Shown: positions 1 through 35,898 of the stretch, one piece after another
Numbering within the stretch: position 1 is the stretch's first letter
Layout: each line of letters opens with the position of its first letter
Virus record (IMG/VR): IMGVR_UViG_3300024520_000254
Coordinates: 1 to 35,898 of that record
Length of the DNA stretch: 35,898 nucleotides
Origin: a virus
Direction: 5' to 3' (one strand)
Program-made: the position numbers and the translations under genes
The notes under the pieces: generated by a model
What the model was told of the DNA's origin: nothing
Database searches by the model: none
The model's input: the letters and a program-made list of their open reading frames with translations, nothing else

Positions 1-104
1 TCTTGATTTCCGTAGTATATCTCCGCAATAATCCTTTCACCTTCCCACACGTGGGAGTTTTTCTTTCTTATACTATCACCTGGATTTAAATCTTTAATTT
101 TCAT
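1..104 (-). CDS. Hypothetical protein, N-terminal part only (runs off left edge)
   Basis: An ATG at 102-104 opens a reading frame that stays open for 34 codons to the left edge. It starts MKIKDLNPGDSIRKK and continues with a hydrophilic segment. The start lies 19 nt after the stop of the next gene upstream, the normal spacing in this operon. The opening resembles small phage proteins that begin with a short beta-strand 'K-DL-PGD' element, but too little is visible to assign a family. The gene is partial, and its end lies outside the window. Confidence 0.55.
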   Translation of the reverse strand, partial: MKIKDLNPGDSIRKKNSHVWEGERIIAEIYYGNQ

Positions 105-123
105 ATGGGCAGTATTTGAACGG

Positions 124-531
124 TTATAATTCTAACTTTAAGTTTATATTTCCTTCAATAGCATCCTTTAATTTGATATGGCTATATCGGCATTTATACC
201 ATAACGGTTTTTTATGGCTTGATGCCCAAAACTGCCCAACTTCAATAGCTTTTTCTATCGCCTTCTTTTTGGGCTTATCAACTTTTGAACTGCAAACAAA
301 TATTAATTCAATGTGGCATTCTCCTAAAGTAAGACCATTTAGCCATGCCTTACATTCTACTTTATGCAAGGCGAAATCATACCCATCCGTGGACAATTTT
401 ACATATCCGTATTTACCCAAAATATGACTTTCAATTAATTTTTCTACTTTTTCTCTAAGACTTTCTTTTATAGCATTTACCTTGAATTCTTCCTTTTTTA
501 TTTCCTTAATTAACTGAATTAAATTATCCAT
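124..531 (-). CDS. Hypothetical phage protein, 135 aa
   Basis: The frame runs from ATG at 531 to TAA at 124, 14 nt after the preceding gene. The first 35 residues are strongly charged and helical (Lys/Glu-rich, coiled-coil-like). A mixed alpha/beta middle follows, containing a Cys at about residue 59 and a Cys at about residue 80. The C-terminal half has a Trp/Tyr-rich patch (FWASSHKKPLWYKCRYSHI). I do not recognise a family. It sits in the distal part of the early operon among other unassigned small genes. No signal peptide or membrane segment is visible, so it should be cytoplasmic. Confidence 0.75.
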   Translation of the reverse strand: MDNLIQLIKEIKKEEFKVNAIKESLREKVEKLIESHILGKYGYVKLSTDGYDFALHKVECKAWLNGLTLGECHIELIFVCSSKVDKPKKKAIEKAIEVGQFWASSHKKPLWYKCRYSHIKLKDAIEGNINLKLEL

Positions 532-545
532 AATTGAGTTTTTGT

Positions 546-839
546 TTATACAATTTCTGTTGCTTCTGAAATCCTGGATATATGCTCTTTTATCTCTTGA
601 TTCCTGTCATAGAGCGCTTTTATCCTATCACAATTGTTGTTAAATTGAGTGGCCAGCTTTGCGACTTGCTCTTTATCAGTTTTGTCTATGTGGTGATAAA
701 ATGCAAACCAAACAGAAGCCCTTCGCCTATACCCTTGCGTTCCTGAATACTTTACTATTTTAAAGTCAGTTGATTCGACTTCCATCACTTCCAATTTAGA
801 AGTGAACCCCGTGAAAAGTTGCGTTAATATTTTCAACAT
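546..839 (-). CDS. Hypothetical phage protein, 97 aa
   Basis: The gene starts at ATG 839 and stops at 546, ending 14 nt before the next gene. The N-terminal half is a beta-rich, basic segment with RRRASVWFAFYHH in its middle. The C-terminal half is an acidic helical segment rich in Asn/Lys/Glu, suggesting a small fold ending in a helix. It is the first gene downstream of a hairpin with a U-run at 857-890, so its transcription depends on read-through or on an unrecognised promoter. I recognise no family. Confidence 0.72.
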   Translation of the reverse strand: MLKILTQLFTGFTSKLEVMEVESTDFKIVKYSGTQGYRRRASVWFAFYHHIDKTDKEQVAKLATQFNNNCDRIKALYDRNQEIKEHISRISEATEIV

Positions 840-856
840 AATTTAGGAGTATTTTA

Positions 857-890
857 AAAATTGGCATTCAATCAAGCGAAAGAATGCCAA
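857..890 (-). terminator. Intrinsic terminator-like hairpin
   Basis: A perfect 9-bp inverted repeat, TTGGCATTC (861-869) and GAATGCCAA (882-890), encloses a 12-nt loop. On the minus strand the hairpin is followed at once by TTTTTAAAA. This is the classical stem plus U-run in the direction of transcription, between the 23-aa micro-ORF and the gene at 546-839. It would end or attenuate transcripts coming from 1-5 kb. Confidence 0.65.
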
Positions 891-925
891 AGAAAATGAA
901 AAACCAATATTAAACAAATTGCACA

Positions 926-997
926 TTAATTCTTTTTTAGACTAAAGATCAATCCCGAAAAGAGCCAGCACAAGAAAAGCGTTACAAAAATATACAT
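926..997 (-). CDS. Putative single-pass membrane micropeptide, 23 aa
   Basis: ATG at 997 and TAA at 926 define a 23-codon frame beginning MYIFVTLFLCWLFSG and ending LKKN. It is an uninterrupted hydrophobic stretch of about 18 residues with a basic tail, so an N-out/C-in transmembrane peptide is likely if it is expressed. The start has the context ACTACCATG, almost the same as the 29-aa membrane micropeptide at 4912-5001 (GCTACCATG). It fills an otherwise empty gap between two genes, 42 nt after the upstream stop. Function is unknown. The support is composition, context and position only. Confidence 0.45.
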   Translation of the reverse strand: MYIFVTLFLCWLFSGLIFSLKKN

Positions 998-1031
998 GGT
1001 AGTTTTTCTTATAAAAGAATAAAAAACCATG
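995..1031. repeat. Inverted repeat covering the micropeptide start
   Basis: CATGGT (995-1000) and ACCATG (1026-1031) are inverted copies, and the pairing continues inward through T-rich/A-rich arms. In the transcript the ACCATG start codon of the 23-aa peptide would lie in the 3' arm of this hairpin. The 5' arm carries a U-run and could also serve as a weak terminator for the gene at 1040-1627. Confidence 0.45.
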
Positions 1032-1039
1032 CCAAAAAA

Positions 1040-1627
1040 TCAATTATCCTTTGGGAGTATCTGCAATGTGCCTTCCTTGTGCGCCTTCCGCATTGCCACC
1101 AATCCCAACCGCATTTCACGGATAATCTTTAGATGTTCCGGGTCATGCTCTTTCCAATACTTTTCCCCACGCATGGCAATCTTGTTTGATTTGTCAAAAT
1201 CAAATTCTATGTTCCACTTTTTTAGATCGTAGACTATTCCCAGGATTTCCACTTTTTCGAATTGGGCATGTGAAGCGGTTGGCATTCCTTTCCCCACTGT
1301 GACCTTTTGCATCCCCAACCCATCTTCATTTGATATAAAAAAGATGGAATCATAATAAAAGATTTGGATGGCTTGCATGACTTCGCCAATGTGGGGCTTC
1401 CACCACGGATGCGAATGGATGGAATCTTCAGAATCCTTTATCTTGACATTCAGGACACGGCACTGACACCTCTCCCCGTTCCATAGTGCTACGAACAGAC
1501 CCATTTTCTCATGTTCCGGCAAATGGAAATTACCATCACCTAACTTAATGCCCCTTTGCTTTGATCCTTTTTCCCTTAGTGATCCGATGGGAACCCGCTT
1601 TCTTTTTTTAGGCTTCTTTAGTTTCAT
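1040..1627 (-). CDS. Hypothetical phage protein, 195 aa, basic N-terminus
   Basis: The frame starts at ATG 1627 and ends with TGA at 1040. The first 12 residues are almost all Lys/Arg/Pro (MKLKKPKKRKRVP), a nucleic-acid-binding type tail. The body has a beta-rich core (residues about 40-130) with CQCRVLNVKI and two HSHPWW-like His/Trp clusters, then a C-terminal helical basic segment with repeated Arg-Met-x-Lys. No family is recognised. The stop of the upstream gene at 1635 lies 7 nt away, so it is co-translated in the operon. No signal peptide or membrane span is present. Confidence 0.78.
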   Translation of the reverse strand: MKLKKPKKRKRVPIGSLREKGSKQRGIKLGDGNFHLPEHEKMGLFVALWNGERCQCRVLNVKIKDSEDSIHSHPWWKPHIGEVMQAIQIFYYDSIFFISNEDGLGMQKVTVGKGMPTASHAQFEKVEILGIVYDLKKWNIEFDFDKSNKIAMRGEKYWKEHDPEHLKIIREMRLGLVAMRKAHKEGTLQILPKDN

Positions 1628-1634
1628 TTTATAC

Positions 1635-1898
1635 TTATTTGAATTTACGAACTTCCACGTTTTTTAGCTCTTTGATTCCGGTGCAAGCATCACAGATGAA
1701 CAGTTGCTTTTTCTTGACAAAAAGGATATGCACTTGTTTTGTTCCTGTCCTCAACCATGCGCCCTTGCAGATTGCACAAGTCATGCGGCAGGGGTAGCCT
1801 TTATTGGATTGGATGAAGTGTTCAGATTCCGCATACTCAAGCCCAACCCGCATAGGTTCTGCCAGTTCTTTTTTTTCTATTGAGTTACTACATGCCAT
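1635..1898 (-). CDS. Small zinc-ribbon-like protein, 87 aa
   Basis: I place the start at ATG 1898 (MACSNSIEKK); the frame remains open three codons further to a TTG, which is a less likely start. The ATG overlaps the last 11 nt of the DUF5131-like gene (ATGGCATGTAG), implying translational coupling. Four cysteines form two knuckles, CRMTCAIC near residue 40 and CDAC near residue 70, separated by a basic beta-hairpin. This is the layout of a small treble-clef or zinc ribbon. A DNA/RNA-binding or protein-interaction role is plausible but not shown. No family is recognised. Confidence 0.72.
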   Translation of the reverse strand: MACSNSIEKKELAEPMRVGLEYAESEHFIQSNKGYPCRMTCAICKGAWLRTGTKQVHILFVKKKQLFICDACTGIKELKNVEVRKFK

Positions 1899-2742
1899 TT
1901 TTTTCAAATTCTTTAGGGAATTCCCGGATTAACATTTCTTCTGGGATAGACTTAACTTTGTCGATCTGCTTGAAGAAATAAGGAATACCTAACTCAGCAC
2001 AATCAGATTGTATTTGATCTGCCCATTCTAAACTAAATGGGCGTTTTTTTCTACCCGACTCACCTCCAACAATAATCCATTGGGGCATTTTAATGCCCAT
2101 TGAAAAAGGTTCTTTTATGTTGATCTTTTCCAATAGTGGCTCTATACTCCAAAAGGTATTTCCATTTACTTTATCCATGTGACGGGAAACATCCATCATC
2201 GATTTATGATCCACTACCGAAGCCCCAAACCAAATATTATCAAGTGGGTACTTTATAAATTCAGTTATCATTTTATTAATATTGGATGGCCGTTTTGTAA
2301 GGAATAGAAATATCAAATTTGGATATTCATTGAATTCAAACTCAGTAAATAATTTAATCCTTAAATCAGATGTGCTTGCATAATCATCAATAGGGTTAAG
2401 GAGTGGTTTTGACTTCTCAAAAACATCCATCATCGAACCCACAAAAACGGTTTTCTTCACTCCCTCTAAATCTGCTTTTCTTTGGAACGTGGCCAAATCT
2501 TTAAAGGCATTTACTTTGCGCTCACGTGGCAATTCCCCGCCCCATACATCTTTTCCCCATCTGTTTGCCAAAACACGGGCATAGCAATTGTCACATCCCC
2601 TGTGGACTTCTTCACATCCCCACCATAAATTGTTCGTATGATCGCACCATTCTATTTTTGAATTTTGCATATTTATTGAAAATGTACCAATGCCCCGCCA
2701 AGTTTTCCCGTAGATGTTGTAATCCTTTGATGGCGGCGGCAT
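1888..2742 (-). CDS. Phage Gp37/Gp68-like protein (DUF5131)
   Basis: The core begins SKIEWCDHTNNLWWGCEE and continues with GCDNCYARVLANRWGKD. This is the Trp-Cys/Gly-Cys-x2-Cys-Tyr-Ala signature of the DUF5131 phage Gp37/Gp68 family, proteins related to radical-SAM-type folds and to spore photoproduct lyase-like sequences. Later family marks are FVGSMMDVF, FLFLTKRPSN, WFGASV, SIEPLLE and WIIVGGESG. The longest ATG start is 2742. An internal ATG at 2670 (MQNSKIEWC) starts exactly at the conserved core, and I consider it equally or more likely. The reaction is unknown. Four Cys (33, 43, 50, 53 in the long form) could hold a metal cluster. Confidence 0.88.
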   Translation of the reverse strand: MPPPSKDYNIYGKTWRGIGTFSINMQNSKIEWCDHTNNLWWGCEEVHRGCDNCYARVLANRWGKDVWGGELPRERKVNAFKDLATFQRKADLEGVKKTVFVGSMMDVFEKSKPLLNPIDDYASTSDLRIKLFTEFEFNEYPNLIFLFLTKRPSNINKMITEFIKYPLDNIWFGASVVDHKSMMDVSRHMDKVNGNTFWSIEPLLEKINIKEPFSMGIKMPQWIIVGGESGRKKRPFSLEWADQIQSDCAELGIPYFFKQIDKVKSIPEEMLIREFPKEFEKNGM

Positions 2743-2760
2743 TGGCTGTTTCTTTAACCT

Positions 2761-3021
2761 TTAATTTTCAAGTTCTGCGATAGGTAATTCTACAATGTGG
2801 GTTGTTTCGATATAATCATTACATCCCTTTTCATCTTCTGATAAACATGCTTGGCAGCCATACACCCGGCCTCTCTTTTTACAGAATTGAACCATGCTTG
2901 GTTCAATGCTTCGCATCCAAAACAATCCCTTTTGGGTAGCTTGCCTCTTGGCTGAATAATTAGGGTCAAAGTCCAAATGTTCACACCCCTTAAATTCTAC
3001 TTTTGTAGTTTCGATTGCCAT
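2761..3021 (-). CDS. Cysteine-rich small protein, 86 aa
   Basis: The start is ATG 3021 (MAIETTKVEFKGCEHLD), which lies 34 nt from the -7 element of the promoter at 3055-3086. A TTG extension upstream to 3057 would place the start inside the promoter and is rejected. Cysteines occur as GCEHLD, FCKKRGRVYGCQAC and KGCND, so a zinc-binding fold is likely. It is the first gene of a transcript that continues into the DUF5131-like gene 18 nt later. No family name can be given. Confidence 0.72.
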   Translation of the reverse strand: MAIETTKVEFKGCEHLDFDPNYSAKRQATQKGLFWMRSIEPSMVQFCKKRGRVYGCQACLSEDEKGCNDYIETTHIVELPIAELEN

Positions 3022-3054
3022 TTTTTTTGTTTTTGAAAATGATTTAATAATAAC

Positions 3055-3099
3055 CAAAAGTACTATTAATCTGTGACAAAATCAAATTCTTTATCACAA
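3055..3099 (-). promoter_or_regulatory. Early promoter with overlapping operator O1
   Basis: On the minus strand TTTG (3083-3086), a 20-bp spacer and TACTTTTG (3055-3062) match the Bacteroidota consensus TTTG-N19/21-TAnnTTTG exactly. Overlapping the -33 element is an inverted repeat, TTGTGAT-N15-GTCACAG (plus-strand halves CTGTGAC 3071-3077 and ATCACAA 3093-3099). The same repeat with the same 15-bp spacer occurs at three other promoters here. It drives the gene at 2761-3021 and onward. The site is embedded in the 3' end of the HNH-like gene. Confidence 0.7.
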
Positions 3100-3392
3100 T
3101 TTTGAGGCGGGAAGGGTTCACCTCTTTGGATGAATGGTATTTGGTCTTTCATAAACCGGGCGTGTAAATCCAGGAGCCATTTTTTAAACTGTTTCTTGTC
3201 TGCGTACTTTTGATCGCACACCCTACAAATGGACATTAGGTTTTCGATAAAGTCCTTTAATTTAGAACCGCCCATCTTCCGGGCATCAATGTGGTTGGTA
3301 TCAACTGCTTTGGCTCCACAAATTTCACACGGGATAAAATCGCCTGTTGAATACCCGAAGAAGTCCATTAATATTTTAGTATGCTTTTTCAT
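3066..3392 (-). CDS. HNH-type nuclease-like protein, 108 aa
   Basis: The central region CEICGAKAVDTNHIDARKMGG followed by ENLMSICRVCDQKYADKKQ is the two-Cys-pair beta-beta-alpha scaffold of the small HNH proteins common in Bacteroidota phages. The first His (NHI) and the structural Asn (ENL) are present. The position usually written C-H after the second CxxC is C-D here, and the last His is Ala, so nuclease activity is doubtful. ATG 3392 overlaps the preceding gene by 17 nt; an alternative ATG at 3368 (MDFFGYSTG) would follow that stop by 7 nt. The promoter O1 lies in its last codons. Confidence 0.75.
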   Translation of the reverse strand: MKKHTKILMDFFGYSTGDFIPCEICGAKAVDTNHIDARKMGGSKLKDFIENLMSICRVCDQKYADKKQFKKWLLDLHARFMKDQIPFIQRGEPFPPQNCDKEFDFVTD

Positions 3393-3720
3393 CCTCAAAG
3401 GTTGGAGTGATTATAAAACCGCCGTTACCGTTTTTCTGTTTTGACAAATGGTAGCCGTGGTAAACATCACATTTATAATGATACAATTTCACATTCCTTT
3501 GCTTAGATACTTTCTTGCTCATTTTCTTTGCATCCCTAACTTCAACAAATCTTATTTTCCCGCAGCCTCTTTTAATGATCTCACTGTTTTTATTTATAAA
3601 ATCCAAGAATCCGTCAAAGCTCCTTTTTGTTTCCTCATAATTAATTGAAGACAGGTATCCCCGCCAAAACACTTTTGCTTTCCTGCATGACAGAAAATCA
3701 CCTAAATTTTTATAATGCAA
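3376..3720 (-). CDS. Small phage zinc-finger-like protein, about 114 aa
   Basis: The C-terminal half carries RGCGKIRFVEVRDAKKMSKK and then LYHYKCDVYHGYHLSKQ. This resembles the widespread small phage family with a Cys-Gly-Lys start, an Ala/Lys helix and a terminal Y-x-C-x3-H-G-W/Y-H-L metal-binding motif. The frame has no ATG at its N-terminus. The first possible start is TTG 3720, 28 nt after the upstream exonuclease stop, and an in-frame stop precedes it. The true start is therefore uncertain, or the N-terminus has been altered by a frameshift. The N-terminal 50 residues are aromatic-rich and helical. Confidence 0.62.
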   Translation of the reverse strand: MHYKNLGDFLSCRKAKVFWRGYLSSINYEETKRSFDGFLDFINKNSEIIKRGCGKIRFVEVRDAKKMSKKVSKQRNVKLYHYKCDVYHGYHLSKQKNGNGGFIITPTFEDEKAY

Positions 3721-3748
3721 TCTTGCATCTTTTTTATGTCAATGGTTC

Positions 3749-4432
3749 TCATAGCATCCCGTATTTGAACATCAATGAAAGAGCCGTGGCCGTTGACAGA
3801 ACATCCCTTTCGCAATACTTGGAAATCTTATCCATGCGTTCTGGGTCACTGGAATAGTACATGTCCGCAACTTGCGCCCCGGAAAATTCAGATTTAGGGC
3901 TTTCTATCCCAAGCACATCACATACCACCTCCAACCCTTTTGCCTGTGATGATCCGTAGACGCCACCTGTCCATATATCCAAGGTATCCCAATGCTTCAT
4001 TTCCCACGGCTTAACGCCATACATTTTAAAACTGTTTGGCAATGCCATTTTATTAGCCACTAAACGGATGTTCACGTATGGAATATCAAACTTTTTAATA
4101 TTGTGCCCAACAAATCGGAAGTTACCTTCTTTGGTCACATAAGCCACGAATTTTCGCAATAATGTGGATTCCCTATCCTTCGCCGGGATCGCATCGTCTA
4201 AGGCAAAAGAGACAACCCCTTCACCTTTTTTTAGTGCAGAAATACAGACTATGTTTCCAAATTCAGGATAAAGCCCCGCCTTTTCGTGATATGCTGCTCC
4301 TGGCTCCATTTCTGGAAACCGACGTTCCGCAAAATTAGTCCAAGCTACTTGCGTTTGATCCGGGGCATCCTTTAGTTGTTCAAAAGCTCTAATTGTTTCA
4401 ATATCGAAACAGATGTTAGTTAATGATGACAT
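3749..4432 (-). CDS. 3'-5' exonuclease, PolB exonuclease-like (DEDD superfamily)
   Basis: All three exonuclease motifs are visible. Exo I is CFDIET (D10, E12), Exo II is FVGHNIKKFDIPYV (D116) and Exo III is YCERDVLSTATAL (Y206, D210; the DEDDy form). The intervening WDTLDIW and LGIESPKSEFSGAQV segments match stand-alone phage proteins related to the DNA polymerase B exonuclease domain. The 227-aa length covers the exonuclease domain only; no polymerase domain follows. It should remove 3'-terminal nucleotides during replication or recombination, using two divalent metals held by the acidic residues. The start at ATG 4432 is clear, and the upstream stop is 11 nt away. Confidence 0.88.
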   Translation of the reverse strand: MSSLTNICFDIETIRAFEQLKDAPDQTQVAWTNFAERRFPEMEPGAAYHEKAGLYPEFGNIVCISALKKGEGVVSFALDDAIPAKDRESTLLRKFVAYVTKEGNFRFVGHNIKKFDIPYVNIRLVANKMALPNSFKMYGVKPWEMKHWDTLDIWTGGVYGSSQAKGLEVVCDVLGIESPKSEFSGAQVADMYYSSDPERMDKISKYCERDVLSTATALSLMFKYGML

Positions 4433-4443
4433 TGATGTATTGT

Positions 4444-4899
4444 TTAAAAAAAAGTTACATTTTCATCTAAGTGCCTTTGCATTATATTTGTCATGTTTTT
4501 ATAAAAATCTCTTTGCTCCTTTAGTTTTTCTATAAGCATTTTATTAACCTTGGCTTTGAATGACTCAATAGTTTCACTCTCATCCTCTATAACTTCAAAA
4601 TCAAAGTCAAGGAATCTGAATTTGTATATAGAATGAGGGGATGTAAAAGAGTGTTCAATTCCCTCGGCAGTTAAAAACTTATAAAGTTCCATAATCAGCG
4701 TTTTATTGACAATTTTGACTCCTAATTTGACTTTTCCGATAAAACCATGTTCCCGGCGTAAAGTGCCAGCGTGAAAATCTCTTTGCTGTAAAGCAAAACG
4801 CCGAATCTTTCCTATTTGATTATCACCTATTTTTCGAGGCCAAGAAAAACCAAAACACTCATTGCCAAAATTATCTTTATATGAAATATTTATTCTCAT
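4444..4899 (-). CDS. Hypothetical phage protein, 151 aa
   Basis: The gene starts at ATG 4899 with a TAAAACCC-like leader and ends at 4444. The N-terminal half is beta-rich and aromatic (NECFGFSWPRKIG, RRFALQQRDFHAG). It is followed by an acidic segment (FDFEVIEDESETIE) and a long C-terminal amphipathic helix with many Lys/Glu/Met that could form a coiled coil. I recognise no family. The context, between the exonuclease and a cluster of coiled-coil microproteins, gives no specific role. Confidence 0.72.
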   Translation of the reverse strand: MRINISYKDNFGNECFGFSWPRKIGDNQIGKIRRFALQQRDFHAGTLRREHGFIGKVKLGVKIVNKTLIMELYKFLTAEGIEHSFTSPHSIYKFRFLDFDFEVIEDESETIESFKAKVNKMLIEKLKEQRDFYKNMTNIMQRHLDENVTFF

Positions 4900-4911
4900 T
4901 TTAAGAGGGTT

Positions 4912-5001
4912 TTAGTGACAAGTTATAGCAAGCAGCATAAGAAGGACTGCTACCATGAAACCTGTAAAAAATTTATTGTTCCCGTAACTCCAATCTTTCA
5001 T
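4912..5001 (-). CDS. Putative membrane micropeptide, 29 aa
   Basis: ATG 5001 to TAA 4912 encodes 29 residues starting MKDWSYGNNKFFTG and continuing into the hydrophobic stretch FMVAVLLMLLAITC, one predicted transmembrane helix ending in Cys-His. The upstream stop (5011) and this start are joined by the same short leader, TAA-AACGCTACC-ATG, found at the two preceding junctions. That supports it as a real operon member. The start codon sits in a perfect 12-bp inverted repeat. Function is unknown; small toxins, lysis regulators and superinfection peptides look like this. Confidence 0.55.
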   Translation of the reverse strand: MKDWSYGNNKFFTGFMVAVLLMLLAITCH

Positions 5002-5007
5002 GGTAGC
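4949..5007. repeat. 12-bp perfect inverted repeat around a micropeptide start
   Basis: GCTACCATGAAA (4949-4960) and TTTCATGGTAGC (4996-5007) are exact inverse complements separated by 35 nt. On the transcript the first arm contains the ATG of the 29-aa membrane peptide and the second lies in its membrane-helix codons. Folding would bury the start codon in a 12-bp stem. Confidence 0.6.
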
Positions 5008-5010
5008 GTT

Positions 5011-5196
5011 TTATTGTAAGTTGTTTTTTTGATCTAAAAGCCTTTTCATTTCGTGTATCCTTAAGTCCCTGTGGAATTTTGCTATCTCCATTTGGTTTTT
5101 CCATTTTTCAATCTTACCCTCACAGACTTTAAACCTGTCATCATGTAATTTACAGGAACGAACCAAATACCTTACGTATGGATGCTTGATTCTCAT
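5011..5196 (-). CDS. Small coiled-coil protein, 61 aa
   Basis: The gene runs from ATG 5196 to TAA 5011 and encodes a highly charged, helical protein (pI basic) with heptad-like spacing in KIEKWKNQMEIAKFHRDLRI. There are two Cys (residues about 15 and 25). It begins 9 nt after the preceding stop through the repeated TAA-AACGCTCCG-ATG junction. No family is recognised. A DNA-associated or protein-interaction role is possible but not shown. Confidence 0.65.
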   Translation of the reverse strand: MRIKHPYVRYLVRSCKLHDDRFKVCEGKIEKWKNQMEIAKFHRDLRIHEMKRLLDQKNNLQ

Positions 5197-5205
5197 CGGA
5201 GCGTT

Positions 5206-5478
5206 TTATTGAGAGTTGAGTGATTCTTTTTTGTCAATCAATCGGACTGCTATCTGTCGAATTTGTTCAGATAATTCGTCGGAATCACGTTTCGATTTCC
5301 TTCCCTGCGGCATTAGCCTTAATAAAGCCGCACTTTCTTTTGTTAAAACAGATTGGATGCTTTCTATCTCAATCCTGTGCTGATTCTTTGCATCAAAATA
5401 CTTAATCCTAAGCCTGATGTTTAATTCTTCTAAAGTCTTAACTTCATCCGATATTTCTTTTATCTTTTCCTGAATCAT
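5206..5478 (-). CDS. Small coiled-coil protein, 90 aa
   Basis: ATG 5478 to TGA 5206. The protein is almost entirely helical with Lys/Glu/Leu repeats (IQEKIKEISDEVKTLEELNI) and a central basic turn, RLMPQGRKSKRDSD, between two helices, a helical-hairpin layout. It follows the upstream gene through the junction TAA-AACGCTCCATC-ATG. No domain is recognised. Together with its neighbours it forms a cluster of three short charged genes that share the same intergenic sequence, which may reflect local duplication of the junction. Confidence 0.68.
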   Translation of the reverse strand: MIQEKIKEISDEVKTLEELNIRLRIKYFDAKNQHRIEIESIQSVLTKESAALLRLMPQGRKSKRDSDELSEQIRQIAVRLIDKKESLNSQ

Positions 5479-5489
5479 GATGGAGCGTT

Positions 5490-5744
5490 TTAAAGATTAT
5501 GTTTTAGTTGCTCAAACATTTTTGAATGAACCACCAAGTAACCCGGCATTTTTATAATGGAGTAAACCTTTTTCCATTTGAAATTACCTTCTCGCTTTGC
5601 CCACTTGTTTCTGATTCTTTTCTTCTTACTCTTAGGAAAGCGAAATTGAATGTGCTTGTCTTGCTCGGTAGCGAGGTCATTTACGATAACTTTAGTTGTG
5701 GTTAGCTCATCGTAAATCGGGTATGTTAGCTTTTTGCCATCCAT
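5490..5744 (-). CDS. Small basic hypothetical protein, 84 aa
   Basis: ATG 5744 to TAA 5490. Residues about 35-60 are strongly basic (FPKSKKKRIRNKWAKREGN), consistent with nucleic-acid binding, and hydrophobic beta-type segments flank them. It is the first gene after the 141-bp intergenic region at 5745-5885, so it may head a transcript. The leader includes a GC-rich hairpin. No family is recognised, and nothing suggests export or a membrane location. Confidence 0.68.
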   Translation of the reverse strand: MDGKKLTYPIYDELTTTKVIVNDLATEQDKHIQFRFPKSKKKRIRNKWAKREGNFKWKKVYSIIKMPGYLVVHSKMFEQLKHNL

Positions 5745-5885
5745 TGGTTCGAGGGTTATTAGGAGTTGAAAAATTCGGGGACAATGCCCCGCACAAATAC
5801 AACTTCAATTGTGATAAAATTAAAAAATATCTTCAATTACCTATTCGATCAAACGTGATTTTCAACCTCTACGATCAAAGGGGTA
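5745..5885 (-). promoter_or_regulatory. Intergenic region with possible promoter, half-operator and hairpin
   Basis: This stretch has no gene. It contains a TTGTGAT half-site (5809-5815) like those in the four full operators, and a near-consensus -7 element (minus-strand TGTATTTG ending at about 5795) without a clear -33. A small GC hairpin, CGGGG-N6-CCCCG (5776-5791), is followed on the minus strand by AATTTTTC. TTTGATCG occurs twice near 5850-5880. It could be a weak promoter for the gene at 5490-5744. Confidence 0.35.
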
Positions 5886-6155
5886 CTATGATTTTTGATT
5901 TATGGACTGTAAGAATTTCTTGTATGCCCTCCACTCTCTTGTAAGTGATTCAGCAATTGCATACCCCATGCTATCTTGAATGAAAAGACCTTTCTTTTCT
6001 CCTAAATACTGAAGCCTGCCCCATCCTCGCACGTCTGCAACATGATTATTTTCAGCGTCCCAAATACCTATTCCATGACTATCATACTTGAATGGAGCTT
6101 TGTAATTTTCATACAGCAACTTGATTTGTTCGATTCTCTTTTTATCTATGTCCAT
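5886..6155 (-). CDS. Hypothetical phage protein, 89 aa
   Basis: ATG 6155 to TGA 5886. The centre reads GIGIWDAENNHVADVRGWG followed by LFIQDSMGYAIAESL, a compact two-repeat beta pattern (x-D-x-x-G-x-x-I-A-E) seen in many short phage proteins of unknown function. It has no Cys, no signal peptide and no membrane helix. The upstream gene ends 6 nt away, so it is translationally linked. The sequence after its stop is the 141-bp non-coding region. Confidence 0.74.
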   Translation of the reverse strand: MDIDKKRIEQIKLLYENYKAPFKYDSHGIGIWDAENNHVADVRGWGRLQYLGEKKGLFIQDSMGYAIAESLTREWRAYKKFLQSINQKS

Positions 6156-6161
6156 ATACGG

Positions 6162-6491
6162 TCATTGATTTGATTTAATTAATGCTTCAGATTGTAATTC
6201 CTGCAAACTGATGGCAGGGTCACATAAAAAGCAATATTCAGGAGTTCTTAAAGAGTAACTTTTTTGCAATTCATGTGCACAGCCTTTGCAAACAAATGTT
6301 TCATGTTTTTCTAAAATAGAAATAGCTTCTAACATTTCCTTTTTATCTTTCTCAAGGTCTTTAATTGTTCGGCTTTTGTCTGGCTCAGGCACACTACTTT
6401 TTTTGTACATTTCAAGATTACAGGTTGTGCCTTTTAAAAATTCCTTAATTGCGAAAATTGCAGTTTTCATATTGTTCGAGTTAACGGTCAT
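6162..6491 (-). CDS. Hypothetical protein with CxxC pairs, 109 aa
   Basis: ATG 6491 to TGA 6162; an alternative ATG at 6470 (MKTAIFAIKEF) is possible. A helical N-terminal half (DLEKDKKEMLEAISILEKHE) leads into FVCKGCAHELQKSY and EYCFLCDPAIS, two CxxC knuckles 24-27 residues apart. That layout is typical of a small zinc ribbon on a coiled-coil stem. No named family is recognised. It lies 35 nt downstream of the RuvC-like resolvase and may belong to the same replication/recombination transcript. Confidence 0.74.
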   Translation of the reverse strand: MTVNSNNMKTAIFAIKEFLKGTTCNLEMYKKSSVPEPDKSRTIKDLEKDKKEMLEAISILEKHETFVCKGCAHELQKSYSLRTPEYCFLCDPAISLQELQSEALIKSNQ

Positions 6492-6526
6492 TTAGATTTT
6501 TTCCTTTTTGATCCATTGTTCTATTA

Positions 6527-7321
6527 TTATTCCACGAATTTAAATTTACCATCAATCATTTCAACCCTTTGTCCAGGATTGGCGGGGTCATGGACATTGA
6601 AGAATTTTCTTTCTTTTTTTGATACTTCTTGTGGCGGGTTTGCTTTCCGCTTTTCAATTGATTTTTTCCGGGTCTTAGCTGCTTTATCTTCGACTTCAAT
6701 CAATAACATGTTTTCTGCCCATCTAAAGGACTTTCCCCATACAAGGGTAGCAGCATCCCGGCCATGTTCGTTTGACCGCCCTGTAAATCCCGTCAGTGTC
6801 TGAAACTGGAATTTATTTGTTTTTGTGGGTTGCACCATAGCACCAACGGGAACTTTCGCCCGATCTGCCCGGATGCGGTTCGAGGGGGCAATCTGGATAG
6901 TAACAACTTTATGCCTATTCAATAATTTCAACATTAATTTGCCAGCCGCTTTATTCTCTCCTATTCTTTGAGCCGTGGTAAATGCTTTAGATAGTTCTGA
7001 AGCAATCATTGGCCAATCTGTTTTATTCGGCAGTGGCCAAGCTTTTGCCCCTAATTTCTTCATGTAGTTGCCGAATAATGTAATTATCGGTTTGACCATT
7101 CCCAGCGCCTTGAACACGGCAGAATCAAGAGCCGGGTTTTCAAGTACTATCACGCATCTATTAAGCTTTATGTTTTGCCCAAGCCATTCAATACCGTCGA
7201 ACCAATCCCCGCCAAACATTTTCATTTCGTTGGTTTCTGGATCATATATACATATTCCAAGATTATTAAAACCTGGATCAATACCAACTAAAAATTTCTT
7301 TTCCGATAAATCTACTTTCAT
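6527..7321 (-). CDS. RuvC-like Holliday-junction resolvase / RNase H-fold nuclease
   Basis: The N-terminus has KFLVGIDPGFNNLGICIYD (catalytic D15 in the RuvC motif I), and VIVLENP (E61) forms motif II. HGRDAATLVWG (H186, D189) supplies the C-terminal acidic site. These are the metal-binding carboxylates of the RuvC-type RNase H fold, which nicks four-way DNA junctions symmetrically. The 264 aa exceed bacterial RuvC (about 170) because of a basic C-terminal tail of roughly 65 residues (AKTRKKSIEKRKANPP). Phage copies resolve replication intermediates before packaging. ATG 7321 is the only sensible start, and a strong terminator lies upstream at 7365-7398. Confidence 0.82.
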   Translation of the reverse strand: MKVDLSEKKFLVGIDPGFNNLGICIYDPETNEMKMFGGDWFDGIEWLGQNIKLNRCVIVLENPALDSAVFKALGMVKPIITLFGNYMKKLGAKAWPLPNKTDWPMIASELSKAFTTAQRIGENKAAGKLMLKLLNRHKVVTIQIAPSNRIRADRAKVPVGAMVQPTKTNKFQFQTLTGFTGRSNEHGRDAATLVWGKSFRWAENMLLIEVEDKAAKTRKKSIEKRKANPPQEVSKKERKFFNVHDPANPGQRVEMIDGKFKFVE

Positions 7322-7364
7322 TGGGCAGTCGATTAGATAGGTAGGAACACACGAAGAATTAAGA

Positions 7365-7398
7365 AAATCAAAGGGCGGGTTAAAACGCCCTTTGATTT
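7365..7398 (-). terminator. Strong intrinsic terminator after the 7406-7939 gene
   Basis: A perfect 13-bp inverted repeat, AAATCAAAGGGCG (7365-7377) and CGCCCTTTGATTT (7386-7398), has an 8-nt loop. On the minus strand the stem runs into TTTTCTTAATT. It lies 8 nt after the stop of the 177-aa gene and isolates that gene from the resolvase operon. Confidence 0.78.
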
Positions 7399-7405
7399 AA
7401 TGACG

Positions 7406-7939
7406 TTAGCTATTCTGTGTAACGGTAAACCCTGCAACGCCCAACGCCGTATTGGCAGCATCGGAAGCAGCAGTTCTAATCCCGTTAGAAGAACCCGCAA
7501 CATTAATGACGCCCGGTGTTCCTCCGTTTGCAAGTCCCGGTGTTCCTTGTACGGCTGCATTGGCAGCAATCAAGAAAGCATCAACGGCGGCGGCATTGTA
7601 GCCGCAATCATTGACAGAGATGTTTATCAATTCTTCGCAGACCTGCCACCCGATAGCGGGAGCGCCGGAAAGTCCTGTTGAACCTGTTAGATCAATATCG
7701 GTGATCGTCGCCGCTGCCGCAATCCCTGGCAGGTCGTCAAATTCGGGCGTTCCCCCGTTGAAACTGAAAGTACACGCAAGTAATTCAAGTTTTTCAAGTC
7801 CGCTTGCGGCGGCGTTGTCCTGGATTAGAAGCATATCCCCTTCGTCAATGATCTGAGCCAGTTTCAATTTCTTTGTAGCTAAAGCGATCTGTTTGTAATC
7901 CCTGTGATCGTGATAGCCCTTCTCTGTGTTAATCGACAT
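7406..7939 (-). CDS. Virion- or fibre-like protein with terminal Gly/Ala-rich module, 177 aa
   Basis: ATG 7939 to TAG/TAA near 7406. The C-terminal half is low in charge and built as VDAFLIAANAAVQG, then TPGVINVAGSSNGIRTAA, then ALGVAGFTV. This is the 'Ala-x-Leu-x2-Ala / inner strand Asn-x-Ala-Gly / Gly-x-Thr-Val' solenoid module found at the ends of phage fibre and appendage proteins. The N-terminal 60 residues are ordinary alpha/beta. It lies in the early region but has its own promoter-like element and terminator, so it behaves as a one-gene transcription unit. A virion decoration or adhesion role is an inference from composition. Confidence 0.7.
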   Translation of the reverse strand: MSINTEKGYHDHRDYKQIALATKKLKLAQIIDEGDMLLIQDNAAASGLEKLELLACTFSFNGGTPEFDDLPGIAAAATITDIDLTGSTGLSGAPAIGWQVCEELINISVNDCGYNAAAVDAFLIAANAAVQGTPGLANGGTPGVINVAGSSNGIRTAASDAANTALGVAGFTVTQNS

Positions 7940-7975
7940 TGTTAAATTTTTTAATTAGAAAATGATAATTCCCTA

Positions 7976-8006
7976 CAAAGTACCACTAATTGTAAAATAA
8001 ATCAAA
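7976..8006 (-). promoter_or_regulatory. Possible promoter for the 7406-7939 gene
   Basis: On the minus strand TTTG (8003-8006) is followed after 20 bp by TACTTTG (7976-7982). This is one base shorter than the TAnnTTTG consensus but correctly spaced. It precedes the ATG at 7939 by about 37 nt in an 86-bp AT-rich gap with no other content. Confidence 0.42.
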
Positions 8007-8025
8007 ATATAAATATGATATTCAA

Positions 8026-8709
8026 TTAACCTTCCTCAGCGTTAGACCACATTTTAGGAAAGCCCGTTCCTGTTTCATCGGGATGAATAAATGGATCAAT
8101 TCCCCTATCTGCCACATACCGAAACGGCGTCCAGTGGAGCAACTTTCCTGTGATTTCTTTTTGTCCGTGCTTCCTTGAGAGGTGTATAAACCAACGTAAA
8201 AAATCGGAAGTCTTTAGCCCGTCCTTTTCCGCAATCTCACAGAGCCGTAAATATTGTCTTCCGTCTTTGTGTGTAACCGTGTTATCAATAATATTATAAT
8301 TGACAGAAAACATTAAAGCCTCATCAATGTAAAGTGCAACCATTGTTCCATTTTCGCCCAATTCCTCAAACCTGAATTTGAACGGCTCAAATCCGTCTAA
8401 GAGCGGAACCGCTTGTTTATGTGAGGGAAGGTAGGTGATTGGACAGAAATCAAATTGGGTCTTATGCAGTGTCTTTCCTGTCAATTCCGAATGCCAGTTT
8501 TCCGCATGTTGCACCTGGAAGTTGAAAGGCTTCCCCCCGTTGCGGGGATTGTTTGAGTATGGATGGATTTTCATTCCTGGCGTCCAACGCCCGTCCATCC
8601 TAAAGGTGTGCTTCTTCCGTCCTACTTGGGCATTATATAAAAAGTAAGTCCTTATTTTACCTCCTTTGGGATTTGCCCACGGCATGAACTCAGAAAAGGA
8701 TAAAATCAT
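8026..8709 (-). CDS. Hypothetical phage protein, 227 aa, possible ASCH-like N-terminus
   Basis: I start it at ATG 8709 (MILSFSEFMPWANP); an upstream TTG at 8745 lies inside the terminator stem and is rejected. The N-terminal part reads KKHTFRMDGRWTPGMKIHPY and then NNPRNGGKPFNFQV. This resembles Bacteroidota phage proteins with a 'K-I-H-T-I-R-x-D...R-W-x-x-G-x-K-I-H' beginning, thought to be ASCH/PUA-like RNA-binding folds. The remainder (LCEIAEKDGLKTSDFLRWF) is helical and unassigned. Function is not known, and the assignment is by pattern memory only. Confidence 0.74.
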   Translation of the reverse strand: MILSFSEFMPWANPKGGKIRTYFLYNAQVGRKKHTFRMDGRWTPGMKIHPYSNNPRNGGKPFNFQVQHAENWHSELTGKTLHKTQFDFCPITYLPSHKQAVPLLDGFEPFKFRFEELGENGTMVALYIDEALMFSVNYNIIDNTVTHKDGRQYLRLCEIAEKDGLKTSDFLRWFIHLSRKHGQKEITGKLLHWTPFRYVADRGIDPFIHPDETGTGFPKMWSNAEEG

Positions 8710-8735
8710 CTTTGGTGTGTTTTTGATTAAAAAGT

Positions 8736-8769
8736 ACGTGGGCAATCAAAAAAGGGGTATTGCCCACGT
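8736..8769 (-). terminator. Intrinsic terminator after the 8803-9192 gene
   Basis: ACGTGGGCAAT (8736-8746) and ATTGCCCACGT (8759-8769) form a perfect 11-bp stem with a 12-nt loop. On the minus strand it is followed by ACTTTTTAATC. It lies 34 nt past the stop of the 129-aa gene and ahead of the next start, so the gene at 8026-8709 depends on read-through. Confidence 0.75.
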
Positions 8770-8802
8770 CCAATCTTTCCATAGTCTAACAAACACGTTT
8801 TT

Positions 8803-9192
8803 TTATTCGTTTTGATCCGGGAACCCCATTCCGATCTGATCTGGGTCTTTCCTTGTTTCCCTTAGTTCACTGTAATGTGCAGCCTTTTCAAACCCCCATT
8901 CGCCGGCGGCTAATTCCATAGAAGCCTTTTTTTGGAGCATGGCCAGCCGTGATTTTGGGTCATGTGAATGAAATTGGATTGTGGTAAAAGAAGATGCCAC
9001 TTTAAAGGTGCATTTGATTGCGTCCACGGTACAAACAACGATCAATGTCGAAGCTTGTTCCCCTACTTCCAATGCTTCCCTCCATTCCCTTTTTTCCACT
9101 TTTTCCAATCCCATGTTATCGTAATCGGGTAATTTGAACCCTGTAATAGAAGGGGATACCCCTGTTGCTGCCTTTGGTGTTTTTTTTGCCAT
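8803..9192 (-). CDS. Hypothetical phage protein, 129 aa
   Basis: ATG 9192 (MAKKTPKAATGVSPSITG) to TAA 8803. The N-terminal 25 residues are Lys/Ala/Thr/Pro-rich and likely disordered. A beta-sheet core (TLIVVCTVDAIKCTFKVASS) and a helical acidic C-terminus (MELAAGEWGFEKAAHYSEL) follow. I recognise no family. It has its own consensus promoter (9236-9266) upstream and its own terminator (8736-8769) downstream, so it is a single-gene unit that could be made at high level or under separate control from the replication genes next to it. Confidence 0.75.
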   Translation of the reverse strand: MAKKTPKAATGVSPSITGFKLPDYDNMGLEKVEKREWREALEVGEQASTLIVVCTVDAIKCTFKVASSFTTIQFHSHDPKSRLAMLQKKASMELAAGEWGFEKAAHYSELRETRKDPDQIGMGFPDQNE

Positions 9193-9232
9193 CTTTAATG
9201 ATTTACTAAAAAGGTTATGAAATATAATTTAG

Positions 9233-10135
9233 TCACAAATATAGTTGTTTTGTGATAGAATCCAAATTAAATTCATTGTTTTTTATCACCAAATAAAGGA
9301 GGGATAGTTTTTTTGCAATCTTTTTGGCCTTGATCCCTGCCAACCTATCGCTTTCTTTTGCCGCAACTTCACCCATTAACCGGATTTTTCCGCGTGTGGC
9401 CACATCTTTTGTGTTTTCGCTCGACACTTCTTGCCTTGCCAGTTGTTGCGCTTCCTCCCATATCGGTTTCCATACTTCACTTACATCAATGATCCCCTTC
9501 TTCCGCAATGCGTCGAAAATATAGGATGGGCAGTCCCGCCAATCTGTTTCCGGGTCTTCTTTTAGCTTCCGAAGCGTCACGACCAATTGTGGCCAGAAGT
9601 TCCGCCGCATCCTTTCTGCTCTTTTTTCATGCTCCTGGCGCTCCACTGTGTCGTGCTGCTCTTTTATGTAATTGGCCACGGCTTGAGCCTTGTGGGCTTT
9701 CCATGCGGACAGGACGGCGGAAAACGCCTTGGCTGTCATCTTCCCCCCGTACATTTCGCCCCGGCCTTTTTTATCCCCTAATTCCCCGGCAGAATGCAAC
9801 CTAAATGCAATCCAGATTTCGGCAACGGACATGTTTTTAAATTCATTCTGCAAGGCTTTTACACATTCCCGTTGGACGATAGCCGACACCTCTTTGTCCC
9901 CTCCATAAGCCATTGCGATTTTTTTGATCTCGCTTGCTAAATAGGCATTTGTAAAGTCACCTTTTGGCAGTTTCAATACTACCCTTGACTTGTTCCTGAT
10001 GATGGAAGCCAAATGATTTGTTTTAAAATCCAAGTTCCTGCAAGCCAATTCAATGATCCTGCCATCAACTGGAAAATCTTCTACACTAACGGGCAAGCTT
10101 TCTTTTTTCGGTTTTACAACTTCTGTTGTCATCAT
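9233..10135 (-). CDS. Putative replication-associated protein, 300 aa
   Basis: ATG 10135 to TGA 9233, 7 nt after the DnaD-like gene. A central block reads MSVAEIWIAFRLHSAGELGD and then MYGGKMTAKAFSAVLSAWKAHK. This resembles proteins found next to replication initiators in Bacteroidota phages, with a short conserved 'E-I-x-x-A-F-R...Y-x-G-x-x-x-A-x-x-F-x-x-V-L-x-A-Y' block. The rest is helical and highly charged, and ends with a basic helix (AGIKAKKIAKKLSLLYL). A helicase-loader or initiation-accessory role is inferred from the position directly after the winged-helix initiator gene. No Walker motif is present. Confidence 0.66.
   Translation of the reverse strand: MMTTEVVKPKKESLPVSVEDFPVDGRIIELACRNLDFKTNHLASIIRNKSRVVLKLPKGDFTNAYLASEIKKIAMAYGGDKEVSAIVQRECVKALQNEFKNMSVAEIWIAFRLHSAGELGDKKGRGEMYGGKMTAKAFSAVLSAWKAHKAQAVANYIKEQHDTVERQEHEKRAERMRRNFWPQLVVTLRKLKEDPETDWRDCPSYIFDALRKKGIIDVSEVWKPIWEEAQQLARQEVSSENTKDVATRGKIRLMGEVAAKESDRLAGIKAKKIAKKLSLLYLVIKNNEFNLDSITKQLYL
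9236..9266 (-). promoter_or_regulatory. Consensus promoter with operator half-sites
   Basis: Minus-strand TTTG (9263-9266), a 19-bp spacer and TATATTTG (9236-9243) match the Bacteroidota consensus exactly. GTCACAA (9232-9238) covers the -7 element, and TTGTGAT (9250-9256) lies in the spacer. Both match the half-sites of the full operators elsewhere but in outward arrangement. The promoter is inside the last codons of the replication gene at 9233-10135 and drives the 129-aa gene. Confidence 0.65.
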
Positions 10136-10142
10136 TTTGCAT

Positions 10143-11159
10143 TTAATACGAATTTTCTTCCCTTAACATCTTTAATGCCTCTAAAGATTGTTGGTTTGAT
10201 TCACTTGCCACTTGCTCCTTGGATTTCTTTTTGTCCCCGGTGTACCCGTTTGAAAGGTTTTTTTTAATATCCACATAGATAGATTCAAAATTACTTACGA
10301 AATTTGTTGGCGTGAATTTATCCATGTACCAACAATTTGTAAGATTAGAGGCTGTTTGAAGGAACATTGACAAAGCCCGGTCAACAAACGTTTTGTCCCT
10401 ATGGTATATTTGCCCGGAAGATTTAGCCTTGTCCCTTAACATTCTCATAAGATTTCCTAATTGCCCTATCTCCTTTGCATTCCAGTACACGCCCTCAGAC
10501 CCGTTGACCGTCAATCCGCAATTTCTTTGCCACTGCCTGTAATTTTCATCAAACATGGCTTTTGCTGAAGTAAAGACGCCGGGAGGCCACTTTTCTTTTT
10601 TGTCCTTTTTTCGGGGAATATTTTTTGGTTTTTCTTCTTTGTTTTTAAATAGTGTTTGTGTTTTTCCATTAATAGATTTTTTTGGTGGAGTATGGGGCAA
10701 TTCGTCAGAATTGAAGTTTACTTCTAATCCTTGGTTATTATTATCTATACTAGTACTATTATTTGTCGGATTTATTTCCGAGTTGGATTCGGAAATTTTT
10801 CCGAGTTCATTCGGATTTATTTCCGAGTCTCGGAAGTGCCCGTCTTTATTAGTGTTTCTCCATAATTTACCCTTTTCCGCAATGGCAATACAGTCTTTTG
10901 AAGTTATCTTTTTGTAAAAGATTACACCTTTTTTTTCAAGGCTCTTAAAGTGACGGTAAATTGTGTCAGGTTTATCTGTTACTACTGGGGCTTCTTTGAG
11001 TACTTTATACCTACTGATAAAGTAATAATCAATGTTTTCTACGGTGACCCTTTCCGCCCACGTTGGTACATTGAAAAGGAAATCAAAAACAATTGCTTCA
11101 GCCGGATTCAAGCCCCATTCAATAGCCTTTACCTGATTGATTGAAAAATTATAAGTCAT
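10143..11159 (-). CDS. Replication initiator / replisome-organiser-like protein, 338 aa
   Basis: The N-terminal 90 residues form a winged helix: NPAEAIVFDFLFNVPTWAE, then YYFISRYKVLKEAPVVTDK, then TIYRHFKSLEKKGVI. The last segment is the recognition-helix/wing pattern of phage replisome organisers and DnaD-type initiators. A long Asn/Ser/Lys-rich linker (residues about 110-200) follows, and then a helical C-terminal domain from about 205. It probably binds the phage origin and recruits host replication proteins. The start is ATG 11159. The transcript begins at the promoter 11321-11352 and carries a structured leader RNA (11184-11269), suggesting control at the RNA level. Confidence 0.76.
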   Translation of the reverse strand: MTYNFSINQVKAIEWGLNPAEAIVFDFLFNVPTWAERVTVENIDYYFISRYKVLKEAPVVTDKPDTIYRHFKSLEKKGVIFYKKITSKDCIAIAEKGKLWRNTNKDGHFRDSEINPNELGKISESNSEINPTNNSTSIDNNNQGLEVNFNSDELPHTPPKKSINGKTQTLFKNKEEKPKNIPRKKDKKEKWPPGVFTSAKAMFDENYRQWQRNCGLTVNGSEGVYWNAKEIGQLGNLMRMLRDKAKSSGQIYHRDKTFVDRALSMFLQTASNLTNCWYMDKFTPTNFVSNFESIYVDIKKNLSNGYTGDKKKSKEQVASESNQQSLEALKMLREENSY

Positions 11160-11183
11160 GGGTACTCATTTTAAGGCACAAAA

Positions 11184-11269
11184 AAGCCGTTCAATGTTTG
11201 ACCCAGTTGCCTCTAAGGTTGCATCCCTCCCACCGTGAGGTCGACAACCGGGTCAAGCACGAACGGCTT
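11184..11269 (-). ncRNA. Structured leader RNA upstream of the replication operon (unassigned class)
   Basis: Four nested helices are exact inverted repeats: AAGCCGTTC/GAACGGCTT (11184-11192 with 11261-11269), TTGACCC/GGGTCAA (11198-11204 with 11250-11256), GTTG/CAAC (11206-11209 with 11245-11248) and CCTC/GAGG (11210-11213 with 11237-11240). They enclose a 23-nt apical loop with a GGGAGGG run. On the minus strand the closing helix is followed by a T-run, as in an intrinsic terminator. Seven loop bases (11218-11224) are complementary to leader bases 11298-11304, a possible pseudoknot. The region lacks a coding frame and is not a tRNA. Confidence 0.68.
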
Positions 11270-11320
11270 GAATAGTGGTTATTTCCGCCTTTTTTCCATG
11301 CAACTTTCCAAAAGACAACA

Positions 11321-11352
11321 CAAAAGTAGTCATTCAATCACAGATTTGCAAA
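11321..11352 (-). promoter_or_regulatory. Consensus promoter of the replication operon
   Basis: Minus-strand TTTG (11349-11352), a 20-bp spacer and TACTTTTG (11321-11328) match the consensus exactly. A CTGTGAT half-operator lies in the spacer, with the 15-bp distance kept but a poor second half. The promoter is in the last codons of the methyltransferase gene. Its transcript would have a leader of about 155 nt containing the structured RNA before the initiator ATG at 11159. Confidence 0.65.
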
Positions 11353-11974
11353 TATTGATTTCTGAATCCCTTTTGACATCCTGTTTTTAGCAGCATTATA
11401 ATAATCTTCATCCATTTCAAACCCCACGTAATCAAACCCCATTGATTCACAGGCAATTAAACTGCTGGCACTGCCAACATGTGTGTCTAAAATTAAATCA
11501 CCTTCTATTGCGTATGTTCTTAAAAGCCATTGATAAAGGGCAACTGGTTTTTGTGTGGGGTGTATTGTTTTTTCGTTTCTTATCCTTTTGTCAGCATGAT
11601 TGAATCCATAACTATCTAAATTTATATTAATTGCAACTTTATCAAAACTCCCCCATGCCAATTCAAAATCTGAAAAATTTGGAACTGGATTTCCTTTTTG
11701 CCAACAAATCCAAAAACGTGAAACGGGTATCATATCAGTAAAGTAATTACCCCCCCCATATTATTTGATTTTTACTAACCCTAAACACTTGATTGAAATA
11801 TTCTTGATTCGGTCTATCATTCAGATAGACCGAATCGCCTACACCAAACCTAAAATTAAAATGTTGCCCCCCTCCATATGGGGGATCAATAACAGCAAGG
11901 TTAAAGTAATTATCAGGATAAGAAGGAAGCCCGTTTCCTATGCCCATACAATCGCCCAAGATGAATTTTCCCAT
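11338..11974 (-). CDS. DNA methyltransferase (D-P-P-Y type), frameshifted at a G8 tract
   Basis: Two adjacent frames together make one beta-class DNA methyltransferase. The first (11974-11747) has FILGDCMG and the catalytic motif VIDPPYGGG and ends NQIIWGG-stop. The second continues as NYFTD and carries HPTQKPVALYQWLLRTYA, LILDTHVGSASSLIA (SAM-binding motif) and YVGFEMDEDYYNAA. The join is a run of eight G (C8 at 11750-11757 on the plus strand); seven would restore a 211-aa protein reading IIWGGNYFTD. Such phage enzymes methylate adenine N6 or cytosine N4, often to evade restriction. The shift may be phase variation, a true mutation or a sequencing error. Confidence 0.85.
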
Positions 11975-11975
11975 T

Positions 11976-12224
11976 TTAGATATTATTTATAACCAATATA
12001 CAAACCAATAACACCACAACCCAAAAAACGAAGGGCGGAAATTCGATCCTTTGCCCAAAGATCAAAATCAGAAACATGTCGCTATCAATGGTCATCCCGA
12101 ACAACGCCAGGGTCAAATCATTGCTTTCACGCTGGACAGGAAACAACAATAATTCAAAACACCCTGTCCTTATTGTGAGGATGAAGACTTTGTTTTCGAT
12201 TTGCATTTCTTCGATTTTGAGCAT
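11976..12224 (-). CDS. Small membrane protein, up to 82 aa
   Basis: The frame opens at ATG 12224 and ends one base before the methyltransferase ATG. The last 22 residues (FPPFVFWVVVLLVCILVINN) form a clear transmembrane helix. The first 70 nt overlap the 44-aa membrane frame at 12154-12288, so the true start may be later: ATG 12095 (MTIDSDMFLILIFGQ) or ATG 12077. No family is recognised. It is one of several short membrane proteins in the early region. Confidence 0.5.
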   Translation of the reverse strand: MLKIEEMQIENKVFILTIRTGCFELLLFPVQRESNDLTLALFGMTIDSDMFLILIFGQRIEFPPFVFWVVVLLVCILVINNI

Positions 12225-12288
12225 TCGTTAATTTGATAATCAAATAAATCCCTAAAAAATAGGGTAGAGCTAAGAATAAGAAATCCAT
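12154..12288 (-). CDS. Putative membrane microprotein, 44 aa
   Basis: ATG 12288 to TGA 12154. It begins MDFLFLALPYFLGIYLIIK, a single N-terminal membrane helix, and continues with a strongly basic tail (NRRNANRKQS), fitting the positive-inside rule for a type III or reverse-anchor peptide. It lies in a gap otherwise without genes and overlaps the start of the longest version of the next membrane gene by 71 nt. Either that gene starts downstream or the two overlap. No family is known. Confidence 0.45.
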   Translation of the reverse strand: MDFLFLALPYFLGIYLIIKLTNAQNRRNANRKQSLHPHNKDRVF

Positions 12289-12323
12289 GATTGGGTGTTT
12301 TGTGTGATTAAAATTATACACTA

Positions 12324-12512
12324 TCAAAAAAAACTCTTCTTAATTTCCTTTTTAATTTCAAAATACCGTTCCGGGTTTTTGTCCAATTGAATCCGTGATG
12401 CCCTTAAAGAATCTAATTTAAATTGAATATTCCTTAATTGGACTACCAACCTGGAAATGTCTTCATCAATTAGCAACTTTTCTTTTGAAATCTGGATTTT
12501 TATTTCACTCAT
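12324..12512 (-). CDS. Small coiled-coil protein, 62 aa
   Basis: I start it at ATG 12512 (MSEIKIQISKEKLLIDED). The frame extends upstream to a GTG at 12593, but that overlaps another frame and has no leader. The product is almost wholly helical with repeated Leu/Ile at heptad positions (DISRLVVQLRNIQFKLDSLR), so it probably forms a coiled coil. The leader CGCTTAAAGCGCCTTAAA resembles the TAA-AACGC junctions near 5 kb. No family is recognised. Confidence 0.58.
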   Translation of the reverse strand: MSEIKIQISKEKLLIDEDISRLVVQLRNIQFKLDSLRASRIQLDKNPERYFEIKKEIKKSFF

Positions 12513-12523
12513 TTTAAGGCGCT

Positions 12524-12610
12524 TTAAGCGATGTTCTTTGAAAACGTGCGTAGACACCTGCAAAAAGGATTTTGGCTTACAGTGCCCACGCACAAAACAT
12601 ACATCGTCAT
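12524..12610 (-). CDS. Possible micro-ORF, 28 aa
   Basis: ATG 12610 follows the NinB-like stop at once (GGCTAAAATGACG), and the frame ends with TAA at 12524, 11 nt before the next ATG. The peptide has four Cys, begins MTMYVLCVG and ends FSKNIA. Only the close packing and the otherwise empty 99-bp gap support it; composition is not diagnostic. Confidence 0.28.
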   Translation of the reverse strand: MTMYVLCVGTVSQNPFCRCLRTFSKNIA

Positions 12611-12611
12611 T

Positions 12612-13139
12612 TTAGCCGCCCATACGGGCAGCGATTTCTTTGTAATGGTTGAATTTTGGTTCATCGGTGGGGAAATAAAATTTTGGCATCTTAACGGGGA
12701 TCACATAAACCCAGACTTCCGCCGCAAAAATTATGATCCTTGTCAGGTACATTTTCCATCCTTCGTCGTCAAGCCTTGTAGTCGATGGCGGTAAGGTTAT
12801 CGTTTCGCCAAAACTGTTTTTCACTTCAACAGAATTATCCAAAAATTCTTTCTTCAACCAATCGTGTGTACTATCAAGCGTTGATTTTATACCAGGATCA
12901 ATAGGATAGCCACAAACATCTTTTAAGGCAATGGCCACATGCTTTACCACAACTGCGAAGTAGTACCCTTTATGGGACTTTACATGTTCCGATTCATCTT
13001 CTCTTATCTCAAGGATAACCCGTACCCCATCACCTAACTTTTTTGCAAAGTATTCAATGGCGCCCCTGTTGGGAAAATGCAATTTGCCTTCATCCCTTTC
13101 GCCTTTTTTATAGCCTGATAATCTTATGCTTCTTGCCAT
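12612..13139 (-). CDS. NinB-like recombination protein, 175 aa
   Basis: ATG 13139 to TAA 12612. The pattern SHKGYYFAVVVKHVAIALKD, then STHDWLKKEFL, then STTRLDDEGWKMYLTRI and FAAEVWVYVIP matches Bacteroidota phage proteins of the NinB/Orf type. In that type a 'R/K-S-x-x-Q/K-x-x-Y-Y-F' helix is followed by a His-Asp-x-L-K segment and a C-terminal helix ending in Ile-Pro. Lambda NinB (Orf) binds single-stranded DNA and assists strand exchange. It sits in a run with a PD-(D/E)XK nuclease and RuvC-like and RDF-like genes, which fits a recombination role. Assigned by pattern memory. Confidence 0.6.
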   Translation of the reverse strand: MARSIRLSGYKKGERDEGKLHFPNRGAIEYFAKKLGDGVRVILEIREDESEHVKSHKGYYFAVVVKHVAIALKDVCGYPIDPGIKSTLDSTHDWLKKEFLDNSVEVKNSFGETITLPPSTTRLDDEGWKMYLTRIIIFAAEVWVYVIPVKMPKFYFPTDEPKFNHYKEIAARMGG

Positions 13140-13141
13140 TA

Positions 13142-13750
13142 TTATTTATCTTCTAAAAGTTCGGAATTTTGGAAGACATTTCCAATGACTTCAAAGTCGG
13201 ATTCCTCAAATTGGAAAAATGCAAATGCCGTGGCGTCCGGGGTTTCATTTGATTCACCGCCAACATGGGTCAACCATTCCCGGTTTTTGATTCCGACTAA
13301 TTCAAATGACAGTAGATTGGGATTGTAACGGATAGACCCAGACAACTGCGAGCCCCTTTCCGACCCATCAAACCACCAATAAGTAAATGAAACAATATCA
13401 CCTTCCCATATTTCAACGCCATTGGAATCCTTCATCCCTGTTGACAACAAGGCGTTTTCATAACGCCCCAAAATGGTATGTGAAAACAGTGATTGCAGCC
13501 CGTCAATTTTCGGGTAAACCATTTCTTTGTTGACATCATCCCATGCCCTGACACGTATTTCAAATGGGTCAATGGCTTCAGGCTTGCCCACATTTGGCAA
13601 AAGAATGCCGATCCTTGCCATCCGCCCCCGTTCATGCAAAGCAATCATTCTATCCCTTTGACCTCCACTCTGTAAGGTGTTAGTGTACTTCCTTAAAACA
13701 ACCATCAATTCATTGAATAATCTTGAATCAACAGTGATTTGATTTTTCAT
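13142..13750 (-). CDS. YopX-family protein with N-terminal extension, 202 aa
   Basis: From about residue 63 the sequence follows the YopX pattern: FEIRVRAWDDVNKEMVYP, then LLSTGMKDSNGVEIWEGDIV, and the ending FEVIGNVFQNSELLED. YopX proteins are frequent in phages of Firmicutes and Bacteroidota; their role is unknown and the fold is a beta-barrel dimer. The first 60 residues (a helix plus LQSGGQRDRMIALHERGRM) are extra and unassigned. ATG 13750 follows the preceding stop by 2 nt, supporting this start. It overlaps no other gene. Confidence 0.82.
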   Translation of the reverse strand: MKNQITVDSRLFNELMVVLRKYTNTLQSGGQRDRMIALHERGRMARIGILLPNVGKPEAIDPFEIRVRAWDDVNKEMVYPKIDGLQSLFSHTILGRYENALLSTGMKDSNGVEIWEGDIVSFTYWWFDGSERGSQLSGSIRYNPNLLSFELVGIKNREWLTHVGGESNETPDATAFAFFQFEESDFEVIGNVFQNSELLEDK

Positions 13751-13752
13751 AA

Positions 13753-13938
13753 TTAGTTTCCGTTTGCTTTTTTGTAAATAAACATTTTGAATAACAATTC
13801 AGAACTTACGAACCCGAATGAGTTGAGTTCAAAAAATCCGTGAATAAAATTATATTTATTCCTTGTCAAACCCTGCAATCCGTTTTCACGGATAAATTTA
13901 CATGCTTGATCGTTTGGGTTTAATTTGAAATCTTTCAT
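13753..13938 (-). CDS. Hypothetical protein, 61 aa
   Basis: ATG 13938 to TAA 13753, 2 nt before the YopX-like start. The sequence DQACKFIRENGLQGLTRNKY is a short helix, followed by FIHGFFELNSFGFVSSELLF, an aromatic beta/helix region. It is hydrophobic in its second half but has no clear transmembrane span. No family is recognised. The 66-bp gap upstream (13939-14004) is AT-rich and holds no gene. Confidence 0.62.
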   Translation of the reverse strand: MKDFKLNPNDQACKFIRENGLQGLTRNKYNFIHGFFELNSFGFVSSELLFKMFIYKKANGN

Positions 13939-14004
13939 AATCCTTTATTTTTTAAAGTGGAAATTTCTAATACATCATCTAATCTCAAAGTGGTGGCAGT
14001 ATTC

Positions 14005-14757
14005 CTATCCCTCCAATTTTAAAGGTTCAACAACTTGAAAGGATTTTACTTTTTCGGCTGTCAACAGACCCGTCATAGATTCGCCGTACTCTAAGACCTT
14101 TTCGGCGCTTTCAATATCAAGATCACAAATTAGGTTCACAACAGGGTAATTATTCTTTGACCCTGCACGGTTGGACTTATGTTTCTTTACTGTCAGGTTG
14201 AAAGGTAGCATGATGACCCTTCCAAAATTATTCAAACACATATCAAACATTGATATAATTTGATGAATAGTTGTTTCCTTCGCCTTCGTCCTATATTCCC
14301 AAACTCCAAGTTCCGTACATCCTAAAATAATAAACCTTAATACCAAAACTTCATGCCATTCTGCTTTATATTTTTCCGTCGAATGTTTGATAGCCAGTCT
14401 ATTCATATATTTTTCCACTCCATAAATCCTTGCATCTTCTTTTTCAAATCCCTTTTCCACGGAACGGAAAAAGATTTCTCTGTTGCCATACGAAACTAAT
14501 GCCCCGGATTTATCACGCAGTTCTAACCGTTCGGAGCATACTTCGTCAATATCATTAGAATGAAATGTAATAGGAATATAGGTTGGCCTGTCAGAAAATA
14601 GAACCTTCATTTGATCCACCCTTTTTTGCACAAAGGAAGTGAAACGAAAATGATCTAACGACATAGGGTAGCCCGTGTCTGGATTTTTCATCCCTGTTTT
14701 TACTTTACCTATGACGGGCATTGTGTACGGCTTTAATTCGCTCTTTACAATTCTCAT
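14005..14757 (-). CDS. Recombination-directionality-factor-like protein, 250 aa
   Basis: ATG 14757 overlaps the upstream nuclease stop in the four bases ATGA. The N-terminal half reads MPVIGKVKTGMKNPDTGYPM, LDHFRFTS, IPITFHSNDIDEVCSERLEL and RDKSGALVSYGNREIFF. This is the 'M-P-x-I-G-x-I-x-x-G...G-Y-P-x-S-x-D-x-F-R' and 'F-x-x-x-D-x-x-x-V-C-x-x-x-Y-E-x-R-D' signature of the Gp3-like/recombination-directionality-factor-like phage family. Members are named after a mycobacteriophage excision factor, but most occur next to exonucleases, as here, so a role in single-strand recombination or replication is equally possible. Confidence 0.65.
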   Translation of the reverse strand: MRIVKSELKPYTMPVIGKVKTGMKNPDTGYPMSLDHFRFTSFVQKRVDQMKVLFSDRPTYIPITFHSNDIDEVCSERLELRDKSGALVSYGNREIFFRSVEKGFEKEDARIYGVEKYMNRLAIKHSTEKYKAEWHEVLVLRFIILGCTELGVWEYRTKAKETTIHQIISMFDMCLNNFGRVIMLPFNLTVKKHKSNRAGSKNNYPVVNLICDLDIESAEKVLEYGESMTGLLTAEKVKSFQVVEPLKLEG

Positions 14758-15689
14758 ATTTCAAGAGGCTTTTTTGCAATTGTTGACAAAATCTTGTGAT
14801 CTTCAAAATTGAATTTCCCCAACGTGGCAACACCTTTGATTTCCATGTGTGCCCGTGGCGGGTCGATCCATCCTTCCAATTTAGCCATTTCCATCCTTCT
14901 AATAACAGACGTCGCAAACTTGGAGTCTGTTTGGTTTTGTAATTTATAAGTGGGTTTTTTTCTCCAATCAGTAGGCGACCAATTAAAGACATGCGTAACT
15001 TCAAAGACTTCACTGAAAAGGTCGTTCCATATTTCCTTATATGCCAACAACTGCAATTCATGTTCCGGCCAAAAACCTTTCCGCCCGGACTTCAAATCAA
15101 TAAGAGCATTTACCTTGCCTTTACCAAACTTGATGCGGCAGGGAAGGTCTACACATCCCGCCAGCCCATGCTTCCGGGAAGAAATAGCAATTTCGCTTCC
15201 AATTACTTCCAATTCTTTTTCTTCAGCAAAAACCAAGAATCCCGCCACGTCCTTTACAATTTCAGAAGCCCACGATAAAGCTTTGTAATTATACCCGGCG
15301 TCAATTGCTTCATCAATCGCACGTTGGGCAAGTTCATCAAAGTCTACTTGTCCGGCTCGGCAAAGCATTGTGATTTCTTTGTGAAGCAGTGTCCCGTATG
15401 CCGCCGTACAATTGGCTACATGACGGGCGACTTCCGTTCCGTGACTCGCAATCCATTGAATCAAAAAAGGTGAAGTGGGAAGGCTCTTTTTAGTGAATTC
15501 GGTAACTGACAAATAAGGGATGGCGTCAGTACCTATAAACTCAAAATAATATCTTTCATCCCCTTTATCATATCTCCAAAGACGTGTGGGAGATTCAAGC
15601 CCGGTTATTTGTGGTTTTATTTCCGGGCTGACTTCTATCAATAATTTGATAAAATCACTTTTAGTGATTGTTTTTTTTACTTGACTCAT
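14754..15689 (-). CDS. PD-(D/E)XK nuclease (RecB/Cas4-like), 311 aa
   Basis: The nuclease core is complete: AYGTLLHKEI (H103), IGSEIAISSRKHGLAGCVDL (E166, D181), ALIDLKSGRK (D198-x-K200) and ELQLLAYKEIW (the QxxxY motif, Q213 and Y217). This is the RecB-type exonuclease arrangement used by phages for end resection in recombination and replication. The N-terminal 95 residues are a helical extension. ATG 15689 is 21 nt after the upstream stop. It is directly coupled to the RDF-like gene, suggesting the two act together on DNA ends. Confidence 0.85.
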   Translation of the reverse strand: MSQVKKTITKSDFIKLLIEVSPEIKPQITGLESPTRLWRYDKGDERYYFEFIGTDAIPYLSVTEFTKKSLPTSPFLIQWIASHGTEVARHVANCTAAYGTLLHKEITMLCRAGQVDFDELAQRAIDEAIDAGYNYKALSWASEIVKDVAGFLVFAEEKELEVIGSEIAISSRKHGLAGCVDLPCRIKFGKGKVNALIDLKSGRKGFWPEHELQLLAYKEIWNDLFSEVFEVTHVFNWSPTDWRKKPTYKLQNQTDSKFATSVIRRMEMAKLEGWIDPPRAHMEIKGVATLGKFNFEDHKILSTIAKKPLEI

Positions 15690-15709
15690 TTTTTAACGGT
15701 TTTACGGTT

Positions 15710-15940
15710 TTAGATTTTGGATCTCAGTTCCTTTTTCATGGCGATGACCATCTCTTTTATCTTGGCAATCCCAACCTCGTTCATCACCACAATAACCAAA
15801 TCTTTTTTGGATGGCTTGCTCCCGTTCAGTAACTTATAGACCCGCTGCCATTCTTCAAATTGCTCATGGTGAACATTAGTGAACCCGACACGGACAACCC
15901 GTCTATGTGTAACTTTCTTTTCTTGATTTACTTTTCCCAT
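15710..15940 (-). CDS. Hypothetical DNA-associated protein, 76 aa
   Basis: I start it at ATG 15940 (MGKVNQEKKVTHRRVVRVG), 24 nt from a consensus -7 element. The frame is open further upstream, but that would run through the promoter. The protein is basic and helical; NGSKPSKKDLVIVVMNEVGI could be a helix-turn-helix-like segment, and the terminal helix is Lys/Met-rich. It is the first gene of the operon containing the nuclease and RDF-like genes, and its promoter has a full copy of the repeated operator. A regulatory role is possible but unproven. Confidence 0.66.
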   Translation of the reverse strand: MGKVNQEKKVTHRRVVRVGFTNVHHEQFEEWQRVYKLLNGSKPSKKDLVIVVMNEVGIAKIKEMVIAMKKELRSKI

Positions 15941-15958
15941 TGTTTTATTAAATTTATT

Positions 15959-15987
15959 ATGTGACAAAGATAGTGATTTTATCACAA
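15959..15987 (-). promoter_or_regulatory. Operator O2 overlapping the promoter of the nuclease operon
   Basis: Plus-strand halves ATGTGAC (15959-15965) and ATCACAA (15981-15987) are separated by exactly 15 bp, giving TTGTGAT-N15-GTCACAT on the minus strand. The -7 element TATCTTTG (15965-15972) runs into the downstream half-site. The -33 box is poor. The right edge touches the stop codon of the 47-aa membrane protein. Confidence 0.66.
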
Positions 15988-16131
15988 TTATTGCAGTAAA
16001 TAGGTCGCTATTCCCGTCCCAGCGTAACCAAGGACGCATCCTAAGAGAAAGTAAACCGTGAAAGATAGCCGCTTGTTTGACTTTTTAAGGGATTCAATAT
16101 CCACTCTAAGTAATTCAATCTCTTTTTTCAT
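15988..16131 (-). CDS. Small membrane protein with short coiled coil, 47 aa
   Basis: ATG 16131 to TAA 15988. The first 20 residues (MKKEIELLRVDIESLKKSNK) are a charged helix with heptad spacing. They are followed by a single transmembrane segment, RLSFTVYFLLGCVLGYAGTG, and a short hydrophobic tail. The topology is N-in. It begins 29 nt after the preceding stop and fills a gap that otherwise has no gene. Similar short coiled-coil/TM proteins occur in phages as accessory holin or membrane-anchor peptides; no specific function can be given. Confidence 0.6.
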   Translation of the reverse strand: MKKEIELLRVDIESLKKSNKRLSFTVYFLLGCVLGYAGTGIATYLLQ

Positions 16132-16160
16132 GAGTTGTGTTTTTTTAACGGCTCTTACTT

Positions 16161-16373
16161 TTATTTAGTCCAGACAACAAAACTGTCTGCTGATTTTATT
16201 GATTTCTTTTGTCGAGCATTCACAACTAATCCGTCTGAAAACTCAGTGTGCCAACAAAAATGATTTATTCCCCTGCCCTCCGATACTCTGCCAGCTCGCA
16301 CAACTTGGCTAATTTTGAACAAAGCAAAAGCAGGATCGGTATCGTCTTGTATTTCAATAATTATTTTAGACAT
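16161..16373 (-). CDS. Hypothetical phage protein, 70 aa
   Basis: The start is ATG 16373 (MSKIIIEIQDDTDPAFALF); a longer version needs a TTG start and overlaps other frames. The sequence ALFKISQVVRAGRVSEG followed by FCWHTEFSDGLVVNARQ and ending SFVVW follows a short phage family with an N-terminal 'I-x-I-E-x-x-D-x-T-D' and a C-terminal beta-hairpin. I know this pattern only as a protein of unknown function. No signal peptide or membrane helix is present. Confidence 0.68.
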   Translation of the reverse strand: MSKIIIEIQDDTDPAFALFKISQVVRAGRVSEGRGINHFCWHTEFSDGLVVNARQKKSIKSADSFVVWTK

Positions 16374-16402
16374 TGTGATTGTATTTGAAAAATGGTCGGT
16401 TG

Positions 16403-16468
16403 TTAATTTTGAATTAAAATTTTGATCTTTTCCCAGTTTGTGATTACGGCTATCAAACATCCCAACAT
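16403..16468 (-). CDS. Possible membrane micropeptide, 21 aa
   Basis: ATG 16468 overlaps the stop of the upstream gene as TGATG, and TAA is at 16403. It begins MLGCLIAVITNWEKIK, a short hydrophobic stretch with a basic end. The overlap and the empty gap favour translation; the length gives little statistical support. The open frame extends upstream in the same phase without an ATG. Confidence 0.3.
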   Translation of the reverse strand: MLGCLIAVITNWEKIKILIQN

Positions 16469-16740
16469 CAAACCTCCGAATAGGGCAAAACAAATTCTAT
16501 TGATATTTGAGACTCGGCTTTCATCACAATTATTTTCTTTATATTACTATCAAGATTAGGGAGTACAATTGTTTGCCCAGGTTTTACTTTCTTGTCATTT
16601 ATGATAATTGTTTGGTTAGTATCATTGGTATATTTCCAACCACCTTCACCCTCTGTTTGAAATATTGTGTGGTTAGTAGCCGTAGCACCTGTCGTGTCTT
16701 TATCCCACAGGTTAAATTTATTGAATGGTGGAAATCTCAT
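16468..16740 (-). CDS. Hypothetical protein, 90 aa
   Basis: ATG 16740 to TGA 16468. It has an Asn/Thr-rich beta pattern (NHTIFQTEGEGGWKYTNDTN, then QTIIINDKKVKPGQTIVLPN) that looks like a small jelly-roll or carbohydrate-binding-like beta-sandwich. It has no Cys, signal peptide or membrane span. It is next to the repeat protein gene, 43 nt away. I do not recognise a family; a virion-associated or host-surface role is speculative. Confidence 0.66.
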   Translation of the reverse strand: MRFPPFNKFNLWDKDTTGATATNHTIFQTEGEGGWKYTNDTNQTIIINDKKVKPGQTIVLPNLDSNIKKIIVMKAESQISIEFVLPYSEV

Positions 16741-16783
16741 TAATTTATTTTTTAACTGTTCTCGAAATACGGGCGTTGATTAA

Positions 16784-17069
<286 letters not shown>

Positions 17070-17089
<20 letters not shown>

Positions 17090-17453
17090 GGTTTCTTAAT
17101 GATTTTTCCGCTTCTTTTGAGCAGATGGTTAATGAATAATCTTCGATAATATACTTTCGAGAGACTACGCCAGATATTTTGCTATCACTATGAAGTCCGG
17201 TACATGAAACACCTTCATACCAACTAACATTATTATCTTTTGGCTTATGGTAATATATCCGTCTTGCATCCTCAATTACTACTCCTGTATCATCTGCCAT
17301 TACTACAGTCCCGCAATTTATACCCTCATTCCTTGTTCTAACAATAGCATATTGGCCGATTGAGTCTTTAAGGATTTTTGATTGTTTCTTTTGCTTACCA
17401 AATACAGAAACCAATTCTTTGATTTCACCATACGTTAGATTTTCTAAATTCAT
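17070..17453 (-). CDS. DUF6948-like phage protein, 127 aa
   Basis: ATG 17453 to TAA 17070. The core QYAIVRTRNEGINCGTVVMA, VVIEDARRIYYHKPK, GVHSDS-like GLHSDSKISGVV and the ending SLTICSKEAEKSL match DUF6948, a short phage protein with a central 'N/D-A-R-R-I/L-x-Y-W/H' beta-hairpin. The role is unknown. The pairing with a Gly-rich repeat protein directly downstream looks conserved in this group of phages and suggests linked function. The first 25 residues are a helical N-terminal extension. Confidence 0.76.
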
Positions 17454-17492
17454 TTTTAATTATTGTTTAGTGATAAAATATTGTACTCTAAA

Positions 17493-17654
17493 TCAGTTAT
17501 TACTTTGAGTAGTGTTTACAGTTAAAACATTTAAAATGCCCAACGCCAAAGAATCCATTTTTGCATCTTTGGTTAATTTATGTTCGTACTTATCTCTTAT
17601 TTTTAAGTCAACTATTTGACTTTTAATGTTGATACTTTCGCAACTGATATTCAT
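17493..17654 (-). CDS. Small hypothetical protein, 53 aa
   Basis: ATG 17654 to TGA 17493. It starts MNISCESINIKSQIVDLKIR and has a charged middle (DKYEHKLTKDAKM) and a hydrophobic Leu/Val/Thr C-terminal third (LGILNVLTVNTTQ). It follows the 228-aa gene by 33 nt and precedes the DUF6948-like gene by 39 nt, fitting operon packing. No family is recognised. Codon use resembles neighbours, and the frame has no competing frame on this strand. Confidence 0.58.
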   Translation of the reverse strand: MNISCESINIKSQIVDLKIRDKYEHKLTKDAKMDSLALGILNVLTVNTTQSNN

Positions 17655-17687
17655 TTTTTATTAGATTTTAATTGTTCTTCAAATAGG

Positions 17688-18374
17688 TCAATTTAGCTTT
17701 TTTGTGGCTAAGAACCTTTCAAAATCAGCCATTGAAAACAAATCATATGCTTCCTCAAATGTGCAATAGTGGTGGCCTTTGTTGGATAAAACATTGTCTG
17801 CGTGGAACCCGATATTGAAAGCCACCAAGCCGCCTTTTCTTGTTTCGTCATAGTCATAGATCAAATCCTTTTCCGTCGCCCATGCGAAGAAGTCAGCCAA
17901 GTCAAAGTCAAAAGTCGGACATGCCGCTAAAAAGTCAGTGAATGCAAATGGATCAACAGCCTGTATTGTCTGGCCTTTGCCACTTTCCGGCATTGGATCA
18001 AATTCACCGTAAACGTTGGCCACTTGATAGGTGACAATAGTCGGTGATACATAGGTTTGAAAATCCCTTGAACGGTAATCCAATTTAGATGCAAAAGAAT
18101 GTACGTCCAAATCTACAATACGGACTTTCAACGACTCGTCTTTCTTGCCGATCCTGACGACCTTATCAATAAACGTAAAGCTGAATACCTCACCGTCGCT
18201 GATCTTCTTTCCTACATAGCTTAAAACGTTTTTGGTGGGATCGTGCTTCACAAGTTCAAACCCTGTAAAGTTACCTTCCCCGTAACCTGTCGGGATAAAC
18301 AAATCACCGATGGAAAGTTCTTTGATTGAAATCTTTTCTGTTGAGATATGATAATCTGAATGATTGAATGACAT
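17688..18374 (-). CDS. Hypothetical early protein, 228 aa
   Basis: ATG 18374 to TAA 17688. This is the first gene behind the operator-bearing promoter at 18406-18450, so probably one of the first proteins made. The N-terminal 70 residues are beta-rich (SIKELSIGDLFIPTGYGEGN, ELVKHDPTKNVLSYVGKKIS) and basic. The C-terminal 110 residues are acidic, Phe/Asp-rich and helical (TFDFDLADFFAWATEKDLIY, AYDLFSMADFERFLATKK). No family is recognised. The acid-rich, DNA-mimic-like C-terminus and immediate-early position would suit an anti-host protein, but that is inference only. Confidence 0.74.
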   Translation of the reverse strand: MSFNHSDYHISTEKISIKELSIGDLFIPTGYGEGNFTGFELVKHDPTKNVLSYVGKKISDGEVFSFTFIDKVVRIGKKDESLKVRIVDLDVHSFASKLDYRSRDFQTYVSPTIVTYQVANVYGEFDPMPESGKGQTIQAVDPFAFTDFLAACPTFDFDLADFFAWATEKDLIYDYDETRKGGLVAFNIGFHADNVLSNKGHHYCTFEEAYDLFSMADFERFLATKKLN

Positions 18375-18405
18375 TTTGAATTTGTTTGATTGGTTATTAA
18401 TACTG

Positions 18406-18450
18406 CAAATGTAGTTCCATTTTGTGACAATTCCAAATGTTTTGTCACAA
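18406..18450 (-). promoter_or_regulatory. Early promoter with operator O3
   Basis: Minus-strand TTTG (18434-18437), a 20-bp spacer and TACATTTG (18406-18413) match the Bacteroidota consensus exactly. The -33 element lies in the middle of a perfect inverted repeat, TTGTGAC (18422-18428), 15 bp, GTCACAA (18444-18450). The ATG of the 228-aa gene is 32 nt from the -7 element. This is the best-preserved of the four operators. Confidence 0.8.
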
Positions 18451-18466
18451 TTATTTAATCACGGGC

Positions 18467-18502
18467 AAAAAAAAAGTAGACGTCCGTAAAACGGATGCCT
18501 AC
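18467..18502 (-). terminator. Strong intrinsic terminator
   Basis: On the minus strand a 12-bp stem (GTAGGCATCCGT pairing with ACGGACGTCTAC, one mismatch and one wobble) with a 3-nt loop is followed by nine T. It separates the HTH-membrane protein transcript from the O3 promoter and early operon. Confidence 0.82.
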
Positions 18503-18645
18503 CATTAGAATGAATCAAGTAAAAATATTTTTTGCACAATGTATTGTCCAGGCTTTTTAAAATAGTGTCCGCTGTGTCTGTTGAATGCACTGTCCCTTTT
18601 GTCTGTCAATACTTATGCACGAAATAAATTCTGGACATTATATCC
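18503..18645. other. Non-coding region with repeated TGTC
   Basis: This 143-bp stretch has no gene. It contains six TGTC motifs between 18545 and 18615 (TGTCCAGG, TGTCCGCT, TGTCTGTT, TGTCCCTT, TGTCTGTC) and a distant inverted pair, TGTCCAG (18547-18553) and CTGGACA (18631-18637). It forms the 3' untranslated region of the HTH-membrane gene. I cannot assign a function. Confidence 0.35.
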
Positions 18646-19239
18646 TTATTTTTTAATTGACCGTTGGACACCGATAAAGACAAGGACAAACATTGAAGTC
18701 ATTACCATCTCTGCAAAAAACCATTGTTCGTTGATAGCAAGTGAGAAAACGGAAAATTGCATGACCCCAAAACACCATTTCCATATTTCCGCCGTCCTAT
18801 TGTCCTTGATCCTATTGTACGTAACCACCGACCCTATCCCTGTTGCCAAACCGATGATGCTAAAAAAGATAGCGGAATAGTCTATTTTGTTTTTGAACTC
18901 ATTGTGTCCGATCACACCGAAGGCGAACATGTCCGCCCAAAGTATAACGAGCAATACCAGCATGATAAGCCAATCGGCGGAAAGCCTCTTTTGTAGATTA
19001 TTGTTATGGGGGCGTTTTAAGCCCTTCTGACGGGGTACACTCTTTTTCGTTGGCGTGCCGCTGGGTTTAACGGTAACGTTGATTTGGGAAGACCTGCGTC
19101 CATCTGACGTTAAAAATCTTATCAGTTCTGCGGAAAGGGTTTGAGCTTCGCCGGGAACTTCCATATTTCCCCGGCGAAGCTTCTTTTTTAAGGATTCGAC
19201 ATTGACCCCTTTTTCTTCTGCCAGCTCACCTATTGTCAT
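18646..19239 (-). CDS. HTH-like N-terminus fused to four-helix membrane domain, 197 aa
   Basis: I start it at ATG 19239; the upstream TTG at 19269 would lie inside the promoter. MTIGELAEEKGVNVESLKKK looks like a small helix-turn-helix or MerR-type DNA-binding head. A Ser/Lys/Arg linker (about 45-90) follows, and then four hydrophobic segments at about 90-110 (LIMLVLLVILWADMFAFGVI), 120-142, 153-170 and 176-192. A membrane-bound regulator is one reading; a superinfection-exclusion or signalling protein is another. It sits alone between terminators, under an operator-bearing promoter only 17 nt from the ATG, suggesting tight or self-regulated expression. Confidence 0.66.
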   Translation of the reverse strand: MTIGELAEEKGVNVESLKKKLRRGNMEVPGEAQTLSAELIRFLTSDGRRSSQINVTVKPSGTPTKKSVPRQKGLKRPHNNNLQKRLSADWLIMLVLLVILWADMFAFGVIGHNEFKNKIDYSAIFFSIIGLATGIGSVVTYNRIKDNRTAEIWKWCFGVMQFSVFSLAINEQWFFAEMVMTSMFVLVFIGVQRSIKK

Positions 19240-19250
19240 TTTTTTCGACT

Positions 19251-19279
19251 TTGTGACAAAGGTAAACAATCAGTCACAA
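19251..19279 (-). promoter_or_regulatory. Promoter with operator O4
   Basis: The perfect inverted repeat TTGTGAC (19251-19257), 15 bp, GTCACAA (19273-19279) covers the -7 element TACCTTTG (19257-19264 on the minus strand). The -33 box is TTTA at 19 bp spacing, one mismatch. It drives the HTH-membrane gene. As in O2, the downstream half-site is fused to the -7 box, whereas in O1 and O3 the operator surrounds the -33 box. Confidence 0.74.
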
Positions 19280-19297
19280 ACAATAAAGCAATGCAAT

Positions 19298-19328
19298 AAA
19301 AAAAGACTTACCCGTAGGGATAAGCCTT
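19298..19328 (-). terminator. Second tandem terminator of the late operon
   Basis: The minus-strand stem AAGGCTTATCCC with GGGTAAGTCTT (two wobble pairs, tiny loop) is followed by seven T. It lies just upstream of the O4 promoter and prevents late transcripts entering the early region. Confidence 0.75.
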
Positions 19329-19366
19329 TATATTACAATGCTCAAAGGATAGAATCATTCCAAAAA

Positions 19367-19405
19367 GAAAGCCTAACCCCAAAAACTACTAAAAGGCAGG
19401 CTTTC
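19367..19405 (-). terminator. First tandem terminator of the late operon
   Basis: GAAAGCCT (19367-19374) and AGGCTTTC (19398-19405) pair perfectly over 8 bp, with a 23-nt loop and a following minus-strand TTTTT. It is 48 nt after the stop of the last late gene. The 174-bp region 19280-19453 otherwise holds a weak TATATTTG element at 19437-19444 without a -33 box. Confidence 0.65.
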
Positions 19406-19453
19406 ATTACAAATTATAATCCCATGAACAATGGGACAAATATAGTGAAAAAA

Positions 19454-20113
19454 TTATTGAGATGTCGGAAACCTGATGACCCCGCCGCTTGCCTGTACTA
19501 ATAGCTGTGCATCTGCAACCGCCTTTAATTGTTCATCTTCCGTTTTCGGTGTTTTGAAAATCTTACTGAAGACAGTATCATAAAGACCCATTGCGAACAT
19601 TGTAAATGCAAACCACATGACACCCCATGACATCCAGAATTCAAGGGTCTTGAAATCCCCCCCTTGTATCAATAGCCATGCAATTGCAAGTGCCCCGGCA
19701 ATGCCAGTGACCAAGCGTTTGTTTTTGGCAATCCCGGAAAACAGCGATTTTATACCTTTGATGGAACGTGACCCGAAAGCCAGTATAGAAGTAAACGCCC
19801 CGCCAAGGAGCCATTTCGCTATTTCCATGATCCAATCGAGCGGCCTTCCTTCTGTTTCGGAAACATTTTCCTTGATTTCGGCAAAACCTGTCAGTAGGGT
19901 AGACACCAACTGTCCGACATTCTCACCCACTAACGTAAATTGCTGCTCATCGGTGTTCGTGACGATTGCCGTATCTGGGCTAACCATAACAACTTTCTTG
20001 ACATCCCCAATCTCAGCCGCCAAGGAATCAACATTGGCTTCAACTTCGACAACTTGTCCGAACGTGGCCACACTGGCAAAGGCAAAGAATAGATAAAAAA
20101 TAAACTTTTTCAT
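19454..20113 (-). CDS. Signal-peptide protein with three membrane helices, 219 aa
   Basis: ATG 20113 to TGA 19454. A clear signal peptide (MKKFIFYLFFAFASVATFGQ) is followed by an acidic periplasmic segment of about 70 residues, then hydrophobic helices at about 94-114 (WIMEIAKWLLGGAFTSILAF), 133-150 (LVTGIAGALAIAWLLIQ) and 158-181. It ends in a charged tail with VVASGG-like FPTSQ. It is the last gene of the lysis/exported-protein cassette. A lysis or envelope-modifying role is likely from position, but no holin or spanin family is recognised. Confidence 0.74.
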   Translation of the reverse strand: MKKFIFYLFFAFASVATFGQVVEVEANVDSLAAEIGDVKKVVMVSPDTAIVTNTDEQQFTLVGENVGQLVSTLLTGFAEIKENVSETEGRPLDWIMEIAKWLLGGAFTSILAFGSRSIKGIKSLFSGIAKNKRLVTGIAGALAIAWLLIQGGDFKTLEFWMSWGVMWFAFTMFAMGLYDTVFSKIFKTPKTEDEQLKAVADAQLLVQASGGVIRFPTSQ

Positions 20114-20147
20114 TGTAATAAATTTTGATGATTGAATTTAAGTTAAC

Positions 20148-20909
20148 TCAGAAATGAACCCGTCCGCCGATCTTGCCGACCCCTCTTTTTATTTTGGGGT
20201 AATACTCCCCCTCTACAAATGCGCCAACCCATTTTGTCCGGCGTTCGTAACCCAGACCTAAAAGATAATTTATATCGGTGTTAGCCCCTGCAAAAATACC
20301 AAATGTGTTTTTCCGCCAAACTTCATAGGGCTTTTCTATTGTGGTGGTAATTGCGGTCACATCGGTCTTTATCTTCATTCCATCAGTCGGTATGATACCA
20401 AAAACATCCGCCTTCCATTGGGTTTTAAAATGCTTGCCAGATACTTCCCCTGAATATTCCCGCCGCTCCCCTTTAGTGTCATATTCTTGGAACAGTTCCT
20501 CAATCAATGCCTTATCCCTGTCACGTTGTTTCCCCAGGTCTGCAATCTGCAATTCCTGAAGCCTTGATTTTTCGGTGCATTCCAAAACGGCCATGATTTG
20601 TTTGTCCCGGTCTTCGATGCTTTCCAAAAGTTCTTGCGCAACTTTTTTATAATGCTGATACCTTCCGAAATAATGATCCCTCTCTTTTTGTAGTTCTACC
20701 GCATCTGCAATGATTGAATCCCGGATGTTGTCAAACTCCGAACCCGTCCAATCACCTTCCTTTTCTTCCTCGACAACGGTCACTTTTTCCACAAGGATTT
20801 TACCGCCGACCTTTGGGGGCGCATTGCACCCAAAGCAACCACGGAACCTTGATAGGGCGAACATCAGGACTATGAATCCGCCAATTAAGAAAATGGTGTT
20901 TTTTTTCAT
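20148..20909 (-). CDS. Spanin-like membrane-anchored coiled-coil protein, 253 aa
   Basis: ATG 20909 to TTA-stop 20148. Residues 5-20 (TIFLIGGFIVLMFALSRF) form an N-terminal membrane anchor. A long charged coiled coil follows (about 50-145; ADAVELQKERDHYFGRYQHY, LQIADLGKQRDRDKALIEEL). The C-terminal third is beta-rich with GIFAGANTDINYLLGLGYER and WVGAFVEGEYYPKI, resembling the end strands of an outer-membrane-type beta structure. An inner-membrane anchor plus a periplasm-spanning coil is the plan of spanins (Rz-like), and the gene lies in the lysis cassette. The C-terminal part could also be virion-like. No enzyme motif is present. Confidence 0.68.
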   Translation of the reverse strand: MKKNTIFLIGGFIVLMFALSRFRGCFGCNAPPKVGGKILVEKVTVVEEEKEGDWTGSEFDNIRDSIIADAVELQKERDHYFGRYQHYKKVAQELLESIEDRDKQIMAVLECTEKSRLQELQIADLGKQRDRDKALIEELFQEYDTKGERREYSGEVSGKHFKTQWKADVFGIIPTDGMKIKTDVTAITTTIEKPYEVWRKNTFGIFAGANTDINYLLGLGYERRTKWVGAFVEGEYYPKIKRGVGKIGGRVHF

Positions 20910-20939
20910 TTTGCAAATATTTTAGCTAAGGTTGAAAAA

Positions 20940-21494
20940 TCATTCTAAATTCTTTACCAGAACTCCCCTAACGCTTGCTGTTCCGTCCGCCAATGCTGCC
21001 ACGCCCCATGCGGACACTTTGATTTTTGAGAGTGAGGGGACTTTAACAAGTGCTGTCATTAAGGGGGATGATGTCTTTTTTAAATAAATCCCATCCTTGA
21101 AAAGATAGACATCCGGGATCAGGACACCGTTTTTATCCGTACTCCTTAAACGATACCGGACTTCTTTGTCGCCCCCTTCGCTCGAATGCCATTCCTGTAC
21201 ATAGAGCGTGTACCCTGCCGGAACCATCTTCTTGCACGTTAGGGACTGATTGCCCCCCGATTTTATGATCGAATAGACCGTATCACTTTCGGTAATCCGG
21301 TAAATGGCTATATCTCCAACCGCCACCCCGTTAGTCCCCGTAGAAATAGCATGGAAGTCATTGATAAACCGGATGTCCGTACTGTCTTCGATGAAATAGG
21401 CAATCCCGCCTGACGTGTTCAGTTTGTATGCCGTGTTTTGCGAAAATGCAAATAACGGAAGAAAAATCAGTAGTACGGTTTTTAGAAATTTCAT
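20940..21494 (-). CDS. Secreted hypothetical protein, 184 aa
   Basis: ATG 21494 overlaps the holin stop as ATGA. A signal peptide, MKFLKTVLLIFLPLFAFSQ, precedes a beta-rich mature part with KLNTSGGIAYFIEDSTDIRF, AGYTLYVQEWHSSEGGDKEV and KIKVSAWGVAALADGTASVR. The profile is that of a small all-beta virion or outer-surface protein. It may be exported by the host and then join the envelope or virion late in infection. No catalytic motif is seen, and an endolysin cannot be claimed from this sequence. Confidence 0.72.
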   Translation of the reverse strand: MKFLKTVLLIFLPLFAFSQNTAYKLNTSGGIAYFIEDSTDIRFINDFHAISTGTNGVAVGDIAIYRITESDTVYSIIKSGGNQSLTCKKMVPAGYTLYVQEWHSSEGGDKEVRYRLRSTDKNGVLIPDVYLFKDGIYLKKTSSPLMTALVKVPSLSKIKVSAWGVAALADGTASVRGVLVKNLE

Positions 21495-21958
21495 TTTTTG
21501 CTTGATTTTGAGTGTTCAAATAAATACTTGATGTTTTTCCATATTGACACGCCCGTCAGTTTATTGACGTTTTCGTCTATGCTGAAGAACTCAACACGTG
21601 CGACCGCCAACGCCGCAATGTAGGAAATAGGGGAAACGGGAAAGCGCAGGAAGAAAATATCTATTACGTGGGCAGCGATTATAAAGAGCATATAAACAAG
21701 TCCTTTATCAATAGACCGCCGCATCTTTTCAGATGTTATTTTCTCTCCTGCTTTTTTTGCCGATTTTAATCCCGTGAAGTGATCTATTGCCACTAAGACA
21801 AAAGAACCTAACACAAAAGAAGCGATCGGCAACAGGAAAGTCCCCGCCACTCCAAGAGCCATGATTAATATGCCCTCTAAAAATTTTATGTCCATGATTT
21901 TTTCCATCACGTTTTTTATATTTAGTGTGTGTCCGTGATATTTAGAGACATTTTCCAT
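21491..21958 (-). CDS. Phage holin family protein (toxin-secretion/lysis holin type)
   Basis: The start is ATG 21958 (MENVSKYHGHTLN); an internal ATG at 21904 (MEKIMDIKFLEGI) is also possible. The sequence IASFVLGSFVLVAIDHFTGL, then KSAKKAGEKITSEKMRRSID, then GLVYMLFIIAAHVIDIFF matches the Phage_holin_4 family. Its marks are the D-x-x-T-G between two helices and a basic cytoplasmic stretch before the next helices. It should form pores in the inner membrane that release or trigger the endolysin at the end of infection. No endolysin gene is recognised in the window, so it may lie outside or be one of the unassigned exported proteins. Confidence 0.82.
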   Translation of the reverse strand: MENVSKYHGHTLNIKNVMEKIMDIKFLEGILIMALGVAGTFLLPIASFVLGSFVLVAIDHFTGLKSAKKAGEKITSEKMRRSIDKGLVYMLFIIAAHVIDIFFLRFPVSPISYIAALAVARVEFFSIDENVNKLTGVSIWKNIKYLFEHSKSSKK

Positions 21959-21992
21959 TTTCAAAAAATTTATAGCAGTGCGACCAAAAAAA

Positions 21993-22250
21993 CTAAACCA
22001 GTCCTATTTTGAAAGACTTCCTTTTTCCCGGTATTACGATTATATAAATACCGGCCGGAAGGCATAGGTCGTTACGTGGGTCAATCCCCCTATCATAAAA
22101 CAGGTTGGCACTTGTTACCAACCTTCCGGCCATATCATAGGCGATGACCAATGTCTTCACATCCAATGTGTCCTGTTGGTTATGGAAACAGTTTTGAGAA
22201 AAGCCAGTAATCGAAAAGAAAAGAAAGATGATTGCAATCAATGTTTTCAT
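21993..22250 (-). CDS. Signal peptide plus type IX-secretion-like C-terminal domain, 85 aa
   Basis: ATG 22250 to TAA 21993. A signal peptide (MKTLIAIIFLFFSITGFSQ) is followed almost directly by VKTLVIAYDMAGRLV, DLCLPAGIYIIVIPG and KSFKIGLV. The pattern 'hydrophobic-x-Y/F-D-x-x-G-R-x-V ... L-x-x-G-I-Y-I-V ... K-x-x-K' is that of the type A C-terminal sorting domain used by the Bacteroidota type IX secretion system. Nothing else is present between the two signals except about 15 residues. It could be a minimal cell-surface cargo, a competitor for the secretion machine, or a bound virion component. It sits between the tail-fibre and holin genes. Confidence 0.7.
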   Translation of the reverse strand: MKTLIAIIFLFFSITGFSQNCFHNQQDTLDVKTLVIAYDMAGRLVTSANLFYDRGIDPRNDLCLPAGIYIIVIPGKRKSFKIGLV

Positions 22251-22279
22251 GTTGAACTTATTTTTGAACTTTAAATTAA

Positions 22280-25039
22280 TTATTGTATCAAATACCTGAT
22301 TGTAACTGTAACCTCATACCTGTTGCCGGGGTTTGCAGGCGCCCCCGTCCCTCCGTTCCCATAGTAAACAGCAACATCAATGTCATCATTAACAGTGTCG
22401 GCAGAAACGGAACGAACCCGGCTGTCTATGTTACTAAAATCCAATTGGTCGGATTGAATGAGATTCCCTCCAACGACCCTTGCATCAATAGTTGATGTAA
22501 AGTCAGAAGCGAGGGGGGCAGGAGGATCAATAACAATGGTTGACGTGGAAGTCCCAACGGCAGTATAGACCAAGAACGAAACCGTGATTTCCACAAGGTC
22601 GTCAACCCTTTGGAATGTGCCCCCTATACTGCTTGTCGTACTGCCTCCTAAATCCTTTATGGTATCGGCGGCGGGAGCGGTTACGGTGAAAGTTGCACCT
22701 TCACTAAAAATATTCATATCCCCACGCACATCGTCAATATGATTCGTCTTTATTTCACCTCCCTCAATGGTCAATATTGAATCAACGGAAGTGGTTTGGT
22801 TAGCTGCATTTTTTACATATAGTTGTTCCTCTGCTGTTATGTCTCCTGACGCAAGGATGCTACCGTTAGGCACTGCAACGTCCATATCAGATTCTATGAG
22901 CAGCGCCGTAGCTCCTCCGTTCACCACTGAATTGACCAAAATTTCCATTTGGTCTGAACCATGGGAATAATTTATCCTACCTGCGTTATTATCATCCACG
23001 TCACCAAAATAGATGGCCGCCGTCGCCGTATTAGGGGTTAGGAATGTCAGACCTCCGTGAGTGCTATTCTCTATGACCACTTCATCCGCCGATGTATTAG
23101 CAGTTACACTACCAGCGCTTCCCGACATGATATGTACCTTCCCGTCCGGCGTGGTTGTCCCGATACCGAGTTCTTTGCCCGAATTGTCCCAAAAGAAATT
23201 AGAATTGTCTTCCAACAAATACCCAGAATTGGTAACAAAGGGAATGCTCCCTATAATAAAGGGCGTCTCTCCTGACACCATCGCTGAAATATTCCTGACA
23301 CCCGATGAGTTCGTCAGATAGAAATTTGTATTCACCATCTCCATTGCACCTGCTTCGGCAACGGTTGTCAATGCTCCGTTTGTAAACTTTAGAGGCGCAA
23401 AACCAGCCGTTGCAATTCCTGCCTTCAAATGCAATGCTGCTGTTGGAATAAATGCACCAATTCCTACATTTTCATTTGATGCAATTACCATTGGAATATT
23501 TCCCGCTGTATTAACACCAAATAACATTTTCCCTTGGGTGTCAGAACCGTCCCTAACAACTGAAATCTGCCCAATATCACGAATACTTCCTGCTCCACTA
23601 CGAATACCAAGAGCAAAAGTAGACCCAAAACCATCTGCCATTACCTGATCCGTGGTGTGTAGTATCCTCCCTGCCGTTCTTAGCCCCGTTGTAATAGAAC
23701 TTGTTCTTTCGGATTGAAATACGGGGCCATCCACATCACTTACAGCAAGTTTGGTATTTGTGCTACCTGCATTGATACTGACATCCCCACTGGATTCGTT
23801 TATCCTCAAAAGGCTGACCCTGCCCCTGTCAACAATGTCCAGTGCCACACCTGGGTTATCATATTCAATACCCATCCTAAAAAGATCACTGCTGTTATTG
23901 AAATCTATCATCCTCAACCCTGAGAGGTTGTCCAACACGCTCATTGTGAGTGCTGGTATATCTTGTGAACCACCTACTAATTTTAATGTCTCAAGTTGTC
24001 TTGGATAATAGGGCTGGTCATCCAATCCAATTATCTCGATTGTATTGTCGGCATACACCTTGACAATGGAATAGGCGTTTGTGGCCGCTCCGTCCATTGC
24101 TTGCAGGCCAATATATTTTATGCCGTTTATTTCGGTATACCTTGGCAGACCTTCGTGACCTGTAAAAATAGCTATTACGTTCCCATCGGCTTCCAGTATT
24201 GTCCTTATCGCACTGGCATTCGTAACAGCATAAGCGCCTTCGAGATTATATTCGCAAAACACAATCACTGGCTTTCCTGTTGCTGCAAGGTCGGCAGTCA
24301 ACCATGTTCTTTCATCGGGCGGGATATAAGCTGTGTTAAAATCAAAATTTCCTGTATCATAAGGGTCTCCATCATCATCGCTACGAAAAAGGGGATCAAG
24401 TACCACAAAATGAAAATTGCCGGAATCAAAGGAATAATAAGGTGTTCCCATTCCTGTCCCAGCAATATACTCTGTCTTTGATAGTGCATCCAGGTCATGG
24501 TTTCCCAGTGCGTAATACCGTGGAATCGTCAGGTCATCATAAACAGCTTCTATTGTATCGAGGTCAAGGAGTGCTTGAGGATTAGATGTTACTGTCCTCT
24601 CTATGAAATCCCCTATATTCACCACAAAATTGATGTTTGTATTGCTATTGTAGTCCGCAACTGCAGCTGTCAGCTTGGTTACGTCTTCATTGCCAAATTC
24701 AACAGAAGTAAACGCCCCAAACTCTATGTTTACACCTACATTAGCCAATTCATTCCTAAGATTGGCTTTTGTCGTATCACTTCTGTACACAGTTGCAAAG
24801 ACGCTTGAATCAACGTGTTGCAATATTTCTTTTGACACAAAATCTTTGACCGCTTTAGCCGTGGCTATTTCTGAGTCTGAAGCCGCTGTAAATGACGTGT
24901 CAGTGATAATGCCGGAAAGCCATTCGCCATCTATACGGATAGAATCGCCAACAATAACCTCATCACCGACAATTATTTTTTGTGCGTTCACCTCAATAAA
25001 AGAGGCAACCATTAATAGAAGAATGATTATTTTTTTCAT
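22280..25039 (-). CDS. Exported fibre-like protein with metallophosphoesterase-like domain, 919 aa
   Basis: I start it at ATG 25039, giving a signal peptide MKKIIILLLMVASFIEVNAQ. A short collar segment has the fibre-type SEIATAKAVKDFV pattern. Residues about 105-340 resemble a calcineurin-type phosphoesterase: VNIGDFIE (GD 143-144), ALGNHDLD (GNHD 179-182) and FTGHEGLP (294-297). The usual D-x-H motif is FTSVEFG here, and the central His motif is FCEYN, so the metal site looks incomplete. The remaining 550 residues are beta-rich fibre-like modules (LGIGTTTPDGKVHIMSGSAG) with an ending like phage fibre tips. It is probably a receptor-binding or adhesion protein. Confidence 0.78.
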   Translation of the reverse strand: MKKIIILLLMVASFIEVNAQKIIVGDEVIVGDSIRIDGEWLSGIITDTSFTAASDSEIATAKAVKDFVSKEILQHVDSSVFATVYRSDTTKANLRNELANVGVNIEFGAFTSVEFGNEDVTKLTAAVADYNSNTNINFVVNIGDFIERTVTSNPQALLDLDTIEAVYDDLTIPRYYALGNHDLDALSKTEYIAGTGMGTPYYSFDSGNFHFVVLDPLFRSDDDGDPYDTGNFDFNTAYIPPDERTWLTADLAATGKPVIVFCEYNLEGAYAVTNASAIRTILEADGNVIAIFTGHEGLPRYTEINGIKYIGLQAMDGAATNAYSIVKVYADNTIEIIGLDDQPYYPRQLETLKLVGGSQDIPALTMSVLDNLSGLRMIDFNNSSDLFRMGIEYDNPGVALDIVDRGRVSLLRINESSGDVSINAGSTNTKLAVSDVDGPVFQSERTSSITTGLRTAGRILHTTDQVMADGFGSTFALGIRSGAGSIRDIGQISVVRDGSDTQGKMLFGVNTAGNIPMVIASNENVGIGAFIPTAALHLKAGIATAGFAPLKFTNGALTTVAEAGAMEMVNTNFYLTNSSGVRNISAMVSGETPFIIGSIPFVTNSGYLLEDNSNFFWDNSGKELGIGTTTPDGKVHIMSGSAGSVTANTSADEVVIENSTHGGLTFLTPNTATAAIYFGDVDDNNAGRINYSHGSDQMEILVNSVVNGGATALLIESDMDVAVPNGSILASGDITAEEQLYVKNAANQTTSVDSILTIEGGEIKTNHIDDVRGDMNIFSEGATFTVTAPAADTIKDLGGSTTSSIGGTFQRVDDLVEITVSFLVYTAVGTSTSTIVIDPPAPLASDFTSTIDARVVGGNLIQSDQLDFSNIDSRVRSVSADTVNDDIDVAVYYGNGGTGAPANPGNRYEVTVTIRYLIQ

Positions 25040-25057
25040 TTCAATCAAGAGTTTTAA

Positions 25058-25447
25058 TTACGTGAGTGGCGTCGAAGCAAATTCCTTTAAGTGGACATCT
25101 ACATCGGTTGCCGTTAAGTACAGTGTTACATTTGAACCGTTCGCCCAAATATCCGTCCGTACTCCGATTTCATCATTATTGGCCAAAGACCTTTCGGGCA
25201 GCACATCTTCAGAACCCACTCCGGTAGTACCTATTTTAACGGTATTCGCACCGTTGCTTTTGATACCGATCCATTCCAGTACTTTCCCTGCAAAGACAGT
25301 GATTGTAGTAGTGCCAAGGTTCAACCCTAAAGTTATGTCTTTATTGACATGCCCTTTTGAGTCGATAGTATTGATAAACTGCGCCTCTGTCGGGACATCT
25401 CCCGTTTCAAAATAAGTCTTTAATGTGACATCTGATTGTACCGACAT
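25058..25447 (-). CDS. Tail-associated protein, 129 aa
   Basis: ATG 25447 to TAG/TAA 25058, 23 nt after the 461-aa tail protein. It begins MSVQSDVTLKTYFETGDVPT and EAQFINTIDSKGHVN, a start often seen in small Bacteroidota phage tail proteins. A beta-rich, Thr/Val-rich body follows (ITLGLNLGTTTITVFAGKVL, LYLTATDVDVHLKEFA). No membrane segment or signal peptide is seen, unlike its downstream neighbour. It is probably a small baseplate or fibre-attachment protein. Confidence 0.68.
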   Translation of the reverse strand: MSVQSDVTLKTYFETGDVPTEAQFINTIDSKGHVNKDITLGLNLGTTTITVFAGKVLEWIGIKSNGANTVKIGTTGVGSEDVLPERSLANNDEIGVRTDIWANGSNVTLYLTATDVDVHLKEFASTPLT

Positions 25448-25470
25448 TGTTTTTGAATTTTATAAGTTAA

Positions 25471-26856
25471 TTAATCTACGATAAAGTCGTTTTCTATTTC
25501 CATTACACCTATTCCGCCCAATCCTGTCCATTCTGATCGTGAGAAATCAGAACACCTAAATGTTGACACCCTGGCCTGGAAATTAACATATCCCGTCCCG
25601 TCAAAGACTATCCCTGCCGCAAAATCAACGTCCGTGCCTACTTCCAAAAATGCTTCGACCGCTCCGTTCTTGCCCCAAATTTCCACAATAGAACTTGAAA
25701 ATGCAAACCCGGTGGCTTTATCCGGCGAAACATCAAGGGTTGTGATCCGTGGCAATGACACTTCATAGGTTGCATTTTGTACATAATACTCATTATTGTC
25801 GGAATCGTAAACGACGTTTCCGACTGCCAATATAATCTGTGTGTAAAGTCCCCCTTTATGCTCATATAACCTAAAAAGCCCATCCGAATCAGACTCAATA
25901 AGAATCAGGTCGCCCAAACCGAGAAGAACCACGTCGCCCATTGAATTGATATAATACCCACCATCATATTCCACGCTATTTTCAAGTATATTGCTCAATG
26001 CCACAAAGTCCACGCTTATACAGTCGCCAACAACAGAATAATCCTTGGCAGCCAAGGCGTCCCCGTTTGTTACGATTACCTGATTAGACCTGATTTCGAC
26101 TTCAATGGCCGCTTCATCCCCCCTGTCTTCCCATTCCGGGGTCACAAGTATATGGAACACGTTTATTTCATCCCCCAGGAAAAACACGTTGACACAATCC
26201 ATGTGAGGCAAAACAGAAAGGGCATCGACGAAATTCTCATCCCCACGGGTCACAAAAAGTTGTTGTTTCCAACTGACTATTTTGTTCACATATTGAACCC
26301 CGTTCCTTTCATCAACTGCCCTTTCATATTGATACGATGGCCTTCCAAGTTCAGTCCTGAACCAATGCCAGAATTTAAAAGGCGGATCAAATTCGATGTG
26401 CCCAAATGGTAATGGTAATCGCCTTTGATGGAACCATTCTACTTTTACAAAACCTGTCATAGAACCTTCATCCATCCAACAAAAATCCTCTCTCCATAAA
26501 ACTTCCCCCAATCCATCCGTGATCGTCATCCCCGTGACACCTTCCTCAAGTCCGCTGATTGGCAGTTTTATGATACCGGGATAGACCCATATTTTATAAG
26601 TCGTAAAATCAAGTACATCAAAACCCGTGGACAACATGGAAGCCGTAATGTCCGTAATAGACCCGTCACTTTCATAAAGTGTGATTGTGTCAACATTTGC
26701 GTCCGCTGGATCACGTATGATCTGGAAAGGAGAAATAAAACCAAGTGGCACGATATGTGGCCTTTCTTCACCATATGCCGCTTCCCTGTTTTTGGAAAGC
26801 TGCCGTGAATCGGGCATAAAACCCACCGGATTTATATTTCTTTTATTCTGTGACAT
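25471..26856 (-). CDS. Tail/baseplate protein, 461 aa
   Basis: ATG 26856 overlaps the preceding tail gene by 14 nt. The first 30 residues are Asn/Arg-rich; the rest is predominantly beta-strand with many aromatic residues (FCWMDEGSMTGFVKVEWFHQ, FWHWFRTELGRPSYQYERAV). The last 35 residues (VSTFRCSDFSRSEWTGLGG, VMEIENDFIVD) closely resemble a stretch of the 393-aa protein at 33621-34802 (HFSCSSFETDALAFTGGIG, LMDVENTFIIGD), so the two share a module. No enzyme motif is seen. Position after the hub-like gene suggests a distal tail or baseplate role. Confidence 0.72.
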   Translation of the reverse strand: MSQNKRNINPVGFMPDSRQLSKNREAAYGEERPHIVPLGFISPFQIIRDPADANVDTITLYESDGSITDITASMLSTGFDVLDFTTYKIWVYPGIIKLPISGLEEGVTGMTITDGLGEVLWREDFCWMDEGSMTGFVKVEWFHQRRLPLPFGHIEFDPPFKFWHWFRTELGRPSYQYERAVDERNGVQYVNKIVSWKQQLFVTRGDENFVDALSVLPHMDCVNVFFLGDEINVFHILVTPEWEDRGDEAAIEVEIRSNQVIVTNGDALAAKDYSVVGDCISVDFVALSNILENSVEYDGGYYINSMGDVVLLGLGDLILIESDSDGLFRLYEHKGGLYTQIILAVGNVVYDSDNNEYYVQNATYEVSLPRITTLDVSPDKATGFAFSSSIVEIWGKNGAVEAFLEVGTDVDFAAGIVFDGTGYVNFQARVSTFRCSDFSRSEWTGLGGIGVMEIENDFIVD

Positions 26857-29014
26857 GGCGCAAATTTATATTCTTTTCGTTACTAAATATATCACGTTCC
26901 ACCCTGTAAGCTTTACCGTTCCCTATCTCGGTTGTCGTCAGTTCCAATGTCCCTATATCCTCAGACGTTGACATTATTATTTCCTGAAGCTTCCTTTTTG
27001 CCAATGTGATTGCGGTCGTTGCATATCGGTTTATATTTATATCTGAAGCCGGAAGCCCGTATTTATGGAGATTAGGGACTAACCAAGCAAAGGAAGCGTA
27101 ACCGTTCTGCAAATTATATTCTTCTTCAGAATCAATAACTACGTTTACCAATGGCGCTTCATAGACCGTTCCGGGCTTGACAGCTTCAACAAATAAAAAC
27201 CCATCCTTCGAAACATCAGAACCGCCATTGTGAATAAGGTCAATGTCAGAATTAAACCGCCCAATTGACCACTTTTCAACCTTGCCCTTTTCCACCCATT
27301 CAGAAAGGATGTCCATTGGGTAACCGATAAAAGGCTTTGAAGATTTCCCCTGCCATCCGAATTCATACCGTTCTGGCATTTCCGCCTTTTCAAATTTATA
27401 GGTGTTCTGAGCTGTTGCCCAAGCTTTTCCCGTCATAGGGTCAAATGTCCCGGTTAAATCCGTTCCTATGACCTCCCCGGCATAGCTGCCGCCATTTTCA
27501 AAGAAATTTAAATGTTCGAAGATCAATTCACTGTCATCATTCACCCGGTAGTAAACCCTTAAAGCCTGACGGTATAGATCAAAAATATCTTTTAACGTGA
27601 TTTTTACGACGGGTTGTGGTTCGTCGTAATCCCCTACTAAAATGTTAGTAATAGGGACTATTATCGGCGTCTTGAAAACACCACGGATCGTATTTGATAC
27701 ACCATAAAGGAAGTCGCTAAAACCGCTCGTTTCTTCATGTGTAACACCTGACCCGACCGCCTCTAAAAGTTTTGACACAACATCGACTACTTTATAGCAA
27801 TGGTTTACAATATAGGTTTCTGAAGCTTCGGATAGATCGGCTATCAATTGGGCATCATATTCGACCCAGAAAGAAGCGTCGAGCCAATCAGATTGAAGCA
27901 CCGGATAGAATACGCTGCCCGTTGGCCTTGAGAAATGTTCATCTGGGAAGTGCTGTGCCGTATCCGGGAAAACGCCCCACCTTGTCCCCTCTGTTGTGTG
28001 GTCTTCGGAAATAAGAAAATCGGTATAGTCTATTTGATAGATGCGTGTAAAAACGCCGTGGTCATCAACAATGTCGGTTCCAGGGATGGCAAAAGTTGCG
28101 TTGCCGTCCACCGTGGCCGCTTTTGTCAATATACGTGAATAAAAATCAACATAGAACGCCCGGCACTTGGAAACCCCGCCGTCCGTCTGTGAGGTAAGCA
28201 ACACACCCTGTTCAGCTTCAACAGGGATATTTGGGATCGGGTCATCAATTGCGCCAAGGTATTCAACAAAGCCATCACTTTCACGGGTAATCCTCACCCT
28301 TACGTCCGGGATCGACACAACGCCAAGCCGATAAACCCCGTCTTCCCGTAAGCTTGTGCCCAAACCTATATCATAAATGTAGACCCCGGAAACGTCAGCG
28401 CTTAGACCCGTGCCGCTCCCCGTTACAAAATACTTCCTGCCAGAATACCCGAAACGATAAGTGCCTTCTAATACGGAATGAACTTCAGATGGATTGGTTG
28501 TTACTTCTTCCCAAAACGCCGCATCGACATAATTGGTGATCTTATTGGCGCCCCTGACGTAGATTTGGAGTATTGCCCGGCGTATCAACTGAAGCTTTGT
28601 CAAAGGTGGTTCCAATTGGATCAAATCAAATTCCTTTGAAACCCCTTCGATTATTTCTTTATAAAGATCAACCGTCCGTGGCTGAACCTCAACCCTTTCA
28701 TTGTCTGGGAAAAATTCACAATCCGTTTTGAAGAACTCTCCCTGCCAATTTGCAAGTGACAGGGAAACAGGATCGCCCGGCAACACTAAAATAACAGTGA
28801 AAAGGGTATCAAAATCAGCCGAGTTGACAAAAGTGTAGTTGTCACGTGTCAGCTTCATTTTCCCGTTCAGCTTTTCCCGGCTGAATTCTTCTTCTTTTAC
28901 TTCTTCATCGACAATTTTAAAAGAACCTCCACCGATGTTCAAATCAGTCCATATGGTTGCCCCGCCGCCACCGCCGCCAATCTCGTCTGTGATATAGAAT
29001 TTAGGTTCTGCCAT
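26843..29014 (-). CDS. Tail protein (hub/minor-tail-like), 723 aa
   Basis: ATG 29014 starts directly after the tape-measure stop (TAA-ATG). The protein begins with a Gly-rich stretch (DEIGGGGGGATIWTDLN). The central part contains DIFDLYRQALRVYYRVNDDS and ELIFEHLNFFENGGSYAGEV, patterns typical of baseplate-hub or tail-associated proteins that follow tape measures in Bacteroidota siphophages. It ends with a beta-rich part. No catalytic motifs are recognised. It is probably a distal tail/baseplate component that contacts the tape measure. Confidence 0.72.
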   Translation of the reverse strand: MAEPKFYITDEIGGGGGGATIWTDLNIGGGSFKIVDEEVKEEEFSREKLNGKMKLTRDNYTFVNSADFDTLFTVILVLPGDPVSLSLANWQGEFFKTDCEFFPDNERVEVQPRTVDLYKEIIEGVSKEFDLIQLEPPLTKLQLIRRAILQIYVRGANKITNYVDAAFWEEVTTNPSEVHSVLEGTYRFGYSGRKYFVTGSGTGLSADVSGVYIYDIGLGTSLREDGVYRLGVVSIPDVRVRITRESDGFVEYLGAIDDPIPNIPVEAEQGVLLTSQTDGGVSKCRAFYVDFYSRILTKAATVDGNATFAIPGTDIVDDHGVFTRIYQIDYTDFLISEDHTTEGTRWGVFPDTAQHFPDEHFSRPTGSVFYPVLQSDWLDASFWVEYDAQLIADLSEASETYIVNHCYKVVDVVSKLLEAVGSGVTHEETSGFSDFLYGVSNTIRGVFKTPIIVPITNILVGDYDEPQPVVKITLKDIFDLYRQALRVYYRVNDDSELIFEHLNFFENGGSYAGEVIGTDLTGTFDPMTGKAWATAQNTYKFEKAEMPERYEFGWQGKSSKPFIGYPMDILSEWVEKGKVEKWSIGRFNSDIDLIHNGGSDVSKDGFLFVEAVKPGTVYEAPLVNVVIDSEEEYNLQNGYASFAWLVPNLHKYGLPASDININRYATTAITLAKRKLQEIIMSTSEDIGTLELTTTEIGNGKAYRVERDIFSNEKNINLRHVTE

Positions 29015-31756
29015 TTAGTTGCTCATTATAACTGTCCTTTCGTTTTTATAATCCCTTACAAGGTTGCCCCGTGCATCCGTTGACGTGGTTTCCCTTCCTG
29101 AATTGGTGGCAATTGTCTTTAAATACCCTTCCATTGTCCGGTTCCCTGTCTTGACCGTTACCATACTGGAAGCTGCCTTAATGCCTTCGCCCGATGAACG
29201 GGCAAAGGATGTTTCCATCTCCCCCCGGTTCATGGCCTTGACCAATTGAGGGAGGAAGGATCCGTATTTTTTCCTGGCCGTTGCTGTGAATACTGCCATC
29301 CCTTCGCCACGTTCCGCCGTCAATACTTCTTTGCCGTCTTTGGAAACCCCAAAAGGAATATCGTCCCCGCTTTCATGCGACCCGCCAAAATCCAAATCCA
29401 TGTAAGTCCCTTTTCTGTTCGTCCGCTTGGTCAATTGTGAAGCCCTCACTTTGGAGGCAATGAACGATCCCCACATGATCGCCAACGCAGGAATAGCCAA
29501 AGGAAAGCCCAATTGTCCCCAGATTTTAGCGGATGCCGTTACAAGGTTTGTTGCTTGTTGGGCTGCTTGCAACCGCTGTTCCGCCCTTTGTGCCTTTCTC
29601 TGTTCATCCAAGGCTTTTGCCTGTGTACCTTTGGCCGCTTCCAATTCATCTTCCGCCGTTTTTATGCGGCTTGCCGATCCTGCTGCTTGGTTGCTCAATT
29701 CCCTTTGCAAAGCTGCTTCCGCCGATTCCGCTTCCCTGGTTGCATTATCAACATTTTGATCTGCGATCTTTGTCCTGAACGAAGCGAATTCAAACAACTG
29801 TTCTTTTGCAAAATCAAGGGCAGACTTAATTTGTGATCCACCATCGCCAAAGTCTATACCCAATACATCATAAATATCTTCCGGGGCTTTGGCCTTTTCA
29901 GCTTCTTCAAAAAATTGGATACGTCCTTTTGCAAGTGCTTTTGAAGCAAATTCAGAAACCTTGTTGGCCGTCCCGTCTTCTGCTGCTTGACCAAAGTCAA
30001 ATCCCAATAGGCTTTCCGGGGCGGCATTCTGTTTGTTCCTTTCGTTGGTCAACTTTTCTTCCAGTTCTAAAATATCCTGTGTGGCCGCTTTCCGTTCCCT
30101 CAGTGTTTCTAAAATACGCTGCAATGTAATATCATCTAAATTAAATTGCTTTAGCCTTTCACGGACAACCCTCTCATCTTCTTCTAATGCCAATTGATTG
30201 ATGTTCAGTTTTTCCCCGGTGAAGTCCTCTAATAGTTTTTGCTGTTCTGAAAAGGCGGATTTATCTAATTCTACCAATCTTGCCAATGCTGCCCGGCGTA
30301 CTTCGAAGGAGTTGTTTTCATCAACTGCTTGTCTTTCCAACAATCGTTTTTGGGCGTCATAAAAGTCAATGGCAAAGTCCAGTCCTTTTTCGAATTCATC
30401 CCGCCTGATCTCCCGGCGCAATTTCCCGCCTTCTAAGACACTGACGGTATATTCTGTTTCAATGGCCTGTAATTCCAGAAATGCCGCCGCCTGTGCATCC
30501 AGTAAGACTAATACGTCTTCCCCCGCACTTTGCCGGATGCTCAATTCCTGCGTAATGGTTGCAAGGTTGTTCCGTGCAATCTTGATTTCCGTTTCCAACC
30601 TGGCTTTTTGTGCTGCTTCCAAATCGTCCAAGGCTTCTAATTGTTGCTGATAGGAAAGGGTTGTGTCGTTTGCGGATACTTGGGCGATGGCTTCCGCACG
30701 TTGGAGATTACCAAGGGATTTAGTTAGCTGTGCGTTTTCTATCCGTCTTTCACGTGTGGCTATTGCTAAATCATCATAGCTTTTTTTAATATCTGAAATT
30801 TCCCCGGACAGCTCACCAAGCGAAAGCGATAGATCGGCCGCCAGCCCTGATAAGTCGCCTGTGAATATTGATTTTAGGCCGCTGCCGATACTTTTTAGAA
30901 CAGTCCCCGCACCTTTTAAAAAGCCCTCATCGAAAGTTTTAGAGAAAGAAGCCGCCAGTTTATCGGAAATCAGCACCAAAGATGACATTGTTGTATTTAA
31001 TACTGCAGTTGATTTCTCCAATAACTTCGCCCCCCGTTCAGTCTTCAGGAAGGCGCCGCCCAACACGCCAAGAATGGTTACAACAGTCCCTAAAACTAAA
31101 GCTATTGGATTTTTTATGATTGCCTTGAACTGTTGAAGTATGTTTTTAGCACCTCCTACCACATTTCCAGCCGCACCGGGAAACTCGTTCATTTGGGAAA
31201 GGGCATCTTTAATGGATTCGGTATAATTCCCGACACTCAAAGAAGTATTTCCCGTTTCCGTCTGCAACCTGTTCATTTCGTCCCTTATCTCTTTTGATTC
31301 GATAACCAGTTTTTTCCCTTCTTCCGTGTTTGCCCGTTGGGCTTTGGACATTTCATTCAACCGGACTTTTACAAGTGAGTACCGGGCAGACAATTGATTA
31401 TAAGAGCCTTCAGTTGCCAGTACTAATTTTGCTTCCGCCCTTGCAATCTGATTGGCCTTCTTTTTACCTTCCCGTAAAACCTGCAATTTCTTATTGTTGT
31501 CGCTCAAGGCATCTTCCAAATTCCTATATTCCTTTTCCAATTTATCTACACTGGTTGCCGTTTTTCCGATTTGGTCACGGCTTTCGCTTGTGGCCGCATT
31601 GACGCCTACTAATTCTTCCTCCATTTTGGATGCTGCTTTCTTTACCTTGCTCAATACCTCAACCCCTGTTTGCCCGAACTTTTCAAGCTTCAGGATAGCC
31701 GCATCAATCGCCCCATCATCTTTTAAAATGTCACTATGTAGCGTCGGATTTGACAT
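29015..31756 (-). CDS. Tail tape measure protein, 913 aa
   Basis: ATG 31756 overlaps the upstream stop (TAATG). The first 210 residues are Ala/Lys/Glu-rich coiled coil (KLEKEYRNLEDALSDNNKKL, KLVIESKEIRDEMNRLQTET). A membrane-like segment, NPIALVLGTVVTILGVLGG, lies at about 216-236. A second coiled coil (about 340-720) and a second hydrophobic segment near 750-775 (FPLAIPALAIMWGSFIAS) follow, then a C-terminal domain with Gly/Ser and SFLPQLVKAMNR. The length, the two hydrophobic segments and the place between the chaperone-position gene and baseplate genes fit a siphovirus tape measure. It sets tail length and forms the DNA-injection channel. By the usual ratio of roughly 1.5 angstroms per residue, the tail would be about 130-140 nm long. 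Confidence 0.85.
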   Translation of the reverse strand: MSNPTLHSDILKDDGAIDAAILKLEKFGQTGVEVLSKVKKAASKMEEELVGVNAATSESRDQIGKTATSVDKLEKEYRNLEDALSDNNKKLQVLREGKKKANQIARAEAKLVLATEGSYNQLSARYSLVKVRLNEMSKAQRANTEEGKKLVIESKEIRDEMNRLQTETGNTSLSVGNYTESIKDALSQMNEFPGAAGNVVGGAKNILQQFKAIIKNPIALVLGTVVTILGVLGGAFLKTERGAKLLEKSTAVLNTTMSSLVLISDKLAASFSKTFDEGFLKGAGTVLKSIGSGLKSIFTGDLSGLAADLSLSLGELSGEISDIKKSYDDLAIATRERRIENAQLTKSLGNLQRAEAIAQVSANDTTLSYQQQLEALDDLEAAQKARLETEIKIARNNLATITQELSIRQSAGEDVLVLLDAQAAAFLELQAIETEYTVSVLEGGKLRREIRRDEFEKGLDFAIDFYDAQKRLLERQAVDENNSFEVRRAALARLVELDKSAFSEQQKLLEDFTGEKLNINQLALEEDERVVRERLKQFNLDDITLQRILETLRERKAATQDILELEEKLTNERNKQNAAPESLLGFDFGQAAEDGTANKVSEFASKALAKGRIQFFEEAEKAKAPEDIYDVLGIDFGDGGSQIKSALDFAKEQLFEFASFRTKIADQNVDNATREAESAEAALQRELSNQAAGSASRIKTAEDELEAAKGTQAKALDEQRKAQRAEQRLQAAQQATNLVTASAKIWGQLGFPLAIPALAIMWGSFIASKVRASQLTKRTNRKGTYMDLDFGGSHESGDDIPFGVSKDGKEVLTAERGEGMAVFTATARKKYGSFLPQLVKAMNRGEMETSFARSSGEGIKAASSMVTVKTGNRTMEGYLKTIATNSGRETTSTDARGNLVRDYKNERTVIMSN

Positions 31757-32511
31757 TATTTTTTCTTTTTACGGTTTGCCATTATTTGTTTTACCGTTTG
31801 CGAATGCTTTAAAAACTGATGTGCCGTCATATCGTCATGGATGTTCAGTTCCTTACGTATTACAACTATCGCATCTTCAAAACTATTTGTCCTTACCACC
31901 TCAACGCCTTCGCTCCCTGCGTAAAGGTTGGGGCGGATGAACTCAATTAAAATATCATCATATTTCCTTATTGCTTTTTCCTCGATTTTTCCCTGGATGA
32001 ATTGGAGCGCTGCCAATGTCCGCCGCTTCAAAAGGCTTGCCCGTTCAACAGCCTGGACACCGTTTCCTATTTCCGGGAAGAACTGCCCGACCTCATATGT
32101 AAAGTTTTTTTTTGCTTCATTTACCCAGCCTTTGACCTTCCCCCAGGTCAGCCCCTTTTTGCCCCATTCTTTTAGATACCGATCCATTCCCCCTTGGCTT
32201 AAATCTGTTACTTCTTCACCGTTTACAGACTTCACCAAACAAACAAAAGCATTTGATAGCGGGGTAATTTCCGACATGGCAACCATGATTGCATTTTCCA
32301 TATTTGAAAGGGCCTGCAATGCTTCGGATTTCCGTCCCCGCCCGATCCACTCCCTTAGTTCCTGGTTCCTTGCAATAATGGAATTCATATCCCCTCCAAT
32401 CCCTGCATCCATAGCTATTTGCAAGTTGAAACGAAAAAACCTATCGACAGGCAATTCCTGGATGGAATCATATATCAAAAAACAGTTGCCGTTATGTTTC
32501 TGCTTTATCAT
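31756..32511 (-). CDS. Tail-assembly protein in chaperone position, 251 aa
   Basis: ATG 32511 overlaps the 34-aa gene stop as ATGA. The protein is helical with many basic residues, including NQELREWIGRGRKSEALQAL, LTWGKVKGWVNEAKKNFTYE and a Lys-rich end (IMANRKKKK). It lies directly before the tape measure, where siphoviruses encode tail-assembly chaperones, but no programmed frameshift signal is obvious between it and the small gene. Function is inferred from position only. No membrane span is present. Confidence 0.68.
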   Translation of the reverse strand: MIKQKHNGNCFLIYDSIQELPVDRFFRFNLQIAMDAGIGGDMNSIIARNQELREWIGRGRKSEALQALSNMENAIMVAMSEITPLSNAFVCLVKSVNGEEVTDLSQGGMDRYLKEWGKKGLTWGKVKGWVNEAKKNFTYEVGQFFPEIGNGVQAVERASLLKRRTLAALQFIQGKIEEKAIRKYDDILIEFIRPNLYAGSEGVEVVRTNSFEDAIVVIRKELNIHDDMTAHQFLKHSQTVKQIMANRKKKK

Positions 32512-32612
32512 GGGTAAATAGATTTATGTAATTTAATCAGAGCTTCAATTGCTAATTGAATAGCATTAAGCGCACTTTCTTTTACTAAATCGTTTTTTGT
32601 GATCTCTTTCAT
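32508..32612 (-). CDS. Small tail-region protein, 34 aa
   Basis: ATG 32612 overlaps the stop of the upstream gene (TGATG), and its own TGA at 32508 overlaps the ATG of the following gene (ATGA). Exact coupling at both ends in the tightly packed tail operon is good evidence that it is translated. The peptide is one helix (MKEITKNDLVKESALNAIQL and IEALIKLHKSIYP) with alternating charge. It may be a small tail-assembly factor. No family can be assigned at this length. Confidence 0.68.
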   Translation of the reverse strand: MKEITKNDLVKESALNAIQLAIEALIKLHKSIYP

Positions 32613-33175
32613 CAACAAATTTGTTTATGTACAATGTTACAATCAATCCTGAACCCGAAAAATGGCCTCATCAAATGTTGTGTTTCGATTTCTTTTGAAT
32701 AGTATCCCTTATAGATATTAAGGCTTTCGGTGTACGATTTTGATATTTCCAACCTGGAAGTCCTGAAATTTTCTTTTCTCAGTGCTTCCACTACATCAAA
32801 TAGGACGTTCTGGATATTCTTGGCCTTCCATGCCCCGGGAGAATAAACCGTCCTTAGATCGCCCCAAAATATAATCCCAGCGTTAAAGGTCATGCAAATA
32901 AAATCACCTTTCTTTTCCAAGGTCGCACCGTCCACCACATCCCAAAAGCAATAAGTCCCTAATTTTTTATCCGGGAACAATGATAGATATTCCTTTGAAT
33001 CATTTGAAATGGTTTCCGTGGCAGGGTAAAAGCCTTTTTCGTTGGGCTTCTTGACGGCCACGCCATAGGCAGTTGTTAGCCATGCCAGCCGGGACATCAG
33101 TTTGGCATTGATCCCTGACACCGCCAAGTCTTGGAATTTAGCGTCAGACAATGATATTTGAACAGGATTGGCCAT
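32612..33175 (-). CDS. Tail-region protein, 187 aa
   Basis: ATG 33175 shares a base with the stop of the upstream gene (TAATG). It starts MANPVQISLSDAKFQDLAVS and has a mixed beta/alpha body with CFWDVVDGATLEKKGDFICM and FNAGIIFWGDLRTVYSPGAW. The C-terminal part (KSYTESLNIYKGYYSKEIET, RPFFGFRIDCNI) is beta-rich. In gene order it takes the place of a tail-terminator or tail-tube protein. No family match is recognised, so the role is inferred from position between the gp10-like gene and the tape measure. Confidence 0.68.
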   Translation of the reverse strand: MANPVQISLSDAKFQDLAVSGINAKLMSRLAWLTTAYGVAVKKPNEKGFYPATETISNDSKEYLSLFPDKKLGTYCFWDVVDGATLEKKGDFICMTFNAGIIFWGDLRTVYSPGAWKAKNIQNVLFDVVEALRKENFRTSRLEISKSYTESLNIYKGYYSKEIETQHLMRPFFGFRIDCNIVHKQIC

Positions 33176-33621
33176 TAGAAACTTTTTTGTATTGATCCTA
33201 TTAGGTCATCCCTAATAAGGTTGTTGAATTCTTCCAGCGATTCGGGGTTCAGCCCTAATAAATCCTTTCCGTATTTTCTTTCTAACATTTCCGATTTCTC
33301 ATCCGTGGCGAAGAAGACAAAAACATGTTGTGAACTTCCCGTCCCAAACCTCACATCGATTGATCTGTGATAATCGCCTTCGTCTTTTAAGGTTACCCTG
33401 TCAAACGGTTGACCTTTCAGCCTCTTTATCCGTACCGTGAACGGGCTATATTTTGGCCTTATCGGTTTTCCTTTGTTGTCCTTCCCCTGAAGCAATTGAT
33501 CTTCAGTTACAAGGTCTTCAATTTCAGCTTCATATTTCTTGGCGACATCAACAGTGATGTCCGTAAAACTGGCCTTCCAGTCCACCAACCTTTTTTTCAA
33601 TTCGTTGATTGCTCCTAACAT
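33175..33621 (-). CDS. HK97 gp10-like head-tail/tail-completion protein, 148 aa
   Basis: ATG 33621 overlaps the upstream stop (TAATG). The pattern AINELKKRLVDWKASFTDIT, then QLLQGKDNKGKPIRPKYSPF, then SSQHVFVFFATDEKSEMLER and KYGKDLLGLNPESLEEFNNL matches the gp10-like 'neck' proteins of Bacteroidota phages. Their marks are a helical start, a 'G-K-D-x-x-G-K-x-I' turn and an 'I/L-L-G-L-N-x-E-x-L' C-terminal helix. Such proteins join the head-tail connector to the tail tube. The 148-aa length is normal for the family. Confidence 0.75.
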   Translation of the reverse strand: MLGAINELKKRLVDWKASFTDITVDVAKKYEAEIEDLVTEDQLLQGKDNKGKPIRPKYSPFTVRIKRLKGQPFDRVTLKDEGDYHRSIDVRFGTGSSQHVFVFFATDEKSEMLERKYGKDLLGLNPESLEEFNNLIRDDLIGSIQKSF

Positions 33622-34802
33622 TATCCATGTACTTTAAATCGAACACCTTTTTTCTTGCACGGCAGACACACTTTGTCAATATCCGCTCCATCGAACATGA
33701 TACCGTCCAGCGCATCTTTATAGTCTTTTAGCAAACCTGCCGCCCTGCCGCTTGGGTCGCCATCCACTTCATAAATCAGCATTTCCTTTGAGATAGCAGC
33801 GTTGGATTGATTACGATCTATATTTGAATTTGGGTTGTAGATTAATTCTCTCATTAAATCAATGGCAGCCCGTAAAGCCCACACATAAGCGAAGGCGTCA
33901 CATTGTCCCGTTATCAATGATGAATAATCACAATTTGAAGTGATCTCAAGGTTGACCCCGTAGTTATCGGAAGTGGTGTAGCTCAAATCGCTTTTGTCCC
34001 ATACTGCCCCGGATGCGGCAGAGTCGCCGATGATGAACGTATTTTCTACGTCCATCAATCCAATTCCTCCCGTGAATGCGAGAGCGTCGGTTTCAAAAGA
34101 GGAACAGGAAAAATGCTTTCCAGAAGTCCATACACTGCTTCCCCCCATATGGTCATCATAGTTGACCGAATTGATATAGTCCCCTGTGATTTCGCTTTGC
34201 AGGTAACCAATGAAGTATTTCCCGCCATCTGCTAAAATCCAATCCACCTTGATCCATCTTAACCCACCGTTCCCGGTATAGGTAATTTCTTTAAAATAGA
34301 TCGGCGCACGTTCACCGTCACGGAACACATAAACCGTAAATGATTCATTGTCCGCAAATTGAAAACCGATCCGTTCTATTATGTGGGCGATTGACATTGA
34401 ATCGGTGGAAACAACCTCGACCCCTACCATCTTGTCAGATGTTGCGAACGCTTCGCCCGAATCAATGGAAGGTCTGAACAACCGTTGTCTTTCGATCAAT
34501 GTCCGGGCTGAAACACCTTTCATTTTTAATGCCCTCCATTCGTTCACCATCTTTTTCAGTGACCCGTTAAGGCGTTCGGTTATCCAGTTCGTAAAGGCAA
34601 CATCCTTATCCGGCACACCTGAAATCGCATCGAAATCAGTGGCCACGGATTTCAGGTTTTCAAAAGTCAACATGGCATGGAAATCATTCACGAAATGATC
34701 CGCTGTTGTAAGTCCGGTCAATTGAAGCCCATCCGGGTCAACGTTCTGACGGAAACCTACTTTACCGCTAAGTGCGGATGCTATTACATCATATTGAAAC
34801 AT
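33621..34802 (-). CDS. Head-tail-region protein, 393 aa
   Basis: ATG 34802 lies 81 nt after the capsid gene, in a gap with no other gene. The N-terminal 110 residues are helical (HFVNDFHAMLTFENLKSVAT, VAFTNWITERLNGSLKKMV). The middle is beta-rich (NESFTVYVFRDGERAPIYFK), and a module GKHFSCSSFETDALAFTGG plus MDVENTFIIGDS resembles the C-terminus of the 461-aa tail protein. A Cys-rich C-terminus (KVCLPCKKKGVRFKVHG) could hold a metal. By position it may be a head-closure or decoration-related protein. I recognise no family. Confidence 0.7.
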   Translation of the reverse strand: MFQYDVIASALSGKVGFRQNVDPDGLQLTGLTTADHFVNDFHAMLTFENLKSVATDFDAISGVPDKDVAFTNWITERLNGSLKKMVNEWRALKMKGVSARTLIERQRLFRPSIDSGEAFATSDKMVGVEVVSTDSMSIAHIIERIGFQFADNESFTVYVFRDGERAPIYFKEITYTGNGGLRWIKVDWILADGGKYFIGYLQSEITGDYINSVNYDDHMGGSSVWTSGKHFSCSSFETDALAFTGGIGLMDVENTFIIGDSAASGAVWDKSDLSYTTSDNYGVNLEITSNCDYSSLITGQCDAFAYVWALRAAIDLMRELIYNPNSNIDRNQSNAAISKEMLIYEVDGDPSGRAAGLLKDYKDALDGIMFDGADIDKVCLPCKKKGVRFKVHG

Positions 34803-34883
34803 GATTATATAAATTAGGGACGGACGGAATATCCCCCCGCCCCATTATTAGCAAAATCGAAAAAAATAGACAAATATGGAAAT

Positions 34884-35898
34884 CTAAGATTTCTCTACAT
34901 CAAATTTGATGATTCCACTAGGGATCGTTGCCGTATCCGAATTGTAAGCGGTTATGAAACCAACTTCAAAAGCAAAATCCATCATAATCTGGCCTGTCCT
35001 TGTAAGGTGCGCGACGTGGGCGCCTTCTGCCGAAATATCAATTGCCCCTTCATACTTATATGTCCCGCAAGGGATTTCCAAGCCTGGAAGGATGATACTG
35101 TCCCATTCCGTCCCGTTTCCAAGTTTTGTCCGGAGCAATGCGTCAGGTTCTACCCTGAACAAGACACCAAGGCAACCAGGAGCAACAGCGTAACCAGTAG
35201 CGTCCGTACTTCCCGCATTTGTAATGGAATTAGACCATTGGAAATGGTTGCCTGCATACTGGATTTGCTTGTTCTCCGTATTGTTTTCCCCAAATCCTTC
35301 CTGACGGCGCATGATGGCGTTTACGCCCTGATTCCCGATAACATCAAGACCCGTAGTGTAAAAATCATTTTGCCCCTGCATTGGTGGAAGGTCTGCATAG
35401 ATGTAGGCATCTTTCAAGTCGGAGACGGTTTCAGAAACGACACCACTTGTCAAAGTGTGCCCACCAACAGTACTACCAGAAGTAACACCATTAATGACCA
35501 ATGTTTTGCCAGCGTTCAAATTTGCCGCCCCGTAACCCTCTATTACAGACGAAAATTTGACTATCATCGCCGCAAACTTCTTGTTGAAGTCCTTTTGACG
35601 GTCAATGTCGTTGTTGTAATGTTCCGCCGACCTCATCGGGAAACCAAAAGCCATAGTTGTCCAGACTACGGTGACCAATGCTGAATTGTTCGCATAGGTT
35701 GGAATCGTGATTGGGCGGGTAGTACGGACTGTTACGTCCTGGTAGTCTATGACCGGGATTTTTACATTTCGCCCGGCTGACTGCATGGCCTTTGATTTTA
35801 GCTCATCCGTGAGGATGGAATCAACGGCGTTGGATTGGTTTATATAAGCATTCAGGATGCCCGTATTTGTCATCCTGAATTCTTTGGCATCAAAACCG
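34884..35898 (-). CDS. Major capsid protein-like (HK97-fold type), partial at right edge
   Basis: The frame ends at 34884 and stays open through the right edge (GFDAKEFR precedes the first ATG at 35873), so the true start may lie outside the window; the shortest form is 329 aa. Features of a coat protein are seen: KSKAMQSAGRNVKIPVIDYQ, DFNKKFAAMIVKFSSVIEGY, LDVIGNQGVNAIMRRQEGFG, and a C-terminal FEVGFITAYNSDTATIPSGI followed by KFDVEKS, typical of Bacteroidota phage major capsid proteins. The gene is first in the virion module. A portal or scaffold/protease gene is expected just upstream. Confidence 0.78.
   Translation of the reverse strand, partial: GFDAKEFRMTNTGILNAYINQSNAVDSILTDELKSKAMQSAGRNVKIPVIDYQDVTVRTTRPITIPTYANNSALVTVVWTTMAFGFPMRSAEHYNNDIDRQKDFNKKFAAMIVKFSSVIEGYGAANLNAGKTLVINGVTSGSTVGGHTLTSGVVSETVSDLKDAYIYADLPPMQGQNDFYTTGLDVIGNQGVNAIMRRQEGFGENNTENKQIQYAGNHFQWSNSITNAGSTDATGYAVAPGCLGVLFRVEPDALLRTKLGNGTEWDSIILPGLEIPCGTYKYEGAIDISAEGAHVAHLTRTGQIMMDFAFEVGFITAYNSDTATIPSGIIKFDVEKS

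Follow-up and report, generated by a model that had tools for sequence, protein, structure and literature searches.

What does the leader do that separates the replication initiator gene from its upstream neighbour in a virus record of 35.9 kb (35,898 nt, the whole of which is called the window here), in which nearly all genes lie on the minus strand? The leader is bounded by an N6/N4 methyltransferase gene, which stops at 11338, and by the initiator start codon at 11159; all its parts are on the minus strand, as is the initiator gene behind it (10143..11159), which is assigned to phrog_11527 with a weak match to phrog_678 (replication initiation, O-like). The leader RNA is ~135 nt long, starts at a Bacteroidetes-type promoter and ends in a strong hairpin with a U-run. 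The promoter, of the -33/-7 type (TTTG-N20-TACTTTTG, 11321..11352), had been proposed in an earlier note on this DNA and is indeed an exact match to the consensus TTTG-N20-TAnnTTTG; the published sigma-ABfr consensus has TAnnTTTG at -7 and TTTG near -33 (PMC7366714). At the 5' end of the transcript lies hairpin P1, GUCUUUU(ggaaaGUUGCAUggaa)AAAAGGC (11287..11316), identified by the minimum-energy fold and by the architecture scan described below. Its arms (11316-11310/11293-11287) form 7 bp, including one U-G pair, around a loop of 16 nt that contains the word GUUGCAU (11298..11304). A linker of 17 nt, GGAAAUAACCACUAUUC (11270..11286), leads to the terminator hairpin P3 (86 nt, 11184..11269; -44.5 kcal/mol, z = -5.3), whose fold energy was matched by none of 200 shuffles and whose apical loop carries the word AUGCAAC (11218..11224), complementary to GUUGCAU over 7 bp. 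The sequence after the P3 stem is a U-run (11180..11185), as in an intrinsic terminator, and its end is 20 nt from the initiator start codon.

The helix arms of P3 that the earlier note had drawn (9 bp, 11261-11269/11184-11192; 7 bp, 11250-11256/11198-11204; then GUUG/CAAC) were all recovered on the minus strand, together with the U-run and the 7-nt complementarity. In the minimum-energy fold the fourth of the nested helices claimed there (CCUC/GAGG) gives way to ACC/GGU and GAGG/CCUU. In this fold GAUGCAA, nearly the whole kissing word, is the 7-nt apical loop of P3. The pseudoknot suggested as a possibility is retained as a pseudoknot-type interaction, refined here to a kiss between two hairpin loops. 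The plus strand folds about equally well, but without a U-run and without a matching promoter. A leader-peptide attenuator was also considered; the mini-ORF (MEKRRK, 11279-11299, ATG at 11299) overlaps the P1 loop, nothing else supports it and it is probably a chance occurrence.

Several features surrounding the leader deserve mention in their own right. The upstream methyltransferase (11338-11974) is split in two frames beside a run of eight C (11750-11757), through sequencing error, decay or phase variation. Inside the initiator gene, at 10766-10828, there are three 18-nt repeats of the type TCGGATTTATTTCCGAGT with a spacing of 22-23, possible origin iterons; over this stretch the DNA is ~81% identical to that of the initiator genes in distant phages (FCL-2 and a Mannheimia phage). 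The other three exact TTTG-N19-21-TAnnTTTG sites of the window (3055-3086, 9236-9266 and 18406-18437) have TCACA in common in their spacers, perhaps an operator. Farther away, a 101-aa reading frame (16784-17089) contains a highly repetitive stretch rich in Gly, Ser, Asp and Tyr.

The 7-bp kiss of the window is by itself only moderately improbable and would not carry the claim alone. Shuffling the leader and the loop gave a kiss of at least 7 bp in 2% of cases (p = 0.02), and for a kiss inside a P1-type loop the value was p = 0.003-0.03, depending on what is shuffled. No sequence homologue of the window leader was found among relatives searched via the initiator, exonuclease and capsid proteins, none of which reached the leader, and a 14-nt pattern from its 3' arm gave no case with a comparable long-range partner arm in 120 viral-contig stretches. 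That this is a structured leader RNA of an undescribed kind before replication genes, as the earlier note held, agrees with Rfam 15, in which no family matched the window or the other leaders at gathering score, including the c4 antisense RNA (RF01695); at the E-value level there were only chance matches to microRNA models and a sub-threshold Fibro-purF. A description of this architecture was not found in the open-access literature, subscription journals being largely outside the search.

A way to judge such a leader is to look for the same arrangement with other words. Relatives of the window's initiator are encoded by Flavobacterium phage FCL-2, Parabacteroides phage PD691P6 and other phages. 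A 14-nt stretch (ACAATTAAGATATT) is common to the leaders of FCL-2 and PD691P6; their parts come in the same order, and each leader has a kissing word of its own. A common layout, consisting of a promoter, P1 at the transcript start, a linker that is typically A-rich, a terminator whose loop pairs to the P1 loop, and replication genes, was found in phages of Flavobacterium, Cellulophaga, Croceibacter and Parabacteroides and in metagenomic contigs, with 17 examples counting the window. These 17 curated examples, too divergent for automatic alignment, have 16 different kissing words with an own match of 6-9 bp. The match to the own partner averaged 7.35 bp vs 3.46 for swapped partners, and none of 20000 permutations was as good, a contrast that selection explains in part, a match having been a requirement for the scan hits. 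Not selected for the match were FCL-2, PD691P6 and L199, to which leader position or the core had led, morran and mumin, recognised from their similar DNA, and phi19:1 and L528-L531, located through their downstream content. From its architecture, as read in the sequence, we infer that the window element is one example of this recurrent class.

The architecture scan, for a promoter, P1 and a terminator with a complementary loop, covered 508 loci (4.4 Mb) and returned nine matches scoring at least 34, vs none when this sequence was shuffled once; the window scored 36.5 and contains only this one such match. The score alone is no proof, because shuffled AT-rich genomes reached up to 35.5 in a slightly relaxed scan and at least one of the nine matches (L378) lies inside a coding frame. 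The scan also misses true cases (L199, L529 and, at strict settings, phi19:1), the last being a Cellulophaga phage that has the element with the words GUACGAC/GUCGUAC. The element is common but not general among Bacteroidetes phages, since eight others (PDS1, TCUEAP2, AS73P1, P12024S, 11b, B40-8, P12002S and 6H) gave no convincing match.

The linker is A-rich and ends in UAUU or AUU in the other examples, often as UAAGAUAUU (the best conserved subset). The window linker bears only a weak resemblance to these; its end, UAACCACUAUU, is only loosely similar to UAAGAUAUU, and the 13-nt core (CAATTAAGATATT) is absent from its leader even when three mismatches are allowed. Used as bait, this core led to one new example (L199) among 120 viral stretches and to none in 115 genome stretches or 393 Bacteroidales genomes, most matches looking like chance; two further protein baits yielded no example. 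P1 starts -2 to 6 nt from the promoter element, and in the window 4 nt past it, like in most other examples; its loop word is at +9 to +16 (window +16), and the start codon, where located, at +91 to +161 (window +161). The partner word on the terminator side is at +96 in the window vs +56 to +78 elsewhere, because the P3 of the window is longer. No TAnnTTTG was found between terminator and gene in any example tested, window included. In FCL-2, P2559S and L263 (L501 37475, L504 33901 and L263 340) the terminator has an internal loop GAGUA/GAAA that resembles the loop-E (bulged-G) motif.

The loop-loop helix could be followed across related sequences in phages of Lillamyvirus and Muminvirus, which carry homologues of the second hemulen element with the kissing words GUGAGACG/CGUCUCAC, GUGAGAAG/CUUCUCAC and GUGGAACG/CGUUCCAC. 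Among the related Flavobacterium phages hemulen, morran, mumin and snusmum, three of the eight kissing pairs have changed on both sides and none is broken. The covariation score was above 500 of 500 shuffles and all slid controls, with 99% of cells paired over the whole structure, in a set of four distinct sequences to which the window does not belong. Covariation, which the earlier note had proposed to look for, is thus present in the loop-loop helix of other examples; the collections searched contain no sequence homologue of the leader in the window itself. P3 keeps G-U pairs, which points to RNA; a DNA cruciform or an origin structure is less likely given these pairs, the promoter spacing and the U-run. 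In a prospective test the sole bait was the 70-aa protein encoded downstream of the second hemulen element, which picked eight loci. Four of these were hemulen-type phages with an identical protein, and the other four (L528-L531) had proteins 49-67% identical. The element was present in all four of the latter, picked only by their downstream protein, with the words, as listed, CCUCUUAC, GUGGUGG, GCUUCGAC and CCAUCAC. The promoter of L529 reads TAACTTAG, for which reason the scan had passed over this locus, and its element was recognised by eye.

The genes behind the element are mostly involved in replication (DnaB helicase, primase/helicase, prim-pol and initiation proteins). In L071 a DUF6291 protein is followed by DnaB, in L263 a small protein by a primosomal-type protein and a primase/helicase, and in L031 a small protein by a prim-pol/helicase. 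Hemulen6-1 has a small protein, DUF6291 and a primase, and Croceibacter phage P2559S a small gene and then a replication initiation protein; behind the first hemulen copy there is an endonuclease gene, and in L199 genes without assigned function. Muminvirus (L515) and Lillamyvirus (L507) share the element with different genes directly behind it, a helicase vs DUF6291 and a primase, so that the element marks a boundary of module exchange. In the interval from the terminator to the start codon for the 70-aa protein, L507 (14880-14915) carries a sequence of the type TAGTTATNGGTAATCTTNAAACC with similar counterparts in L263, L517 and L528-L531, perhaps a hairpin for translation control. The downstream proteins gave one partial match in the sampled Bacteroidales and Flavobacteriales genomes (about 300 per search), which suggests that the carriers are mainly non-integrating phages, an empty genome search being weak evidence.

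Taken together, the most likely role of the element, and in our judgement a somewhat probable one, is to attenuate transcription in cis at the entry to a phage replication operon. The kissing word is located in the loop of the closed terminator, so the two interactions can coexist, and each should make the other more stable. This compatibility favours a cis attenuator in which termination would be the default and a factor would act on P1, the linker or the kiss. RNA polymerase would start at the TAnnTTTG promoter and the 5' end of the transcript would immediately fold into P1; as P3 emerges, its apical loop would kiss the P1 loop, holding P3 closed and favouring release at the U-run. By default a compact RNA some 135 nt long would be made, and the initiator gene would be reached only by polymerases that read through, because there is no other TAnnTTTG promoter between. 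The fraction reading through would be set by a factor recognising P1, the linker or the kissed junction. We infer that the kiss promotes termination and that such a regulating factor exists; with a stem as strong as the P3 of the window, the kiss may not be necessarily needed.

Known systems share parts of this design. In the repC attenuator of pT181-type plasmids, attenuation before a replication initiator gene works via loop-loop contacts made by a separate antisense RNA, unlike the element described here, in which the contact is internal and no antisense RNA is visible. In kissing-loop riboswitches (lysine, purine) the loop-loop helix is an architectural part, a likeness to which the possible loop-E motif of some members may be added; unlike them, the leaders have no conserved ligand core beyond the short A-rich linker and their kissing words are not conserved. 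The CI RNA of phage P4 and the c4 antisense RNA of P1 and P7 (RF01695) are similar in that a phage replication operon leader contains complementary loop and leader segments. The outcome in P4 is premature transcription termination; in lysogeny P4 employs a processed antisense RNA that has two targets, seqA and seqC (PMC4825925). Here, unlike in P4, both words are on one short RNA, in P1 and in the terminator loop, and there is no Rfam match. In the Gifsy-1 prophage one promoter gives both the short RNA IsrK, which stops at an intrinsic terminator, and a read-through mRNA (PMC4825925), as would be the case for the leader here. IsrK targets the translation of this read-through mRNA, indirectly raising an antiterminator, and a kissing terminator is not mentioned for it in the portion of that source drawn on here. 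The class appears to be previously undescribed and kin to phage or plasmid replication attenuators.

Action in trans, as in the P4 CI RNA, is the main rival to the cis attenuator. The terminated leader would accumulate, and its loops would pair with further leaders of that phage as they are transcribed and shut off the replication genes, so that it would serve as a copy sensor or immunity RNA with the word as specificity tag. Almost every phage has a different word and cross-matches are poor, the position before replication genes is suitable, and P4 and IsrK are precedents (PMC4825925). But both words are already on each RNA, which can therefore pair with itself, and there is no sign of a separate antisense transcript. 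The near absence of the downstream proteins from the genomes sampled (about 300 per search) fits lysogenic immunity poorly. We regard action in trans as improbable.

Somewhat more doubtful is that the leader is a free-standing structured small RNA with a promoter and a terminator to itself, and that the replication genes are transcribed mainly by read-through from upstream. The complete promoter-to-terminator unit, the compact fold with its 5' end buried in P1 and the possible loop-E-like GAGUA/GAAA motif of FCL-2, P2559S and L263 would suit such an RNA, but in every case the first gene of the module follows closely and no further promoter of that type intervenes, a constant placement in different phages that this reading leaves unexplained. 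Least probable of all, we consider that P3 is the ordinary intrinsic terminator of the methyltransferase gene and the complementarity in the window due to chance. That gene ends just upstream, at 11338, the kiss alone has p of about 0.02, the leader is without homologue and the scan score is not decisive (shuffles 35.5 vs 36.5). However, the promoter sits between the gene end and the hairpin, and P1, spacing and position fit the class in the sole such match of the window.

To our knowledge, little is known on how Bacteroidetes phages time their replication. Under the cis attenuator favoured here, a compact unit of promoter, lock and terminator heading unrelated replication modules suggests a shared control point, and the nearly orthogonal kissing words are possible parts for building RNA regulators. 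More speculatively, and with low confidence, phage RNA switches of this kind might form a widespread class, in which a private loop-loop lock would gate the phage's own replication operon, possibly also in trans, sensing copy number or a coinfecting relative through the word.
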